Source of the DNA: Membranipora membranacea
Lineage: Eukaryota > Bryozoa > Gymnolaemata > Cheilostomatida > Membraniporidae
NCBI GenBank assembly: GCA_914767715.1
Contig: OU612068.1
Location: 31,806,001-31,870,000 of the forward strand
DNA: 64,000 nucleotides
Reading direction: 5' to 3'
Made by a program: the position numbers and the translations under genes. The notes below the pieces were generated by a model, which was not told the DNA's origin, made no database searches, and saw nothing but the letters and a program-made list of their open reading frames with translations. Below, one piece after another: positions 1 through 64,000 of the stretch; position 1 is the first letter of the stretch; each line of letters opens with the position of its first letter.

Positions 1-539
1 CGCTGCTCCTTGGTACTAAGTGGAGCAGAGACTTGGCTAAGCTCTTATGAAGCCTAATTGATAGATATGGAAATTCATTCACGAGGATCTTGTCGCATAG
101 GAAAGTGAACCCTGGCTAAATCTGTATACCGCTGCACATCTGTTACTAGAATATTGAGACATTATAATTATGAAGCAAGAGGTTCCGATTTCTGTAAAAA
201 GGACGCCCAGAGCATACTGATGTTGATTTTAGGCAGTAATCTAACTGGCTTGAAGAGTGATAATTGCCTTTTACTACAGAAAGAAAGCCTTCAACCCTGA
301 TTTCCCATCAGAAAAGCGATTATCTGCTAATTAGTGAGCATTGATTTTTGCCTAGACTGTCATGTTGTCTGATCAGTGTTGATGTGACAAATCAAGGGTA
401 TGGGATGAAATCCTATCATCTTGTCCGAATCCTGTCTGTCATGAGGGGAAAAGTCATGATTTTCTTGCCACTTAGCTTATGATTAGATTGTGAAGATCAA
501 AGCTTCCTCTTACTAAGTCCTGTTGCCTTGTACTTGCAG
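1..539. other. Upstream intron or flank of PKA-R gene
   Basis: I see no exon that I can support here. The first recognisable exon of the PKA regulatory subunit begins at 540 with a full codon, so an upstream coding exon must exist, but nothing in this stretch resembles the end of the first cyclic-nucleotide domain or the 'FLKSLE'-type linker that should come next. It is most simply intron sequence. Confidence 0.5.
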
Positions 540-3476
540 TCATATGAGAGAACCAATGTCTGTGATGCGCTTAATTCCAAATCATATGCAGATGGAGCAG
601 AGATCATTTCAGAGGTAAGTAGTGGTCAAGCAACACAATTGTCCACTGCCTCTCAAGTGATAGGCAGACTCCCCTTAACCATTCTGAACTGATGATGGAA
701 ACTGTTGCCAATTGATAAGCGCTCAGCTTCCCTGTTCTGGCACAACAGTTCTCCTCGGCCCTCAATAGGCCCACCCATTGTTGTACCTTCATGTATCACT
801 TCATTATTGTCAGCTAACAACGCATCCATGTACTTATAAAGATAGGGCATGTCAGAATTAGGGTACTTGTAGCGGAGGGTTAGGTGATAAGCCTATTGAG
901 AACTCTTCTTCTGCTAAGTGGGTTAAGCACGTTATTCTGGTACAGATAACCTGAGCAGGTATCATCTGCTTCATGCGTCATCTATTTCATTATCAGCTGC
1001 ATCTACAGGAAGTCTCACTGAAGAGGATATCTATGTCGCCAGCTTCAAAGTCCCCGATATTTCATCATGGTAGATCATTACCTCATCCAACGATATCAAC
1101 CAGCCAACTGATCATTGTGTTGCGTGTGATGAGGAATTTTTGGAGACAAAAGAGTTTATTGTCATGATGTTTCCCCGTTGTGAAAGAGTAACAAGTTGAG
1201 ATCCTGGCTCCTTCACCACATTTACCATTACTTTTGTAGGGTGATAAGGCAGATTGCATGTTCTTTATTGAGGAGGGAGAAGTGAGAGTCATGAGAACGG
1301 TATGTAAAACAGGCAATTCTCTATGCACAAACTCTGAGATACAAAGATTCATACACACCATATAATAGTTACTTTGCTTTGATTTGTCTACGTGCTCAGA
1401 CTATTAGGTGACTGATTTGGAGAGTTATAAATACAACTCTTTGCTGTACTGTATGCTATCTATCACACGGATAGCGCCACACAAAAATTGTCTGAGCACA
1501 TAGGCTATGCTTTGATTGGCCTTGATCGGCATCAAGTATGCTTGTAGATGACAGAACCTGATTCTGATTTTGACTAATAACTTCAAACCTCATATTTTGA
1601 TGTAACTACCTTACCCTAGGAGTGAATTGACGCATGTTTTGCGTGTTTTTACAGAGCTCTGAACTATTCAAGGTTTGCTAGATATTGCTAGACAAACTGG
1701 TTTTGCAATAAAGACAAAATGGTTGGCTATACTGGTGGTTGGTTTCAGGGGTCATGGTGTGGCAGTCACCGACAATTATTGCCATTTCAAAACTTATGAA
1801 AATATTTTGAATTCAAACATACAGTTGGTATCCGAAGGCCAATCTTTTGGTGCAGTATGCATGGCTATACAAGTAGGATTAAGTTATCAATGCTCATGAG
1901 CTCTTGATGTAACATCTCTGGCTTATGCTGCTTTGGAACGAACATATTGTTTCACAATGCTCCATTTAACATAGTCCAGCTCCACATATATTACTGAGGT
2001 TGGCATGACAATGAATGAAATTATTAACAAGCTCTTTTGGCTTAAAAAATCTTATATTCACATAGACATGACCAGGGACTGCCAGGCTAGTCAATGTACA
2101 CTACACACCTGTAGCCTACGCTGCTATGTTGCTGACCATTTTGTCTTGATTTTCATTGTACCCTCTTCCTGTGATAAACTTCACATGGTTAATAAGACAC
2201 TTGTGTCATTGACGTATACATCTTGCTCCTACACTTCTGCGGAATGACTTACGCTATGAATGTTTTTTCCTGTGGTGGATACGCTCAGTTCAACTAGTGA
2301 GGATAGTTGAGAAACGATCTCAGTAGAAATAAAAGCCAGTCTTGCTTAGGTGTAGTTTTTCTACAGTGTGGATGGCGAGTTGCCTTGTAGGATAATAATG
2401 CACTCGTTTGTTAACCACCCTAATAATAAAAACAATTCCTTAGTCTGCCAGTTTTGTGAGTTGTTTCCGAACCATAGCCGGATATGGTTTAACACTTTGT
2501 GTTTGAAGAGTGGTTTATTATAATCTACCTATCTATCCTGACACCAGGTCCGAACAAATGTTAGACAAGCAATCTGCAGAATGATTATAATTACCCTAGT
2601 AGCTAGAAAATTCTCCTATATATTTATTGCTGTGTATTTTTGTTTACTTCTGTTCGATAGACTTATGTCTTATACATGTGGTTCAGTGACTGACAATCGT
2701 TTGATTCAATTAGTTAGTCCCAAGGGACTTGGACTAAGTGACTTGGCTCACTCGGTCATTCATTTTTTTCAACAAAATTGTGATGAAGACAGTATTTTTT
2801 TAAATAGTGCCTCCATTATCAGCGCCTGATCTACACTGATATTGTTTGATTATGTTTTCAGGGTGGAAATGGTGATAATCGCGAGGTAAATAGGCTCAAC
2901 AAAGGAAAGTATTTTGGAGAGTTGGGCTTACTTAGCAAAAAAACACGAGCAGCATCCGTCTTCGCAGTGGGAGAAGTACGATGTGCTGGTAGGTTATCCG
3001 TCATTCATCTGAGTGAGATAAATACATCATTTGTGGAGAGAAGTTTTCGGTCATACCACTAGTATCATACAACATATAGGGAGATTCTTTTATTTTTCAT
3101 GAATGGAAACTCATCTTCCAGGCCAATTTGATTTCCTCTTTCTCGAGGCCGTACTAGGCTTTCTGTTTGGGGTTAAGGTTTTTGGCAATCGCATATTAGC
3201 TTTAATTGAAATTGGAATGAAAGGATAGCTCATTTGGAGCTATAAATAAGCCACTTACCCTGGCCTTGTCATGTGGCCGCGTGACAAGGCCACACTTACT
3301 CTTGATCCACCTTAATAGTACATGATGTGACGACTCTTTTAGTGCTTGATGTGGAGGCTTTTGAGAGACTACTTGGGCCATGTATGAATATTATGGAAAG
3401 GAACAGTGAGGCATACAAGGAAGACATGGTACGAGTATTCGGTGGTGAAGATAATATATCTGATCTAAGACGATAG
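540..3476 (+). CDS. PRKAR2: cAMP-dependent protein kinase type II regulatory subunit, C-terminal exons (partial)
   Basis: PKA regulatory subunits hold the catalytic subunit inactive until cAMP binds their two tandem cyclic-nucleotide domains. Four coding exons are visible: 540-614, 1240-1299, 2862-2988 and 3343-3476 (stop TAG at 3474). Joined in phase they give most of the second cAMP-binding domain. It opens with [19 protein letters not shown], followed by [15 protein letters not shown], then the phosphate-binding cassette [19 protein letters not shown], and ends [21 protein letters not shown]. The insert GGNGDNREV before the cassette and the VFAVGEV stretch match type II better than type I subunits. 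In the cassette, T replaces the usual P before RAAS. The dimerisation/docking helix, inhibitor site and first cAMP domain must lie upstream of the window. A possible polyadenylation signal AATAAA lies at 3597. Identification is strong; the type II assignment is an inference from similarity. Confidence 0.93.
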
Positions 3477-6347
3477 GTAAGAGACAACTTGCTTGCTGTT
3501 ACTGCTGTTGCTCAAAGTTCCGTGTCGAGGACAGTGAACAGGACATGTGATTGCCTCGCAGATCCTTGAATGGTCTGATAGTGAAGTAAGAACGGCAATA
3601 AATATGCCGGTACCATTAGTCAAGCCTTTTACATTCAGCTAAATCTCAGATGACGCAGTTCCTCTGTAAAAAAAGACGCTAATCTTTCATTAAACGTTCC
3701 ATTGAGGATGTTGGTCCTTGGATACATAGACATAATCCCTGCAATTTTGATTTTTATCAGTGAACCCACCAAGTTGTAGACAAACATGATTGGCTATCGA
3801 CTATCCATGGTAATAAATGTAAATACGACAGAACATTCAGTACTCTTTACCACATAAATAAGTCTCAAGGTGTAACCCATAATACTTGTTTGTTAACCAT
3901 TATGAACTCAGAGACACTTGGTTCTCCTCTACGGTGGGTAGTTTATGGTCACTTGAAAGCATCACTCCACTGTTTATAGTTATAGTAGTTCTGTAGTAGT
4001 TCTGTACATCCGCTCTTGCTGGTACCACAATGGTACCAATATTATAGATCAAATTTTCTGCTCATGGTCCTCATTATTTTTTATATTTTTCAGAATTTTG
4101 AGTATCCAAGACATTCCAATGCTGTGACAGACTGTGTACAGAGTCATATATCACATATTATATCATCATGAACAAGATAAACATTATACATTCACCTTTA
4201 CCAGTCAGTCAATATCAACTCTGCATCACATTTCTAAATGATTTGTGATTCAACAAAATACATCAGATGTGTATTTCTATTATAACTGTATGTGTAAAAG
4301 GGCACTGCCCTGTGCCACTTTTCCTGCACACTATCCCTGATATTATTGATGATATCTGAGAGAAAATATTAGCTGGCTAATGAGACTGTGTAGCTGATGT
4401 TGGGCAATTAGTCTATTTAGCTCAGATTACCATATCATCATTTAACAAAATCCTATTTCTCAGTCTGTTTATGATGTAGATTTTGTAAAACGCTGCTTAA
4501 CACTATTAACTACATTACCATAGAACTGATATTGACAGATTTTTTTTGTTTTGTTTTTTAAATGTTATATTTATGATAATATTATACTTGTTTATATATC
4601 AATGTAAGTCTTTCCACTGCTATGGATGTTGCCCGAGAAGCTATATAATCACAGATTTCATGGATTCACTGTACCGGTTCATCCATAAGCTTAACTATCA
4701 ACCAGAATATCACAGCATAGCGCACCGTGTCTTGCTATCATGATGGTGTTTGCACAAGCTTAATTTATGTGTAACTTTTCTTCAGAGATAACTCTTGTCT
4801 CTTCTTATTTTACACATCATGGAGACCATATCTCTCAAATTACAAACTTCACTTGTATACAGTGCTACATTAAGAACATGTCTGGAATTATATTACATTT
4901 GAAACATTTAGGCCAAGATTATTTGGCTTGGGCTCTACCCTTTATGTTTTGCATGATAGGATAAAATCAATCGTTATGTTGTCCCTAGTTATAAATCAGA
5001 TCAGACTCTAGCCAAATTTTTTGCAAGATTTTCTCAATCATTTTTTTGTTACAATTGATTAAGTTGCAAAAATACAAATATTTGAATTACAAAGAAATGA
5101 TTTATTGCAGCACCTTGGGACGAATGTGCAAATATACAATAGTCTAATTTTTATATACAAAATGCCACAACTATATATAGTGGACTCAATTATCGACAGT
5201 GATTACAAAAATACAATGTATGTTTTGTTGAGCTGACTAGTTAGCCTGAGGAGAAGTGGGTATATACTTCACAAAGAGCTTTTAATGACATGTCTTATTT
5301 CCCTCGTGATCCTTCTTCAACTTCAGGGAGGTCCATTCACCTTTCTAAAACATAAATCACTAACTTTATGGCCCATGAAGACTGATAAATAAGATTTTAG
5401 CTGAGAATAATCTTCATGACATCTTCAAATCACATTTCAGTGACTTCCATGGTACCAGAAGGAAATGATGGGTGTAACTCAGATCACCATCGCACAAAGT
5501 TTGCAACTCTAACACAGATGTGCTCTCAGAAGTTCCAAGGAATTTTCACCTACGTTGTCGCAGTCATGTGACCATTGTCTGCATTGGAAGATCAACAGCT
5601 CTGGCATTGATTTTTGTTTGTATACAACTTTGCAAGCAAGTTTCCTGTTTTGCATGAAAGTGATATGAAGATTCTACAAGTTTGTTCAAATTACAACCGA
5701 AGTTCATCATGTTGATACCACGATAGTGGTTGCCAGGTTATCACTTGTTGGCTAGTATGTTTAAATGAAGAATGGGGATATCCAAGCCCACTTGGATATT
5801 TCCTTTCCCTTTCGGTCACAACCTTAAACAAATCAACTTTACTTGCGTGTGGCACCCAAAGATGGCATTGGGTTACACATTTCAGGATTTTCTGGATTTT
5901 CTCTAATAATTAAAGTTTTTAATCCTATCATGGACCTAAGGTAATCATCTGGATTATCTTCTACTCAGGACTAAATCCTCCAAGTGTACATACTGATGAA
6001 CATTCCTAAATAAATTGCAGCCTAGACTTTTAGACAATGTGTTTTGCTCTTCTAACACGGCCTGGAGTGAAATCGATTTGAAAAATACTCCATTGCCATA
6101 GCCGAACTATTTGTATCATAGTGAATATCGAAATGCTAAGTTGCCGAATGTTTGAACCTGCCCCTTATATCACAAATATCAATGCTCTTTCTCATCTCAA
6201 CAGCCACATCTTTTCTCCAAATTATGAACGGGATTTTAAAGAGCGTATGTATCACGATCACGGAACCGGATTCCACGAGGCAGGATTAAAATGGTCGCAA
6301 GTGAATGCGTGTGGCTACTCAGCATGGTAACAATAAACAAAAATAAT
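3477..6347. other. Intergenic, no gene seen
   Basis: About 2.9 kb after the PKA-R stop codon. It should contain that gene's 3' UTR (AATAAA at 3597). Otherwise I find only short chance open frames, AT-rich tracts and no splice-linked coding similarity on either strand. Confidence 0.6.
6339..6343 (-). terminator. Pol III T5 terminator of tRNA-Ile
   Basis: Five A residues on the plus strand give TTTTT on the tRNA strand, starting four bases beyond the discriminator base. This fits the minimal RNA polymerase III termination signal. Confidence 0.75.
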
Positions 6348-6432
6348 TGCTCCAGGTGAGGCTCGAACTCACAGCCTCCGCATCTCATACTGATTATAAG
6401 TACGGCGCGCTAACCGATTGCGCCACTGGGGC
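6348..6432 (-). tRNA. tRNA-Ile(UAU), with about 11-nt intron
   Basis: Read on the minus strand this folds as a complete tRNA. The acceptor stem is GCCCCAG/CTGGAGC with discriminator A; the D arm is GCGC-AATCGGTTA-GCGC; the anticodon stem is CCGTA/TGCGG; the T arm is GTGAG-TTCGAGC-CTCAC. The anticodon loop reads CTTATA, then about 11 extra bases (ATCAGTATGAG), then A, so the anticodon is UAU (isoleucine, reading AUA) and the gene has a short intron at the usual position after base 37. Introns are typical of eukaryotic tRNA-Ile(UAU) genes. The A and B boxes of the internal promoter are intact, and five T residues (complement of 6339-6343) lie just beyond the 3' end as a Pol III terminator. One acceptor pair (C3 with A70) is mismatched. 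Confidence 0.95.
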
Positions 6433-9400
6433 TAGATGAGCATGCTTGGGTCATTGAATATGATTTAAAGCCAGCAAAGCTCTTATCATCTCGTTGTATT
6501 TGCAAACAATGTCATTTGTTATCAGAACACAAAGTCCACCATAGTTGAGTTGATAGCCGGATGACTGATGAATCATCTGCACTATACTATCAAATCATTT
6601 CGATTTTTTATAGTTTGAATATTTCATTATTTTGGCTACTAGCAATAACTGCATAAATTCTTAACAGTTCCGGGAGGCAAATTCCAGTAAAGAATGGGGC
6701 TTGGGCTTTCGATAGTAAAATGTACATGATACACGACTTAGTGAAGGAGATGATGGTAGCAATCATTGTGAGCAATTTGCGAGCTGAGATAGTTGCAGGT
6801 AGGTTGCTGTATTCACAAATATATAATGTGCACAGCAATGATTCTCATATAAGTATATAGTAAGCTTGAAATTTCTCATTTTATCATCAAATCACAAAAA
6901 AACATAGATAATAAACTGAAACTCAATCGCTAAGAATAAATTTCCCTCTTGTTAAATTTCTAGCAATAAATTGGACTCTGCCACCCCCTTTGATAAAAAC
7001 AGCCACTCCTGCCTCAGTGCTTCAATAAAATGACATGGCATCATTAACTGTTGAGCTACTATACTAAGTAGCTCGGACGCTTTCCAACCATGTAAAACGA
7101 GTCAATGTTTGCTGACATCCCTTCCCGTGTCCCAACTTGTAACATTTTGGTTCCTGTCATCATGTATGGCAAACAGGTTATTTTTCGTGATTTTTTGGGG
7201 TATGACAGTAATTTCATTGATGAAGGTCAGGACATGATTTATGTCTGCTGGCCCTTGCCAGGACAATGATGAGGTCAGCCCAGACCCGAACGGTTGGTAA
7301 AAAAGGTTAACAATCATGAAGAGTAATATGTCTTTTTAAATAACCTCACTGATGATCTAATAGCAGAAGGCGGCAATAACAGGTTAGAAATCTAGTCCTC
7401 AACTAAATTTTCAGGGGTTCCATCTAAGCTACCACAAGGCCACCAAGTGATCAAGATATTAATCTAGGGGAGTAAGTCACTTTATTTGAACGCAATATTT
7501 CATGATTTAAGGTAAGGCATAACAGTCATAATCAATTATGTAGGGATTACCAAAACCACCATCAAGGGATTACGAAGTAATAATCGTAAAAATCGCCCCA
7601 TCAAGAGTACACCTCAGTTTTAAGCCGTTTCATCTCAATGTTTTGCACTGTTACGTAAAACAATATTTACAGCTGGTTTACGCCAGTAATTGTTGTGTTT
7701 CACAAAAAACTTTGCTGCAGTAAATTGTTACTCTTTTTGATAATTCTCCCCAAATCATATCAAACAATAGCCATATTTCATAAACATAGGATGTCCGCAC
7801 AGCACTTAATGGTTACCAAACTACGTAGATGATATACTAGATTTCGCACTAGGAAAAATAATTGCTGTAATTATTATCTAATTATTTCAGATAATAGGGC
7901 ATTTAGAAGTAAGTGAGCCTCTATCAATGTAAGAAAACACAAAATATAACATTACTAATGGTAGTGCCTAATGACTAATAACTTATTATATAGACATAAA
8001 TGATGAGATTCGAAATTTAGAATGCGCAATTAGATTGCTCAGCAGATATAATGAGCCACATAGCAATGTCAACATGATTATTGAAAATAACTCATTCTGT
8101 ATGAGGTACAGTGTAGATTGGAAGAATTACTGGAAAAACTAGAAACCTGCTAACAATATTGATTGAAATCAAGAGAAAAGTCCGCTTCCTATCTGACTAA
8201 GCAGATTTATTTGTATCTCAATCCGCATTACATTGTTGATTATGTTTTTCTTCAACAAAAATACAGCGCCTTGTGTTGTTGGTTGCTTACATTTACAAGA
8301 TGCCTGGAAAACATATCAGCTAGCCAATTTGTCTAGAAAACTCAATGTTCTTCCATTCCTAGAATTTCAGATTGATTAAATTCTGCTAAACCTAAATGTA
8401 TTAGCTTTAGAAATAAACACATGGTGAAATTGTGTTTATTTCATTTTTTATCACTTCTTATCTTTGACATTAGGCACATTTCTGCTGTAAATCTAACAAT
8501 ATATAGCTATAATTGTTGTTTCAGGTTTCAGGTTTCGGTTTTTTATTTTAATGCGTAAATAGTTTAATTATTATAAAATCTATGCGTAAATAGCTTTGCC
8601 GCAGCTTGATCTTGGTTTTGGCCATAACACTTCTCTTACTTATGGGCAGCTGCTACTGGACCAAATCGAGATGGGCAATCACGTGTAACATCATACCACA
8701 ACAGTATTACCTTATCATTCCCCCTCCCTATCATGCTTGTATTCTTATGTTTTGAAATTATGTGACTCATTGAACTGATGTAGAACAGCAAAGAAAAGTA
8801 TCATTGAGATTGAAACCCATCTGTGTTGACTTGATCAACTAACGGTCTTTAGTGCCAGCAACAACAGTCATTTATGGCTGATATGTAATTTACACTGATT
8901 ATTTGCTTATAATTACCATTCTAAATTTCAATCTCTCCATCTTCATGATGATTTCATATTCAGCGCTGATGCCAAAAAACACAATGTATGCATAATACTC
9001 CCAGACAGCTGTATAATTAATCAGACACGGGTAGCAATAACTGCAGCGACTGCGAGGGAGGGAAGCGCTATATATACGTCTGTATGTGTACAAAGTCACG
9101 ATATTCTAGTTTTGTAATAACACGTAAAACAGTAGTTCCCTTGTCCTACAGAATTTCATCACATCACTCAACAAAAATATATATAGCTGATGTGCAAGTT
9201 ATTCAGTGTAATGAAAGTTTGCAGATAAACATATATATATATATATATAAGTATCTAACATCTCTATTACGTATGCTTTGGCATAAATAATATATATGAC
9301 ATGACAGAAGTTTTGGTGAAACAAAACATCTTTTTTATGAAATTTTGGTGGGTACAGCCTTGAAGTGTAAGTTATCAGCACTTGAGTTCATAACTCAATC

Positions 9401-10042
9401 AACAAAAACATGTCATCATCAAGCTGTTGTAGTATATTTGTTTACCCGCTTCTTATTCTTTGAATTCAATCAATTTTGGAGTTAACATAACATAGGCTTA
9501 CATCGATACGGCTAGTGAAACCTTTGCTCCTGGTCTTGGAAAATATGTCAACTAGTTTTGCAGCACCAAAGTTTCACAATGATATAAATTTGATACTTGT
9601 TTCACATCTCAACCAATTTACCAAGAAAAAGGGACATCATATTAATAAAAAGGAAAACAAAATTTGATACATTTGACCTGTGATAGCTCTCTCACCCTCC
9701 CTGTCCATTTACTTACCAAGTTCTAGCTAACTGAAAAATCTGTCGACCCTTTGATTTCTCAAATTTTATGTGAGTCATCTTGACTCGTGCATTTCAGGTT
9801 TTTACCAATTTTGGTTCCACGAAACTCCATAAAACCCTCTCTCCTCTGATTATGAAGCTCTCAAGATAAAAGAAGCAAAGAAAATATCACAAAAACTATG
9901 TCATAATGAAAGTATTCCCTCCCTCTGTTTGCTTCTTCTGATAAATTTCTAATATCTGAGTTTATTAGCTAAGACTTAACATAACATAACAGGCCATGTC
10001 ATACCGGTTCTTGAAACAAAAAATCTAACTGAAAATTATTAA
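6433..10042. other. Intergenic, no gene seen
   Basis: About 3.6 kb between the tRNA gene and the palindromic insertion downstream of the FKBP6-like gene. It contains short AT dinucleotide runs (for example near 9230-9250) and only short, non-homologous open frames on both strands. I found no splice-linked coding pattern. Confidence 0.55.
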
Positions 10043-10089
10043 GGTAATACCACAGACTATAGATAATATCCATAGTCTCTGGTAATACC
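10043..10089. mobile_element. Palindromic micro-insertion, type B, with 9-bp direct repeats
   Basis: A 29-bp near-palindrome (10052-10080; left half ACAGACTATAGATA, right half its near complement) is bounded exactly by the 9-bp direct repeat GGTAATACC at 10043-10051 and 10081-10089. This is the signature of an insertion with target-site duplication. It belongs to the same family as copies at 23872 and 41522 (see findings). It lies a few hundred bases downstream of the FKBP6-like stop codon. Confidence 0.7.
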
Positions 10090-10336
10090 TCATCGTTTGT
10101 CATGAGCGTCTTATCAATTGAGTTATCCTCCCTTTTTACCGAGAGTGCAACTCCACTATTTCCACACATGAAGTTTTATGGCCAAATTCATTTTTATCCA
10201 TGTATATATGTAAAAGCCTCAGTGGGTTTTGGAACCCAGCACAGAGTGATAACCTTAGTCTACAATGGTAGAGTGACCAGTCATTTCATACAAAGGTGGG
10301 ACAACCAGTGGAGCAACCCTTCAATAATCATGTCTC

Positions 10337-13300
10337 TTATACATTACCAATGGACTTGATGGTGTATTTAGGTTCAGAACATACCTCTTTGTTTGGATAT
10401 ACACCGAGATTCAGGTCAGCTGCAGCTTTGGCTAGAGCCTCCAGCTCAGAGGAGGTATATGTAGTTGCTGTCAACTTCAATTCATTTAATTCTGACTCTT
10501 TGAACTGCCTGTACAACAAACATAAGCTGCTCTTAGAGAAATATGTTTATTGTTGGCTGGGGTGAAATTTAAAACGCGCTGAGTGGTTGCAACCTCAGAG
10601 GTTTGCACCTCATCACCATTGTGAACATACAACCCAACAGCAGCCTCAGCGGTAGCAACCTTAGAGTGCAGAGGGCTTCACATGACACCCAAAAGTAAAA
10701 ATATAAACCTCAGAAGTGAAGATCCTCAGAAGATTGAGGGTCAGCTGAGGTTAAAACAACTGTAAGTGTACATCAATCTTTATATTGAGGGCCAATAATA
10801 TTATAGTGTTATCAATACTGACTGATCCCACTGACTCACTGGATCTGCTGTTTACATCTTGTGATCAGCTCGTTATTTTTTGGTTGGACGGACGCTGCTT
10901 TGGGAGCTTGTTTAAACATTTTCTGGTAAATATTTCGTTCTCTGTCTTTGTCTCTTTGTTCCCGACTGCAAAAAAAGGAATAAAAAAAGTTATGAATTGC
11001 AATAGATTTACATCCGAAATCAAAGTTTTTGCAATAGAACTAGTGTGGAAGACCCAAGAGTGTATATATAACCACAGCATTATTACAGGTAACGCAGCAT
11101 CCACAGGTGTGATAATGTGCATATATCACATGATATTTCATGTGACATTACACACAGCATATGCGTCATTAAGCCTTAGCTCAAAGGAAACTATTCAAAA
11201 TTGTCTGTATTTTGCTGAATTTTGGGTTTGAGTTTGGTCAAAGTGTTTCACTTATCGACAGGGAGAGCCCTAGCTTTAGCCCTAGATTTAATAAAAGCAA
11301 ATTTCTCTGGAATTCATGAATCAGTTTAAACTGATTCTGCCCAAGGAAATTACCTGGCAATGTCTGAGAGAAGTTTGCCTATGCCCTGATCACTCGGGTG
11401 TTCACTATGAGCCAGTCTCGCTATCTTCTTAGCTTCACCATAATCACCAAACTCCATCTTAGCCTTGGCTTTCCTGACAATATTACAAAACTCAGATAAG
11501 AACAGAGAAAGTAATTATGTATATAAGCTATTTACCAAAGGTTTATTAGAATCGTAGGATTCATAAATCAATGGTTGCTTTATCAACTTATGAAAATTGG
11601 TTTTATAATTGTGAAGAGTTATGACCCATTGACCATGAGAAGCTATTTCGTTTATTTTGTGGTCTCATGACGGTAGAGTTTTCATTTGAATCTGATCAGT
11701 GCAAACGAGATGAGAACTTTGTCACCGTGAGTGAATTCTTTGGATGACTGATTTGTTTTACTAATATTATTTTTTACAAACCTATATAGAGCTTTAGCAT
11801 TTTTTGGATCGAGGTAGAGGGCTTTGTTACTGAAGGTTATAGCATGATCCCATTTCTCTAACTTGATAGCACACATAGATCTGTTCAGATAGAGTTTAAC
11901 CAGAGCTCTACTCTGTAACATCTCGTCTTCATCATCCTTCAGATTAGCGTCCTCAAGAATTCTGATAGCCTGGAATCATCATCGGGATATATAAACATAA
12001 GTCGCTATGAGAATTAGAATATCCAGTGAGAGAATGAGCAACAAAATATGGTTCGTTTTACAGAAAAGGTTATAAAAAATAGAGAATAAAAAATACCCAA
12101 GTATTAATGACAGACAGATGACACATGTCTCAATAAATCATGTGGTCTACCAAGTAGACATTGATGAACAACATGATGGATATCTGTTTTATATACCTTT
12201 CCATAGAGATAATTGGCGCCCTTGAAATCTGCGATGTTGTATAACTTGTTAGCCTCCTCTCTTTGTCTCGAGCACAGCTTTACAAGCTTCTTCACTGGTA
12301 CCAGCCTCTTTTCTTCCTGAATATAACATAATGGGGTAAAATATGTTATAATCCTGTAGATAAAGTATAATCTGGATTATTCAACCATATTCTAAAACAC
12401 TCAAAACATATATTAAAACATAAATAATATATATATATATATATACACAGATATACATTGTTGTGTTTGTTGTTTGTAGGACTAGTATGGCCAATACATT
12501 TTCTTTTTGATTTTTTGATGACTTGTAGAAAATTTGACTCATGTAATCAAACAGGTTCCATCGAATGTTTGTAAATGTATCAATTTAACAGCTCACCCTT
12601 GACATTTTAGCATAAGAGTCCAGTTCAGTAGTGGCCCAGTATTTCACCATTTCAATCTTGTATCTCACTAAAATATCATCAACATTATACGATTTAAATT
12701 ATTCGAATTCTCAAAGGTAACAGGGAATATATATCCCTGGTTTTAGAGTCGAATGACACAAATAGGACAAAATAATTCCAACACTTCTTTCTGGATAGGT
12801 AAAAAAGTACATCAACTCGATTTTTTTTAAATTGGCTAGTCGATGCTATGAATAAGATAAGTTAGTTTAGATAACCATTACTCACATGTAGCATTAGGTT
12901 GTATCCTGGGAGCACAGCCAAGAGCACCAAAAGCTAATTCGGGAGGAATGAGAAAGTCTGCCACTTCTTTCTGTTTCATACTACCCAAGGCTAGCTTAAA
13001 ACCAGGCATGAATTCATTGTTAAGATACGCCTTCTGAGGGCGATCATCACGGAGGTAGGTCACATCAAAAGGTTCCATTTCTCCGTCTTGAATAGCGCTG
13101 TAATGGTCTGCAACAAACATGAAGAACCAGTCATAAATCCATCATGGACCATTAATATCAACCGTATACAATATGCCATTGAAGCTTCTTGAATCACGGA
13201 GTTATTGTGAGGAAAAGGTTTAAAGTTTGGGTTATCAGCTCTCGAGTCAAGTATCTAATTAGAGGATAACTCCCAGTACCTGACATGAGTTGGCATTGTA

Positions 13301-14765
13301 ATTGATTCATTCCAAGTTGCAAACATTTTAAATACTCAACATAGATGACAAACATACAGGCCATTTGAATATCATCTTCTTCAAACCGCCTCTTTTCCTC
13401 ATCAGGTTTTTCACCTTCTTGCTGTTTCATACTTATGATGTAATCTTGTATAGATGGTCCCATACCACTGCGCAATACACGCTTCATCACACCTGCAGTA
13501 AAAAAGGCGAGCATGACCACAACTTTTACCTCAGGTTACATATATACCACTATATTGTGTAAAGATAGCAGCTGGTATGCATAAGATGACAACGGGAGAT
13601 ATATAGACAAGCCCAGCATACATTCTATAGTTAATGTCGATTATTTCGGTAGGGGGTCACAAGTCTCACCTCCATCTCCAATTATCGGCTCCATTTTCTT
13701 TTTGAGTTTCTCAAAGCTGCTGAGTTCATCATCATCATCTTCTTCACTATCGTTACCCAGATTATAGAGCTCTGAGTTCTTATATATATCAGCCTGCTCA
13801 AAGTATGAGCTACTCTCATCTACATTAATAAAAAGTTTCAATGTTCCAGCACCTTTGTTAGTTAGTTAGTGTTCCAAATAATGCGCTTAGGTCAAGCTAG
13901 TATGACATAATATCTCGCATGAACTTTCCTTTTTATATGGTTGGTGTCACTCTGTAGTGATGAACTACAGTCACTATTGCTAAATCGTTAAATCTAGCCA
14001 AAGCTGATGGTAGGAAATCTCAAAATGTACAGATCTCAAGATGCTTTTTGTTCAAGCCTGACTGATTAATGCCTCATCAGAAGTCGTAGACCGACATATA
14101 CTGCAGGCAAGAATCGAGCTATTTCCATGAGACAATCGGATTTCGTGTTTCTCTCATGGATTAAACATGAGAACCCGGTAGAGATATTATTGCAAGATTC
14201 AGACTTTATAAATCAAGTCGAAGATGTCTTCCCAATATATGATGTTAGCACAAAGATACAAGATAATCTCACTGACCAGGGATAAATGACTTAGCTTTCT
14301 GAAGACTTTCCTCATCAACAGTAAACTCGACACCTTTCCCTTCTCGGAGGTCATCCATATCTATATCATCTTTAAGTCTAACACCACCCTGCCAACAACA
14401 GGAATAAGTATGTTTGGTGATGATATTGATAAAAGCATATTATAAACTGATTATAGGTTTACATATAATAGTTAGTCCTCCACTTTGATTGGTATGCTTT
14501 TCTAAAACAGATCAGACTGGAATCTTTAAAAAAAAAACAAGGGCTAAGAGATTCAATTCACGATATAATCCCTTGAACTGACAAACCACCAGTAGCACTG
14601 AGAAATATTCCTATATTCATGCTTATACTATATATATATACAACAATACAGTTAGAAGCGATATGTCATTTATGAAATATTTATTCATCATCGAGCTGTT
14701 ATTAGATATCAGCACCAAATACCTACCATATCCTCATCTTCTGATCCAAATGCATCTGCTGACAT
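10337..14765 (-). CDS. FKBP6: FKBP6/Shutdown-like FKBP-TPR protein
   Basis: FKBP6 (vertebrates) and Shutdown (flies) are Hsp90 co-chaperones needed for piRNA loading in the germline. Ten coding exons in transcript order: 14765-14727 (start ATG, MSADAFGSEDEDM), 14388-14277, 13852-13670, 13492-13358, 13107-12886, 12667-12597, 12316-12197, 11969-11782, 11473-11354 and 10508-10337, giving about 453 residues. An acidic N-terminus leads into KKKMEPIIGDGGVMKRVLRS, then an FKBP domain (PFDVTYLRDDRPQKAYLNN, ALGSMKQKEVADFLIPPELA, FGALGCAPRIQPNATLRYK) and a TPR region (NRSMCAIKLEKWDHAITFSN, KALYLDPKNAKALYR). Compared with FKBP12, the Trp of the pocket is Phe, the Tyr before GA is Phe and the late Phe is Tyr, so weak or no isomerase activity is likely, as in its relatives. 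The strand before HYSA is preceded by an unusual charged insert of about 30 residues. The last exon carries a good GTATGT donor at 10384, so the true C-terminus may instead come from an unrecognised further exon. Confidence 0.88.
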
Positions 14766-15570
14766 GATTCTTCTAGGAATATCACTAGAATGTTGTTTTA
14801 TAATTCTTCTCCTTTCCCTTCAGCGAAATGGTTACAATATGCAGTTTTGTGTGCTCACTGGAAGAAAAATAGAGATCATTCAATAATTTGTAGTCTGGAT
14901 GGTGAAAGAGTTTGAAATATTCATGCTTCTTTCCTCGATTATTTTTTGGATCGGGTCAAAATATAGAAAATTACTACGGACGTTTGCCAAAACAAACAGG
15001 GCAAACAAACACTGCATTCTTATAATAACATATGTTACAATACAGGGTTTACCTCCAAGGTTATCTGTTAGATGATTGAAACCAGCACAGAGCCCGACTT
15101 GCAACCTACTACTCAACACTGGACAGGCTCACAGACTAAGACCCTCTCATGGTTGTTACCTGATGAAGTTTGTCGTTCAGTGTATATATTAGTTTGAAAC
15201 AAGATAATCCATGTCTCCGCTGACTGATTAAACAAGCACAGCGAGACAATTTTGTTGTTAAATGTACTGTTGAGTTGGCCCCCTAATACTTCTGGTCTGG
15301 GGCTTGCAAGTACTGGATTCAGTATCAACCACACAGCACCTTCACCAAAATAGAGGACACGATTTTGATTTGTTGATTGCCAATGCAATTTTAATACTTT
15401 ACTGAACTTCGTAGACTTATAGTTACAGTAACCATACAATCAATACATTTGTCATAATAATAAGATAATAAATAAATCAGTCACCATGTCATGATCATGT
15501 AATGATACTGAACTGATGCACATCATGCTTGGACGCCCCAGGTGCACATGCATTGCTCCCGGAATTATGC
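14766..15570. other. Upstream region of FKBP6-like gene
   Basis: Start of the roughly 1.9-kb interval separating two divergently oriented genes, so it should contain the FKBP6-like promoter and perhaps untranslated exons. I recognise no core promoter motif. Minus-strand open frames at 14880-15439 show no family similarity. Confidence 0.5.
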
Positions 15571-15939
15571 AAAATACAGGACTTCAACAGTTCTCAAGCT
15601 AGTTTCACATGTGTTAATAATGAAAGATTAAATACCTTTCTTCAACATTAAAAGTTATTCCAAATTGAATTGCTTGTTGAGCCGAATGACTGGCTGGTGA
15701 GTACACTACTGCCCCCCCCCCAAGGAAAACGTAAGGAATTATGCAAGTAGTATGTATGGGAGTCTCAGTGGTCGTGAAAGCGGCATAAACATTTTCCTTG
15801 GGGGGGGGCAGTAGTGTACTCACCAGTCATTCGGCTCAACAAGTAATTCAATAACTTTTAATGTTGAAGAAAGATATTTAATCTTTTATTATGAACACAT
15901 GTGAATCTCGCTTGAGAACTGTTGAAGTCCTGTATTTTC
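15571..15939. mobile_element. Foldback / MITE-like inverted repeat element
   Basis: Two arms of about 150 bp, nearly identical in inverted orientation, flank a loop of about 60 bp (roughly 15731-15791). The left arm starts AAAATACAGGACTTCAACAG and the right arm ends with its complement at 15939. Both arms contain GCCGAATGACTGG and GTACACTACTGCC next to a C-run (11 C on the left, 9 G on the right). There is no coding capacity. No clear target-site duplication is visible at these ends, so the true termini may differ by a few bases. It sits between the divergent FKBP6-like and zinc-finger genes. Confidence 0.85.
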
Positions 15940-16686
15940 AATACATACTCCCAATTAATGGATTGAGTGCAAAGTTCAACCTCAAATCTCAGACTAGAAC
16001 AGTATTGTAAAATAATTACAGTACAGTTCTACATCGGAATGTTGGTATATGTCACTCTAACAATAACAGACAAAATTGACAGGAAATGGGGAAAATGGCG
16101 TCAATCTGCATCAAAAAATTATAAATCTCTTGCCCTTCATATTTTCAACTGTTTGCTGTAGTACTGATACATGTAGCAGACTCCAGCACACAAACAGTGC
16201 TAAACACGATTGAACCATTTTCATTATTGGAGGGGAATCATGGAAGTGATGGTATGTTTAAGGCTGTGACCTCTTTTAGTTTGGCTGTTGTAGGGACGTT
16301 TATTGTAAAAAAAAAGTTGTGCCAGAAGATGCAATAAATTGGCGGCATATTTCACCTGGAGTAGTCATGCTTGTTTGTTTACATTTGTTGAACAAGGTTT
16401 CAGATTATGAGCTTGAGTGACATGTTTCATATCCTTTCCTTGTATTGTTGCTCGTATTATAGGAAGGCAAATAAAAAAAAGAATAGAATATGTGGCTGTG
16501 GCAGCAGAATAGATAGTGCCATCATGACCAAGGAGTCATGCATGCAAGCATTAACTACTATTATACAATCAAATTCAATATCAATCATCATCATGAATAA
16601 TAAGGCTATCCCAATGTGACGCTCACCTCCTTTGTATGTATAAACTACTGTATTTATCATCCCCAGCCATCTTCAGTTCATATACG
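15940..16686. other. Upstream region of the zinc-finger gene
   Basis: Expected to hold the zinc-finger gene promoter and 5' UTR. A possible acceptor (CCCCAG near 16668) lies just before the chosen start codon, so an upstream non-coding exon is possible. No TATA box or other promoter motif stands out. Confidence 0.45.
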
Positions 16687-19600
16687 ATGTCCAGAATTTA
16701 CTTGCAGATAACATGCGATGAGGAAGGAAATATAGAGAATGAAACAAGAACAGCCGTAAATCTCCAGGCACAGTCAAGTAAAATCGCAGACCAGCAGCAG
16801 CCGTCACCAGCTGGCGCTGTCAATGCTTCTCTACCTGTGGAAGAAATCCCAAGTCTACGACCTAGAGCTACTATTTTAAAAGAAGGGCAGCGATATGAGT
16901 TGCCACTGTTCAGTGATGGGGTATGGCAGTGTCCATTTTGCGAGGAAGGCAAAGTTCTCTTTATTGATGAAGCTGAAGCAAGAAATCACATTCACAACGA
17001 ACATGCTAAGAAACAGTTCAAGCACAATGGTATGTATTGTACTTATAAGCGGTTATGTCTTTCCTCATCATTGGCATTAGTTTGGAGTCTTCTCAATTTG
17101 ATGGCAGACACAGTTGAAAAAAAAAATATTGTTCCTATTGTAGAATGGGTAGTGTATCTATGTTCACAAAGTTCTTGCGGAGTGTTGCGTGACCGGAGTC
17201 ATTACCATTGCCCTACCTGTGATAAAGCTGTCATTAGTCGTGGTGACTTCGCATTCCACTTAAAAAGTCATGAAACTAAACATGGAGGGAAACCTACCAG
17301 GGGGAGACGGAAGACATTGGCAGCTGTTATTGGCAATCAGGCTGGGTTGCAAAATATACAGGTAAGTAAGTCAGATCTTACTGGAGGCCTTAAAGCTCGA
17401 CCCGAAGATCAATAATGATCATTCATTGTTCCTGAGCATTATACTTGAATATGAATTGAGGAACCATCTGATAAAAGGGGGCAACTCCAATTAATAAATT
17501 TCTTTTGTATTTATTTATTTATTTATTTATAGAGGTTTTCGTAGAAGTGTACAGATAACAAAAAGAATTCTATTATATGTAACTTGTTGTTTATGGGATC
17601 AGTCAGCTGTGTTATGTGGTTGGTTTCATGGAAACATATATCTATCCCATAGTAAGGCAGGAGTTATGCCAATTTGAAGTACAAAAAATAGCTTCCATGA
17701 AGCTTCATCACAATTCCTTTCAATTTTATGTGGATGCTGTGGAACTTTCGAGGTGGCAATCAAGGTTGTTCAATTAAGTTTTTAGAGATAATTAAGGCAA
17801 GCATAGGTCACTTTTTATATTGTACCCTCACAAATGAGGCTTATCTCAGCTGTTCTCTCCTGGATCAAATCGTTTCAAGCTTTCCAAATAACATAAATTG
17901 TGTTATATTAACAGTTGTTTAGCCACGCTTCACTGATTGTATCACCGACTATACTGAGCCTCATAGACAACCAGCAGCAGTTCTGGAGTGAGCTGGAGGT
18001 GAAATGTGGTATGACTTGTCTACGAGATGGAGACGAGGGCCAGCAGTTCTGTGTGCTCCAAGGTAAGTTCTTACTCAGGGTGCAGGCCAGGTCTGCCTTA
18101 TTTGGGCTGCAACTCAAGTGATCGACATATGCAAACTCAAAAGTGTAAGTGATGTTTGATATTAGAATTACACAAGCATGTTAAGTGAGCTGGTTGTGTC
18201 CCCCAGCCTAGAAGGGTGTCATGTGCTCCCAGAGAAGAGTTTTTCCTTGCTTCCTGGTGCAGGGCGGTAGGTTTATGTATGATCTAGTCTGGAGTGCTCC
18301 AATGATATATTATGTATATAGATTTCAATGTAACCTTTTCTTAATAATTAAAGGTCAATATGACAGCGTCATCAAAGCAAACTCCTTCCTTGAGAGATAT
18401 GTTCTGGATAAGCTCCAGTCAGAGGTCGCTGCAAAACTCGTATCAACTGCTTATGAATCCCCATCCGGGAACAAGGGTGAGCTACCTGGTCACAATCCAA
18501 CTGTAAATATAGTTTGCTCTTCAACAGGCGTATGAGGTGGCTCAGTTGGTGAGAGCGCTGTTCCTTCAGCATACAAATGTTGAAGCCCCCAGGTGTGCTC
18601 CGACCTGCCTGTAAACAGAGAGCGTTCTCACCACTGAGGCACTAAAAATTTTGCCTCCCATGCCACGGGTTGTGGCGAGTGATAAGACATCTGATTTTAA
18701 TGGATTTTTTATTCAACAGGCTACCTGAAAGGAAAATCCATAGGTAGATATATAATAGTCGAAACTAACATTTCATACATATTCTTTGTGTCGCAACCAA
18801 TTATACAAGTATTTAATAATGATTCTTAGACGTGAATGACGTAGATGAGAATGAGGGCGTGGCTGGTACAGACTCTAGTTCAGCCCGTCCTAGCTCTGAC
18901 AGTACTGTAGATGTAAGACGATCAGGACGTAAGAGAAGACCTAACAGTACATTAGATGAGTATATCACCCCTAAGTCTGCTCGTATACATGATAATGATG
19001 ATGTGAGTATGCCTGGCCCATTGTATATGAATGATAAATTTGTATTTGTAAAAGCCTAGATTTCCTGGGTAAGAGTAATGATCAGTGCAGCACACCCGGT
19101 TGACAACACAATAAGCTTGATTTTTCAGGTATTTTGTGGGCTTTTCTGGCTTTCTAATTTACATATGATGCACTGTTCAGGAGAGTTTTGTTTCTATTTT
19201 TAACCAATTATGTGTTAGCAGAGAGTTCTCCCTGGTGTAAGCTTTTCCTACAAAGAGTTTTCCACCCTTTTATACAAAGGGGACAACTCAGCCCACTGGT
19301 GATTTCTCTCTCATGACAGATGTAATAATGACCGTGCCCATTGATATGAATATATATCAGTGACCGTGCCTAACCTAAATTCCAATGTTTGGGCCTTATC
19401 ATATTATACACAATCAGTAGATATAAAATGAAGGAGAATTTTGCTTGGTGCGGTGGAACCTAGTTTTCTTGCTTTGAACAGCAGAAGAGAAAAAATCTGA
19501 TATAGAAGTTTAAACTACTGCTGCCACTCATGCAAATTTGTGCTCATTGAATTCTGCACAGCTCCAAGATCATTAATTGAGACTTAAATCTCATAATTGT

Positions 19601-22600
19601 CACCTAATGGGCAAATAATTTGCACAAACTGATCTTCAAAATCAGGACATGAAATCTACGCACCAGCTTAAGACGGGTACAGTGTGCACCTAGTAAGACG
19701 GCTTCAGCTCAGTACAAATGAACAAAATTAATCATATTTTTATCATTTTAGACGGCCAACTCTATGGCTATAAGACAATCTTCTGTGGCTCACATACTGA
19801 AGACATCTGTAGAACAGGAGTGTCATGTCACGCTGTCAAAGAATATCGAAAGTGGTAAGCCCATGAATTGCAACTCAAATTTGCGGTAAATCTCCAGCAC
19901 TCTGCATGGATTATGCAGTGTGAATGTGACCGTATCATCTGTACGGTCATGATAACTCATTCTAGCATTATAATTATAGAACGTAATTCTTCTCATGATG
20001 TGTTGTATTTGTCATGATACAGGAGAGTACCAGGTACACATGATGTTTCCTCCGCCAATTATATCAGAGCCTCAGCCTGATGCTGATAATACTGTATTAG
20101 ACACAGCGACAGCTCCTAAGCCTGATAGTACAGCGCTAGATATCAGCGAGGATCCACTGGATGTGGCTGATGATGGTGAGTGAGAACCATTCGTATCCAG
20201 TAAGACTGACCCAGTGCTTCCATATGCCACCCCCTATTATATTGTACCACCATCGCATCCTTTCATTCCGGATGTTAAAAAGTAAATTATGACTGAGAAT
20301 ATGGGTGAGCTGATGTTTTAAACTTTCTGTTTTTGTTCACTAAGATGATGAGGATGAGGATTATAAGGTTGACGGAGAAGCTGAGACTGCGGCAGCGTCC
20401 GATGACGAGATGGACGACACAGCTGATGCTGCTGATCAGGTGTCAACAGCATCAACATCACGATCTCGTGTCAAGTTCAGGTAACCACTCCTATTTATGT
20501 TCATTATATATGGTATTTTGTGATGAAAAGTTTTCGCTCAGCAATATATTTCTTATTCTAGAATTATAATGTTATCCGGTGCATTCTAAACTTAGTAAAC
20601 TAGCACATCCCAGTACGAGAAAGTAGGGAATGTCATACTAGGTGTGACATGTTTGGAAAAATACGGTTATTAAGGAAATGGGAACAAAATTTTCCACGCT
20701 TTACACATACACACATGCATAAACCATCCTTAATAAGACACCAGCACCACCAGCCGTACCACTAAATGCCAGTGCAGTTTTTTTAATTACTTTATGAATT
20801 TTTACAACAACAATTTTATGTACAACTGAGTTACACCAAGAGCACTGCTGTCATATACATACATTTCTTCATCATCCTCGCCATGATATCGTATGTAAAA
20901 ATACAAATCAATCAATCAAATCAAAGACAAACCGGTGCTAAGATGACTTGTGTTTTTTGGTACCATGTTTAGAACAAGGTGTGTCTAGATATATGATATG
21001 AGATCTCGATTAAGAAAATTTCAAAACAGGCTCTCAGTTTATAGGATACATGGGGCTGATGGAGGGTGACAATATCATGCCATGTGATACAGTCTATGTA
21101 TATTTGATATATAACTTTTATCCCGACAGAATGCCTTGCTGTTTTTGCCAAGGAATCTGAGATCTTTTACACCTTATTTGTACAAGGTATGCTGATATGT
21201 GATAATGAGCACTGAATGCTTCACAAGATGTCCTCATTCTGTAACCTAATTCGGCCACAACACACACAAAAAAGTGTCCGTATGACAAGGTTACTCTCAC
21301 TGTAACGATCACTGTGTGTTCTGTGTTCTGTGTTACAGATGTCCTGTATGCAGCATTAGCTTTGACAGTATAGATAATTTACTGAAACATAAGAAGGACT
21401 CACACAGTTCTACTGATACAGCCACTAGTGGTTCCTCTGCTCTATCTAGCAGTACTACCTCTACTCCACACTACTGTAAGGTAAGATAACAAATGAGGTA
21501 ATCATACTGGTGGTAGTCCCAGATAAAGCCATGAGGGGAGATGTGTTTGATAACTATATAAACAACGACACATGTTTTATGCAACGTGGTCTAGACTAGA
21601 CAACTGCTAACAACCCACTATACTTCTATAATAACATATAACATAGTTATGTTACAAAGAGTAATCCATGATCATAATAGCTCTATACAGCCCACACATT
21701 GCATAGGAGAGCTTTCTGAGTTTGAGCCGCTTTACACCTGTTTGGTGGCACAATACTTCAAAGATTCTCACTGTAAAATTGTCAAATTTGGATCAAATAT
21801 TTTAAATATCTGGGTTTTCATCAACAAGGAATTGTCTGGAGCCCTGATTGCCCTTTAATTAACAATGTATATGTAATCTTGCACAGCAATTTCATTGTTT
21901 CATAGTTGTGTAACTAGTTGGTAATATTATTGCCAATCCTATGGCCTTACCATTACTATCAAGTTTACACCCTACTCCATACCATAGCTTGTCCAACTCA
22001 TAACTGATAATTGTTTTAATACAATGTTGACCACCTCCTATTAGATTGCCACATATGTGTATTGATATCTCCTTATTATCGTTCCGAGATTCTTATGGTT
22101 GAAACCTCAACACTGGAATGTTAATGAGATGGTCTCAATTTCATGTTTCATAACAGGAGTGTCAGTTTTCCACACCATTGAAGCAGACGCTAAAACTTCA
22201 TATCAGCCGAGAGCACAGAGAAAAGCAACTGGAGTGTCTTGATTGTCACGAGAAGTTTGGCCCTCTGATTGATCTAAAGACGCACATCCGTGAGACAGGT
22301 AATTAAAGAGTACACACATACCCTGATCAGGCAGAATTCTCCCTGCCCTCATCATAATAACCATTACTTATAATACCAATTAGAAAATATGAACTGTTAG
22401 GTAAATGCAGAAATGATCCTCTATTATGGCGAGGATCTCCCATACAACAGGGGGATAATGCTAACGCATCATCACTGACAGATTGCCCAATCAGCTGACA
22501 TTTTAATATCCAGGTTTGACAAAGATTTCTAAAATAAATCACATTTCTAGGGAGGTCGATTTTTGTCAGGATGGTTTCTTTGCAGCTTATTGGCCACCTT

Positions 22601-25600
22601 TCCCTTTAAACATTTGCATACCATGATGCGCTTGTGCCCTGCAGATAGATGAATTAGGAACTGTTATTATTATAATCGATCATTTCTGGATTTCCCACAC
22701 CGTTCATACTTTTCTGATTGACATAAAAATGGCGATGTGCTACTGGACGTTTGCTAAATGCCAGTGTCAGTCTCTAAGGCTGTATTATTTTAGTCGTCGA
22801 ATCAATTCGCTCTGCCAAAACGAACTAAGCACAGCTCTTACTAGCCAGTGTTGATTGTAGAAGACTTTTTCTGTTAATTCCTGACAGCTGGTCACAATGG
22901 TCAGAAGAACACGATATCTCTCTAGTTGTCTAGGGATGGGTTTGGGATGGTTGTATTTTGTACCCTTCACACATGTAGACTGGTGTGCATGTTAGTATCT
23001 AGGTGTGAATGTCAGTATCTAGGTCATTTTATATGCACCAAATAAATGATTCCTCCTGTTAGAATTATGGCTGCATTGAATATGTTTGATAATACTTCTA
23101 GTCTATATTTCTCATGCTGATGAGCCATGCTTCACTGTTGTCTCTGTTGTACTGCATAACACCGGTGCTTTTCAACATTTTCTGTCTGTCGCCATTTCTT
23201 CGTGAAGATGATGATTTAAAAAATCATACCATTCTTCTTGTAAATCAGGATGGTATATGTTTAGGTCACCGGAAAGGGCAACACACAAATTTATATAAAC
23301 AGATGGTGGAGTGTAAGGTGTGTAATAAACACATGCAACTGAAAAACCTCAAGGCACACATGGAACTGGTGCATGAGAAGGTGAAAAACTTCAGCTGTGA
23401 AATCTGTGGTAAGATGTTCGGCACACGGTTCCTGGTCAAAGAACACATGGAAATTCACAAGGTACGTATGTCTTGTTCTGCCTAAACAACTTTCTGGCCA
23501 TTGTTAACAGGTAATAGTGCTCATAATCTGGCAATCCATGAAAATAACTGTGGCAAACGTCATAATTATTTGCACATAAAGCTAAATTATCATAACTGTT
23601 GCAACAACGAAAAATTGACCAATCGTAACTGTATGGCTTCCAAAAATTTTGCCTCAGTTATTGGAAAGCCATAAAAATCTCATCAGTAGTACTGACATCA
23701 AGCAGTTCCTGTTAGATTACATAAAAAGTTGATCCATTTTTCACAAAATTGATGAGGTAACCGAATCGAGTTATTAAACAGCCAACACATTTCAAAACTT
23801 CTCCACTCGTCATGCATCATTTATTTTGATGAGCAGCAGTCATAGGATATATCCTTACTCTGTGATATAAACAGAGACTATAGATATTATCTATGGTCTG
23901 TGATATAAATACAACTATGCTATTGGATCACTAAGTGAGTGTAGAAGTGTAGTCTTCTACAATAATATCCTCTTGTTCCATTATCGATGCCATAAAAATG
24001 CAGCTTTTTTGGTAAAAGAATAGTGTCATGCTACCAATACAACAATTGTGTTAAGGAGCAATGGGTCATTTAAATTTAGGTATTGGCTAATGATATATAG
24101 AGTAAGGCACACTCGTGTCGGCGCGCTCATGGGAATTTGAAACGAGTACTTCCTGTGTTTGCAGTGGAATATACTGGTAGAGGAAGTTTTGTAACACTTG
24201 GATTGACACCCCAATTTTTATCACGAGAGATCATCAATTCTGTGACAGTTTGTGATTAATATGTATGATGAACTGCACTCGCCTTTGCGATACTCATACC
24301 AGCCTCTATCCACTAATTTTTCTTAGGTCGGTCAGGTTATGCGATGAACTTCTTCTCATTGGTTTATGTGACAACAGTTGTCACACAAACTGTAGATGAG
24401 GCTGTGTGATGATAATGTCTAGCCTTTAATTATTTCTAGGAGGTGAAAATATTTTTGAAGTGTGTGTAAATGAAATAATTTGAATAAATTCTCTAGATTG
24501 TATCAGGAAGTACACCAGAGTCTCTAACGCCTCACCAGTGCAGAAATTCCTTTGTGAATTAATACCCGGGATAAATGGAACAATTGACAAGTTTCTGGAA
24601 GCAGGGTGCAACTGCAAGTGTGCAAGCAAAAGTGGAGAACATGGGCGGACAGACCTAAATATTCACTCAACGCCTCTATGAGGGTGATTTAACTTCAGCA
24701 ATTTCACAAAATTTTCATGCAAAAGGGTCACCATGGAAGTTTGCAATAGCTTCTTGAAACAAGTCGCATTCTGCTCAATTTTACAGTCATAAAGCCTTTC
24801 TCATATGTTGTATCTCATTCTCATCTAAAAATATTTTGTATCAAAAAAATTATGTTTGTAAAGCTGATTCAGAATGAGTAGTATAGTTTGTTTTAAAGAT
24901 ATCTGGCCCATAGGATTACCTCATTCATGAAAAAATATTTTTAGGATATTAACATTTACTCTCATGCATAGAGTTACCGCAACATTTTTAAGAAGTAAAA
25001 GTATCAAAATTAATTCAACCTTCTGCATTGGTTTGTTTTTGTCCAGTCACCGAAAGTGTGAATTAGAAAGTTTAAATGTTGTGAAACTTCGATACGTTCG
25101 TCAAACTGCAGACATGTAAAATAATTTCATATTTTGATCCGGTGAAAACTGGAACACATGAGACATTCACTGCCTCGAGATATCAAAACCATTGACACTT
25201 TATCTTATGCCGGTGCGGCAATGATGAAACTCATGAGAAGCAACATGCTGCTTCACGAAGATAATCTCAGACTAATCGTACACTTTCCCACCTATACAGC
25301 TGTGATCCTGTTCGGGTGAACTAAGGAGTAAAATCAGTGCACACTTTGGTCCAACTATCCTTGAACTGATAAATATATATACAATGATCCAAATGTAGCC
25401 TGAAATATAAACAAGAAATGGAAGTCCCGTCCTCCTATCTGCCCACAGGCGATTTAAAGCTCACTGAGAATGCAGTCATGATTAAGTATGTGCCACTTGG
25501 CACCAGTGACTTGTATTGTAACATAAATTCAAGAAGGTTGAATGGGTCCTCACAAAAAGTAAAAGGCTGCAGGTTAAATTTTCAACAAGCCATTTTGATA

Positions 25601-28600
25601 ATGAAACTATATCATCAGACATAAGTCAGCAGATAATAAAAATTATACATGTATTGTCACAAAAATTCATCATTTCTAATGTTTTTCATGATGTGACAAG
25701 AACATAAATGGCAAAAGATAAAGAGATTACTATATTAACGAAGAAACAACAAAAAATAAGACTATATGCCAATAAACTGAAAAAGTGTTGGAGTAGTGTT
25801 ATATTATTATAGTAAGAGTGCTTCTCAATGTAGAGGGTAAAACATTGAAGTTAGTTGCCATTTTAGTGTTATGTCTAATATCTAATGTCTAATGAGTGTC
25901 TCTTCTTGGAAATCAGTGGGGTGTGTCAACGAAAAAATGTGAGATGTAAGGAGGGGATAAATTTTTAAGAGCCTTATATTCTGTAACGGAGTAAAATAAT
26001 TGCCTAGCAGTGGACTTATTCTCAAGGCTCATTTTTGCTGAGTCCTGTCACGCTGAAGCTATGATATGATGGATCTCAGGATTGGTTATAGTATTGCTCA
26101 TTTATATGCTAGAGACCTATGTCCGAGATTTATGGAGTCAAATCATTTATTTTTCAAGATAAATACTTTGTCTGTATTATGTACACACTCTACTAATAAT
26201 GTTAAATTGTTAAAAGTGTCACTCATCATCTTTCAATTCAGGATACACCTTATTTTCAATTTTGTTTTGTTTTTTCTTTTTATCTGACACAATATGAAAC
26301 ACACTCCTATAAAAATGAAATTGCTGCCAATAAACTTGCGAAGAAAAAGAAATCAACAACCATAGTTGGCTAGGAAACCAAGCCTAGCCAAAACCTCCAC
26401 AGTAATTATAACGCCCATTTAATCAGAGCCATGATTCATAAGGTGTTGATCATTCTGTTAAATTTCATCCATCAGAGTTAATTCGCTGAAAATTGCTTTT
26501 CAGCATTTTTTTTGATGGAAATAAATGTATGCAACACTAACCGAATTTCAACAATCCTTGTGATTGGTTCGCTTCAGACGACTGGATAATGGGTAACAAC
26601 TTACAACATCCATAGACGTGTCAGTCAAATTACATTTTCAAAACATAAAATTTACACTTTTTGACCCACTTTAGGACCCACTTTAGGATCCAAGTTTTTT
26701 TTTTGCGGCGACACAGATATACTTTCTGAAAAGAAAAATATAATAGTTGATACAGTCTTTTACATCTGGCAACGAGTGTCTTGACATGGCTGTAGTTCAG
26801 CAACATTCTTACTCAGGCTGTTACAATGATCTCCATTAGTTTAGCGTGGGCACTCAAACTGTGCCGGAGTAGCTGGTCGTGAAAGATGTTGATAATTATT
26901 ACTTTTGTCCTTTTTTTTCATATTTTTTGTTTACGAGGTCAAATATTTCGTCAATAACATCCTTATATATATGAAAATCTCAATAATAACGCATATTAAT
27001 AATAAAAATTAAATGCCACTACCAGTTTAACCCCTTAAACTACTATTAGTTATAACTCTCAAGGTTTCCATGTAATGTTATAGAGTGTGACGGAGAGACA
27101 TCGTCCCTGGAAGTGTGCCCTGTGTGGAGCAGCTTTCTACAAGAAGCTACCTCTGGACGAGCATATGGCTAAACATGTCGGCCAGCCTCAATACTCCTGT
27201 GATCAATGTCCTAAAAAGTTCTACCATCTCAGTGGCTGGAAGAGACATATACAGCACCATGGTGAAGCCAGACCCTTTGTATGCAATGTAAGTTAATAAT
27301 GTTAATACATTATATGTTTGCATATATGTTTTAAAAAAATGCTTTAAATAAATTTGCAATATGTGTGGTTTGGGACTTTGTATTAGTGAAAGAATTATCA
27401 AATCAATCAAGTTCTCAATTTATTGCCAAATTTTTTTATAATAAACGTTTAATTGCTTTTTAATTGCATTTTTCTTTAGAAAATTTTGACTATCTGTGGT
27501 GAAAAAAATTTTTTTTTTTCTTGTATCAGATATGTGGAAAAGCTTTCAAAACCAGCACCAATCTTAGTGCTCACAAGACGGTTCATACACCGATGGCCTT
27601 TATGTGTCTCTGTGGGAAATCTTATCAACAGAAACATACTTTGAAGTCGCACCAGGAGAAATGTCCGATGCATCAGGATATCATAGCCTCCCAACTAGCA
27701 GAAGAACAATACCACACTGCTCAAAAGTACGTATACAAGTCATAGGTGTAACGACGTTATTTGTACTTTTTGTTGTATTTTTTACAGATATATTGAAGGT
27801 AGGAATAAGGTTTTCACTCGAATCAAATCACTCTAGTGGTGAATTGTTCTGTTTGTCTATCATCAACTTAACACTGCTAACAGATCCATTCTACACCACT
27901 GCAATTTGCAGCAATGCTGTAAAATATAATTATCATGAAATGAAATCATATCATCACAGAGTAAGGATATATCCACAGAGTAAGGATCCTTACTCTGTGG
28001 ATATATTCCTACTCTGTGATATCATCATCAAAATCTTTTGACAAAGTGAATCCTGTAATGAAATCATAAATAATCTGCAGGGCCGAAAATTGATTACTCA
28101 CGATGGTGGGCAGCAAATGTGTGAAGTAACCGTGCTGGCTAACCAGGAAATTTCATCTCATTGGTGTATTCAAAAATTAAAGTATTTTACAACACTGAAT
28201 TTCCTCAGGTCTTGTTCTTTACTTCAACTTTATACCAAAGATTATAAATACTCATTGTTTATACTTACTGGTATAAAACATCTGCTGTTTCAATAGCACA
28301 GTTATCAATATATACTTGAGGAAAAACAGGTGGATCACGGCTTGTGGTAAAAATCATTTCATGTGGTTGGATTCAGTAAAAGATCGCTATTATTACAAAG
28401 TATGCAAATTCTATTAACTTCTTCTTGGTATAACATAAAATCACTATCAGACTGAATATTTCCTATATAATAACCATGTCATCGGCATATTTTAGCACTG
28501 TGACATTTGAGGTAGCAGAAGTGATAAAATCAGTATATATCGAGAAAAGCAGTGGTGACAAAACTGTACCCTGAGGAGTACCAGTATATTAGTGGTCATA

Positions 28601-30703
28601 CGTCTAGAACAATCTGAGTCAAATTTAGTATATTGAGTGCGGTCAGCTAAAAAATTGAAATCCATGAAGTGACATTTGGGTCTAAGTGTGTCAGTTTTTC
28701 AACTAACTTAGCTACACATATCGTATTAAATGCGGACGAAAAATCCAAAAACAAGCACCTACTGTAATTGCCAGCCCTAGCATCAATGAACTTAGTTACA
28801 TAAGAAGCAAGTTGCAAAACAGCATCTTGAGTAGACCTATGAGATTTGTATGCAAATTGTAATGCATCTGAAACAGTATTAGTAGTAATGTATGACTTGA
28901 TCACAGAGTAAGGATATATCCTTACTCTGTGACTTGATCAAACGCTCTAAGGATTTACATAAACAACTAGTTAAAGCTATTGGCCTATAGTCTTTGAGCT
29001 GCTTAGGTTTGCTTACTTTTGGCAGTGCTCTGATCTCTGCAGTTTTCCATATACTGGGTACCTCTCCATGCTGTATGCTGCAGTTGAAGATGCCAGTAAG
29101 AACAGGTGCTAGTTGGTAAGCACACAACTTGATCAATCTTAGGCAGGATACCATCTGGGCCAGGGCCCTTTCTGTGGTTCAGTCGACGAAGCTGCATCAG
29201 TACATCAGTTTCTGGTATATCAGATAAGGGTGTATGGGGGTTGTACATCTTATTCATCATAAAAAACGAAGCAATACATTGACAGGCAATTCACTAATGT
29301 TGGCAATATTTTAATCAATTTTATATTTGTGATGCGTTCTATTCACTATGGAGTTTTACCCTGAATCCAAATTAATTTTTCCTGATCTGAAACGGTTTTT
29401 ATTCCGCAAGTGAGAACACATGACTAACCCCGGCTATAAATAAAGCTGTGTTTTTTTATTAAAGGTCTTGAAGCACTGTGGACAATTTGGTGTTGAAACA
29501 GCACTCCTATTATCAGTTGCCCCTGATTGCAACACTGCTGACTTTTTGTCGCTGTGATGTTGTGTAAAATTGATGTTTTATAACAAAACTATCCATTTGC
29601 AATAGGTGTAAAGCTGTAAACCATCTAGTTTAATTTTCACCTTTTTTCTTGATTGACACTAAATAATAACTAACAATAATTTGGGAATGCGGCTGTAGAA
29701 GCAGCGCTGTAGACACTATGTTAGAAAGGCTGTCAAATTAACAGCGATGATTTTCAGATCATTAGCTTGAGGTGTTATGGAGTCAATGTCAGGGTCATAA
29801 TTAATGTGAGACAAACCCTATGTCTGATGGCTTTTTGTCGTGATACTGCTTATACCAAAAAGCCATTAGATTTTTTATAACAGATAGCATCAGTTATCAA
29901 AAATTTCATCTTAAACATTCAATCAATTGATCATAGAGATTGTCTGTTGAATTCATTAATTTTCATTGGTACCAAATTTAATGCAAATGATTTTCAATGA
30001 AATGATCATGATACTTATTACCTTGAAACCAAACAGTATTACTGAAGATTACTCATTACCTATGACATTGGTCATTGGACATTGGTCTTGGGTCTTTGTC
30101 AGGATATTTACTGATTAGTTTGTGTTTGCTTGATGACAAACTGTGTCAATAGCCAACATATGAAAATACAACAATCCTAATTTTTCTTTTATCTTGTGAT
30201 TACCCTTCTTTAAATAATATACTCATTTTCCTCAATACAAAAAATTGCAAAATTTGTCCTAGACAGAGGAACTTACTATATTCCTACAGGCTTTTCTGCA
30301 GACTACAATTACAGCCACATGTTTGTTAGTACTTTGTATGCAGATATGATATGTATTTCTTTCTTCTATGATATTGGTATATAATTTCTATCCTGTTATG
30401 TACTTATTTTCCTCTCTGTAGGTATATGTGTGGATTCTGCCAGGCCACATTTTTTGACTTCAGCCTTGTAGAGGAGCATGTAAAACAGCATGTGGCCGAT
30501 TCTGTGAGTATCTCTCCTCCATCCTCATATTCTACGACCAGATATCTGTCATACATATTTACACTTATGGATACATGTAAATAAGTTGTTGATAAATTTC
30601 TACCCAAAATATTCCTTCCATAAAAAATGTAATAAAAGATTATCAATGAAATACTGTCAATATTTTCTGTGGGTCTGAGATTCATGATGCTGTCCTTTGA
30701 TAT

Positions 30704-30734
<31 letters not shown>

Positions 30735-33135
30735 TTATTATTTATATAATATTATATATTTTATATATTATATATACATCAGGTTGAGAATGAAGGACTG
30801 GAGAGTACGCTATCTCTAACTGAACAGCAGACAGATGAGCAGGACCTTCCTCCTGGAGTTATCGACGGTAGTGGACTCGATCACTTGGCTATGACTGCAG
30901 CTCTAGAACAACAGAACATGATATCCACCACCTCTGGGGTAAGTTAGATATCCACTACCTGTGGGTTAAGTTAGATATAGCTAACAGAGATGGTGACCAT
31001 GTCAATCAGGTCACTATCCCACGCAGGCCACCTGAGGGTCTGTTAAATAGGGCGGTCAAATAAGACCTAGTGTAAAGAAAGAAAGAGAAAGAAAGAATTC
31101 TGGGTCCTCCATTTTAGTGCTGAACGGCAATGTATTAAAGGGCTACAGAGCTCCTTTGATTTTACTGCTATAGAAATAGTTCTACGGTTGGTGTTCCTTT
31201 AATCAGTGAATAAAGGCTTATCAAAGAGAGACAATTTCTGCTTTACTTGCAAGTGATGCAAATTGAAGCATCATATTAACGTGGTAATGTTTTTGATCTC
31301 TGCGTATGCCCATCTTTAGCATTTCCTTCTGATGACAGTTGAAGGCATCAACCTCTTTTCAAACAGCCTTTGTGATAGAGTTTTATCCAAATCAATCACA
31401 AAATTCATTGCTTTCATTAACAAACTTACTTGTTCTGTTAAAATGCAAGTCTGTCATCAGGCAGGAACACCTCAATTAAAGCGCTGCCATCAATGAGTTA
31501 GATATAGTGGGGATGTTTGAGCTTTTGATTGATCTTTTTGAAAATTTAATTGTAAGCATCCGAGTTGCAATAGGCACATTGAAATACACGTGTAAGTTGT
31601 GCGCGTTGATTCTGGTGCATTATTCTGCAACTTCTGTGAGCAATTAAAAAATACACAAAGTTTCACACCTTATTACATCTCAGAATTTATATATCTTGTT
31701 CAGATCATGTTTCACATTACATCCTCAAAAAGATTGTTAATGATGATGAGGAATGCAGTCTCCCTGACATTGACAAGCTTCAGAAAGGCTGTCAGTGTTC
31801 CATGGTTAAAGCTGAGAGTTAAAAGATCGCATTCACTCCCTGTGTTGCGAAGAGAATTTGTACCTTTTGGCCAATCTTGACTGTATTATTAACGCTTGTG
31901 ACACTGATGTTATAAACTGGACACTTGCATACATGTCCTGAGTTAACCTATTTAAAATTTCCATTGAATATGAATATCTGATGGTTGATTAGTATTAAAT
32001 ATCGCCAAACCAATCAAATCCATCAACTTGAGCGATGATATTTCTGAATCAGTTTTTTTTTAATTTTGACTTGTACTGTGTGCAGAAAGAACGCCTACCC
32101 ATTTGCACAAGAATTGTGTTGGTTATCTGATAACATGTCGTACAGCAATAATAGAAATTCTGAGTCAACTAACCTTCAACCCTTCTAACAAGCATTCATG
32201 AAAAAGGCCAGATTCTATGGAAATGTAATTATGAATATGAAATGTATACTGATTTTGATTGGTTGTTTTGCTTGAAGTATGCTAAGAACAGTTATTTTTT
32301 TACTCAAGTTTAAATTTCCTCCCAAAGCCTAAAATCTGTCACAAATTGATGTTAAACATTCGATTTAGTTAGTAGGAGGAAAGATTCTCCAGAAAAATCA
32401 CAGAATTGTTTCCTTATTGTTACATACTTATTTGTTGAATCACTGATTGCCATATCAGATTTACCTGCTTAATATTACTCAGACTGACCTCATCAGATCA
32501 TAGAGACAACAGATATATCCTCATTCTGTGATCAGCTGTTGCTTGTTGGCTTGCTTGGTTTATTCTGGTCAGGACAAGGAATTACCATGTATGATCTAGC
32601 GATGCATGAGTTTTTAATCTCAAAGCGTAAAAGCAAGATAGTTATAAAACTTGACAATGGCAAAAACATACAACCCCCCCCCCCTACATGACTTTCAAGT
32701 TCACCTTATATGTAGTTACAGGGTTTACTAATGATTTACTGCGTTTCTCTGATATATTTGTTATATTATTATATTATACACTCTGTACAGGGGCGAGCGC
32801 TGATTGTGACTGATATTGGGGGCGAGCAGGTACAGCAGCTTGTAGTCTATCAGGACGGCTCACTTATACCTGAGAACTCGCAGCTCACCACAGCTCAGCT
32901 TACCTCAAGCTCCATAGTGTCTCACACTAACACACATCAGCTTATCGATCAGGAGGGGCGACTCATCGACGCAAACGGACAGATAATAGAGCAGACAGGT
33001 CAGCAGCTGAGACCAGAGACTGAACAGGAGGGTCAGCAGGTACAGCTTATAACTGGGTCTGAGACTAGACATGAAGATATGGTGGACCAGGCTATTCCTG
33101 GTGTAGTGACTGCTGATAGTGAAAACCCTCAATAA
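16687..33135 (+). CDS. C2H2 zinc-finger protein, about 953 residues, 16 exons
   Basis: Probable DNA-binding nuclear protein. Exons: 16687-17029, 17144-17361, 17915-18062, 18354-18476, 18830-19002, 19752-19854, 20023-20175, 20345-20480, 21339-21480, 22157-22298, 23265-23461, 27084-27287, 27530-27726, 30422-30503, 30783-30938 and 32791-33135. All phases join without a stop (2862 nt). About twelve C2H2-type fingers are visible: two near the N-terminus (WQCPFCEEG..HIHNEH about residue 80; YHCPTCDK..HLKSH about 135), then a Ser/Asp-rich acidic stretch with a basic RRSGRKRRP patch (about 300), then a block of ten from about 466 to 782 (for example WKCALCGAAFYKKLPLDEH, YSCDQCPKKFYHLSGWKRH). Finger 5 has odd His spacing and finger 11 uses C-x-C and ends in Cys. 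The tail is Gln-rich, suggesting a transcriptional activation region. I do not recognise a named orthologue. No KRAB, BTB, SCAN or SET domain is seen. Confidence 0.85.
17509..17531. repeat. (TTTA)n microsatellite
   Basis: Short run of TTTA units in intron 2 of the zinc-finger gene. Its minus-strand complement (TAAA)n could mimic polyadenylation signals, but no gene ends here. Confidence 0.8.
23844..23909. mobile_element. Palindromic micro-insertions: half type A copy plus complete type B copy
   Basis: 23844-23864 (AGGATATATCCTTACTCTGTG) is the right part of a type A palindrome whose left arm is degraded. Directly after it, a 29-bp type B palindrome (23872-23900; starts CAGAGACTATAGATA, ends ATCTATGGTCTG) is bounded by the 9-bp direct repeat TGATATAAA at 23863-23871 and 23901-23909. 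The type B copy therefore appears to have inserted at the edge of an older type A copy. It lies in the 3.6-kb intron between zinc-finger exons 11 and 12. Confidence 0.7.
27948..28027. mobile_element. Nested palindromic micro-insertions, type A within type A
   Basis: The outer copy (27957-28018) begins CAGAGTAAGGATATATCC and ends TTCCTACTCTGTG, flanked by the 9-bp direct repeat ATATCATCA at 27948-27956 and 28019-28027. Its centre is split by a second perfect 24-bp palindrome whose half is ACAGAGTAAGGA. This inner copy is bordered by GGATATATCC on the left and GGATATATTC on the right, consistent with an approximate 10-bp duplication of the outer copy's centre. Intronic, between zinc-finger exons 13 and 14. 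Confidence 0.7.
28430..29262 (-). pseudogene. Non-LTR (CR1/L2-type) reverse transcriptase relic
   Basis: Antisense relic in a zinc-finger intron. In minus-strand order it reads: HRKGPGPDGILPK; a frameshift; then HGEVPSIWKTAEIRALPKV and LKDYRPIALTSCLCKSLERL; a 37-nt insertion that shifts frame; then ALQFAYKSHRSTQDAVLQL and CLFLDFSSAFNTI; another frameshift; then TPQGTVLSPLLFSIYTDF and the catalytic-type box YADD followed by a stop. These are reverse transcriptase motifs in correct order, and the DYRPIALT...AYKSHRST style is that of CR1/L2/Rex-like LINEs. No endonuclease, tail or target duplication is visible, so it is a dead fragment. The 37-nt insertion is a palindromic micro-element with its target duplication (28894-28940). 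Confidence 0.88.
28894..28940. mobile_element. Palindromic micro-insertion, type A, inside an RT relic
   Basis: A 27-bp palindrome (28904-28930; half CAGAGTAAGGATA) is flanked by the perfect 10-bp direct repeat GACTTGATCA at 28894-28903 and 28931-28940. It lies inside the reverse transcriptase relic on the other strand. Deleting the palindrome plus one repeat copy (37 nt) rejoins ...ERLIKS to YITTNT... in one frame, which shows directly that the palindrome is an insertion and the repeat is a target-site duplication. Confidence 0.85.
30702..30780. repeat. AT-rich microsatellite
   Basis: An (AT)n run followed by an imperfect TATATTAT-type tract, immediately upstream of the acceptor of zinc-finger exon 15. 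It separates the branch-point region from the exon but leaves a usable CAG acceptor. Confidence 0.8.
32507..32534. mobile_element. Probable decayed type A palindromic micro-element
   Basis: A degenerate palindrome with GATATATCCTCATTCTGTG on the right and an eroded complement on the left (ATAGAGACAACAGATATATC). It resembles the type A element but has several mismatches, and only a partial flanking repeat (ATCAG) is seen. Intronic, before the last zinc-finger exon. Confidence 0.4.
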
Positions 33136-36100
33136 TAGTTTATAATTAAAAACTGAATATCTTGGCAAACTGAAATAGCATCAAGCAAATTCCAGCAGCA
33201 TCGAAATATCCTACTATCATAAATGAAATGATAAAACTTGTATTGACAATAAATATATTTGCGTCCTCAAAAACAATCCCTGCATATGAGTATGTCAGAA
33301 CAAACTGATAATTTTTTTTTGTCATCATACTAATAATGATAATTTCTTTTTTATGTTTCTTTATTATTGTTTCTCACACATCTGTAACATAATAAACTGA
33401 AGTTACCTCCTCCAATAATATATAGAATGCTGAAAGAGAATTATGTGGGCAGAGTAGAGCATAGCAAGAAAGCACTGCCTAATCCACCACCACCATTCTG
33501 CTTTGAGAACTCATCTGACAATTGGCATGAAAACTTTTGGCGATAAAGAGATATGAGCGTACAGATCCAGTACACACAATATTTAGTTTAAATCGGTTTT
33601 TGGTATTCTTATAGATTTTAGCCTTATTTCTATAGAACTGATAGTTTGTTGGAGAAAGCAAAACTAGAGTCTGCATTACTCCCCGGTTCTATATAATGAC
33701 AAGAATTTTCAATGTATATCCTCCACTCAGTAACAACAGTAGTTTAATTAGGCATGCACTACGAACTGGGGAAATAAAGTTATCGCCTTTGAATTTGCCA
33801 CAGGAAGGTCAGCAAAACGAAAAAGCCATTTTGTGTCTTCCCAATGACACTTTGATGTTTTATATATAATAATGCTTAGATATACATTCAAAGCGAGCAG
33901 GTGGTCAAAGCAGTTTTTGGAATTTTTGTTTGTTTGGTTGTGATATGTCTTGTAGAATCTGTGACAAAAATATGATTTTCATTTTTTTATAATGGATATG
34001 TATTGGTAACCTGATTGTGAAATTCTAGTATGTTGGTTAATTGAGGAAAAAGTAAGTGTACCATGTATTTGCTGTGATGACAATGTATTTGCTAAACAAG
34101 GAAAAAGCCGCACCATGTGTATAAATACACTGGTATTCATACTGTTTAATCCTAATTACTGTAAACAACTGACGCATATCTTTCCGGTTTTTTTACTTTA
34201 GGCTTGGTGCTAGGAATCCTGGCACATAGTTTACCATATGCGTTTCAGCATAAAAAATGATAGTTTAATATGACAGAATGTTTGGTTCGCATACCTTTAC
34301 TCATGCTGTGACCTGCCAACCCTAGTCCATCATCACAACAACGAAATTATTCATATATGATATCAATTTAGTATTCTTGCACACCTATGAATGGACCCAA
34401 CTTTTTTGTTGCCAAGCTTCGGCATTCTTGGTTACCGTATCTAGTCTTGGTACTGCAATGTTCTTTGCTCTGAAGAAGTTTCGCACATGTATTGAGGTCA
34501 CTTTATGCATAGTGCAGCCAGCTGCTGAAGTGATGGAGTGTGGGGTGGTTAGACCATGACAGCAAAACTAACTTAGCCTATGTATTTGAAATTCATGTAG
34601 CAAAGTTTTGCGTCTTGCCATTTAATACTGCAAGAAGTTTAAAATTAGTAGTTCATTTTTGCCGATTATTTAGCTAGGTGCCCAAACAATCAGGCAGGAT
34701 ATTCGTATATAGCTGATCTAGATCATTTCACATTCTCTAGATACTCAAACATGTGGTAGTGTCCTCAAAGCTAGCTCATGTGACGCAACGTGCTGTCAGC
34801 GTCGGTTTGTACTGACTACAATAACTGTTGGACTTGGTTTCCTCTTGTAATGTGGTGTTGCACGTATTTAGTACCTATCGAATGAATGACGTTGTCTGGT
34901 ACCGCCCGCATTTGAATTCCCAGTGGATGCCAGCGGGACGGGAAATGAAGTCATTTTAGTAGTAATCATAGCATCCTCAAGCTGCTCTCCATATAATAAA
35001 GATGTAAGGATAATGGTCTGTAGCGGGATTTAGCGACATAACAGTACAACTTGCTTCGAGTTGTAGTAAATAAAAAATCACAAATAAAAGTTATAGCCCT
35101 TAGGCCTTGAAGGTCTTAGCCATGCCGGTACTATAAATATCTTGGAATGTTTTTGTTTAGGTGTTATTGTTTATAAAAATTTGTTGCGGCACAATAAATT
35201 TATTAAAAAAAACACTGTAGCCAAGAGTGTGGGCAGATTCATATATCGAGCAATAATCATTAATACAATAGCCAATATCCATTGTCTTACCTTGAAAGTT
35301 ATGTGGGTAACAACAGTTGAATTCTTGAAACCCCAAAACATTTCGCAAAAAACAGCGAAGTGAATGAGACATATTTCAGAGCCCAGCTCATGCAGCCCCC
35401 AGGGTGATGTAATATTACTATTTAAAATGTTCACCCACGCAGCATCCGTCACTATAGCTGACACACATAAACCATGTGTTTTTTGAGTGTGGTCAATTGT
35501 ATTATTGATTAGTTTGATAAGAATTCAAAAGCTATTTTGGCTACAGTATAGTTATTGCTTACCATCGTTGAAAAGTGTATTGTGTTTGAAATACATGGAG
35601 AGTATTACCTGAACTTTCTTGTGTAATAGTTATAACAAGTTGATTACTCACAATGATTTCCGACTCAGGAATGCCGCGAAAATCCCACATGGATACCCGC
35701 CGGCGTCTAAGACAATGGTCTATATTGTGGATTTCCAAAGTGCATGAAATATCTAACGCTCCAACTTCTATTATATTTAGTGAAACAAAGCAGGCTTCCT
35801 ATAGAAGGTTATATATAAGCTAATCGAAGTTTTGGCGAGACATTATCATATCATGTTCTATTACAAAAATAAAACAGTTAGAAGAATTAAAATCTCACAA
35901 TTACCAAAACTCTGAAACGATTTCCAACGACAACTTTCTGCACGTTGAGTATTTATTGTATTGTGTTCAATATATTATATTCATTTTCACATTTTTCCAT
36001 AACTGAGGAAGTCAAAGATCTAGGAATTGGATGTTAACATTAATTTGTCGTTTTAGGTAGATAGATGCTTCAGTCATATTTATACTCTTAACTCACTGAT

Positions 36101-36691
36101 TGGGTTTATTTATGACTATAAATTAAGCTTTCTCAAACTACCAGAACAATATTATTGGTAGATCAATGCTTCAATAGCAGAAAATACATAAAGTTCTTAT
36201 TTGAAACTGAGTTTATCGAATTATCATCAGAGCAAGTTGACAAGTTCTAAATCGGAGGTGAGATAACAAAAATAACTGTTGCTGGTGTTGCAGTCGATCT
36301 TCTCCTCATGGTTCAGTCATAAAGATCACATACAGGTGAGTTTAATTAGCATTATTTCACAATCATTGACATGGTGAGATCAGGTTTACATAAGGAATGA
36401 TTATACTTTATTTCAATTATCACATCATTATTGCATGTAGCCATATTATTAGTTAACATCTTGCGAGGCCAACAAAATTGGATGATACAATTTGTTTGTC
36501 AACATGTTTAATTTTAGTGGCAGAAATCATGTCTGAACGTGAAAATTGGTTAGATGGTGACTAATGATTATAATATACATATTTCACAGTATGGATTGTG
36601 ACAGCCATGTCGCAAGTAAATCTGATTGGCCACTTTGTAAAAGCATTGAGAAACAGGGAAATTAGAATTTATAATTGGTTTGTGCTGGATG
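33136..36691. other. Intergenic, no gene seen
   Basis: About 3.5 kb between the zinc-finger stop codon and the TATA box of the next gene. The first part should be 3' UTR. A 48-nt open stretch with a TTGCAG acceptor and GTGAGT donor at 36294-36341 could be a short exon, but no partner exon or similarity supports it. Confidence 0.5.
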
Positions 36692-36699
36692 TATATAAA
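36692..36699 (+). promoter_or_regulatory. TATA box of the secreted-protein gene
   Basis: TATATAAA followed by a purine-rich stretch. About 33 bases downstream lies TTCATTC (36725-36731), a fair initiator match. The start codon of the gene follows at 36875, giving a 5' UTR of about 150 bases. Position and sequence fit a focused, TATA-driven promoter. Confidence 0.6.
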
Positions 36700-36874
36700 A
36701 AGAGGAAGGATGTGTGTTTTTGATCATTCATTCAGCGAGACAACATCCAGAGGACTACATTTAGACCAAAAATAAAGACTCATTGAATTGTTCTTTGGCA
36801 AACATTTCTTTTAAATCTCAAAAGACGTTCAATAAACAACTATTACTACAGTCTCTCAAGAGAATCATATAATA

Positions 36875-39091
36875 ATGAAGGTTCAAGCTATGCAGATAAG
36901 TAAGTTTGTAGTAATCTTTATCAGCTTTACATACATGTATTTTGGTGTCTGGAAAAAAGGCTCGGCAGCCAATTTTTCTGCATTTTGTAAGAATGTTTTT
37001 CACATCTTCGGTTAATAGATTTGTTAATGTTTTTTCGGACTATATATTAGATTTGGACGAATCAGAAGTATATTTATTGTATTATAGTTAATTTGTAATT
37101 ATGACCGAACCTTAATCCAGTCGTGTCTTTGTTTTCAGAGTCTTTGATGAGTTTGGCGCTATTCACAACACAGATTATCTACTCGTACTGCCGGGTTTTA
37201 GATACAAGTCAACAACATGACATAAAGAGATTGTAAGTAATAAGAACTTACCTTCATAACACAACAGTCTTTTAGAAATTTGAATTTTTATATAAAATTG
37301 ACCTTCAAATAAGACCCCACACACTTTTATCATAAAACCTAGAATCTGCTGTTTTCACATGAACCTGATATCATCGCTTTCCAAGTTGCAAGGGTCCTTA
37401 ATGAAATATTACAGGTTTGAGGACTCGTATCTTTACAAATATAAAGACAGGTATTACTCGTCATACAAAACAATCATTGACTTTGCACACTCACTGTGAG
37501 GCGGCGTGTTATTTCCTTTGAGATTTCGGTGCACAATAAGTTCACTTTCTCACTATAAATGTCTGCTATCTTAGTATTGACTGTTCTATTTTCCCAATAT
37601 GTCTGTCTGTACTGTGGTGTTTTGTCTGTGTTCTTGTGCATATGTTACTACTTTGGGCCAATAACTAATGCTAACAATAATTTTGTCTATCTCTGGATTC
37701 TTACCAACTAATAAGTTGCTTACCAGTTCTGTGTGCCTGTCAATCGTTTACGTAAATGAATCTATTTTTTTGTGATAATGCAAATGACTTCAATTAACTT
37801 TGCAAGAGTTTTGAGAAATCATGAGCATCCATATTTAAACATTTGATATCTTTCTGCCCATTGTCATACCTATTACATTAGAATCTCCAAATATGATCAA
37901 AATCGACGAGGAAAAATATCGACAACACAATGGTATTTCCACTAACAAATCCTTTGATGTTTCAGGCGGAAAACAAATGACTCGCTTCGGAGAGAAGTTA
38001 GCCGTCTTACTCACACTCTAGATCTGTATGAAGCTCGTAGATGTGTCCAAGATTTAGCCGTCCGCTATGTAAGTATTAAATGGTTATTCAAAACTTAACT
38101 TCATGCTCATTTTCACAGAATGCATTTCAACTGTGAAAGAAAAACAGCATTCAAAACAATGTACTTAGAATTCAAGCTAATACTGGAAGGTGTTCAAGGT
38201 GCGATCGAAGAATATTTTGAACTTACAAATCTTACCACAATCAATGCTATCAGCCCGAGTGTGACTGTTGAACATTATTTTTATAGGTGAATTACTATAT
38301 GCCAAGCCGAAGTCATCAGGAACCTGAAGACTGTAGCCCTTATGCCACTGTAAGTAAGCCTTAGTTTTATTAACTTTATTTGACTACATTTAACCTTTCC
38401 AGTGTGAAAATATAGATTGTGTGAAATGAATCTGCCAACCTTGGGATTGGTTCCACAGCAGCTCTGTGCCACCATATGTTTCCAGTTGAGGCTGCGTTTT
38501 GATTTCCCTCCGTTAGGAGTTTTCCCCTTCTCACATACAAGAGACTACCTGATATATTACCTGGCAGACTACCTGACATCCTTAACAGCTTTTTTTCATG
38601 AGCTGATTAGTCAGTTGGATAGGTAATGAGATTTATGATATATATGGATTTGCTGAATTATATGGTTTGCCATTATCTGGTTATTTTCACAAGGCATACA
38701 ATAGACTTGTGTGGACCTGGAGGTGAAACTCTGACAAGCCAGTATTATTATTGTGTCATCGCTTTACTAATTTTAGATGGATAACGATGCCAAAGCAAAT
38801 CTATACGAAAAGTATTGGTGTGGGATAAACTCGAACCTTCGCATTATGGATACTTTTGACAACAGTCCGTCCAGCGCGACATCATGCAGCAAAGATAACG
38901 TCCTCTCCAATGTTAATACTGTTCTATGCAACTTAGACACCCAGTGTGATATGCAGTGCACAACAAATCATGCTTTTAATCGACATACAAGTGATTCTGC
39001 AGCATACATACACATATTGAAACCTCTGTTCAATTTAATTGCCTGTGATATACAAAAATATGATGAACCCAGTAATGATTATAACCTGTAA
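36875..39091 (+). CDS. Small secreted protein, unrecognised family (about 199 residues)
   Basis: I do not recognise the family. Five exons join in perfect phase: 36875-36899, 37139-37232, 37966-38068, 38287-38349 and 38777-39091. The product starts MKVQAMQIKSLMSLALFTTQ, a good signal-peptide shape (basic, then hydrophobic, ending about IIYSYC). An amphipathic, charged helical region follows (QQHDIKRLRKTNDSLRREVS...), then a C-terminal half with about eight spaced cysteines (RRCVQD, EDCSPY, YWCGIN, SCSKDN, VLCNLD, QCDMQC, IACD), suggesting disulphides in an extracellular protein. There is no transmembrane segment after the signal. It has its own TATA box upstream and AATAAA at 39443. Its size, helix content and Cys pattern could suit a cytokine-like or other secreted factor, but that is speculation. 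Confidence 0.7.
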
Positions 39092-39553
39092 CTTCCAAAG
39101 ACTGGAGTTGTTTTGTCCTAGAATGTATCACCAGGATAAGAAATCTCAACCGTGCTCACATATTTAAGACAGAATTATTATACCTTAATGTGTTCCAAAG
39201 GTAAATGAATGCCTCAACTTGTTCCAAAGATATTTTGTGGACAGTTCTACAGCGTATGCGACATATACAACATATATGTGTGACAGATACAACATGTGGA
39301 AAGTCCTGCAATATTTATATATGTATATATTTATTTTATTATTTATTGATTGACTTGTTTGCCATCTTACCTCTCTATAGTGTGACATTATTTGTATATC
39401 TATTAATTTATTTGCATCAATTATAGCATATTTCATAGTAACAATAAAAAACTCAGTCATAGCATTGCTAGCACTCTTTTAGATAATAAAGCCAGCCTAA
39501 CAGCTAAGTACCATTTTGACATTTATCATCATACTGGTAGTAAAAACTTGCAG
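39092..39553. other. 3' flank of the secreted-protein gene
   Basis: AT-rich sequence expected to hold the 3' UTR. AATAAA occurs at 39443 and again near 39485. The AT-rich block around 39315-39350 also carries TTTATT, so polyadenylation signals for the opposing RanBP9/10 gene could lie here. Confidence 0.5.
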
Positions 39554-40127
39554 ACAAATTCTCGCTACATAAAATATTCGGCAATGTTATCAATGTTGGT
39601 GGTAAAACTCAGTTAGTAAAAAGAGGGTCAAACGCAAGGCACACACTACCTCGCTATGTGCATGACCTGAAAAACATATTACAAAAGCAGTTTGTGATAC
39701 TGTAACAGAATTGACCCACTCATGCATGATTCAATGTCTTGAAAAACATCAAAAAGACTTTGCGAGCATCCATGTTTGCTTCAACTTACAAGGCTAATTC
39801 ACCAATGACTCGTCATATTATCAAAAACGCACAAATGAATCGCATTTTACAGAATAACCCAAGAGATGGCTAATTCCAGAATCTCTGCACAATTTAAAAT
39901 TACCAGCTAAATATAACACACATGCAGACCTTGGACACGATGAAAAGCAGCACCAACAAGTTAAGTCTCTCTTGTTGGAGGCGATAGAGTTCCTTGTAGA
40001 TGTGAACAGAGGTAAATTATCTTGGCTTACTCTTTGTCATCCGAGTGAATGGTACCATTTGTCACATCATGATCGTTACGAAGAACTCACCACCCATCGG
40101 TTCACAAGTCTGCTCGATTTTGTTTGA
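39554..40127 (+). pseudogene. Frameshifted coding relic of unknown family
   Basis: Codon-like, non-repetitive peptide stretches follow one another in shifting frames: INVGGKTQLVKRGSNARHTL and PRYVHDLKNILQKQ; then, one frame over, ELTHSCMIQCLEKHQKDFAS; then FASTYKANSPMTRHIIKNAQ; and finally RWLIPESLHNLKLPAKYN through EAIEFLVDVNRGKLSWLTLC and HPSEWYHLSHHDRYEELTTH, ending at TGA 40125. No single open frame spans it and no splice sites rescue the joins, so it looks like a gene or transposon fragment decayed by indels. I cannot name the parent protein. It lies just beyond the 3' end of the opposing RanBP9/10 gene. Confidence 0.45.
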
Positions 40128-40251
40128 AGCAAGCATGAGGATTATTCACATCTCCGGCTTGGAGACAAACTTTGAAGTTTCCCCTGAGATGAAGTCTCCA
40201 TAAACTTTGCACAAATTTCCTAGCACACCCTGCCAGTAAGCACGCCTATGA

Positions 40252-43200
40252 TCATGGACCGGGAGGCAGTTTGTTTATCTTGCATAAGGGTACATAATCA
40301 CGCAACTGTGCGAATGCACAGGACCCAACGCCTCCTTTTGCCATATGATTGAGGGTTTCATTTGTCTGTCCAATTAAAGTCTCTAGAATAGGCTGCTTTG
40401 ATAGACCTTGTGACTCTGAAATAAAGAGAAATATGGTTAATAAATTAATCTAACTGGTTTGATTTTGGTGGAGTGCATGTTTTGGAAACATGCTAGGAAT
40501 TAAAGCGCGTCGATACAGATAATTAGACAGCAGGAAGTTGCTAAAGGTTTCTCTTATTTGTCCCCATACTCACTCACTTGTCTGAGGTGTTAAAAACTAT
40601 CTTGTCCTGATAACTAACAACGTGAGGATGTAAGTATACCATAAATGGAAGTGATGTACATGTCACACTATATGCTGACACTTTCTGCTGGTTGGTTCAG
40701 CTACTTAATTCTCAGTAACCAAACCTGCTGTTAAACTTGACATACGATGGCAGGTTTAACTGGTGTATGAATGAAATATATCGGCGATTATTTGCCGTTG
40801 ACGTACAGCCAGCAGTAAATCAACAATAGCTAATTATGGTTAAAAATTTTAATTTGAGCAATCATAGGGGTATGTGAGGCCATTATGTTTGAAGCAGAAT
40901 ATTCAGTAAGTTCTCACAAACAGATAAGCGTTAATTCGATATTTAGTGTCTGGATAAGGGACTGCCATCATTCGAAATTTCTTTTGCTGTCAATTGCAAT
41001 AACTTTTAAAAATTCGATTTCGCACTTGTACGGCTTTCTGGTTTTCGAGATTATTCCCAACCGCATATACTTTTAATCCATAAGCTCAATATGATCCATT
41101 TTTCAATTAATAAGTTTTGAAAAACGAAAATGTGATTCCAGAGTTGAGACTGATCACAAGGACTCAAATCTTCTGACAAATCTGTATTGTTAGTGGTTTG
41201 CTTCTTACCGAGGGATTTGATTCAACTTATTGCTCCCAAACAAGACTCAGGTGGTTCAAGTCATTTGCAAATCTGCTCGTTGAAGCAGCCTGTTATTCAA
41301 CTCAGATTCTGAACTTATTACATTCTCCGTGGTTTGAATTCCAAGCTTTCTAGCTAAATTAAATTCTGTTTGATGAATACACAATGAGGAGACTTAAAGC
41401 GATCAGCAATCAGTACTTTCATTGACAATGTAATCAACTAATGCTACACACCAAGTCCCCACCACACAACCCCATGCATTCAGATAAAATTTCTCTCCAC
41501 CCTCAATCTACAGACCTGGACCAGAGACTATAGATACTATCCATAGTCTCTGCTTTGACTATTAGCCACCACGGGCACTGTTGATCACATACATACTTAT
41601 AACCTGTGAGCTGCCCCCTCCCTGTCTGATGATCTAGCTAGTCCCTAACCTTTACACTACAACCGAGAGTCAGTAACTGGCTTCATAGACCAATGGGTTG
41701 TGGTGGAGTTTGGCCATTGGGTTCTGGGTACATAGTTGTGGTTTGGATACATACATGACGTTCTCAATAACGTTTTATGCTGAGGATTTGAGTACTCACT
41801 GGATAGGGTGATATTGCAATTTGAAAAATAGGTATGCTAATAATGGGATAAAATACCAGCTGCACCCTGTTTCTCTGTTTATTGATGCAGAGCAGTCGAA
41901 TCTGAGTCACTAACCGAGAGCTCACAGCCGATAAGGTGGGAATATATTGTGGTGTGGCATTTTTGAAAGCGTTGATTAATTATAGACTTTTTTCCGGCTT
42001 CACACTTCATTTTTTATATTTGTGACAGTACCAAGAGAAAATACACTGGTGGCTGTCATTCCAACTAGCCAATGACCAAATGAAGTGGATTAATGATTCA
42101 AAGGAGATTTCCCCTCCCTACACCCCAACAGTATTATCTCATGTTGGCATATTTGAAGAATACGGTATAACTAATGACAGTACTGTACGACGGTAGAGTT
42201 CTGACTCACCTAGTATAGCACGATTGAGATCAGCACATACAGGCTCCCTCTCCACTGGGTCAAGCTGAGACCCCACAGGACTACTCCACGGATCTGCATA
42301 GGCTAATAAACTGAATACTGCCTAAAATAAAGTAAGGAATAATTTGGTTACAATTTAAAATACTAAGTGAAAATCATAATTCATTCTTTTTTGAGTTGTC
42401 TCCTCTTGGATGTTAGAGGAACAACTCTGAGGGAACATTTGGATGAGAATATGGTTCGCTGGGAGCCCCCCTCCTATCTTATCACTTCCACTTACGAATT
42501 TGGATGGATAAGGTTTGTCAGCTGGTATTTTCTGGTCATACTGGTACAGTTTTTTTTCACATTGACTGCAATGGTTATATGGTACCTTACACTAAGTTGC
42601 ACAATAGGCCGCTAATTGCCAAAAACGCTGCCGGTAAAAGGGATGTTCATAAAAAATGATGGGATGGTTTCAAAACATCCAAAATAATTGGTGGATCTTC
42701 AACTTTACTTGGGTGTGCTATCATAAATAGCCGAGATACGGTCAACAACGGTTGCAATACCCCTTATATCACCTGTATATAACTATCATTAAAACAAAAC
42801 TACTTTTTCAATTATGCTGCTGCTTAAAAAACTGACTTCAAATGTTCATATTGATCTGATTTTTTATGGTGACTTTGTATTGACCCTCTCATTGCATAAC
42901 ACCAGTTTTAAATTCTCTGAGTGTGTCGTTTTTCAAATAGTGCGTACTTCTAGGTTCCCATTATAGTATCGTAAAATTTGTCTTCATAAGGTTATTAGCG
43001 TGTAATACAAAAATTAACTCCTTCAAGTATCATCAAAAAGGTGCGTAGTGCTAAAAAAAACTTTTTGGTCAATGATGGAGTCAATACAAAACCACCATAA
43101 AAAAGTCATTTGAAGTCGGTATTCGAGGCTACTGCAAGATTGAAAAAGTAGTGTCGTTTCAATGATAGTTATACACAGGTGATATAAGGGGTATTGCAAC

Positions 43201-46200
43201 CGTTGTTGGTCGCATCTAGGCTATTTATGATAGCAGACCCATGTAAAGTTGTAGAACCACTAATTATGATATGCTCTTTCAGATTTTGGATGTTTTGAAA
43301 CCATTTCATTATTTTTTGATGACTTTCCCTTTTACTGGCAGCGTTTTTTGGCAATTAGCGGCCTATTGTGCAACTTAGTGTAAGGTTAAATATTGAAAAC
43401 TGTACCAGAAACAACTGACAAACCTTATCCATCCAAAATCATAAATTAAGTTGCATGTCTAGCCACATTTTGCATGGCTGCCACCAGACTAATAGGAGCC
43501 TCTCATTCGTCTCATAAAAAAACTTGAGATAAAGTTCTTGGGTTCAAAATAATTTCTGTAAATGGCATACAGCATCAAAGATACACTGCGGGATATGACC
43601 CCCGTTGATCATATATATCGCATATCAGAAATGTTGCATATAATGTTCAGGGATTATTTGGCTAGCTCTTCTGCTGTATTAGAGTTTGACTCACTTCTAA
43701 CATGATATTGTTCTCCTCATTGGTGCCTTGAGTTTCATTGAGTTTATTATTCATCACTTTCAGTTCTCTGCCAAACTGTAGTATTTTAATTAGTGTGAGC
43801 TCATTACCCGCAGACTGTAGAGGACGCACAGTATTCTTTGGAGATATGTCTACTTCTGTAAAATCATACAGTAATATCAATATAAGGGTTAACAGATATT
43901 TCCATGGGATTCAATGAATTTAGTCGACTTTTTTTAAAAATCTGTTTAAAAGAGGTGAGATGAGTATTTAGCTGTTGGGAGAAATTGATGGTTCAGTTTA
44001 TTGGACATTCAATATCAGAGTTGATAAAAATATATGCTTACAGTAAGCATGTAGCCTGGCTTTGACTTGTCAATTTCACGTGATATCACTTCCTTATATG
44101 CAATGATAGGAAATTATCAATTGTAGCTATTGAACTTACCCATATCTTCCTCTGTATCATCCTGAGCAAATGTATCTGTGAGGTGATTATTACTGTTTCC
44201 GTTGAGTTCTGAGGCTACAGGCGTGTCACCATTATGTTCTGATGATGCACCATTATGTTCAGGTTTAGAGTCACCATTTGACATACTGCCGTTTGCTGTC
44301 TCCATACTATGATGTGTACCATTACTATGTGTGGAGTGAGGCGAGCCGACAGGGTGTCTGTAAGGACTACTAGACCCTGAGCTGTGCACACTACGTCTAT
44401 AAAAATCGGTATATCATAGACCAAGGCATTTCCTTTTATAATTTTTAAAATAGGAGCCTTTTTTCAAACCTGTCTATCTCACCATCAACAGATGCCTATG
44501 CAACTGTTATATATGTGCATGACTAAAATGCTATATTATTATGACTCATATAGATATAGATGTTCTACATGGCCAGTCAAGGTTTATTGTATCCCTAAGT
44601 ATCTTCCAATAACTAAGAAGACCACCTCTGATTTCCATTCAGTTGGGTAGGAAAATTCCGAATGCAAGTAATGGTACAAAAGTTCAATTGGATTTTGCTC
44701 AAATCATTATTTATCTAACTACCAGACATGGTGGTTATATGATGGTGATGTACATTAAATCTAATTCCAGGGCATTAATATCAAGTGCAAACCCTCAGGC
44801 ATCAATATATTGAGTACATCACTATACTGCAGATGATGGATCAACAGTTGTCAGTTCAGATAAATCATGATAGTTCATCCAGTGACCAACAAATACATGT
44901 GATAAACGAATTATAAAGTATGCTGATATACATCATTCTCACAAGTATACAGGCAGTATACTCTCATATATACTGATTGTATACTTACACATATGCAGAT
45001 TGTATACTTAAACATATACAGATTGTATACTTACACATATACTGACTGTATACTTACACATATACAGATTTTAGGTATATTTGTGAGAACATGATTCTGT
45101 ACTTACGTGTATGGATGAGGTGATAGAGCTGGACTGGATTTATTACTGTGAGCGCCTGAGGTTACATTGTGTCTTGGAGACTTTAGGGAGTGGTGGATTT
45201 CAGCATCGGTGCCGTTTATCATCTCAACAAATTGACGACATTTTAGTTTAAATAGCAGGTTTGGTTTGCTATCGAGTAGTCCAGGGTACAGCTGACGTGT
45301 GATATTGATTGCCTCACTCATTTGCCCAGACAATACTAAGCTCTGTATACCTAAAATGTGTTACAAAGAAACTTTGCAGCAATTATTTTTGAGAACAAAA
45401 TTCGGACCCAATAAGTGGGGAAGTTAGGTGGTGTTAGAAAGTAACAGAATTCATATCTGTGGCAGACACAACTAACTGTAACATTTTGCCTACCAGGTAG
45501 TGATGTTGTAAGTTGAATAACATTGATGTAACATTCGTAGGATCTGAGAAATAAAAAGGGAAACTCAGAGTACACATTTTAAGTTCGCTGACCTTGATGC
45601 ACTCCAGCTCAGCCCCCCTACCGATTATTAAATTTTGATGTAGAGGCAAGCCACAAATATATCAGAGATCATCAAGCGGAATCAGACTAAGCGACATAAT
45701 AATGAGTGATAAAACTGTCTCTTATCTATGTCTGACTGCTGCTTGTTCCTTTATTCTGCCTGATATGATATGATTTGAGAGTGTTTCATTCACAAGCAGA
45801 GAGCAGAAAGCAACACGGAATTTTGACTTCAACATCGTATTATCATTCATTTATTGAAAATGAATAGTATATGACAATAAGAAAACAAAGGGTTCTGTTT
45901 AGTTTTGGAGATTGACTTACGCTGTCTATTTCGTATAGAGCTGGTCTCCTCATCTAATGACTGGCCTGTGTGTTTGGCGAAAGATTCGGCAGATGAAGAG
46001 TAACCATAATGTAAGAGATGAGATAATACAACACTGTAAATAAATATAAGTTAGGTATTAAATAACTATTTATTTCACAGAGAGCATAATATGTTAAATT
46101 CATTCATTCATATTCCTTTGGTGTTAACGTGATATATCGCTTTTTAAAACTTTTTAATATTGCATTGGGGATCATATCTTATAGTTATTTTCACAGTTGG

Positions 46201-49200
46201 AACCTCCAAAATATTTGACGTTGAGTCGCAGTGACCCCTGAAAGTTCATTTTGGGGCAAAAAGTGCCCTGTTTAAATTGAGCCCTCTGTGCCTTGCTATT
46301 GAGGTATTCGATTAGTTTTTGCTTTCACCATATAGAGGAGGCTTGGCACCAACTGGAGGAGTGACATTTTAGTGAAACTTCATATTTTTAGGCCTACTGT
46401 CTTCGAGACTTGAACTTGATTTCTGACCCCTCATTACATGTGACCCTAATAATGCAGAAACTAAATTTTCCAATATTTATTATACCATTTTGGTCTTGCA
46501 CTGTCACTTCCATCAATAATCTTACCAGATTACAGATCCTGGTTGTCACAACTGTAACAAATAATAACCCAAATTTTCACTAATCAGAAATATGTCAGTT
46601 AAATTTGTTGTCAGCATGATGAACAGCAGGAGATTGTCTAGATTTTATTGAAGCGATTATTGATTATGGCTTAACATCTTGAGATATTTGGATTTTTGTG
46701 GCTAAACTAGCTTTATTTGGTCCAAAACATGCACTCTTTTCCAGCCATAAAACTGAAAATAGGTTTAACAACATGTCATACACACCAGCTTACATTACAC
46801 TAGAGAGTATTTCCGAGGTTTTGATCTGGCGTTTGATGATAAATTCAATAGTAGAGAAGTTATGAGCATAAACATTTCTCTCTCGATGCTAAACAATCAC
46901 CCAAAAGAGGTGATCCATTTTTGTACGCAATGTGCTTTGCACATATTGTCATCACGCTTTTGCATAACGTAATTTACTGTATCATTTTGCCCATTGCTGC
47001 CTATATGTTTTCAATGCATTTTAGTTGATGTACAATTAATCAAGTTATAAACATGCGGTTTAAAAAAAATTGGGATATTAAAAATAAGTCAGACTACTAG
47101 CAACCTGTCACTGAAAGAATTTTTGAGATGGGACAAGTAGTTCCTGAGAAACTGAAAAGGGAATATATCACGTTAAGGAGGACTCCTTACCAAACCAGAA
47201 CGGTTTATCATGAGTGGAACTGTACTGTCCAACTAAGTACTGCATTTGTAGCATCAGTGTCGGGTCAACATCAACAAATACCTACACTGCACACTCGTAT
47301 ATACAATGTATATATAACGATGAAAATAAATCTTAGATAATTGCAGGACATTATGCAATAAGAGGGCTTGCACATATCATTTGAGCTCATTGATTCAAGG
47401 CACTGATTCACAACAGCATCTAAGTGATCCACAATCCTGTCTACTTAACCCTACAATAACACAACCCTGACATTGTAAACACTAACCTTTGTAGCACTGA
47501 CTGCCACATGTCATTGTTTTGCTCCATAGAAGCTTTATCTATTTGATTGTGGACAGCCATTTTGTATTCCTGTCAAAGAAATACAACCAAAGAAGAGTAA
47601 GCAGTCATGAACCAGATCAATCTGTTGCGCACATAACATCGATCACCCATGAGTAAAGTTAAACCTTCTTTAGAGTAATGTACGTACCTGCATGTAATCC
47701 TGGACGTCGAACACAAACGGCTGCTGCCCAAAGTTTGCTTCCACTACTTCACCAGGAGTTTGCAGACCAACTGTCGGATATAGCCCATGCTGAGGAAAGC
47801 CAATACATACATATCATAGAGACATATCAATATCGCTAACTCGAAATCATATTAGTTAATATATGATAGTTTTAAAACAGCCGGTGTTTAGAAAGACGGA
47901 AGGCCTAAAGTCTGTTTCCTCAAGGGCAAGATGCAACTGCTTGCTGAGTGAAGTCAAAGCACATGTAGATTACAAAACAAATAGCCCTTTGATAACAGTA
48001 GGATTGAAACCACGAGCAGAAATATAGCTGGCTGGCGCTGTATCCACCTAAGCCATCTATTACACACAAAAAACCATGCAACATTGAGAGTAATGAGGCA
48101 CCTTGCCCCGCAGATCGTCAGTACATTCTACTCTGACCACTCAACAGTACTGTGACTTAAAAAGCTCTACTTACAGGAATATCCCTGAAGGCAACACCTA
48201 CAACAAAGAGAAGAGCTCATACATATTACAGAACTCATATCAATTCTATAAATATAACAAATTACTCTTTTTATATTTTGTGGTGCAGTCACATTAAGTA
48301 TGACAAAGCCAATGTAGGAGAGGAAAAGAAAAGTGTCAGTCTTCAAAAGTGAAAGACTTTTTTTATAAAAGGCCAGCTGGTTGAATGACATTGACAGTGC
48401 ATCAGATCATAGCACAAGCAACTCAAGATCATGCTAGAAGCTGCTGATCATCTCCAGGCTTTCCCATTATTTGTGGTATTTTCATGCCAGGAAAAATAAA
48501 ATATTTGACAAGTTACTTGGATAAGAGCCAATACTGTCGATTGATGCGCCTGAGCAAAGCATATTATTACAACCCATTTTAGTTGCTTGGTGATTAGATA
48601 CCAGTAGTGACACTCATTATGTAAAAAACTGCTGGTTGCCATCAATAACAGTATAACCAGATCTACATTACAAGGAGTACGTAGACTTGTAGAACAAAGA
48701 GATCTTATGTCAAAATTTAATATCATCATTCGGTTCTACTAGTAGGAAGGAGCCACAGTCTAAACTTCCCTTTGTTGAGCTACTATATCTTGACACAAAA
48801 TATGCTGTTAGGGTCAGCCAGGCATTGTTTTATCACCTATAATACAAGGCTCATCCTTCTAGTTTTTGGACCTTAACACCTTAACACATCGGTGGGCGTT
48901 AGTTCTTACCAAGTATTTTAGTTGCAGTCAAATGTGACGTTAATATCCAGCCCATGACATAACCTACCTAGATTAACTCCATTTTTTGTGAAGAAGCAGG
49001 AGTTATCAATGAGGTTGACACAGCAGCCTATTACATCAGCTGTGGTAAATGTTGGTCCATAAGCCTGACCATGTCCAGAGCAGCAAAAAGAGTTGCCATC
49101 ATCACCATGGTATCCATATGACTTGTTATCCCAGCCTGTACACAACAGATTAATACAACATTTGTTTCCTATGGTAAAAACAGGAGATGATAAAAATATA

Positions 49201-50244
49201 CATCAGTCGTTCAAAAATTTAAACAGTTCTTGATCTGATTTCCAGCCACTACAACGAAAATGTCTAAGGTTAAACTCTAAAAACCAGTTTTAGTACCAAT
49301 TCTAACCCAAATTTTTGGCCAGCCTTAATCAATTTACAGTATTATCTTACCGGGTAAGCGATCAGTTTTGACCTCAGCTGCGCTCAATCCAATTCCCATG
49401 TACCTGAAAAAGAAGGACAAGAATCACGCTGCCATAAGCACTGTGGGTGCTGAAGTAGAGCATAACCAGGTTAAACTGATGGTAAATTGATTTCATCTAA
49501 ACAAAATTCATTGCATTGTTAAGTTTCGACATCTATTATATTCCTGGTAAACGTACGATTGGACAGTGTGAGCAATTAGATCTTCCTCATTGGTCTGAAC
49601 CATAGATACGAAAAAAGGGAGTATTTTTATATCTATTGTCAGAACCTTTGTACTGGTATGTTGCATTCAAATGAAGTATGCACATGAGTTGACATGGGTA
49701 TTGTGATTTTTTAAGCTGTACTCACCCATCTCTGCCTTTACTGATGATTTTTACTTCAAAGTAGTATATACCACATGATGAGGGTATAGGGTTGTTTGCT
49801 CTCACACTGGCAGCATCTTTGGGTGACGCTCCCTGACCTATACAAAGAAACATCAATGATTACCATGACAGCAAAATAAATGGTTTTCGCTGTACCATCT
49901 ATGTATACAAGTGCTGTCCTGGATATACCTGTACAGCTTTCATTAACAGCCACATCATTTACATGCTACTCCTCCAGGATATGTTAGATTAAAGTTATCC
50001 AATGTGACACTAATTTAGTAGTTTATCAAAGTGAGGGGTGACAGAAATTGAGATAAATGTCATTTAGTTCACCTTTGTATTGGACTGTAAGCTGATTGGG
50101 GACCAAAGCAATAGACTGGTTCTTATCTTTGTAGTTCCAACATGTAGGTAGGGCTGTTACCCGCTGGTTAACAGCTGGATAGAGATGTTTGAGAGGAGTC
50201 TGTGCCCCAAGGTGCCCTATACCTCTCTCTCCCATATTCAGCAT
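40252..50244 (-). CDS. RANBP9: RanBP9/RanBP10 homologue (CTLH complex scaffold)
   Basis: RanBP9/10 is a scaffold of the CTLH/GID E3 ubiquitin ligase complex. Thirteen coding exons in transcript order: 50244-50073, 49837-49726, 49403-49351, 49135-48968, 48197-48175, 47789-47688, 47569-47487, 46033-45921, 45350-45107, 44396-44140, 43855-43695, 42321-42210 and 40415-40252, giving about 587 residues with all phases consistent. Domains: SPRY about 75-200 ([57 protein letters not shown]), LisH about 240-270 ([20 protein letters not shown]), CTLH about 275-325 ([35 protein letters not shown]), a Ser/Asn/His-rich linker and CRA about 460-587 ([40 protein letters not shown]). The poly-Pro/Gln N-terminus of mammalian RanBP9 is absent, making it closer in length to RanBP10. 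The start ATG at 50244 is chosen because it opens the exon containing LYPAVNQ; one at 50235 is also possible. Confidence 0.95.
41522..41552. mobile_element. Palindromic micro-element, type B, without clear flanking repeats
   Basis: A 31-bp near-perfect palindrome, half CAGAGACTATAGATA, other half TATCCATAGTCTCTG, in the last RanBP9/10 intron. It matches the copies at 10052 and 23872. No direct repeat is visible at its edges. Confidence 0.6.
42499..43437. mobile_element. Large foldback (inverted-repeat) element in a RanBP9/10 intron
   Basis: The left arm (about 42499-42900) and right arm (about 43065-43437) are inverted copies at roughly 75-80 per cent identity by eye. Both ends carry TTTGGATGGATAAGGTTTGT or its complement. 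Matched internal blocks include GCACAATAGGCCGCTAATTG, AACAACGGTTGCAATACCCC and TATAACTATCATT. The central loop is about 160 bp. No coding sequence is seen. It is a non-autonomous foldback or MITE-like element, older than the one at 15571 judging by divergence. No target-site duplication is evident. Confidence 0.75.
44975..45070. repeat. 23-bp minisatellite, about 4 units
   Basis: Four tandem units of about 23 bp (GATTGTATACTTACACATAT plus 3 bases) with one to three differences between units, plus a partial fifth. It lies in a RanBP9/10 intron, ending about 36 bp from the exon at 45107. Confidence 0.8.
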
Positions 50245-52602
50245 CAAGATGAGTCACTCTGTAAGCTGCCCAACAAAGAAGATCATTGGCTATATCAAAA
50301 TAGGGTATGAAAAACCAACCTATGACCATCAGCTTAACAAAACAGAACAGCAATCCTAACAAAATGTAAACAAAGATAAAGTAAAATGATGAATACCACA
50401 ACAACTCTCACCTATGAGCCTTCCTGGCAAACAACACAGCTAAAAATAGACCACATAATTATTTGGAGAGTGAAATGACAGCTTTGATTGTGCAGTAATA
50501 TAAGTAGAGTCACTGTTTTAATGTCACAAGATGGATTTTAATATTATGAATATGCATGTCTGCCATATATGCCATTCTTCTGCACCATGCACTGCCCTCA
50601 GCATATAACTGTATATTTGAAGGATAATTCCATAGCTTAACCTTCCAAATATTACTAAATTAGGACATGGTTGTCCTCTTTATAGCAGAAAATGAACTTT
50701 TACCACTGGCTGGATGTAATAATTTTCTATCAGCTGATTGCAGGAAGTTGGTTTGCCTATGATTTTGCGCATGTGCAGTTTATACTTGTATCCGGATTTG
50801 CAATTTCATTTTTTTCAACTTACTGAAGCTGGGGTTTTTTCTATTCTAGCTTTTTCTTGCCTTCCTACTACTAATACTGTAAAATACATTTGAAAATATC
50901 AATCAAGACAGATACATGGATGTGGTCTATTGAACTGATCAAGGATTATTGAAGAAGTACTAAGAGACAGAATATTATAGGCCTATCTCTGTCTACTCTA
51001 TGTATGTATGTATTGTAACTTGTTACTGTATGTATGTATGCATTGTTGTATGTATGTAATTTTGATAATAACATATATATATATATATGATTTATTGTGA
51101 GTGAGTCAGCTTTATAAATAATAATACCATTCCTCATTTAGGGTTATTTTAATTATTTGCTTAGGTTTTTGGCCTATTAATTGATTTTGATCACCTCAGT
51201 TAACCAAGAACTACTCCTTGATAAAACAACACACAACAAAAAACTAACATCCATCATTATTTATTATTATTTAATATATTTATATGAACAACAACTTGGA
51301 ACAGGGACATGTTCCTCTGCTTGGAATGGTTGATGATATGGAAAATAACAGACACTCCAACTGTTGATCATGCCAGTTTATGTGTGGTAGGGAAAAAGAA
51401 GGTCAAATACATTTACCTTAGGGTACTACTACTTTCGGGAAAAAGGGTATAATGGTGGTCAAGTAACGATGTTGGTCAGTCGCAAAGCTTGGGCTAATAA
51501 ATACAAGTAACAACAACAATGCAATACAGAAACTAGACACAGAGCGAAAGTTTCAACTACGGTAGAAAGATCCCGCTAAAATGCATTGAAAGCAATAAAT
51601 GTAGATCAAATGAAAAGGTAAGGTAGTAGATGATGTTGGGTATATTCTGGTCTGCTAGCTTAGGTTGTTTGTGTTTGAGTTAGGTTGACCGCCCGCTGTT
51701 TTCGCTAGCAACTAATCTTAAACCATATCAATTATTGGCCATCACGTTGTCATCACCTGGTCGGGCCAGGGAGAGTGGAAGGGCAGGCAAAGCTAACAGA
51801 AATCAGACAGGCCCTACTTAGATTTTATGACCCTCTGTAAACAGGCCTATTGTAATTTAGCTAAGAATATGCTTGAGTAATATTATATATAAATGTGTGA
51901 CACTGACAAGTGAGTCCTGCCCGAGTATATATCTTTCAGTGTAATCTGTTAACCTACTGCGCCTACTCACATATCACTGGGCTGCAGATACACTAGAGCC
52001 TTCACTATAGTGATCACTCCTTATAGAAGGATTTTATAGCTCACTAAGGCCAGGAGTTTTCTAGTTTTATTATAATAAATTTCACTGACATTATTATAAG
52101 CCTAGTAAGAGCATTGATTTGATTATCTTGAGGGAAGGTAGGCCCCACTATCACCCAGTGGACCCCTGGGATTTACAAGTAGGATAATTTGTACGAGTTC
52201 TTGTTGAGCCAATATTGATGATTCTGGCTTACCCAAAACCTAAATTATTTTCCTTCACTATTCAATTATCAGCACAATAGTTCTAGGGAAGCCTGCCCGG
52301 TCACTTTAAACAGTTGACTAAATTGTTATATGGCTCATTTCACTACACATACATTTGACAAGGTTGAAGGATTCAGCAGTTATCTTATATATGAATTGAT
52401 CGAGTCAGCAAACATATATCCTCAATATTCACTATGTTCACACACTGCAATACAGATAATCCTGGTCATATATTTAAATATCAACCATATTCTTCAATTT
52501 CCAGAGCATATGAAGTGATCCTGAGGAACTGAGCGTAGTTTTCTCTAGATAGATTGCTCATCACTCGCTCTATGCTAGACGCTGATATCATTTACTATAG
52601 CG
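50245..52602. other. Divergent promoter interval between RanBP9/10 and Homer
   Basis: About 2.4 kb between two start codons pointing away from each other. It must contain both promoters and 5' UTRs. Visible features are a degenerate GTAT/AT microsatellite around 51001-51088 and AT-rich stretches. No TATA box is placed convincingly for either gene and no other gene is recognised. Confidence 0.5.
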
Positions 52603-55600
52603 ATGGGGTATGTACTAGTCCTACCTCATGTATTAAGCAAGTTTTCATTATAATGGAGTGCGTCTGTATGCTGTATCATACAATGTTGGCAGATAATTAT
52701 TAACATATTATTTAGGATCTTAGTTATCCCGCATTATCAGATAAAATATATTTCTATTTTCAGTGAGCAACCGATATTTACCACAAAAGCACATGTGTTT
52801 CACATAGACCCACAGACCAAAAAGAATTGGATCCCGTCCAGTAATGGGTCTGTTAATGTGTCATTTTACTATGACAGTAACCGTACCACATATCGTATCA
52901 TCAGTGTTGATGGGTCCAAGGTAAGTCATGTTTGCAAGCTGCTATAATTATACAACTTATCGGTTCAAACAATGATCTTACTTCCTGGAGAATTCTACAG
53001 ATGAGAACCTTCTGGCGTCAAAGCGTCTTTATTTGCAAGTACAATATTTGTACATATATATATATATATATATTGTTTTTGACTTTATACTACAGTGACG
53101 GCCTTATCACACCTCTTGTTATTATTTCAGGCAATTATCAACAGCACCCTGGTACCCAACATGACATTCACCAAAACATCACAGAAGTTTGGCCAGTGGT
53201 CTGATGGAAGAGCAAACACTGTGTATGGGCTGGGATTTAGTACAGAAGTAGATTTAAATAAGGTAAGAGTGTGTCTTATGGCTGTCTGTGTATCATACTA
53301 GATAGCGGGAAGTGATGACTATGAGCTCATGCCCTGTAGCTATGACCTGACATACTACATTACTGAGGGAAATCTAGAATCTGGCTGTTATTTTCCTCAC
53401 TGTGTTTAAGAAGATGAGAACTAGAAACATGGTACGAAATGGTACGACATTCTGTCAACTGTGAAATAGTTGTTAATACGGTGCCGTACACATTTTGAAG
53501 ATAAGCCTAGCGCATCCAGTCATTATTTGATAAATGAATATTTTCAAGTCATGCTCTGGTCAACTGCTGTGTACAATGTATGTGACGTATTTTTAACCAC
53601 TTCCACATTGAGATGGCATATTCCCTGTCATTTCCATGAAACCAGTTAGTGCACTTAGACATTTAGCTATTTTTGGTGCTAATCGGCATAGAAAACCCCT
53701 GAGGCATACTATTACCCTGTGTAAATAAAGGTCTTGTATGATAACAATATCTCATTACTCTAAAAAATTAGCCTCGCTCAACGCTATTCAATTTCTGTTA
53801 TTTAGTCCTTGTAGTCCTGCAATTATGAGAAATATAGCTGAGCCGAGCACACGTGCAACTTCAAAGGGATGTTTTTCCAAGCTGCACGTACATCTACAAT
53901 AATTTCGCTATGGATTTTTTTGCATCACTTTGGAGTAGGCCTACATAGTTCTAAATCTCTCATATGTGTATGGCAAAATTCCTGTAAGATTGCAGTCATA
54001 ATTACTGAGTTGAGGAATTTTATAGCGTCTTACAAGAAAATTATGGACTCATAGCAGGGTTATGCGTGTTAGCCCCAAGGAGGTGTTTATTAATCCAGGT
54101 GTTCAATATGTCAGCGATTATTCTCCAGATTGACAGGACTGTGTTGATTTTTAAAAAAAATGGTATCACTATTTTTCTAGTTTGCAGAGAAGTTTGGAGA
54201 GGTGCGAGATTTGACAAAGCATCAGTTAGCTCCTAACAGTACAGTACCTCCGCCCAAACAGAACGGGGATGTTGTAGACTCAACTACAGGGGTCGTCAGC
54301 AGCTCAGCAGCCATACAGAATGTGAGTCATGTATATATATATATATATATATATAGATGTCCTGTAATCCTCTCTCTATCACTCATCTGCTAGTCCCTCG
54401 CATACCCCCACGTGTCTAAACCCTGCCGATTCACAGCAGTTGACTGCAGCTAGCTATATATTAGCCTGCTTGATGTTTACTCAGTCTGTAATAGACTGAC
54501 CTTGCTTGTCTGATCTAGGAGTATAAGGTCAGATGTCGTAGAGTGATAGATGGCTGCATATTGTGAGACTATGAATCATACTGTTAGTCCCTATCTGCAG
54601 CTCATCTGCTCTAATTAATAACTGTCTCCATATGCACACAAGGAGCTGGGAGGTGTCGTTGTAAAGATGGATTGGAATTGGGATAATATCAAAATTACAA
54701 TTTATATCAGACCACATGGATAATTTAGCTTCGGTTTCCGTCATGGCACAGCAGTTTCGATTGAAAGTATTGATAAAAAGGTGTAAAAAGATACAATACT
54801 AAGTTATAACGGCTATCTTGAGAGAGTGATGTACATTCCTAAGACAAGCGAGATGACATGTGACCTGGAATAGCACGACACCGCTTTGAGTTCACAGAAT
54901 GTTTGTGACAAATTAGCAACCTGACATAATGTCAAATTACATTGACTTTTCCAATAACTCAATTACATACAAAGTGATTTAGTTCATGTGTAGCTCAAAC
55001 ATGACAGTGCAACAGACACTAAGTACCATTGAAGGTGCCCCTTTAAATAATTATGTAGATTATTGCCTCTTACAAGCCCACATCCGCCATCTGTGTTTGA
55101 ACTCAATATATGGTACACCGCCATGAACATTACATATCACTTTCAGTTCCTATTACTGGATAGATAGCTTGCTTAAAGAATTTTTGAATGGAAAAGAACA
55201 TGTAATTTGTCTCTAAATATTGTAGAGATCCCAATTTCCCAGGAACAAGCCCAATAAATAGCACAATATTCTAGCATCAATTCGGACACTGGACTGGGAG
55301 AAATCACTGCTGTCTAGACAGTCTGAATTGGCACCTTTATTATTCATTACACACACCCATCACAATCATAGTCAGACATAACATGACTGTTGTAACTCAT
55401 TTGACATGGCTATTTTTTTGCAGAGTGAATACATGACACCAGTATTAGATAGGAGGCCCGGCTCTTCTACAGGTAACCCAATGCCAGGTAATACAATGCC
55501 GAGTAATACCATGCCTGACAGCGCTAGTGAGCAGCTAAAGTACGAGAATAATAGGTTAAAACTGGCGCTGGCACAAAGGTGAGACATTCAATTATAATCA

Positions 55601-58062
55601 GACACTAATAATCAGGAAGCACTTTATCTCTGAATGAAATCTTGATCTCTTTCGCAAACAAAGGCCAAAGTCTGGCTTGAGTGCCAGATACAAATGATAT
55701 ACAAATTGTGATTGTACTGCAGTGATCGACTATAAAACCCGCTGCATTACAATTCAAAAGCCCACTGCTGTTACAGCTACAGTGTGATTTCTTGTTCAGG
55801 TCAATACAGCTCTTTGTTTGGTTAATTGGCTAATGCCTACTCAGCTTTTGTGTTAACTGCTTACACCTATTAGAACTGTAACAACTAGTGATGTTTTAAT
55901 TGCTACTCAATGACCATAGTGAACAAGCTCAGTCTTGACACTCTGGTATTTCAGTACACATTGTTTATGTTATAGTGAAACTTAGGAGAGATTGTGATGG
56001 GAGTAGCTAGGTTTTGTTTGGGATAATTGTAAATAGTGCATGGCCATCACCTCAAGTCTATACCAGCTCAAGCAGATCTTGTTTGGTCAAAGAAAGATAT
56101 GAATGAGCGCTCTGTATAAAATGTGGACATAACTTGACATATGGCTGTCATTACTTGTGCATTAGCAATAAGCTGCAATAAGCTAATGTAACCCAACCCT
56201 ATAAGTCACCAGTTGATGTTCTATTCATTACTCATTTATCTTGATTATACTTTCACATCAAATTAACATAGGTTTACACTGTACAAATTATTAGGACAGA
56301 GTTAGAGTGGTGGTCGAGAAGTCCGATAAGGGATCAAACCGTAGTATCTATTATTTGTAACTATGTAGTGTTAGGGTACATGATGGCCAATTTTCTTATT
56401 ATTCTGTTTTGTAAGGAACACAAATAATGATCCCTGCGTCATGTGCTAAGCGTCGGTGTTAAACTTTGTATGAGATGCATCTAGTCTTGTCACGCAGCCA
56501 TTTCTTTTTTTGTGGTGGGGTATCAAGGCTAGATGCACCTTTGTATGTGACTACTTGCCCTTTGTCGGTGCCCTCGTGGTTCTTATAGTTCTCTTGTACA
56601 ATTTTTTAGTTCCCAAAATGCCAAAAAATGGGAGGTAGAGCTACAAACACTAAAGAATAACAATGCCAGATTAACTACAGCCTTGCAGGAGAGCACAATC
56701 AATGTCACGGAGTGGAAAAAACAACTGGCCAGCTACAAAGAGGAAAATGCAAATCTCAAGAAAATGGTTTGTATGCTGCTTAGTAAACATGTATTCCGTC
56801 AATGAAAATGGCAGGGTTTCAACACCTGAGACACAGAATGCTTCTTTTGCAATCACTTCATGCCCCATAAAACACAGGGGACCATTTTATAATTAGGCCT
56901 ATAATTAGGCTTTCCTGTTCCTTCAAGTCTTTTTGCTCCCTCTATATTACAAATTTCACATGAAGAATGTTTTAATAAAGAGAGGAAATGCTAATTATAT
57001 CACATCACACTACAGGGTTGGTTTTGTCATTGGTCATTTTTACATCAGTTGGTATTGAGTTACCCTCTAAATAATGTGGAAATGTTTATCTATTTCAGGT
57101 TATAGAATTTGAACAAAATCAACCGAACCATCAGGAGACAGTTACTAACATGCAAAAAGAGATGAATGGAATGATGGAAAAATTAACCATAGCCGAGAAT
57201 GATAAACGTAGTGCACAACAGGTATGTTGATAGCATATCTTAGGTGGGCAAGGTTATGTATGTATTACAAGGAGCATACTTATTGGATAGTTTAGCAGTA
57301 ATAACAATAAGTATTGTATCAGGATAGGGTCGATATGAGGTTTGTCGTTTGTCGAGATGATCTTTGGTTTTTTGACCAAATACATCACTTCCAAAATCTT
57401 TCAAATATGGATTCCGTTTGCAAAACTGATCACATGGTCCAAGAAAAGAGTTCATTTCTGTCGCTGCTCTAACGTTGTGGTGAGAGAATCTCACAATTTG
57501 TTGCTTATTATTCCACACTCTTCTATCTTGTGTCTGCAGGAGCTGGAATCGGCGAGATCAAAGTTTGGTTTGGTAGCCCAACTAGAAGATTCAAACAGGA
57601 AACAAGAACAGCAAATGATGGTAAGTGTATTATATGTACAATGTTTGTATCATCAAGAACTGTGTAACAATGATGTTTTTCAGCACATGCATACCAGCTG
57701 AATACACAACTCAACTCAAAGTTTGTAGTTGATTCATTGTAAAAATACCATGTATTTTATCAGGTGATTATTACTATCATCAAATCAGTGAAGGGACTAG
57801 TTTGAGAGTCCCTGCAACAAAGTCAACATACAATGTTGTGCAGTCGATTAATTCTGCCCATTACTGAATTTTATAGGAAATAACACGAGAAAAGAATGAG
57901 CTGGAAGCTAAACTGAATGCAGTAATAGATGAGCTAGATAAAACTAGATCATCTCAGACTACAGATAAGTCTGAGATGGTCAGAGTACATGACATCATCA
58001 GCCGTAACGTATCTGAGTTAATGAACGCACAGAGCCAGCTTGCCAAACTGCTCAACTCATAG
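52603..58062 (+). CDS. HOMER: Homer scaffold protein
   Basis: Homer links receptors and Ca2+ channels bearing PPxxF motifs (mGluR, IP3R, Shank) through its EVH1 domain and tetramerises by a C-terminal coiled coil. Nine coding exons: 52603-52607, 52764-52920, 53131-53262, 54181-54321, 55424-55578, 56610-56766, 57099-57221, 57540-57620 and 57877-58062, giving 378 residues with all phases consistent. The first coding exon contributes only ATG GG. The protein begins [23 protein letters not shown]1 spans about 1-105 and keeps Phe14, Trp24, Phe74 ([12 protein letters not shown]) and Gly89 (NTVYGLGF), the residues that form the ligand groove in mammalian Homer1. A Pro/Ser/Thr linker with a small GNTMP-like repeat (about 165-175) follows. 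The coiled coil runs from about 185 ([20 protein letters not shown]) to the C-terminus ([18 protein letters not shown]), which matches the conserved end of long Homer isoforms. It is close to human Homer1 in length. Confidence 0.97.
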
Positions 58063-59336
58063 AGAAAGAAGAAAATCGTCTGTCCTTCAATCTAAACACC
58101 TCATCACATGGATTCTATCATCTCATTGTAACATTTCACTCCCCTTCTCAACCTCACCTCTTCTGAGCTAATTAATATTCATAGCTTGCTACTACTTCTC
58201 ATTCATTCAACCAACTGGGAGCTCAAACTCCTTGATTATAATTTAGGATGAAGTATCAGAGATGTACCTTTTTGCCAAATATATGACTACGATCATACAA
58301 TGGTATCACCACGTGAGCAGACATGGGTACAACCCCATTATATGGTCAACAGCTCTGTATTTATTTCTGCACGCGCACATGGCTAGTGCTACTGCTTCGA
58401 GTATTATAATAAGCCTATCTCTATTTTCCCCTCCACGGTCTCATCAGCATTTAAATCAACGGTCATTTTGATTTTCACACCCATATTATTTTAATGCATC
58501 TCAGTTATGGTGCCACTTGAACCCAAAAAGCAGTATTTTTATTTTTCAGTGTATAATGATATAATAGTGCAAAGTTTAGCAAGCATGTATTAGTTATTTA
58601 AATTATTTTCATCCCACTATTTTTCGTTGTTTACGTGCCGCATATGCCCCTAGACTGTTATGATTTAGTGATTAGCACAATGTTTAGTTTGCTACTGCTA
58701 TAATGTATACAATACATACTCTGTATATTTATTCTGGAAACAAAAACAAGTATGTCAAGTGAATTCTTACAAGATTTACCTAACTGTACATGATCCGTTT
58801 ACTAAGGAATCATAACACAAAGTGTAGACCTACTGCTGTGCTTCATACACCAAAAAAGTATAAGATAAAATTTGCATGAACACATGAGGCATCAAGCCCA
58901 GTGCAGACCAAGTTAAAACTGATATTACTGGTAAGCATGCACAGTAAGGCTTTGATTTTGTGTAGCGATCAAACTAAAGAACAAAGTGCACAGGTGTAAG
59001 AGTATAAAACAGTTTTAATTGGCAGTGAGAGTCGCGCTATAGGGTACACACTTTGATAAAACTTAAACTTTAAGAAACCTGCCAGAATCCCTGAGCCGAC
59101 AGTGTTGAGTAATTATGTATCTATGACTTGTTTCTTATAAGTATCATTGCCTTCCACAGCAATCCACAAATTATTGAATCTTGGTTGAGGCCGAAGTTGG
59201 CTGTTGATATACAGTGAACACATTGTTAATTTTCAGTCGACAAAGATATTCTTGAAGCAATGTCTGCTTTGCCACAACTGGCAGAACACCTGTGTGTTGA
59301 CACTGCTCCTAAGCTATTAAACTCTGCGGGTGGTTT
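58063..59336. other. Convergent 3' interval between Homer and USP3-like gene
   Basis: Should hold the 3' UTRs of both tail-to-tail genes. Short chance open frames only. I see no RNA gene or repeat of note. Confidence 0.55.
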
Positions 59337-62300
59337 TCATAGCTTGAGCTGACGTCGTACATAAAATAGAATATAGGCTTTACTTTTGGTGACAGTCTCC
59401 TCTGAACATGCTGTAACTGTGCTGTCGTTGAAATGATACCATGTCTTATCGTGTGTAGCATATGATGTGTAGTGACCTGATCCCGCACTAAAAGGATAAA
59501 CACATAATAATTGCAGGCATGGATCATAACACAAATACCAAAAATTTCATATAAAAGTTGTCTGCTCATCACTTTGTCAGCAAAAATGCAGCGATATTTC
59601 ATGTTGTATCTTAAGTATCGATTGTATAGAGAGGGAGCTTTGGTTTCAAATGAATCATAGGTTTTCATACATGCGTACATACATACATGCATACATACAT
59701 ACATGCATACATGCGTGCGTGTGTACGTACGTACGTACGTACGTACGTACGTACATACATACATACATACATACATACATACATACATACATACATACAT
59801 ACATACATACATACATACATACATACATACAAAAATGTAATATAAAAAGTATAACAAAGATATGCCTAATATTAAAAATGTTTGTGTTGTGCCTAAAAGT
59901 ATGTGTCGTAATCATAAAGCTGTTGAAAGAGAGAGGAAACACCTGGATGACAGCGTGTTTAAACAACATCATCACTGAAAGGATACCACCAGACTGGAGG
60001 GAGAGCACAATAACACCAATATATAAGCAGAAAGGAGACCCTTTAGACTGCGGAAATTACCGGGGGATTAAACTGCTGAGCCACTGCCTTAAGCTACTGG
60101 AGAGGATAATTGAGCAGAGAGTTAGTCACAATCAAGGAAAACCAGTATGGATTTCAGAAGGGAAAATCAACCACAGAGCCCATGTTCTGCCTCAGAATTC
60201 TTCAGGAGAAACACCAAGGGTACAACAAAGCTCTTCATATGGTGTTCGTAGACCTTGAAAAAGCCTATGATACCATACCACGTGAGCTGATATGGTTTTG
60301 CTTACGAAAGCGAATTGTTCCAGAGCAGTACATCGACATCATCAAAGACATGTACAAAGACTGCTGCACCAGTGTTAGGACGGACTCCGGACTGACAGAC
60401 AAGAATCACATTAAAGTTGGATTACATCAAGGATCGGCACTAAGCCCGCTGCTTTTCATCATAATAATGGATGTTATAACAGAAGACATAAATGAGGACA
60501 GCCCATGGGCAATGTTATTTGCTGACGATCTGGCCCTTTGCGATAGTGATCGAGAGAGACTAGAGAGAAGGTTAGAGATCTGGAGAGAGAAGATGGAGGC
60601 AGCTGGATTGAAGATAAGCCAAAAGAAAACAGAGCATTTGCCAGCAGTTGGAGACCAAGAGAACATCAGGATGAAGAAGTATGGGAGTCAAGAAGCGGAA
60701 AGCCTGCCTAAATGTTCTCAGTTCAAGTACTTGGGCACAACAATCTACCAAGATGGAGGTTGCCGCAAGGAGATAGAACTGAGAATATCCAAGGCTTGGA
60801 ATAAGTGGAGGGAAATGACTGGTGTGCTCTGTGACAAGTAAATGCCTACTAAACTGAAAGTGCTGATGTATAAAACAGCTATCAGACCAGCTCTGCTATA
60901 TGGAAATGAGACATGGCCAATCACAGGATCTCTGGCGGATAAGATGTCATCCTGCGAAATGCGAATGTTGAGATATTGTATGGGCATAAGTCTAGAGGAC
61001 CACAAGAGGAATGAAGAAATAACAGCAGAGGCCGGAGTAATGCCAATTAAAGATCTGATGAGGAGAAAGAGAATGCAGTGGTATGGGCATGTTAGACGGA
61101 GAGAAAGTGAGGACGACATCCGGAGAGTGTCAGAGATGACAGTCGAAGGAGTGCGACCTAGGGGTAGACCGAAACAAAGATGGTGTGACACGGTGAACTC
61201 AGACCTTAGATGGCTTGATCTAGATGGATCAGATGCTGAAGATCGAGTGCGATGGAGGAGTTTGGTAGAACTTGGAATCAAGCAGAAACCCGCCACCCGC
61301 GCAGGACCACGGCAGTGAAAGGTGACCAAAGGTGACCTAAAAGTATGTGTCGTAGTGTCAGGGCAACAATCCCTGGGACAACCGTGTATCACTGCAATAA
61401 CAACTTACCCTGAGCCGTGATGTACAACTACAGCGGCTAAATCATACTCTGTACTTCCTGTATTATCACGCGTTCGTCTCTATAAGAATGAAGGTCAAAT
61501 AGTATAAATAAACGAGAATAATTCAGATTGCTGACACACGACTGTTGACACCGATGAGCATAGAAACTGTAGGCGTATGTATTGTCCTTGTATTCTACAT
61601 CATAGCACTGGATTTAAATCTACGATCATTACTGCTCATGGAAAACGATCAACTTTTTGCCAACAGCGTGTATATCAAAATCAGTTGTTCAGTCCACATT
61701 GAGAATTGAAGTTAGATTGACTAGATATAAGTGTTGCCCAAGTACTCAGACTGTTATAGGGGTGGGTGGACGTTCTATTACTACCGCTCTGCTACTGACT
61801 TTGAAGGCAGAGTCACATTAATGGAATATGAATTAATTACTTTTATATACACTTATTTTAGGATGAATTAATCTAAATTATTGTGGAGAATAAGTGAGCA
61901 TAATTTATGTCCACAATCAGGAAAAGTTAATTGTTAAATCTGATGACGTATACCAAGCAATCAATAACAAAACCACAAGAACTGTTAACCTTTTGCCAAA
62001 ATCTTTGATTATGAACATGAATAAACACCATTATTATTCATAAGTCTCACATAAAGTTTTTTAGCCGGCTAACTTAGGAAGTTTAGCACAACAAAACTCC
62101 CAGCTAGTAGGCAGAGTTAGTCCTATAATTGTTAGGGTTGTTGTCTCATTGTTGTAGTGCAATGTCAGCCAACACAAAGCTCTGTGATTCTCACACTCAC
62201 CACATTATTGAGTTGATAAGAGCTCATATCGAGGCCAGACGTCGGAAACTCCACATATGTCTCAATCTTAGTTCTGAGAAATGAGTTCCATCTAAATCTC

Positions 62301-64000
62301 TTTAGATGTAGGCAGAGCACCTGGAAATATAAGTACAGATAAACTAAACTTGAGCTAAGTTGCCATATGAAAATGAGATGTTATGTTTCATGACAGCCAG
62401 GTTGATAAAATTGAGACCTGGAGTATATTGCGATGTTCTATTCATAGCATACCTTGCGTTAGTTTCGTAGTGATGATTACACTAAAGTGGCACAGAAAAA
62501 CAAATCCATCATGATTGTCTGCCCAAGACAAACAGTGTTACAACTGTCATGAAATGCTCAACTTACATTTGGCAGTCTTCTGATCCAAAACTTTTTGGTG
62601 GAGCGTTGTCTTTTCTCACATTTACCGCATGTGTAGCGTTCAGAATCTGCCAACTCTTCAGTGTCTGTGAAACTCCGTAAACAGTCTGAAATAAACAAAT
62701 CATCGCGATGAGTCAATTAGAATGGTCTCCAATGGACCTACCTATAAGCCTGCTAATTGAGAGCGTATAAATCCATGTTATTACTGAGACACCTGATGTC
62801 AAGCCCAATTTTGAACAAAAAGGAACAGGAATACCAATTTTATCTGTATTTGGTGATAATTATGAGTTGTATTCCCTTTTTTCCCATTTTTTCATGATTA
62901 TTGACAGGACAGCACAACTGCTATAACATGATTTGTAATATATTTTCAACTGATGCAATAAATACATCGTAGACTTACCATTTATAGTACAGGGAATGAC
63001 TTGTGGTATGGTGTCTCCATCATGTGTTGATGTTGGCTTGGGTTTGATCTGTGGTATATCTAAGGATAAGTCTAAAAATGGATCTAATTTTACGCTGTTC
63101 ACTCCGCATTCTAAACATTCCACCTCACTCTGCAGTACTCCTCCAAATATAGCTGTCACAACTAAAACATAGATAGCTTATTGTGATAAAAAAATACGGT
63201 CTGGGGACGTAGTATGTGTCAATTGACAATTTTTTTCATGTTTAATCCTGTGATCATACATGGAAAGCACTATGTTCCCTTTGATTATGTTATCCTAATC
63301 GTTTCATTTATAACCACAGTGCAAAATGTGTGGGTGGGAGGGGATAAAACCTAATGTCACAGGTGGTTATGGGACTTTTGTAAAGCATCCATGAAAAAGT
63401 TACATGATTAATTCTAAAATTAGATACCAAAACCAATCCAGCCAGTAATTGTATTGTCTAATAATATGAGTGTATTGTATGGATACTGACCAGAGTTTTT
63501 TACACCTATCAGAGAGGTGCGAGGTGAGCTGAATGAGTTTGGAGGTAAAAGTGAAAGTAGTTCCTGGTGAAGTCTGTCCAGTAAATATCTCATAAACTCG
63601 TGAGCGTCCTGCTGCTGATATCCTCTACAAACAGAGATAACCTTCAGCATACAAATAAGACACCAGAAAACCTGAGCTCATCTCAGCATTGTATGAACTT
63701 ATGAAAAGGCCAGTAATCAGCGCATTAATCTGGAGGTCATAAGCCAGAAAAGCCCAATGCTTCAATCAGCTGACTTTATTTGTCAGGAACGCTGCCCAGG
63801 CTGGCTGAATCTCGCTATTCAATAGTGGCCCGTCATGTTTTTTTTAATTTTATGTTAACTTGTCACAACATTGCGGCACACACCTGAATGTAGGTACAAC
63901 TTTCCATATGACAGCAAATAGGGAGGCAGGAGAGAGCGCTGTTTTACTTCTCCGCAGTTCCACTAATGTTTTACGGAACTCTTCAACAAGTAATCTACAA
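59337..64000 (-). CDS. USP3: USP3-like ubiquitin carboxyl-terminal hydrolase, C-terminal exons (partial)
   Basis: A cysteine protease that removes ubiquitin; USP3 acts on ubiquitinated histones. Exons in transcript order: about 64000-63884 (truncated by the window or starting at 63994), 63624-63506, 63161-62979, 62685-62567, 62320-62201, 61479-61409 and 59487-59337. Similarity to USP3 is strong: [124 protein letters not shown] and [20 protein letters not shown]. Two CxxC pairs (CLEC, CGKC) form the zinc-finger 'fingers' ribbon. The catalytic His (GSGHY) and the Asn/Asp (FNDS) are present. The catalytic Cys box and ZnF-UBP domain lie beyond the window edge. The protein ends [15 protein letters not shown]-like, near the family's usual end. 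The last intron (59488-61408) carries a microsatellite and a LINE. Confidence 0.95.
59667..59830. repeat. Tetranucleotide microsatellite (CATA/CGTA)n
   Basis: A long run of ACAT/ACGT tetranucleotides: first interrupted (CATACATGCGTACATA), then about eight pure ACGT units, then about twenty ACAT units. Open frames across it on both strands are repeat translations, not genes. It lies in the last intron of the USP3-like gene, just upstream of a LINE insertion. Confidence 0.95.
59892..61354 (+). mobile_element. 5'-truncated non-LTR retrotransposon with 19-bp target-site duplication
   Basis: The 19-bp repeat CCTAAAAGTATGTGTCGTA occurs at 59892-59910 and, identically, at 61336-61354. Between them lies a LINE beginning inside the reverse transcriptase and ending in a short 10-bp tandem tail (AAAGGTGACC twice). 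RT motifs in order: [67 protein letters not shown], and catalytic [10 protein letters not shown]-terminal region ([10 protein letters not shown]...[14 protein letters not shown]) ends at 61318. There is one frameshift near 60115 and one in-frame TAA at 60839, so it is dead. The endonuclease domain is missing. The RT style with the GRPKQRW tail suggests an RTE/BovB-like lineage, though the clade is uncertain. It inserted antisense in a USP3-like intron. Confidence 0.92.
60110..61318 (+). pseudogene. LINE reverse transcriptase, disrupted
   Basis: The main coding part of the truncated LINE. Palm motifs [10 protein letters not shown] and FADD are intact. A single TAA (60839-60841) interrupts the frame after GVLCDK, and the same frame continues as [20 protein letters not shown] to TGA at 61316. 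Sequence before about 60115 is in another frame. With only two lesions, the insertion is probably young. Confidence 0.85.

Follow-up and report, generated by a model that had tools for sequence, protein, structure and literature searches.

Dispersed short palindromes in the Membranipora membranacea genome as likely end-joining excision footprints of a P-superfamily transposon

The window, by which we mean the whole 64,000-nucleotide stretch of DNA analyzed here, carries zinc-finger exons and non-LTR retrotransposons. In the relic of a non-LTR retrotransposon reverse transcriptase on the minus strand (28680..29200, limits approximate), the coding sequence is split by a perfect 30-bp palindrome, CACAGAGTAAGGATATATCCTTACTCTGTG, at 28902..28931. 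The palindrome is bordered by two copies of the heptamer ACTTGAT, the left at 28895..28901 and the right at 28932..28938; no strand is assigned to these or to the other palindromic features of the window. From the base composition, about 0.00016 perfect palindromes of at least 30 bp are expected by chance in 64 kb. A further reverse-transcriptase segment, with a 243-aa open frame and an RVT_1 match (E 1.1e-29), is located at 60110-60838 of the window.

A sequence-only reading of this locus had described a palindrome half CAGAGTAAGGATA, flanking GACTTGATCA repeats and a broken reverse-transcriptase frame, all of which are present in the window. Joining the flanks after removal of 37 nt restores the frame through ...CKSLERLIKSYITTNTVSDALQ..., and a 147-aa stretch spanning the rejoined flanks matches RVT_1 with an E-value of 4.2e-13, confirming the proposal that the palindrome is an insertion into the frame. 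In the window copy alone, several divisions of the symmetric insert are possible, namely 26+11, 28+9, 30+7 or ones with shorter repeats. The earlier division into a 27-bp palindrome and a 10-bp duplication takes in these 37 nt with the starting point rotated. A split into 30 + 7 is preferable, since 7 bp is the longest repeat length generally shared by the 49 copies described below.

Palindromes of the same family, termed family A, occur elsewhere in the window. At 27955..28018, a 64-bp putative footprint contains a second one of 26 bp, the outer duplication (ATATCAT) being exact and the inner one imperfect; we take this arrangement to reflect nesting. The inner copy sits in the AT-rich center of the outer one, which resembles the preferred target, and the palindrome at L035:4981-5028 in the sampled DNA also looks compound. 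An old, diverged family A copy is found at 32499..32530 (flanks ATCAGAT / ATCAGCT) and a decayed one, with one arm eroded and unmatched flanks, at 23841..23864. A second family, B, is represented by 31-bp palindromes at 10051..10081 (CACAGACTATAGATA arm, exact duplication GTAATAC), 23872..23902 (exact duplication ATATAAA) and 41522..41552 (imperfect flanks CCTGGAC / CTTTGAC).

A search of the assembly (339 Mb, 18 contigs) with the 26-bp core of the palindrome, allowing up to 3 mismatches, found 1,016 places and none with the reversed control, in agreement with membership of a dispersed family. An exact 20-mer of the palindrome had no match in viral_contigs or genome_contigs, from which records near the genome of the window are perhaps excluded. 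The duplication was analyzed in the first 50 of the 1,016 places, all exact and all on contig C1, together with the window copy, with the element ends taken as CACAG...CTGTG. L030 and L031 were left out as duplicates of the L029 segment, giving 49 independent exact copies. Nearly identical flanks surround one palindrome three times in L029, L030 and L031 (G000:C1:21.79-21.84 Mb), which looks like a local segmental duplication.

The duplication is kept on both sides of the palindrome over exactly 7 bp in 30 of the 49 copies and with at most one mismatch in 39. When the right flanks were shuffled (2,000 shuffles), the mean number of exact 7-bp repeats was 1.2 and the maximum 5. Longer repeats are rare, with an exact 9-bp repeat (28+9) in two copies and an 11-bp repeat (26+11) in one. 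Shorter ones are exact in 33 copies at 5 bp (32+5) and in 34 at 3 bp (34+3), and these are the inner part of the same 7-bp duplication. Copies with GTGCTAT or TTGCCAA repeats match over all 7 positions although their outer letters are not A...T, which argues for 7 bp rather than a shorter length. The enrichment of direct repeats for which the sequence-only reading had proposed a test is present, at a length of 7 bp instead of the 9-10 bp it had named. In 10 of the 49 copies no such duplication is found even when one mismatch is allowed, for which decay or trimming may be responsible. The 30 palindromes with exact duplications define a target ATNNNAT, in which the A-T letters at positions 1-2 and 6-7 each reach 0.87-0.88 (30 sites, both strands counted).

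The sequence-only reading had also called for a longer element or a transposase with the same termini, and such elements exist. Their inverted repeats start with CACAGAGTAAGGATATA followed by CAGAGGGG, and the 17-nt arm of the palindrome at 28902..28931 is identical to the first 17 nt. The 25-nt end CACAGAGTAAGGATATACAGAGGGG occurs 557 + 515 = 1,072 times in the genome (up to 3 mismatches; control 0), and pairs of exact ends delimit elements of 522-710 bp and of 2.5, 5.4 and 5.9 kb. A 256-bp element at L022:4660-4915 has the ends CACAAAGCAAGGATATACAGAGGGGACACTTCA and the flanks ATTATAA / ATTTTAA. Eleven end pairs occur among the first 100 places listed, and the ends of ten were examined. Exact 7-bp duplications border six of the ten (ATATAAT, ATAATAT, AAGTTAT, TACACAT, TAATTAT and ATATTAT) and two have a 7-bp duplication with one mismatch. 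The other two share flanking sequence, one with an exact 8-bp repeat (ATGTGTAT) and one with no exact repeat. The length of the duplication and the kind of target motif are therefore common to the long elements and the palindromes.

Whole-genome searches gave 78 matches to Tnp_P_element (PF12017) and 134 to the RNase H-like domain of P transposase (PF21787), with no signal for either in 14 control genomes. The 5,915-bp pair at C3:29036945-29042859, which has the exact duplication TAATTAT, contains both domains in one 317-aa open frame. PF12017 at C3:29039699-29039875 is weak alone (28.2 bits against a cut-off of 23, E 7.3e-4), and PF21787 at C3:29039900-29040295 scores 125.3 bits (E 4.8e-34); from 134 matches in 339 Mb, about 0.002 PF21787 matches are expected by chance in 5.9 kb. 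No PF12017 or PF21787 match is listed in the 5.4- and 2.5-kb pairs on C6, and P-type domains were thus seen in one of the three long pairs. The domains of the 5.9-kb element may come from a nested second P-type element. Judged by sequence features, the source is best explained as a member of the P superfamily, because the two domains coincide with the duplication, the target motif and the CA ends: the inverted repeats start with CA, the duplications are of 7 or 8 bp and the target motif is palindromic.

The centers of the palindromes vary. A pattern of two 12-nt arms separated by 0-30 free bases occurs at 709 places in the genome (control 0), and the junctions of the first 50, all on contig C1, were read. 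Their lengths range from 26 to 43 bp. Self-complementary microhomology products of four kinds make up 32 of the 50: the 30-bp form with a TATA overlap (20), 28 bp with ATAT (5), 32 bp with TA (4) and 26 bp with AT (3). These would be the products expected from microhomologies within the tail CACAGAGTAAGGATATA. Of the remaining 18, three are blunt, among them the 17+17 product without trimming; the other 15 have filler of 1-11 nt, part of which repeats nearby sequence. One 1-nt filler type occurs three times (both strands counted), and some of the 1-nt "fillers" may instead have arisen from the 30-bp form by point mutation. Among the 50, the center holds short filler only and there is no MITE-type interior with one master length.

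These junctions bear on the possibility that the 30-bp palindrome moves as a mini-element in its own right, consisting of two minimal ends placed back to back and mobilized in trans by the P-type transposase. The high copy number would agree with such a unit, as would the recurrence of one and the same sequence, flanked by 7-bp duplications, at sites unrelated to each other. However, the centers vary as in end joining, each filler type of at least 2 nt was seen once among the 50 palindromes read, and the arms end at 17 nt. Moreover, a cut inset by 17 nt on both strands would leave a 30-bp unit with no duplex to insert. We regard mobility of this kind as improbable.

The limit of the arms was examined in the same 50 palindromes. 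The match to the long repeat extends for exactly 17 nt in 57 of the 100 arms and for 12-16 nt in 42; one arm, in a copy that differs from the 30-bp form by a single substitution, matches 18 nt, and no match is longer, so that 99 of 100 arms retain at most 17 nt of the end. This limit is partly inherent in the 30-bp form, where the overlap adds to the apparent length of each arm, and joins made after trimming yield the same 30-bp product. In the whole genome, both arms reach 18 nt at one place, compared with 709 places with arms of at least 12 nt, the two-sided 18-nt pattern needing 15 exact letters per arm and the two-sided 12-nt pattern only 12. A border at 17 nt points to an inset cut, since internal deletion would ignore it.

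It is this border that makes it very improbable that the palindromes are extreme MITEs, formed from the 522-710-bp non-autonomous elements by loss of internal sequence. The ends, the duplication and the target motif are the same in both, and one longer-armed palindrome is known, at G000:C6:26255498-26255542. This place, the only one found in the genome where both arms extend beyond 17 nt, is probably a true internal-deletion derivative. However, random deletion predicts many arm lengths, and long-armed forms are scarce (1 place versus 709). The suggestion of an extreme deletion derivative mobilized in trans is not supported by this comparison. The other origins put forward, a Mutator-type derivative or a new kind of hairpin-mediated insertion, draw on a direct repeat that can be read as 9-11 bp at the window copy and have a negligible probability: Mutator-like elements make 8-11-bp duplications, and a Mutator origin with 9-11 bp is rejected on the 7-bp duplication across the 49 copies, a long element with the same ends has P-type transposase domains, and the junctions resemble end joining of 17-nt tails.

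We consider it very likely that the small palindromes are footprints left by end joining after excision of a P-superfamily transposon, because they share 17 nt, the duplication and the target with the long elements, one of which has P-type domains, and because of the junction classes seen in the 50 copies. They are probably not mobile units. The transposase of the P element is known to make its 5'-strand cut within the element, at a distance of 17 nt from the end (PMC7776569). From this chemistry and from the limit on the arms, we infer a cut at the same distance here; excision itself and the repair pathway are inferred as well.

The following sequence of events would account for the observations. 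A P-superfamily cut-and-paste transposon inserts at ATNNNAT and duplicates 7 bp, as seen in the sampled copies, and would later excise at the sites now marked by palindromes. If the transposase cut both 5' strands 17 nt in from the ends, the chromosome would keep two 3' tails of 17 nt with the same sequence. Cellular end joining would then align the tails, mostly through the terminal TATA to judge from the junction types, and fill them in. Annealing of the TATA ends would give exactly 30 bp (17+17-4), and the end product would consist of duplication, palindrome and duplication. The palindrome at 28902..28931 is accordingly best explained, from its sequence, as two 17-nt transposon tails sharing a TATA overlap. 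Each copy would be an independent scar that needs no mobility of its own, although a scar may be mobilized again and may also serve as a repeat target.

More short palindromes of the CA...TG type, flanked by 7-bp duplications, turned up in a scan of about 296 kb of sampled DNA (315,780 bases less two duplicate loci). Family B (CAGAGACTATAGATA) spans 24-35 bp and family C (CAAGGAGTAACAG) 23-33 bp, the latter with flanks such as GTAGTAC/GTAGTGC. A 21-bp type, CAACAGCTCA, has flanks with one mismatch. CATAGA-type palindromes of 33-40 bp have exact 8-bp duplications (L016:3558-3593, L020:218-257 and L033:1850-1882); their arms are near 16-20 nt, and their source may cut at another distance. Outside family A, and with no CA start required for inclusion, palindromes with an exact 7-bp or 8-bp repeat start with CA in 5/5 and 3/3 cases, respectively, compared with 1/4 at 5 bp and 1/5 at 6 bp. 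A looser scan also yields cases without CA, such as 56473-56540 of the window and an AT-repeat in L034. By analogy with family A, the other families would be excision footprints as well.

A broader proposition is that excision repaired by end joining is a main fate of P-type insertions in this animal, seemingly in several families alike, and that scars rival or outnumber intact elements. Scars occupy 709 places compared with at most about 536 two-ended copies (1,072 ends), in searches that allow different numbers of mismatches. We hold this combined proposition to be rather unlikely. If it were true, it would fit a P-type transposase, active or domesticated, that excises elements routinely and perhaps under developmental control, while the scars remain as fresh AT-rich targets for further insertions.

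Repeat annotation could easily label the palindromes a mini-MITE family, although they make more sense as traces of excision and repair. As such, they offer a way of counting past transposon excisions. Hundreds of junctions formed from one fixed 17-nt substrate would amount to a natural assay of germline end joining, covering microhomology choice, filler and trimming, in an animal that lacks genetic tools. The junctions further predict where a P-type transposase of, to our knowledge, untested chemistry would cut. Footprints of this type are already known from the laboratory, and the new aspect is probably the scale, since P-type excision junctions here form a natural library that spans the genome and can be mistaken for a repeat family. 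No report of such a natural footprint family of hundreds was found among the matches listed from open-access PMC texts.

Several known systems share single features with these elements. Repetitive hairpin-forming elements of sponge mitochondria are also short dispersed palindromes, but as described in PMC2800124 they are mitochondrial, and the likeness is one of resemblance only. Dada-U6 and Dada-U1 have 6-7-bp duplications and, in the description given in PMC3706591, no terminal inverted repeats; such repeats are present here, which speaks against these Dada families. The P-derived MITEs of Anopheles gambiae are non-autonomous and share ends and duplication with P elements, and the 256-710-bp elements resemble them. 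In the account of PMC1562414, these MITEs have 8-bp duplications and a central region, which the palindromes lack.

Galileo, a member of the P superfamily, shares with the elements described here duplications of 7 bp, in some cases 8 bp, and a target that is AT-rich and palindromic (PMC4168063). Its consensus GTANTAC (PMC4168063) resembles GTAATAC of family B and GTAGTAC/GTAGTGC of family C, whereas family A prefers ATNNNAT. The inverted repeats of Galileo are long and internally repetitive according to PMC3573991, unlike those of family A.

The closest parallel is provided by the Drosophila P element. At the end-joined excision sites in Table 1 of PMC2895639, both duplications are kept together with at most 17 nt from either end, and the joins are made through (AT)/(TA), blunt or with inserted filler, as in the palindromes. 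In many of the tabulated joins almost the whole tail is lost, and products of this kind would escape the patterns used here. The Drosophila footprints come from a laboratory excision assay in spn-A mutants and have an 8-bp duplication (PMC2895639). The palindromes differ in being natural copies in their hundreds, with a 7-bp duplication and a TATA tail that makes the commonest product a perfect palindrome.
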